Below, piece by piece: positions 1-7,704 of a DNA stretch of 7,704 nt. Under the pieces are notes generated by a model, which had not been told where the DNA came from, did no database searches, and saw only the letters and a program-made list of their open reading frames with translations. The DNA is from Pseudomonadota bacterium. Its GTDB lineage: Bacteria > SAR324 > XYD2-FULL-50-16 > JAHJRI01. Position 1 is the stretch's first letter. Every line of letters starts with the position of its first letter. A program made the translations under genes and the position numbers. Where the stretch lies: the NCBI GenBank assembly GCA_022360105.1, contig JAKSDL010000063.1, forward strand, positions 1 to 7,704, written 5' to 3'.

Positions 1-1182
1 CAAGTCACTGTATTCCTGCGGACAGTGACTTAATCCATCCTTGCTGGGAATAAAAATCATACCTGTGGGAGCAATTTCAGACAGATAGCTGGCGTCATGA
101 CCAGCTCCTGATGGAAACCTCAAATATGGTACCTTCTGCTTCCTGCATACTTCTTCTGCAGTTGTCACCATCTTCTGAGGAAACACCACTTTTGGTGAAC
201 TCTGCCAATGTTTGAAAGTAATTCCCAAACCTTTGGTTTTGTTGTCATTTATCACACTCTGAATATCCTTGATGGCAGAGGAAAGATCACCTTCGTGCAA
301 CGATCTGAGGTCAATCCCCATCTTTACCTTGCCGGGAATTATGTTGGAGAAATTCGGGTCGATTTCGAACTCACCGACAGTAATCACCATATTTTCATAG
401 CTTCTCGCAACAGAGTCGATTGCGGTAACCAGGGATGCTCCGGTTGTCAGAGCATCTTTTCTCCCGACCATGGGTGTTGTACCGGCATGATTGCTCTCTC
501 CTTCAATTGTAACTGCTGCACGAACAATTGCGACAATACCGCTCACGACCCCAATAGGAATCTGCTGTTGATCCAGAACCGGTCCTTGCTCAATGTGCAA
601 TTCCCAGTAGCTGGCAATACTTCCTGGTTTCCGAACGACTTCGTGAAGCTTTTCAGGATTTCCTCCTCCTTCTTTGATAGCTTGATACAAGGATTTTCCC
701 TGCTTATTCTCAGCCTGTTTCAAAGTATCAACCGTAAGATTTCCAGTCATGGCTCGACTTCCGATGGTCGATTTTCCAAATGGGGATGGCTCCTCCGCCA
801 AAAAACTCACAATTTCAAGAGGATGGGCAAGAGGGGTCTTGTTTTCGTGTAGGCAGCGGGCTATTTCCAAACCGGCAATGATCCCGGCAATACCATCATA
901 CTTGCCTCCAGCCTTCACCGTGTCCAGGTGTGAGCCGATCATCAGGCAGGACGAGTTTTTGTCTGATCCCTCTTTACGACCAATCAGATTACCAATTGCG
1001 TCATAACGGACTTCCAGTCCAGCTTCTGCAGCCATTTTCCCGGCAACATAGTCAGCTGCATCCCGGTATTCCCTGCTAAATGACAATCGAGTGAAACCTT
1101 GCTCGTTTGGGTCTGTGAAGGTAGCAAGGGTTTCAATATCTCTTTGGATTCTTTTTTTATTTATTAAAAGTGGGACTAACAT
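1..1182 (-). CDS. M20-family Zn-dependent carbamoylase / allantoate amidohydrolase, C-terminus cut off by left edge
   Basis: The reading frame is open from an ATG at 1182 to the window edge, giving 394 residues. An in-frame TAA two codons upstream makes this ATG the furthest possible start; no good ribosome binding site precedes it. The protein matches the N-carbamoyl-L-amino acid hydrolase / allantoate amidohydrolase (HyuC/AllC) branch of peptidase family M20, cytosolic enzymes that hydrolyse carbamoyl or ureido groups with two bound metals. Visible motifs are SHLDTV (His85, Asp87), Asp96 in KYDG, the EE pair at 130-131, LHIEQGPVL with His196, SNHAGTTPM (232-238, substrate/dimer region), NIIPG (280-284), SGAGHD (358-363) and SHCPQE with His386. 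All expected metal ligands (85, 96, 131, 196, 386) are therefore present. By comparison with AllC only about 15-25 C-terminal residues lie outside the window. The usual EEGSRF motif reads EEPSPF. Substrate cannot be decided: carbamoyl amino acid, allantoate and ureidoglycine enzymes look alike, and no pathway neighbour is visible. Confidence 0.93.
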   Translation of the reverse strand, partial: MLVPLLINKKRIQRDIETLATFTDPNEQGFTRLSFSREYRDAADYVAGKMAAEAGLEVRYDAIGNLIGRKEGSDKNSSCLMIGSHLDTVKAGGKYDGIAGIIAGLEIARCLHENKTPLAHPLEIVSFLAEEPSPFGKSTIGSRAMTGNLTVDTLKQAENKQGKSLYQAIKEGGGNPEKLHEVVRKPGSIASYWELHIEQGPVLDQQQIPIGVVSGIVAIVRAAVTIEGESNHAGTTPMVGRKDALTTGASLVTAIDSVARSYENMVITVGEFEIDPNFSNIIPGKVKMGIDLRSLHEGDLSSAIKDIQSVINDNKTKGLGITFKHWQSSPKVVFPQKMVTTAEEVCRKQKVPYLRFPSGAGHDASYLSEIAPTGMIFIPSKDGLSHCPQEYSDL

Positions 1183-1767
1183 AAATTAATTCTGTAGTTA
1201 GATTGCTGGTATTGGACTTCCGACTACCAGGTAATGATTGAAATCAATACGTTCGCATCTCGTTCCATGCTATCGATACTCGATAGATCAAACAACACAC
1301 ACTTCAGAGTTTTATTAAAATGTTGCAGCTTCCTCATCCTTGCAATCCAAAGTCGAAGTCACCTGGCATAGTTATCGGTTATCGGACTTGGTGAAAGCTT
1401 CGCTTTTTCAGTTATTGAACAGATATTTGGGTAACCGGAAGAAAAAGGAATATCCCTTCCAACTCCTTAATCGATCAACGATACGAACCACCTGATACAA
1501 CTCTGCCTCTTGAGACATAACTTTCACTAAAAAATCTACATTCGCTCTCAAAACTTTCTTTCTCTTTAACATCTCCAAAAACCGGGAAAAGCTAATAAAA
1601 CACGATTAACTCTTGATTGACAAGTGATTAGATCAACCAATCCGTCCCTCTTCATAAATTCCTTTAAATCACTATTAAACATTCTGATTAAGTTATTCTT
1701 TTGGAATAGATGTTGGAGTTTATTAGTATGGACTGCAATGTTAATTATTGATTATTGGAGAGAGCCT
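1183..1767. other. 585-base intergenic region with dyads, a tandem repeat and short minus-strand frames
   Basis: This gap lies between the divergently oriented carbamoylase and DCC-family genes, so it should hold both promoters; I could not pick a convincing -35/-10 pair for either. It contains a stem CTGGTA/TACCAG (1206-1230, 13-nt loop), a perfect 7-bp dyad (1270-1286), a tandem GTTATCG repeat (1371-1384) and a small hairpin GAAAGC-TTC-GCTTT (1393-1407). On the minus strand two short frames overlap by seven bases (1566-1682, 38 codons; 1408-1572, 54 codons). Neither has a ribosome binding site at a usable spacing, and neither product is recognised. They are more likely chance or remnant than genes. 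The plus-strand frame of the DCC gene is also open back to 1624, but its start is placed at 1768. Confidence 0.6.
1270..1286. promoter_or_regulatory. Perfect inverted repeat CTATCGA-TAC-TCGATAG
   Basis: Seven-base arms with a three-base spacer form a perfect 17-nt dyad 88 bases upstream of the carbamoylase start. Size and symmetry suit an operator for a dimeric regulator. No regulator is assigned, and the role is inferred from position only. Confidence 0.35.
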
Positions 1768-2193
1768 GTGAACACCGCAAATAGATCACAAATCAGTAAA
1801 ACAATTGTCGACTTTTCAGAGCCAGTGGTTGTTTATGACGGCAACTGCAACCTTTGCCTGTTTTGGCTGGATGTGCTTTTAAAATCCCAACCGAATCCAC
1901 CGTTTCAGCTTGTTTCTGTAACTGACCTAACCCCGCAAGAAAAAGCCCAACTCAACATACAAAAAGCTTCAGATTTCCATTCTGTCATTTATTCAAAAAG
2001 TAATGCCCTGTTTTTAAAAAGCGATGCCATCATCGAAATTGGTAAAGACCTTGGAGGCCGCTGGGCGTTGTTAAAATGGTTGAAATGGATGCCCAAATCG
2101 GTACGAGACTGGGCGTACGGGACCGTAGCTGCCAATCGCTACAAATGGTTCGGCAAAAAGGAAACCTGCGTGGATGAAAAATGCACAATGTGA
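1768..2193 (+). CDS. DCC-family (DUF393) thiol-disulfide oxidoreductase-like protein
   Basis: With the GTG start at 1768 the product is 141 residues, the normal size for DUF393 (YuxK/DCC) proteins. It carries the diagnostic D-x-x-C-x-x-C motif at Asp24, Cys27 and Cys30 (VVYDGNCNLC). Other family-like features are a central KSDA segment and the C-terminal RDWAYGTVAANRYKWFGK block. The family has a thioredoxin-like fold and is presumed redox-active through its Cys pair; physiological partners are generally unknown. The start was chosen because GGAGAGAG (1757-1764) precedes the GTG at good spacing, and the family motif then begins near residue 20. The frame is open back to a GTG at 1624, but the 48 extra codons have no ribosome binding site and no family similarity. 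An additional Cys pair (CVDEKC, 134 and 139) lies at the extreme C-terminus. No signal peptide is seen, so it is probably cytosolic. Confidence 0.85.
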   Translation: MNTANRSQISKTIVDFSEPVVVYDGNCNLCLFWLDVLLKSQPNPPFQLVSVTDLTPQEKAQLNIQKASDFHSVIYSKSNALFLKSDAIIEIGKDLGGRWALLKWLKWMPKSVRDWAYGTVAANRYKWFGKKETCVDEKCTM

Positions 2194-2251
2194 GTTCGCT
2201 TGCATGAAATTGAATGGAAAAAGACAAAACGATATCACCAACCAGCCTTTT

Positions 2252-2302
2252 CCAAGCTGTTGGAGGATTGTTGAGCTTGGTTAATCCAAACAGGTGGATT
2301 AA
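2252..2302. promoter_or_regulatory. Two consecutive dyads upstream of the kamA-like gene
   Basis: CCAAGCT (2252-2258) pairs perfectly with AGCTTGG (2274-2280). The next base starts TTAATCC (2281-2287), which pairs perfectly with GGATTAA (2296-2302) across an eight-base loop. The second dyad ends 33 bases before the ATG of the aminomutase gene. They could be operators or leader-RNA hairpins. No lysine riboswitch core is recognised, and the leader is too short for one. Function is inferred from position. Confidence 0.4.
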
Positions 2303-2335
2303 TGATTCACCCTAAATTGCACAAGGAGGAGTCTC

Positions 2336-3727
2336 ATGAAACTTGAAATCAGTAAAGAAGCCATTCCGGCTCATCTTTGTCATTATCCTGATCACAGGGC
2401 TTTTAAAGACGGAGAATTCTGGAAGGAAATTCCCGGGTGGTCATCGGTCTCTGAACAAGAGTTTGGTGATTACATGTGGCAATTGAAGAACTCGATCACC
2501 AGCTTGGATAAAATGCGGGATGCACTCAAACACCGTGTTAATGAAAATTTGCTGAAGGATTTTCAAAAAGCCCTGGAAATTGTGCCTATGAACATCCGGA
2601 TCACACCGTACATATTTTCCTTGATCGATTGGGATAATCCGGTGGAGGACCCGCTTAGAAGAGAGTTTATGCCCATTGCTTCACAAATGTTGGAAAACCA
2701 TCCGTTTTTCCTGAAAGACTCGCTTTATGAGGATGTGGATTCCCCGGTGCAGTATCTCACACATCGCTATCCGGACAAAGTCTTGTTTTTGACCTTAAGT
2801 GTCTGTCCTCACTATTGCTCATATTGCACCCGCAGTCGACTGATTGGCGGGTCCACCTTATCCCGTGAAAAGCAGATATACAGTCCAAGTATTGCCAAGT
2901 ATGAAGAAATTTTTGAATACATTCGGGAGCATGATCAGATCGAAGATGTGGTGATTTCCGGTGGCGATGCGTCCCTGCTAAAGCCGGAGCTAATTCGTAC
3001 CATCGGAAAAACATTATTGGATATCGATCATATCCGGCGCATTCGCTACGCTACTAAATCTTTAGCGGTATTCCCCATGAAGGTTCTCTCTGATGATGAG
3101 TGGTTTAAGGCGTTGATCGAAGTGAATGAAATCGGTAGAAAACGGGGAAAACACGTTTGCATTCACACCCACTTTTCGAGTCCTCGCGAGATTTCCCAGT
3201 GGTCCAGAAGAGCTGCTGACAGACTCTTCCAGGAAGGCTTAACAGTACGCAACCAAACTGTTTTCCAGTGCGGAGTCAATAACGATGTTAATGTTATGGG
3301 CTTGTTTATCAGACAGTTGAGCTACATGAACGTTCACCCGTATTACGTTTTTATTTTGGATATGGTTCCCGGCATCGAACATCTGCGCACAACATTGCGG
3401 GATGCTGTTGAGATGGAAAAAGCAATGCGAGGTTTTACCGCAGGATTCAATATTCCCACCTTCACTTGCGATCTGCCCACAGGCGGCGGCAAAAGGCATA
3501 TTGCTTCCTATGACTTTTATAATGAGGAGACCGGTGTTAGCGTTTGGCGTTCTCCCAGTGTAAAACCGGGAAAAGTATTCTTCTATTTTGATCCGGTACA
3601 CCGTTTGGAATCGAAAACCCAAACGCGATGGAAGGACCCAAGTGAAAGAAGATTGATGCTCGAAGAGGCGTTATCCCATGTATCAGCGGATCTTAAACCT
3701 GATCCGGTTTACGGACTGCCTAATTAG
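2336..3727 (+). CDS. kamA: KamA family radical SAM aminomutase (lysine 2,3-aminomutase-like)
   Basis: This 463-residue protein belongs to the lysine 2,3-aminomutase family: PLP- and [4Fe-4S]/SAM-dependent enzymes that move the alpha-amino group of an amino acid to the beta carbon. AAGGAGGA (2323-2330) sits five bases before the ATG. The radical SAM motif CPHYCSYC gives Cys157, Cys161 and Cys164, followed by TRSR with Arg166 in the place of the carboxylate-binding Arg134 of the clostridial enzyme. ISGGDAS (207-213) is the glycine-rich SAM-binding motif. GGGK places the PLP lysine at Lys386. Asp342 and Asp379 lie 44 and 7 residues before it, exactly as Asp293 and Asp330, which hold the lysine side-chain amine, lie relative to Lys337. 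That favours lysine over glutamate. Unlike the clostridial enzyme it has no cysteines after the PLP lysine, so the C-terminal zinc site is missing; Ser162 replaces an Arg common in CRYC/CRHC. No acetyltransferase for acetyl-beta-lysine osmolyte synthesis is adjacent, so the pathway is open. Confidence 0.9.
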   Translation: MKLEISKEAIPAHLCHYPDHRAFKDGEFWKEIPGWSSVSEQEFGDYMWQLKNSITSLDKMRDALKHRVNENLLKDFQKALEIVPMNIRITPYIFSLIDWDNPVEDPLRREFMPIASQMLENHPFFLKDSLYEDVDSPVQYLTHRYPDKVLFLTLSVCPHYCSYCTRSRLIGGSTLSREKQIYSPSIAKYEEIFEYIREHDQIEDVVISGGDASLLKPELIRTIGKTLLDIDHIRRIRYATKSLAVFPMKVLSDDEWFKALIEVNEIGRKRGKHVCIHTHFSSPREISQWSRRAADRLFQEGLTVRNQTVFQCGVNNDVNVMGLFIRQLSYMNVHPYYVFILDMVPGIEHLRTTLRDAVEMEKAMRGFTAGFNIPTFTCDLPTGGGKRHIASYDFYNEETGVSVWRSPSVKPGKVFFYFDPVHRLESKTQTRWKDPSERRLMLEEALSHVSADLKPDPVYGLPN

Positions 3728-3740
3728 TACCGGGTATTTT

Positions 3741-3807
3741 GGTTGGTGGGTTTGTCACTCTTTCGATATCTTCCCAAGCCGGGAACAATTTAACGATTCC
3801 ACCAACC
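3741..3807 (+). promoter_or_regulatory. Nested stem-loop just downstream of the aminomutase gene
   Basis: A perfect nine-base inverted repeat, GGTTGGTGG (3741-3749) and CCACCAACC (3799-3807), encloses a second perfect hairpin TTCCC-AAGCC-GGGAA (3771-3785). It begins 13 bases after the kamA-like stop codon, where a 3' end structure would sit. It is not followed by a T run, so it is not a classical intrinsic terminator. Role unknown; mRNA 3'-end stability or attenuation are possibilities. Confidence 0.4.
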
Positions 3808-3994
3808 TCAATGCAGAATCCTTCCCAACCTCCATATATACTGATAGATTGGAGTCGTTCGCACAGTCAGCGAATGGTCGAAATTCGGTCAAATTGTTGC
3901 AGTCCTAAATTCACTCACAAACCGGACAACGTCCATACAAAAGAGGGGTCATATCCTTCTCTAGCCACTCAATTAACATTCCAGGATGTAAAAG

Positions 3995-5059
3995 ATGAGA
4001 AACATGATCAGCAATTTTAGTAAACACAGCTTAAAAGGATGCCCAAAAATAAAAATCATTCTACCATGTATTCTGCTGGCTTTACTTATCGGATGCTCCC
4101 AAATGAAACCCGTCAGACAAGATCCTCTAATCGGAAAAATATATTCCAGCCATAATAAACAGGAAATTACATACCAGGAATTGCTTGATGATGTCACAAA
4201 AGCCGAGGTTATCTACCTTGGTGAAAACCACGAAAATGCAGACCATCATCGTCACCAGATGCAGATAATTGAAGACCTGATAAAACAGGGCAAAAAACCT
4301 GTAATCGGATTTGAGTTTTTCAGTGTGGATCAAACCGGTCATTTGATGGCTTATGTATCCAGTCAGTCCGCAAAACATCCCAAATTCGTCGATGACAAAA
4401 GAGAGGCAATACTAAGGAACGATCTCGGCTGGTTAAGCAGAGCGGATACAACCTGGCAATTCTATTTTCAGTTCATCAAACTGGCAGCCGAAAATAAACT
4501 GACCGTTTTTGGAGCGGATTTACCAACTGGAATTGTCAGAAGAATTACCAGGAACGGCATTGAAAAATTGACCGAGATTGAAAAGGCTTTTTTACGGGCA
4601 ACCCCGTTCGAGAATGAAGCTTATCGGCAGTTAATGCAAGCAAGGTTTAAAGCAGCACATTGCGGCTACGCGCACCAGAAAATGATGGAGAGAATGTATG
4701 ATACCTGGCTTGCCAGAAATGACACCATGGCACACTCCATCGCCACAATGAGAAAATCAAACCCGGATCAGCCGGTTGTCATGATTCTGGGCAAAGGCCA
4801 TACGGAAAACAATATGGCTGTGTATGACAGGGTCGCGCACCGAATACCAAACATTAAACAACTTAATCTCGGTTTTACCGAGATCGCCATCAATCCAACA
4901 CCACTTGAAAGCTATTTTTCTGCCCCAAAAGTCGGAAATAAAACCTTTCCCTCCTCATTTGAATTTCTCTGGTTTACCCAAAGAACCAGCTATGAAGACC
5001 CTTGTGAGAGATTTCGTGAACAATTAAAACGCATGAAGAAATCACATAAAGCCAAGTAA
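3995..5059 (+). CDS. ChaN family (Cofac_haem_bdg, DUF399) lipoprotein
   Basis: The 354-residue product starts with a basic region, a hydrophobic segment (about 20-33) and a lipobox LIGC with Cys34, so it should be exported and lipid-anchored. The rest matches the ChaN family, known from a Campylobacter iron-regulated haem-binding lipoprotein: YLGENHENADHHRHQ (74-88, with Glu77, His79, His84 and His85), GFEFFSVDQ (105-113), DLGWLSRADTTWQFY (143-157), VFGADLPTGIVRRI (171-184) and VMILGKGHTENN (262-273). Family members bind haem and are thought to help iron or haem acquisition at the envelope; no receptor or transporter gene adjoins here. AGGA at 3982-3985 is a weak ribosome binding site at usable spacing; the ATG at 4004 would also keep the signal peptide. 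The gene converges on the arsR-type gene with 22 bases between stop codons and no clear terminator, so read-through antisense is possible. The symbol is withheld because function is inferred from family alone. Confidence 0.88.
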   Translation: MRNMISNFSKHSLKGCPKIKIILPCILLALLIGCSQMKPVRQDPLIGKIYSSHNKQEITYQELLDDVTKAEVIYLGENHENADHHRHQMQIIEDLIKQGKKPVIGFEFFSVDQTGHLMAYVSSQSAKHPKFVDDKREAILRNDLGWLSRADTTWQFYFQFIKLAAENKLTVFGADLPTGIVRRITRNGIEKLTEIEKAFLRATPFENEAYRQLMQARFKAAHCGYAHQKMMERMYDTWLARNDTMAHSIATMRKSNPDQPVVMILGKGHTENNMAVYDRVAHRIPNIKQLNLGFTEIAINPTPLESYFSAPKVGNKTFPSSFEFLWFTQRTSYEDPCERFREQLKRMKKSHKAK

Positions 5060-5081
5060 GGAATATCCTTCTAAATCTAAA

Positions 5082-6206
5082 TTAGTTCTGCTTTTGCAAA
5101 AATCCGGCTAAGGCTCCGATGGTTTTTTCTGCAAATTCTTCATTGATTTCATACACCTTTGCACTGGTCTGTCTTCTTTCCTTTAAGAACCCGGTAGCGC
5201 TCAATTGTTTCAGATGGCGTGAGGTTGCGGATTGGCTTAATTCCAATTGGTTCATGATTTCCTGAGAGGAAAGTTCCCCTTGTTCCGCTATCAGTTGGAT
5301 CATTTTCAAACGGGTATCATCCGCCAAAGCATTAAGCCTGACATTAAGGTCATTTCGATTCAGATCTGACGTGACAGCCTGAATGCCTTCAGGAAGTCTG
5401 GCCCCATACGAAACATGGAAGGTATTATCAGCAATGTATTTAACAACGTAAGGTCCGATAAAAGGCGATGGAGTAAGCAATACACAACACACTTGTCTTA
5501 ACCACTCCACTTTCCATGGCCATTCCTGCCATTCATCCAACACATCCTGATTGGTAACGGTCTTTACAGCTTCAAATCGATCCATGCTTGTGAGATCGAG
5601 CTTTTGAAATGCCGATACCGACTCCTCCAGCAGAGGCTTATTGCGTTCCCACTCCCTGGACAGATACTTTTCCCACATAGTTTTTAAGTGGGAAATGATA
5701 AACGACTTGAGTTTTGGTGGATCAACAAGATATTGATAACTCAAGGCTTCTGTTTCAAAATCTGCATGCCGAATCTCAAAATTGTCTCGAATAAACTCCA
5801 AAAAAGAACCTTCGGTTTTTAAAATCTTTTCAAGATCAATTGTCTCCGGTTTTTCCAAACCAGGATTTCCGTCATATTTCCTGATAAGAATCCTATCCGC
5901 ATAACGTTGGAACAACCGCTCCTTAAACACTTCCGGTTGCAACCCACTCAAATGGGAAATAAATTCAGGAACACCGGACCAGTATTCGACACTAAAAAAA
6001 CAATAATGTAAACCATGAACGATAATCCTGTTGTTTAATCGCTCCTCAGCTGTCATGGAGCGATTAATCTCCATTATCGAAGGGTTCATCCCGGGAAGCT
6101 TGTCGATAGAATTCAAAAGCACCAAACTTGTTTGAAAATCCTGAACAGGCCCCAGGAATACTTTGATTGAAGCATTTTTGGGAACAACAATGGAATCGTA
6201 AGGCAT
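5082..6206 (-). CDS. Transcriptional regulator with C-terminal ArsR-type winged helix and large N-terminal domain
   Basis: This 374-residue protein is about three times longer than a classical ArsR (about 100 residues). The C-terminal part, about 283-365, is an ArsR-like winged helix: LNALADDTRLKMIQLIAEQGELSSQEI, then recognition helix SQSATSRHLKQL (324-335) and the wing region GFLKERRQTSAKVYEI. The metal-sensing CVC motif of ArsR/SmtB is absent, so it probably does not sense arsenic through that site. Residues 1 to about 280 form a mixed helical domain without membrane segments, resembling the long N-terminal regions (DUF5937-like) of some ArsR-type regulators; this is recalled resemblance, and its ligand is unknown. 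Two adjacent cysteines (240-241) lie in it. The start is supported by AAGGAC six bases before the ATG. It follows the 69-residue gene by 18 bases, so both are transcribed together from a promoter that holds a dyad, suggesting autorepression. Confidence 0.85.
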   Translation of the reverse strand: MPYDSIVVPKNASIKVFLGPVQDFQTSLVLLNSIDKLPGMNPSIMEINRSMTAEERLNNRIIVHGLHYCFFSVEYWSGVPEFISHLSGLQPEVFKERLFQRYADRILIRKYDGNPGLEKPETIDLEKILKTEGSFLEFIRDNFEIRHADFETEALSYQYLVDPPKLKSFIISHLKTMWEKYLSREWERNKPLLEESVSAFQKLDLTSMDRFEAVKTVTNQDVLDEWQEWPWKVEWLRQVCCVLLTPSPFIGPYVVKYIADNTFHVSYGARLPEGIQAVTSDLNRNDLNVRLNALADDTRLKMIQLIAEQGELSSQEIMNQLELSQSATSRHLKQLSATGFLKERRQTSAKVYEINEEFAEKTIGALAGFLQKQN

Positions 6207-6224
6207 CGATTTGTCCTTGCTAGA

Positions 6225-6434
6225 TTATTGGACTGAAATACCATAACGAGTGCGAAGCATCGTTCCATAAACCACCAGTTTTTCTCCCAGTTTTTCCAGG
6301 AGCACGCAAACCAGGGGTCTCCTTTGAACAGGAACAGGTGTGATCTCGTTCAGCATTCGAGCTATTTCAGCTTCTTGTCGGAAGTATTTTTGTCTGTATT
6401 CCACTTCCTTTGTAAGTGCATACCAGCTAGTCAT
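6225..6434 (-). CDS. Small 69-residue protein of unknown function, first gene of the arsR-type operon
   Basis: I do not recognise this protein. The gene is well supported: AGGAGGAA (6438-6445) lies three bases from the ATG, a promoter lies upstream, and the stop is 18 bases before the regulator gene. The product starts with an amphipathic, Tyr/Glu/Arg-rich helix (MTSWYALTKEVEYRQKYFRQ, continuing with EAEIARML). A proline-containing linker with basic residues (about 33-40, PVPVQRRP) follows, then a second helix about 44-65 (VLLEKLGEKLVVYGTMLRTR). There is no signal peptide, membrane segment or metal-binding motif; one Cys is at position 43. The shape resembles short proteins seen beside helix-turn-helix genes in Chloroflexota, but this is an impression only. 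It could be a partner or modulator of the regulator, or an independent cargo of the operon. Confidence 0.72.
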   Translation of the reverse strand: MTSWYALTKEVEYRQKYFRQEAEIARMLNEITPVPVQRRPLVCVLLEKLGEKLVVYGTMLRTRYGISVQ

Positions 6435-6461
6435 GGCTTCCTCCTACTGATATCTGTTGCC

Positions 6462-6491
6462 AAAATACTAAATCAAATTCGATTTAGTCAA
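6462..6491 (-). promoter_or_regulatory. Sigma70-type promoter of the small-protein/arsR-type operon
   Basis: On the minus strand TTGACT (6491-6486) is followed after 18 bases by TATTTT (6467-6462), a good -35/-10 pair. It lies 28 bases before the start codon of the 69-residue gene. The start point would fall around 6455. Confidence 0.65.
6467..6488. promoter_or_regulatory. Operator-like inverted repeat inside the arsR-type operon promoter
   Basis: ACTAAATC (6467-6474) and GATTTAGT (6481-6488) are perfect eight-base arms separated by AAATTC. The dyad fills the spacer and touches both promoter hexamers, so a bound dimer would block RNA polymerase. ArsR-family operators are commonly AT-rich dyads of this kind, which makes autorepression by the downstream winged-helix protein the simplest reading. 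Confidence 0.6.
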
Positions 6492-6522
6492 TTCACCGGG
6501 TTATATATTTATTCAAATTTCT

Positions 6523-6540
6523 CACTTACCCGGTTAAGTG
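6523..6540. repeat. Imperfect 18-nt palindrome, related to the 6655-6668 sequence
   Basis: CACTTA and TAAGTG flank a CCCGGT core, with one mismatched base pair. The 14 bases TACCCGGTTAAGTG (6527-6540) recur exactly, in inverted orientation, at 6655-6668. Confidence 0.6.
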
Positions 6541-6638
6541 AATTTAATGATAAGATATCGTCAATCCTTCGAATTGTCAAGCAGAATACACTTTTTTAAA
6601 ATATTGTTATTTAATAATATTTTTGTTTTTTCAATACC

Positions 6639-6680
6639 AACTATTCTATCTACCCACTTAACCGGGTAGTTGGAATAGTT
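6639..6680. repeat. 42-nt near-perfect palindrome upstream of creD
   Basis: AACTATTC (6639-6646) pairs with GAATAGTT (6673-6680), and CTACCC (6650-6655) pairs with GGGTAG (6664-6669). The three-base steps between them also allow an A-T and a G-T pair, leaving one mismatch in 17 pairs. The loop is ACTTAACC. There is no T run after it and no upstream gene to terminate, so an operator, recombination site or small mobile repeat is more likely than a terminator. Confidence 0.6.
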
Positions 6681-6775
6681 CGGAAGTTTTCAAAATTTTC
6701 AGCTTTTCCTGCAAGATTTCTGCACATTTTTCCTGCAAAATCTCGGTATATTCCACATCACCCGTGCCTATCGGT

Positions 6776-6805
6776 TTGGTATTCTCTTGGTGAAAACCGG
6801 ATAAT
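6776..6805 (+). promoter_or_regulatory. Probable creD promoter
   Basis: TTGGTA (6776-6781) and GATAAT (6800-6805) with an 18-base spacer form a reasonable sigma70-type promoter, 31 bases before the creD start codon. A CGGTTT/AAACCG inverted repeat (6772-6777, 6794-6799) overlaps it. Confidence 0.4.
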
Positions 6806-6836
6806 TCTCAAATAGATATCAAACCAAGGAGACAAG

Positions 6837-7463
6837 ATGCTGGATAAAATCAAAAGTAAAATACCCCAGAGCAAGGAATCTCCAGCGCTTAAAATGATTA
6901 TTGTCGGAATGTTAACGCTGTTGATGATGATCCCGATGGGAATGATCGAGTCTGTCATCACAGAACGACATTACAGACTCAGTGACACCCAAAGGGAAAT
7001 AAGTAATAACTGGGGGGCAGCCCTTTTGACGATCCGCTCCGTTAAATACGCCATTCTTTATATTGTATTAACATTCACGGCATTCTTCATGTTTGAAACC
7101 TTGGGCAAGCTCCGGATTCATCCTCTGCAGTATCTGCTGATCGGACTGTCTATTTGTTTATTTTACCTGAATTTGCTATCTATTTCGGAACACATAAGCT
7201 TCAATAAGGCATATGTAATAGCTACCATGGGGATTGTAGGGCTTGTCTTTGGTTACAGTATAGCGGTTTTGAGAAGTAGACCCAAGGCAACTAATATTGC
7301 CGGAATTCTGACTACTTTGTATGGATTCCTTTTCATTCTTTTAAAATCGGAAACCTACTCACTATTAATAGGCACAATCGGTCTTTTTGCAATCCTGGCA
7401 ACCATCATGTACATCACCCGCAAGTTGGATTGGTATAATACGGCAGCCCAGGATAAAGTCTGA
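6837..7463 (+). CDS. creD: CreD family inner-membrane protein lacking the large periplasmic domain
   Basis: The 208-residue product starts at an ATG preceded by AAGGAG (6826-6831, five bases away). Residues 17-61 match the CreD N-terminus: membrane segment KMIIVGMLTLLMMIPMGMIESVI, then the juxtamembrane ITERHYRLSDTQREISNNWG. From about 62 to 201 it matches the CreD C-terminal membrane block: IRSVKYAILYIVLTFTAFFMFETL, LRIHPLQYLLIGLSICLFYLNLLSISEH, and the final TRKLDWYN. Segments are predicted near 19-39, 70-89, 97-117, 124-145, 152-170 and 173-194, six in all as in full CreD. Full-length CreD is about 450 residues; the missing 240 or so are the periplasmic domain between segments 1 and 2. The join near residues 60-66 is in frame, with no sign of decay on either side. 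CreD belongs to the CreBC regulon in enterobacteria and is linked to envelope integrity and beta-lactam response; its biochemistry is unknown. Here it stands alone, divergent from an ArsR-type operon. Confidence 0.85.
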   Translation: MLDKIKSKIPQSKESPALKMIIVGMLTLLMMIPMGMIESVITERHYRLSDTQREISNNWGAALLTIRSVKYAILYIVLTFTAFFMFETLGKLRIHPLQYLLIGLSICLFYLNLLSISEHISFNKAYVIATMGIVGLVFGYSIAVLRSRPKATNIAGILTTLYGFLFILLKSETYSLLIGTIGLFAILATIMYITRKLDWYNTAAQDKV

Positions 7464-7490
7464 TATCGATTACAATATTTGTTATGTGCC

Positions 7491-7503
7491 GTTCCTACGG
7501 AAC
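7491..7503. repeat. Short palindrome GTTCC-TAC-GGAAC
   Basis: Five-base perfect arms with a three-base loop, first of three closely spaced palindromes after creD. Short palindromes of this look are often multicopy intergenic repeats in FCB-type genomes, as far as I recall; copy number cannot be judged here. Confidence 0.45.
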
Positions 7504-7530
7504 TCTTGTGTACATGGCAAATTCCGCATC

Positions 7531-7550
7531 CCAGCGGTTAAAACCGCTGG
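7531..7550. repeat. 20-nt palindrome CCAGCGGTT-AA-AACCGCTGG
   Basis: Nine-base perfect arms around AA form a strong hairpin on either strand. It sits between the GTTCC palindrome and the GCCCC hairpin and resembles REP-type elements. The motif is probably dispersed through the genome, which one window cannot show. Confidence 0.55.
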
Positions 7551-7562
7551 CTACTATATGAC

Positions 7563-7579
7563 GCCCCTAAGGGGCTTTT
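7563..7579 (+). terminator. creD: Terminator-like hairpin GCCCC-TAA-GGGGC followed by TTTT
   Basis: A GC-rich five-base stem with a three-base loop runs directly into four Ts, 100 bases after the creD stop. It could end creD transcription. It may equally be the third unit of a repeat cluster, since it is spaced like the two palindromes before it. Confidence 0.45.
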
Positions 7580-7629
7580 GGCAAATCAGATCAATCCATC
7601 CCGGAGGAATGGTTAATAGCAACTAGCGG

Positions 7630-7704
7630 TTATTGTGCAGAATTGTATCCCAGATTGTATGCAATTCCGGTAATAATAACAGGCGAATTATCAAGCATTG
7701 TTAG
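7630..7704 (-). CDS. Possible C-terminal end of a minus-strand gene entering from the right edge
   Basis: The minus-strand frame is open from the right edge to a TAA at 7632-7630, giving 24 residues ending in TGIAYNLGYNSAQ. The three preceding bases positions and codon choice look normal, and a repeat cluster between two convergent genes would be a usual arrangement. The stretch is too short to identify and could be chance. Confidence 0.22.
   Translation of the reverse strand, partial: LTMLDNSPVIITGIAYNLGYNSAQ

Follow-up and report, generated by a model that had tools for sequence, protein, structure and literature searches.

CreD, a member of the Cre regulon, is a protein of the bacterial inner membrane. 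In the window, by which we mean the whole stretch of 7,704 nucleotides analysed here, its gene has only 208 codons, and alignment with a full-length relative together with structure models indicates that one in-frame deletion has removed the entire periplasmic beta domain from the protein in this SAR324-type lineage. Our preferred account, held with moderate confidence, is that CreD lost this domain in that one event, that the remaining membrane core is the working part of the protein and that the domain can be shed. CreDs reduced to the core are, by sequence comparison, recurrent and, where this was tested (group C below), conserved; the window is a young, independent instance.

The window gene lacks the entire periplasmic domain

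Both ends of the window protein had been read as CreD sequence in an earlier note on this DNA, which proposed an alignment to PF06123 (CreD). The profile matched in two stretches with 220.9 bits, above the Pfam gathering cut-off of 23, the best stretch pairing residues 65–200 with positions 293–428 of the 428-position profile, so that the C block reaches the profile end. On NF008712, the NCBIfam CreD equivalog, the protein scored 223.9 bits, below the cut-off of 275, as expected for a protein without 247 residues, whereas the full-length CreD of a SAR324 relative reached 496.2 bits; five short proteins of groups A and B and two of group C that were tested did not reach the cut-off either. The frame, ribosome binding site and six membrane segments, all held to be intact in the note, are indeed so, as judged from the ATG-started frame, the sequence AAGGAGA ahead of it (Table 1) and an AF2 model of the window protein in which the six segments appear as helices (pLDDT 83.1, pTM 0.77). 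AAGGAGAC likewise precedes creD of the relative.

That relative, locus L001 of the SAR324 cluster MAG PL25a_bin.53, was the nearest of 15 loci found in a scan of genome contigs (86% in the best segment). It carries a 455-aa CreD at 4422–5789, the single creD match in its genome (G001), and the window protein aligns to it across one join with no further gap (455 − 247 = 208). The AF2 model of L001 CreD (pLDDT 88.5) has helices at residues 16–29 and 31–59, beta strands from 63 to 302 and helices at 308–317 and from 319–337 onward. Alignment and AF2 helices place the N-terminal membrane helix and the five C-terminal ones in the window CreD; missing is the large domain between helices 1 and 2, residues 63–309 of L001 CreD, which in the model make up all of the beta-rich periplasmic domain together with its exit linker. 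The clean in-frame loss with preserved flanks that the note described is therefore also domain-exact with respect to L001 CreD. The note was right about the join and the loss, but the join lies after residue 62, not at residue 60, and 247 residues are missing, not about 240.

Table 1. Features of the creD locus in the window and of its protein
Feature	Position	Strand	Basis or remark
Direct repeat TYCTGCA-N4-TTCTGCA, candidate CreB-type binding box	6707-6724	+	One forward-strand match each in window and L001
Shine-Dalgarno AAGGAGA	6826-6832	+	Read directly
Mini-creD ORF	6837-7463	+	ATG start, 208 aa plus stop
N block, codons 1-62 (first membrane helix and ER-containing stretch behind it)	6837-7022	+	Aligns to L001 CreD 1-62
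Join, with 741 nt (247 codons) fewer than in L001 creD	7022/7023	+	Alignment; identical join in P0001
C block, codons 63-208 (short helix and membrane helices 2-6)	7023-7463	+	Aligns to L001 CreD 310-455
AF2 helices in C block of window protein	Residues 72-90, 96-117, 122-145, 148-170, 175-194
Palindromic (REP-like) repeats 3' of creD	7493-7576		Shared with L001/L015

The join is shared by a sibling sequence

The join recurs in P0001, a 158-residue protein represented by two ENA contigs and four member sequences. At position 133, P0001 has Thr, as do L001 CreD and P0018 (a 455-aa CreD from a separate record, with a C block 88% identical), and the window has Ile. Past codon 152, P0001 continues after KAT with I-ILPEF and then ends; because window DNA read one frame over gives ILPEF and a stop, this is a shift of reading frame. 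A sequencing error is a possible source of the shift; unless it is one, decay of the short gene seems to be under way in the sibling strain.

The same sequence makes it very improbable that the short gene arose in assembly, through collapse of a full-length creD at short repeats. Such a collapse would suit the full length of L001 and P0018 and the abundance of repeats 3′ of the creD locus, but P0001 is a second public sequence with the same join, its Thr133 and frameshift mark it as no copy of the window record, and the two breakpoint regions of L001 share no exact direct repeat of more than 5 nt.

The window copy may be working or in early decay

Over the 208 codons, window and L001 creD differ with a dN of 0.085–0.096 and a dS of 0.74–1.52, that is, a dN/dS of 0.06–0.13 (up to 0.16 in the C block), and the creD dN falls between those of KamA (0.047) and ChaN (0.14); the divergence behind these ratios is mostly older than the deletion. 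Replacements confined to a single lineage number 18 in the window (two being alignment effects at the join), nine in L001 and three in P0018, and all three differ at five positions. The excess in the window only hints at relaxed selection, as the root of the comparison is not fixed. One of the window replacements, Asn153, falls where a membrane helix begins and has a frequency of 0.0 among 118 other full-length rows.

A deletion that inactivated creD, leaving a frame still open because the event is recent and by luck in frame, would account for the frameshifted sibling allele, for the larger number of replacements on the window branch than on those of L001 or P0018, Asn153 included, for the bare fragments and broken creD genes of other genomes (G194, G277, G333; G527; G1755, G1702) and for the rarity of CreD in SAR324 (4 of 52 genomes), which implies that it is dispensable there. 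It accounts less readily for boundaries that are domain-exact, for the retention of the start, Shine-Dalgarno sequence, upstream repeat and invariant charged core residues, and for core-only CreDs that are stable in another lineage; we rate early decay of this kind slightly below an even chance. It bears only on whether the window copy is still made and used, and there it overlaps with our preferred account, under which the odds between a working mini-protein and early decay are about even. The note's view of a functional rather than decaying mini-protein is thus weakened for the window copy, since P0001, the sole other sequence joined in this way, is frameshifted and staying in frame is by itself a one-in-three event. 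Two signs that the note had named against function, absence of short homologues and loss of selection in close relatives, divide: there are short homologues, but P0001, the closest relative that has this join, shows loss.

Gene neighbourhood and possible CreB control

The five other window proteins that were scanned, an M20-type amidohydrolase, DCC1-like, KamA-family radical SAM and ChaN-like proteins and a regulator of the ArsR type, are ordinary. The order DCC1-kamA-chaN-creD is common to the window and L001, and L001 is without the ArsR-type gene, which lies intact between chaN and creD in the window (5082–6206); L001 4071–4135 keeps 65 bases matching its middle, and DNA may have been lost between chaN and creD in each of the two lineages.

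The direct repeat ahead of the window gene also occurs upstream of L001 creD, at 4294 on the scanned forward strand. Its period of 11 bases would fit a regulator of the OmpR/PhoB type such as CreB, making it a putative box through which CreB might control creD in the window. The window ends 241 bases past creD, ahead of any creBC genes. In L015, from the same MAG as L001, copies of the creD tail and palindromic repeats are followed by CreB-like (233.6 bits) and CreC-like (155.6 bits) genes, for which these are the best NCBIfam matches, yet below the cut-offs of 273 and 356. The last ~60 bases of creD and the palindromic repeats are tandemly duplicated in this MAG (L001 5726–5902 and 6090–6265; L015 267–442 and 662–852); window 7400–7576 corresponds to one unit of the array, which in the MAG apparently leads to the CreB/CreC-like genes.

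Core-only CreDs in other bacteria

A search for short homologues, as the note had advised, turned up core-only CreDs in three groups (A, B and C) besides the identical join in P0001. In a first protein search (17 matches at E ≤ 1e-5 among 557 candidates) only P0001 and P0015 were core-only; a profile of core-only sequences then gave 319 matches at E ≤ 1e-10 from 7,998 candidates scored, of which the best 120 were examined. Among the matches listed, group A comprises at least eight core-only proteins of about 221 aa (219–241; P0015, P0137–P0139, P0141–P0144) and group B at least three of 191–200 aa (P0196, P0212, P0218); in every one a complete helix 1 is followed by a linker and helices 2–6. 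A hydropathy screen of 130 proteins of at most 390 aa, three of them without a recognisable helix-2 motif, found 14 with a hydrophobic segment ahead of helix 2: P0001, the 11 of groups A and B, and P0140 and P0178, which are without part of the domain.

Whole genomes were surveyed with PF06123 in draws that partly overlap. The profile matched in 4 of 52 genomes of the SAR324 phylum, 34 of 369 of the class and 60 of 398 of the phylum of a Luteimonas genome, 79 of 345 of the phylum of a Bacteroidetes genome and 17 of 240 of the class of the genome carrying L002; none of the matches in these samples was a core-only CreD, and bare fragments occur. In the phylum of a Pontiellaceae genome (L014), 59 of 240 genomes matched and four were core-only. 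One of these four belongs to the Verrucomicrobiota-side family of group C, in which 79 of 200 genomes matched: 40 full length, 28 core-only and 11 partial, broken or weak, two of which (G1768, G1762) may be partial core-only genes. The rows were sorted by hand, and the 28 include the four core-only genomes of the Pontiellaceae phylum sample.

The survey also returned other forms of creD. Two genes of the group C family are broken by stops (G1755:C1:1465857-1467127; G1702:C83:10424-11237), and isolated 52-residue C-terminal fragments (about profile 376–428) lie at G194:C1:2179081-2179236 and G527:C4:12440-12595. In nine genomes (G1506, G1420, G1459, G1454, G1393, G1562, G1423, G1378, G1544) the CreD match is without about profile 52–85, a smaller gap, located where the periplasmic domain begins; L033 4249–5463 was noted with them. 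Divergent frames of ~410–510 residues (G838, G935, G817, G1144; G007, G008; G1421, G1591, G1530, G1428, G1596) match CreD chiefly in the membrane core, the remainder being mostly unrecognised, and may combine the core with other periplasmic parts.

Group C is conserved and mostly adjoins creBC

In all 28 group C genes, helix 1 and the core lie in a single open frame, helix 1 being found by the profile in 15 and read from the sequence in the other 13, and no internal stop was listed for any of them in the whole-genome PF06123 search. The NG86 dN/dS of the core is 0.06–0.16 in the 22 pairs of highest protein identity, a choice that favours low values; over the 327 of 378 pairs with 0 < dS < 1.5 it reaches at most 0.485, with a median of 0.195. 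Linkers differ among these proteins in both length and sequence.

By tblastn, CreB/CreC-type genes adjoin the core-only creD upstream and on the same strand at 22 of the 28 loci. They are absent by the same search at five (L037, L038, L039, L041, L057), and at L049 the contig stops inside the kinase. Both CreB proteins tested (329.2 and 337.2 bits) pass the NCBIfam cut-off of 273, and all three CreC proteins tested (385, 394 and 373.4 bits) pass that of 356. Both genes are adjacent in 5 of the 14 full-length creD loci examined among the family's 40.

Conservation of the core was assessed at the 36 window core positions at which at least 93% of 119 full-length CreDs share one residue. R67, K70, E87, H95, Y99, E118, Y140, R195 and W199 are kept in the window, in 8/8 proteins of group A, 3/3 of group B and 28/28 of group C, as are several hydrophobic positions and glycines. 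The window departs at three of the 36 (75, 112 and 180), and group C at Y71 (H in 21), F75, T79, P96, Q98, L112, F122, L161, Y162 and G182; of these, T79, L112 and G182 are departures common to its full-length cousins, but F75 and Y162 are not. The cousins themselves have H95 in only 8 and W199 in only 7 of 14.

Core-only CreDs have at least three origins

On a 61-row core tree, group A (100/99), group B (100/99) and window with P0001 (100/97) stand apart, the last grouping with L001 and P0018 (99/97). On a 76-row tree that takes in 16 of the 28 group C rows and 14 full-length rows of their family, group C forms one clade (100/97) within a branch (99/97) holding 13 of the 14. AU tests, which like the trees rest on about 147 columns with some long branches and number nine, reject placing the window with A + B (0.004) as well as with each group singly (values below), and also B + C (0.004) and A + B + C (0.003); they do not reject A + B (0.32, 0.052) or A + C (0.0585). 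With window, B and C pairwise separate, a single origin is rejected and core-only CreD must have arisen at least three times, barring a regain of the domain, which we hold unlikely.

Discussion

Since the deletion begins and ends on the periplasmic side of the membrane, removal of the loop would leave the topology unchanged and yield a six-helix core bearing the family's invariant charged residues R67, K70, E87, H95, E118 and R195. This core would be the working part of CreD, a CreB-induced envelope-protection factor in the inner membrane, and the periplasmic domain a module for regulation or partner binding that lineages are able to lose. The membrane part is probably useful alone, as other bacteria independently made the same loss and kept the short form intact, and the note's proposal that the core has a role of its own is well supported by groups A–C, with their conserved short homologues. 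A wider claim, to which we give an even chance, is that core-only CreD is a distinct form which evolved repeatedly, from at least three origins, remains under the control of CreBC and performs the membrane job of CreD alone; the window would then show how such a conversion begins, here in a SAR324 lineage.

The note's other proposal, a split system in which another gene now supplies a periplasmic domain to pair with the core, is the least probable reading and finds no support in the searches: no piece between the N and C blocks was listed in the 28 group C genomes by PF06123, no separate domain was found in the 28 group C loci by tblastn with four periplasmic domains of the same family, and the window gave only noise at E > 1.

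In S. maltophilia, envelope and division defects of CreD null mutants are described in PMC4689548, and six transmembrane helices are stated for CreD in PMC5402928. In the literature searched, which covers few subscription journals, no paper was found that combines CreD, truncated and 'periplasmic domain', and none of the best-matching titles concerns a short CreD. Natural core-only CreDs, conserved and mostly beside creBC, suggest that the smallest active portion of CreD is probably the core of six helices bearing R67, K70, E87, H95, E118 and R195, and make this question directly testable with a protein of 190–240 residues. The window, as a young, domain-exact deletion near close full-length relatives, offers a natural before-and-after pair.

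Compared with known systems, the window CreD shares the first membrane helix, membrane helices 2–6 and the invariant charged core residues with full-length CreD (PF06123; NF008712), and its gene neighbourhood with the full-length gene of its SAR324 relative, but is without the periplasmic domain. Groups A and B match the window in architecture and in the invariant charged core residues, yet have separate origins from it (AU p 0.019 and 0.0013). Group C likewise has helix 1, a short linker and helices 2–6 and differs in origin (AU p 0.0029), in the HPxQY motif, which is mostly HAxHY, and in the longer, variable linker, which between the ER motif and the helix 2 motif spans ~30–53 residues (two values of 71 count from an earlier DR and are 40 by the other count) as against 24 in the window.
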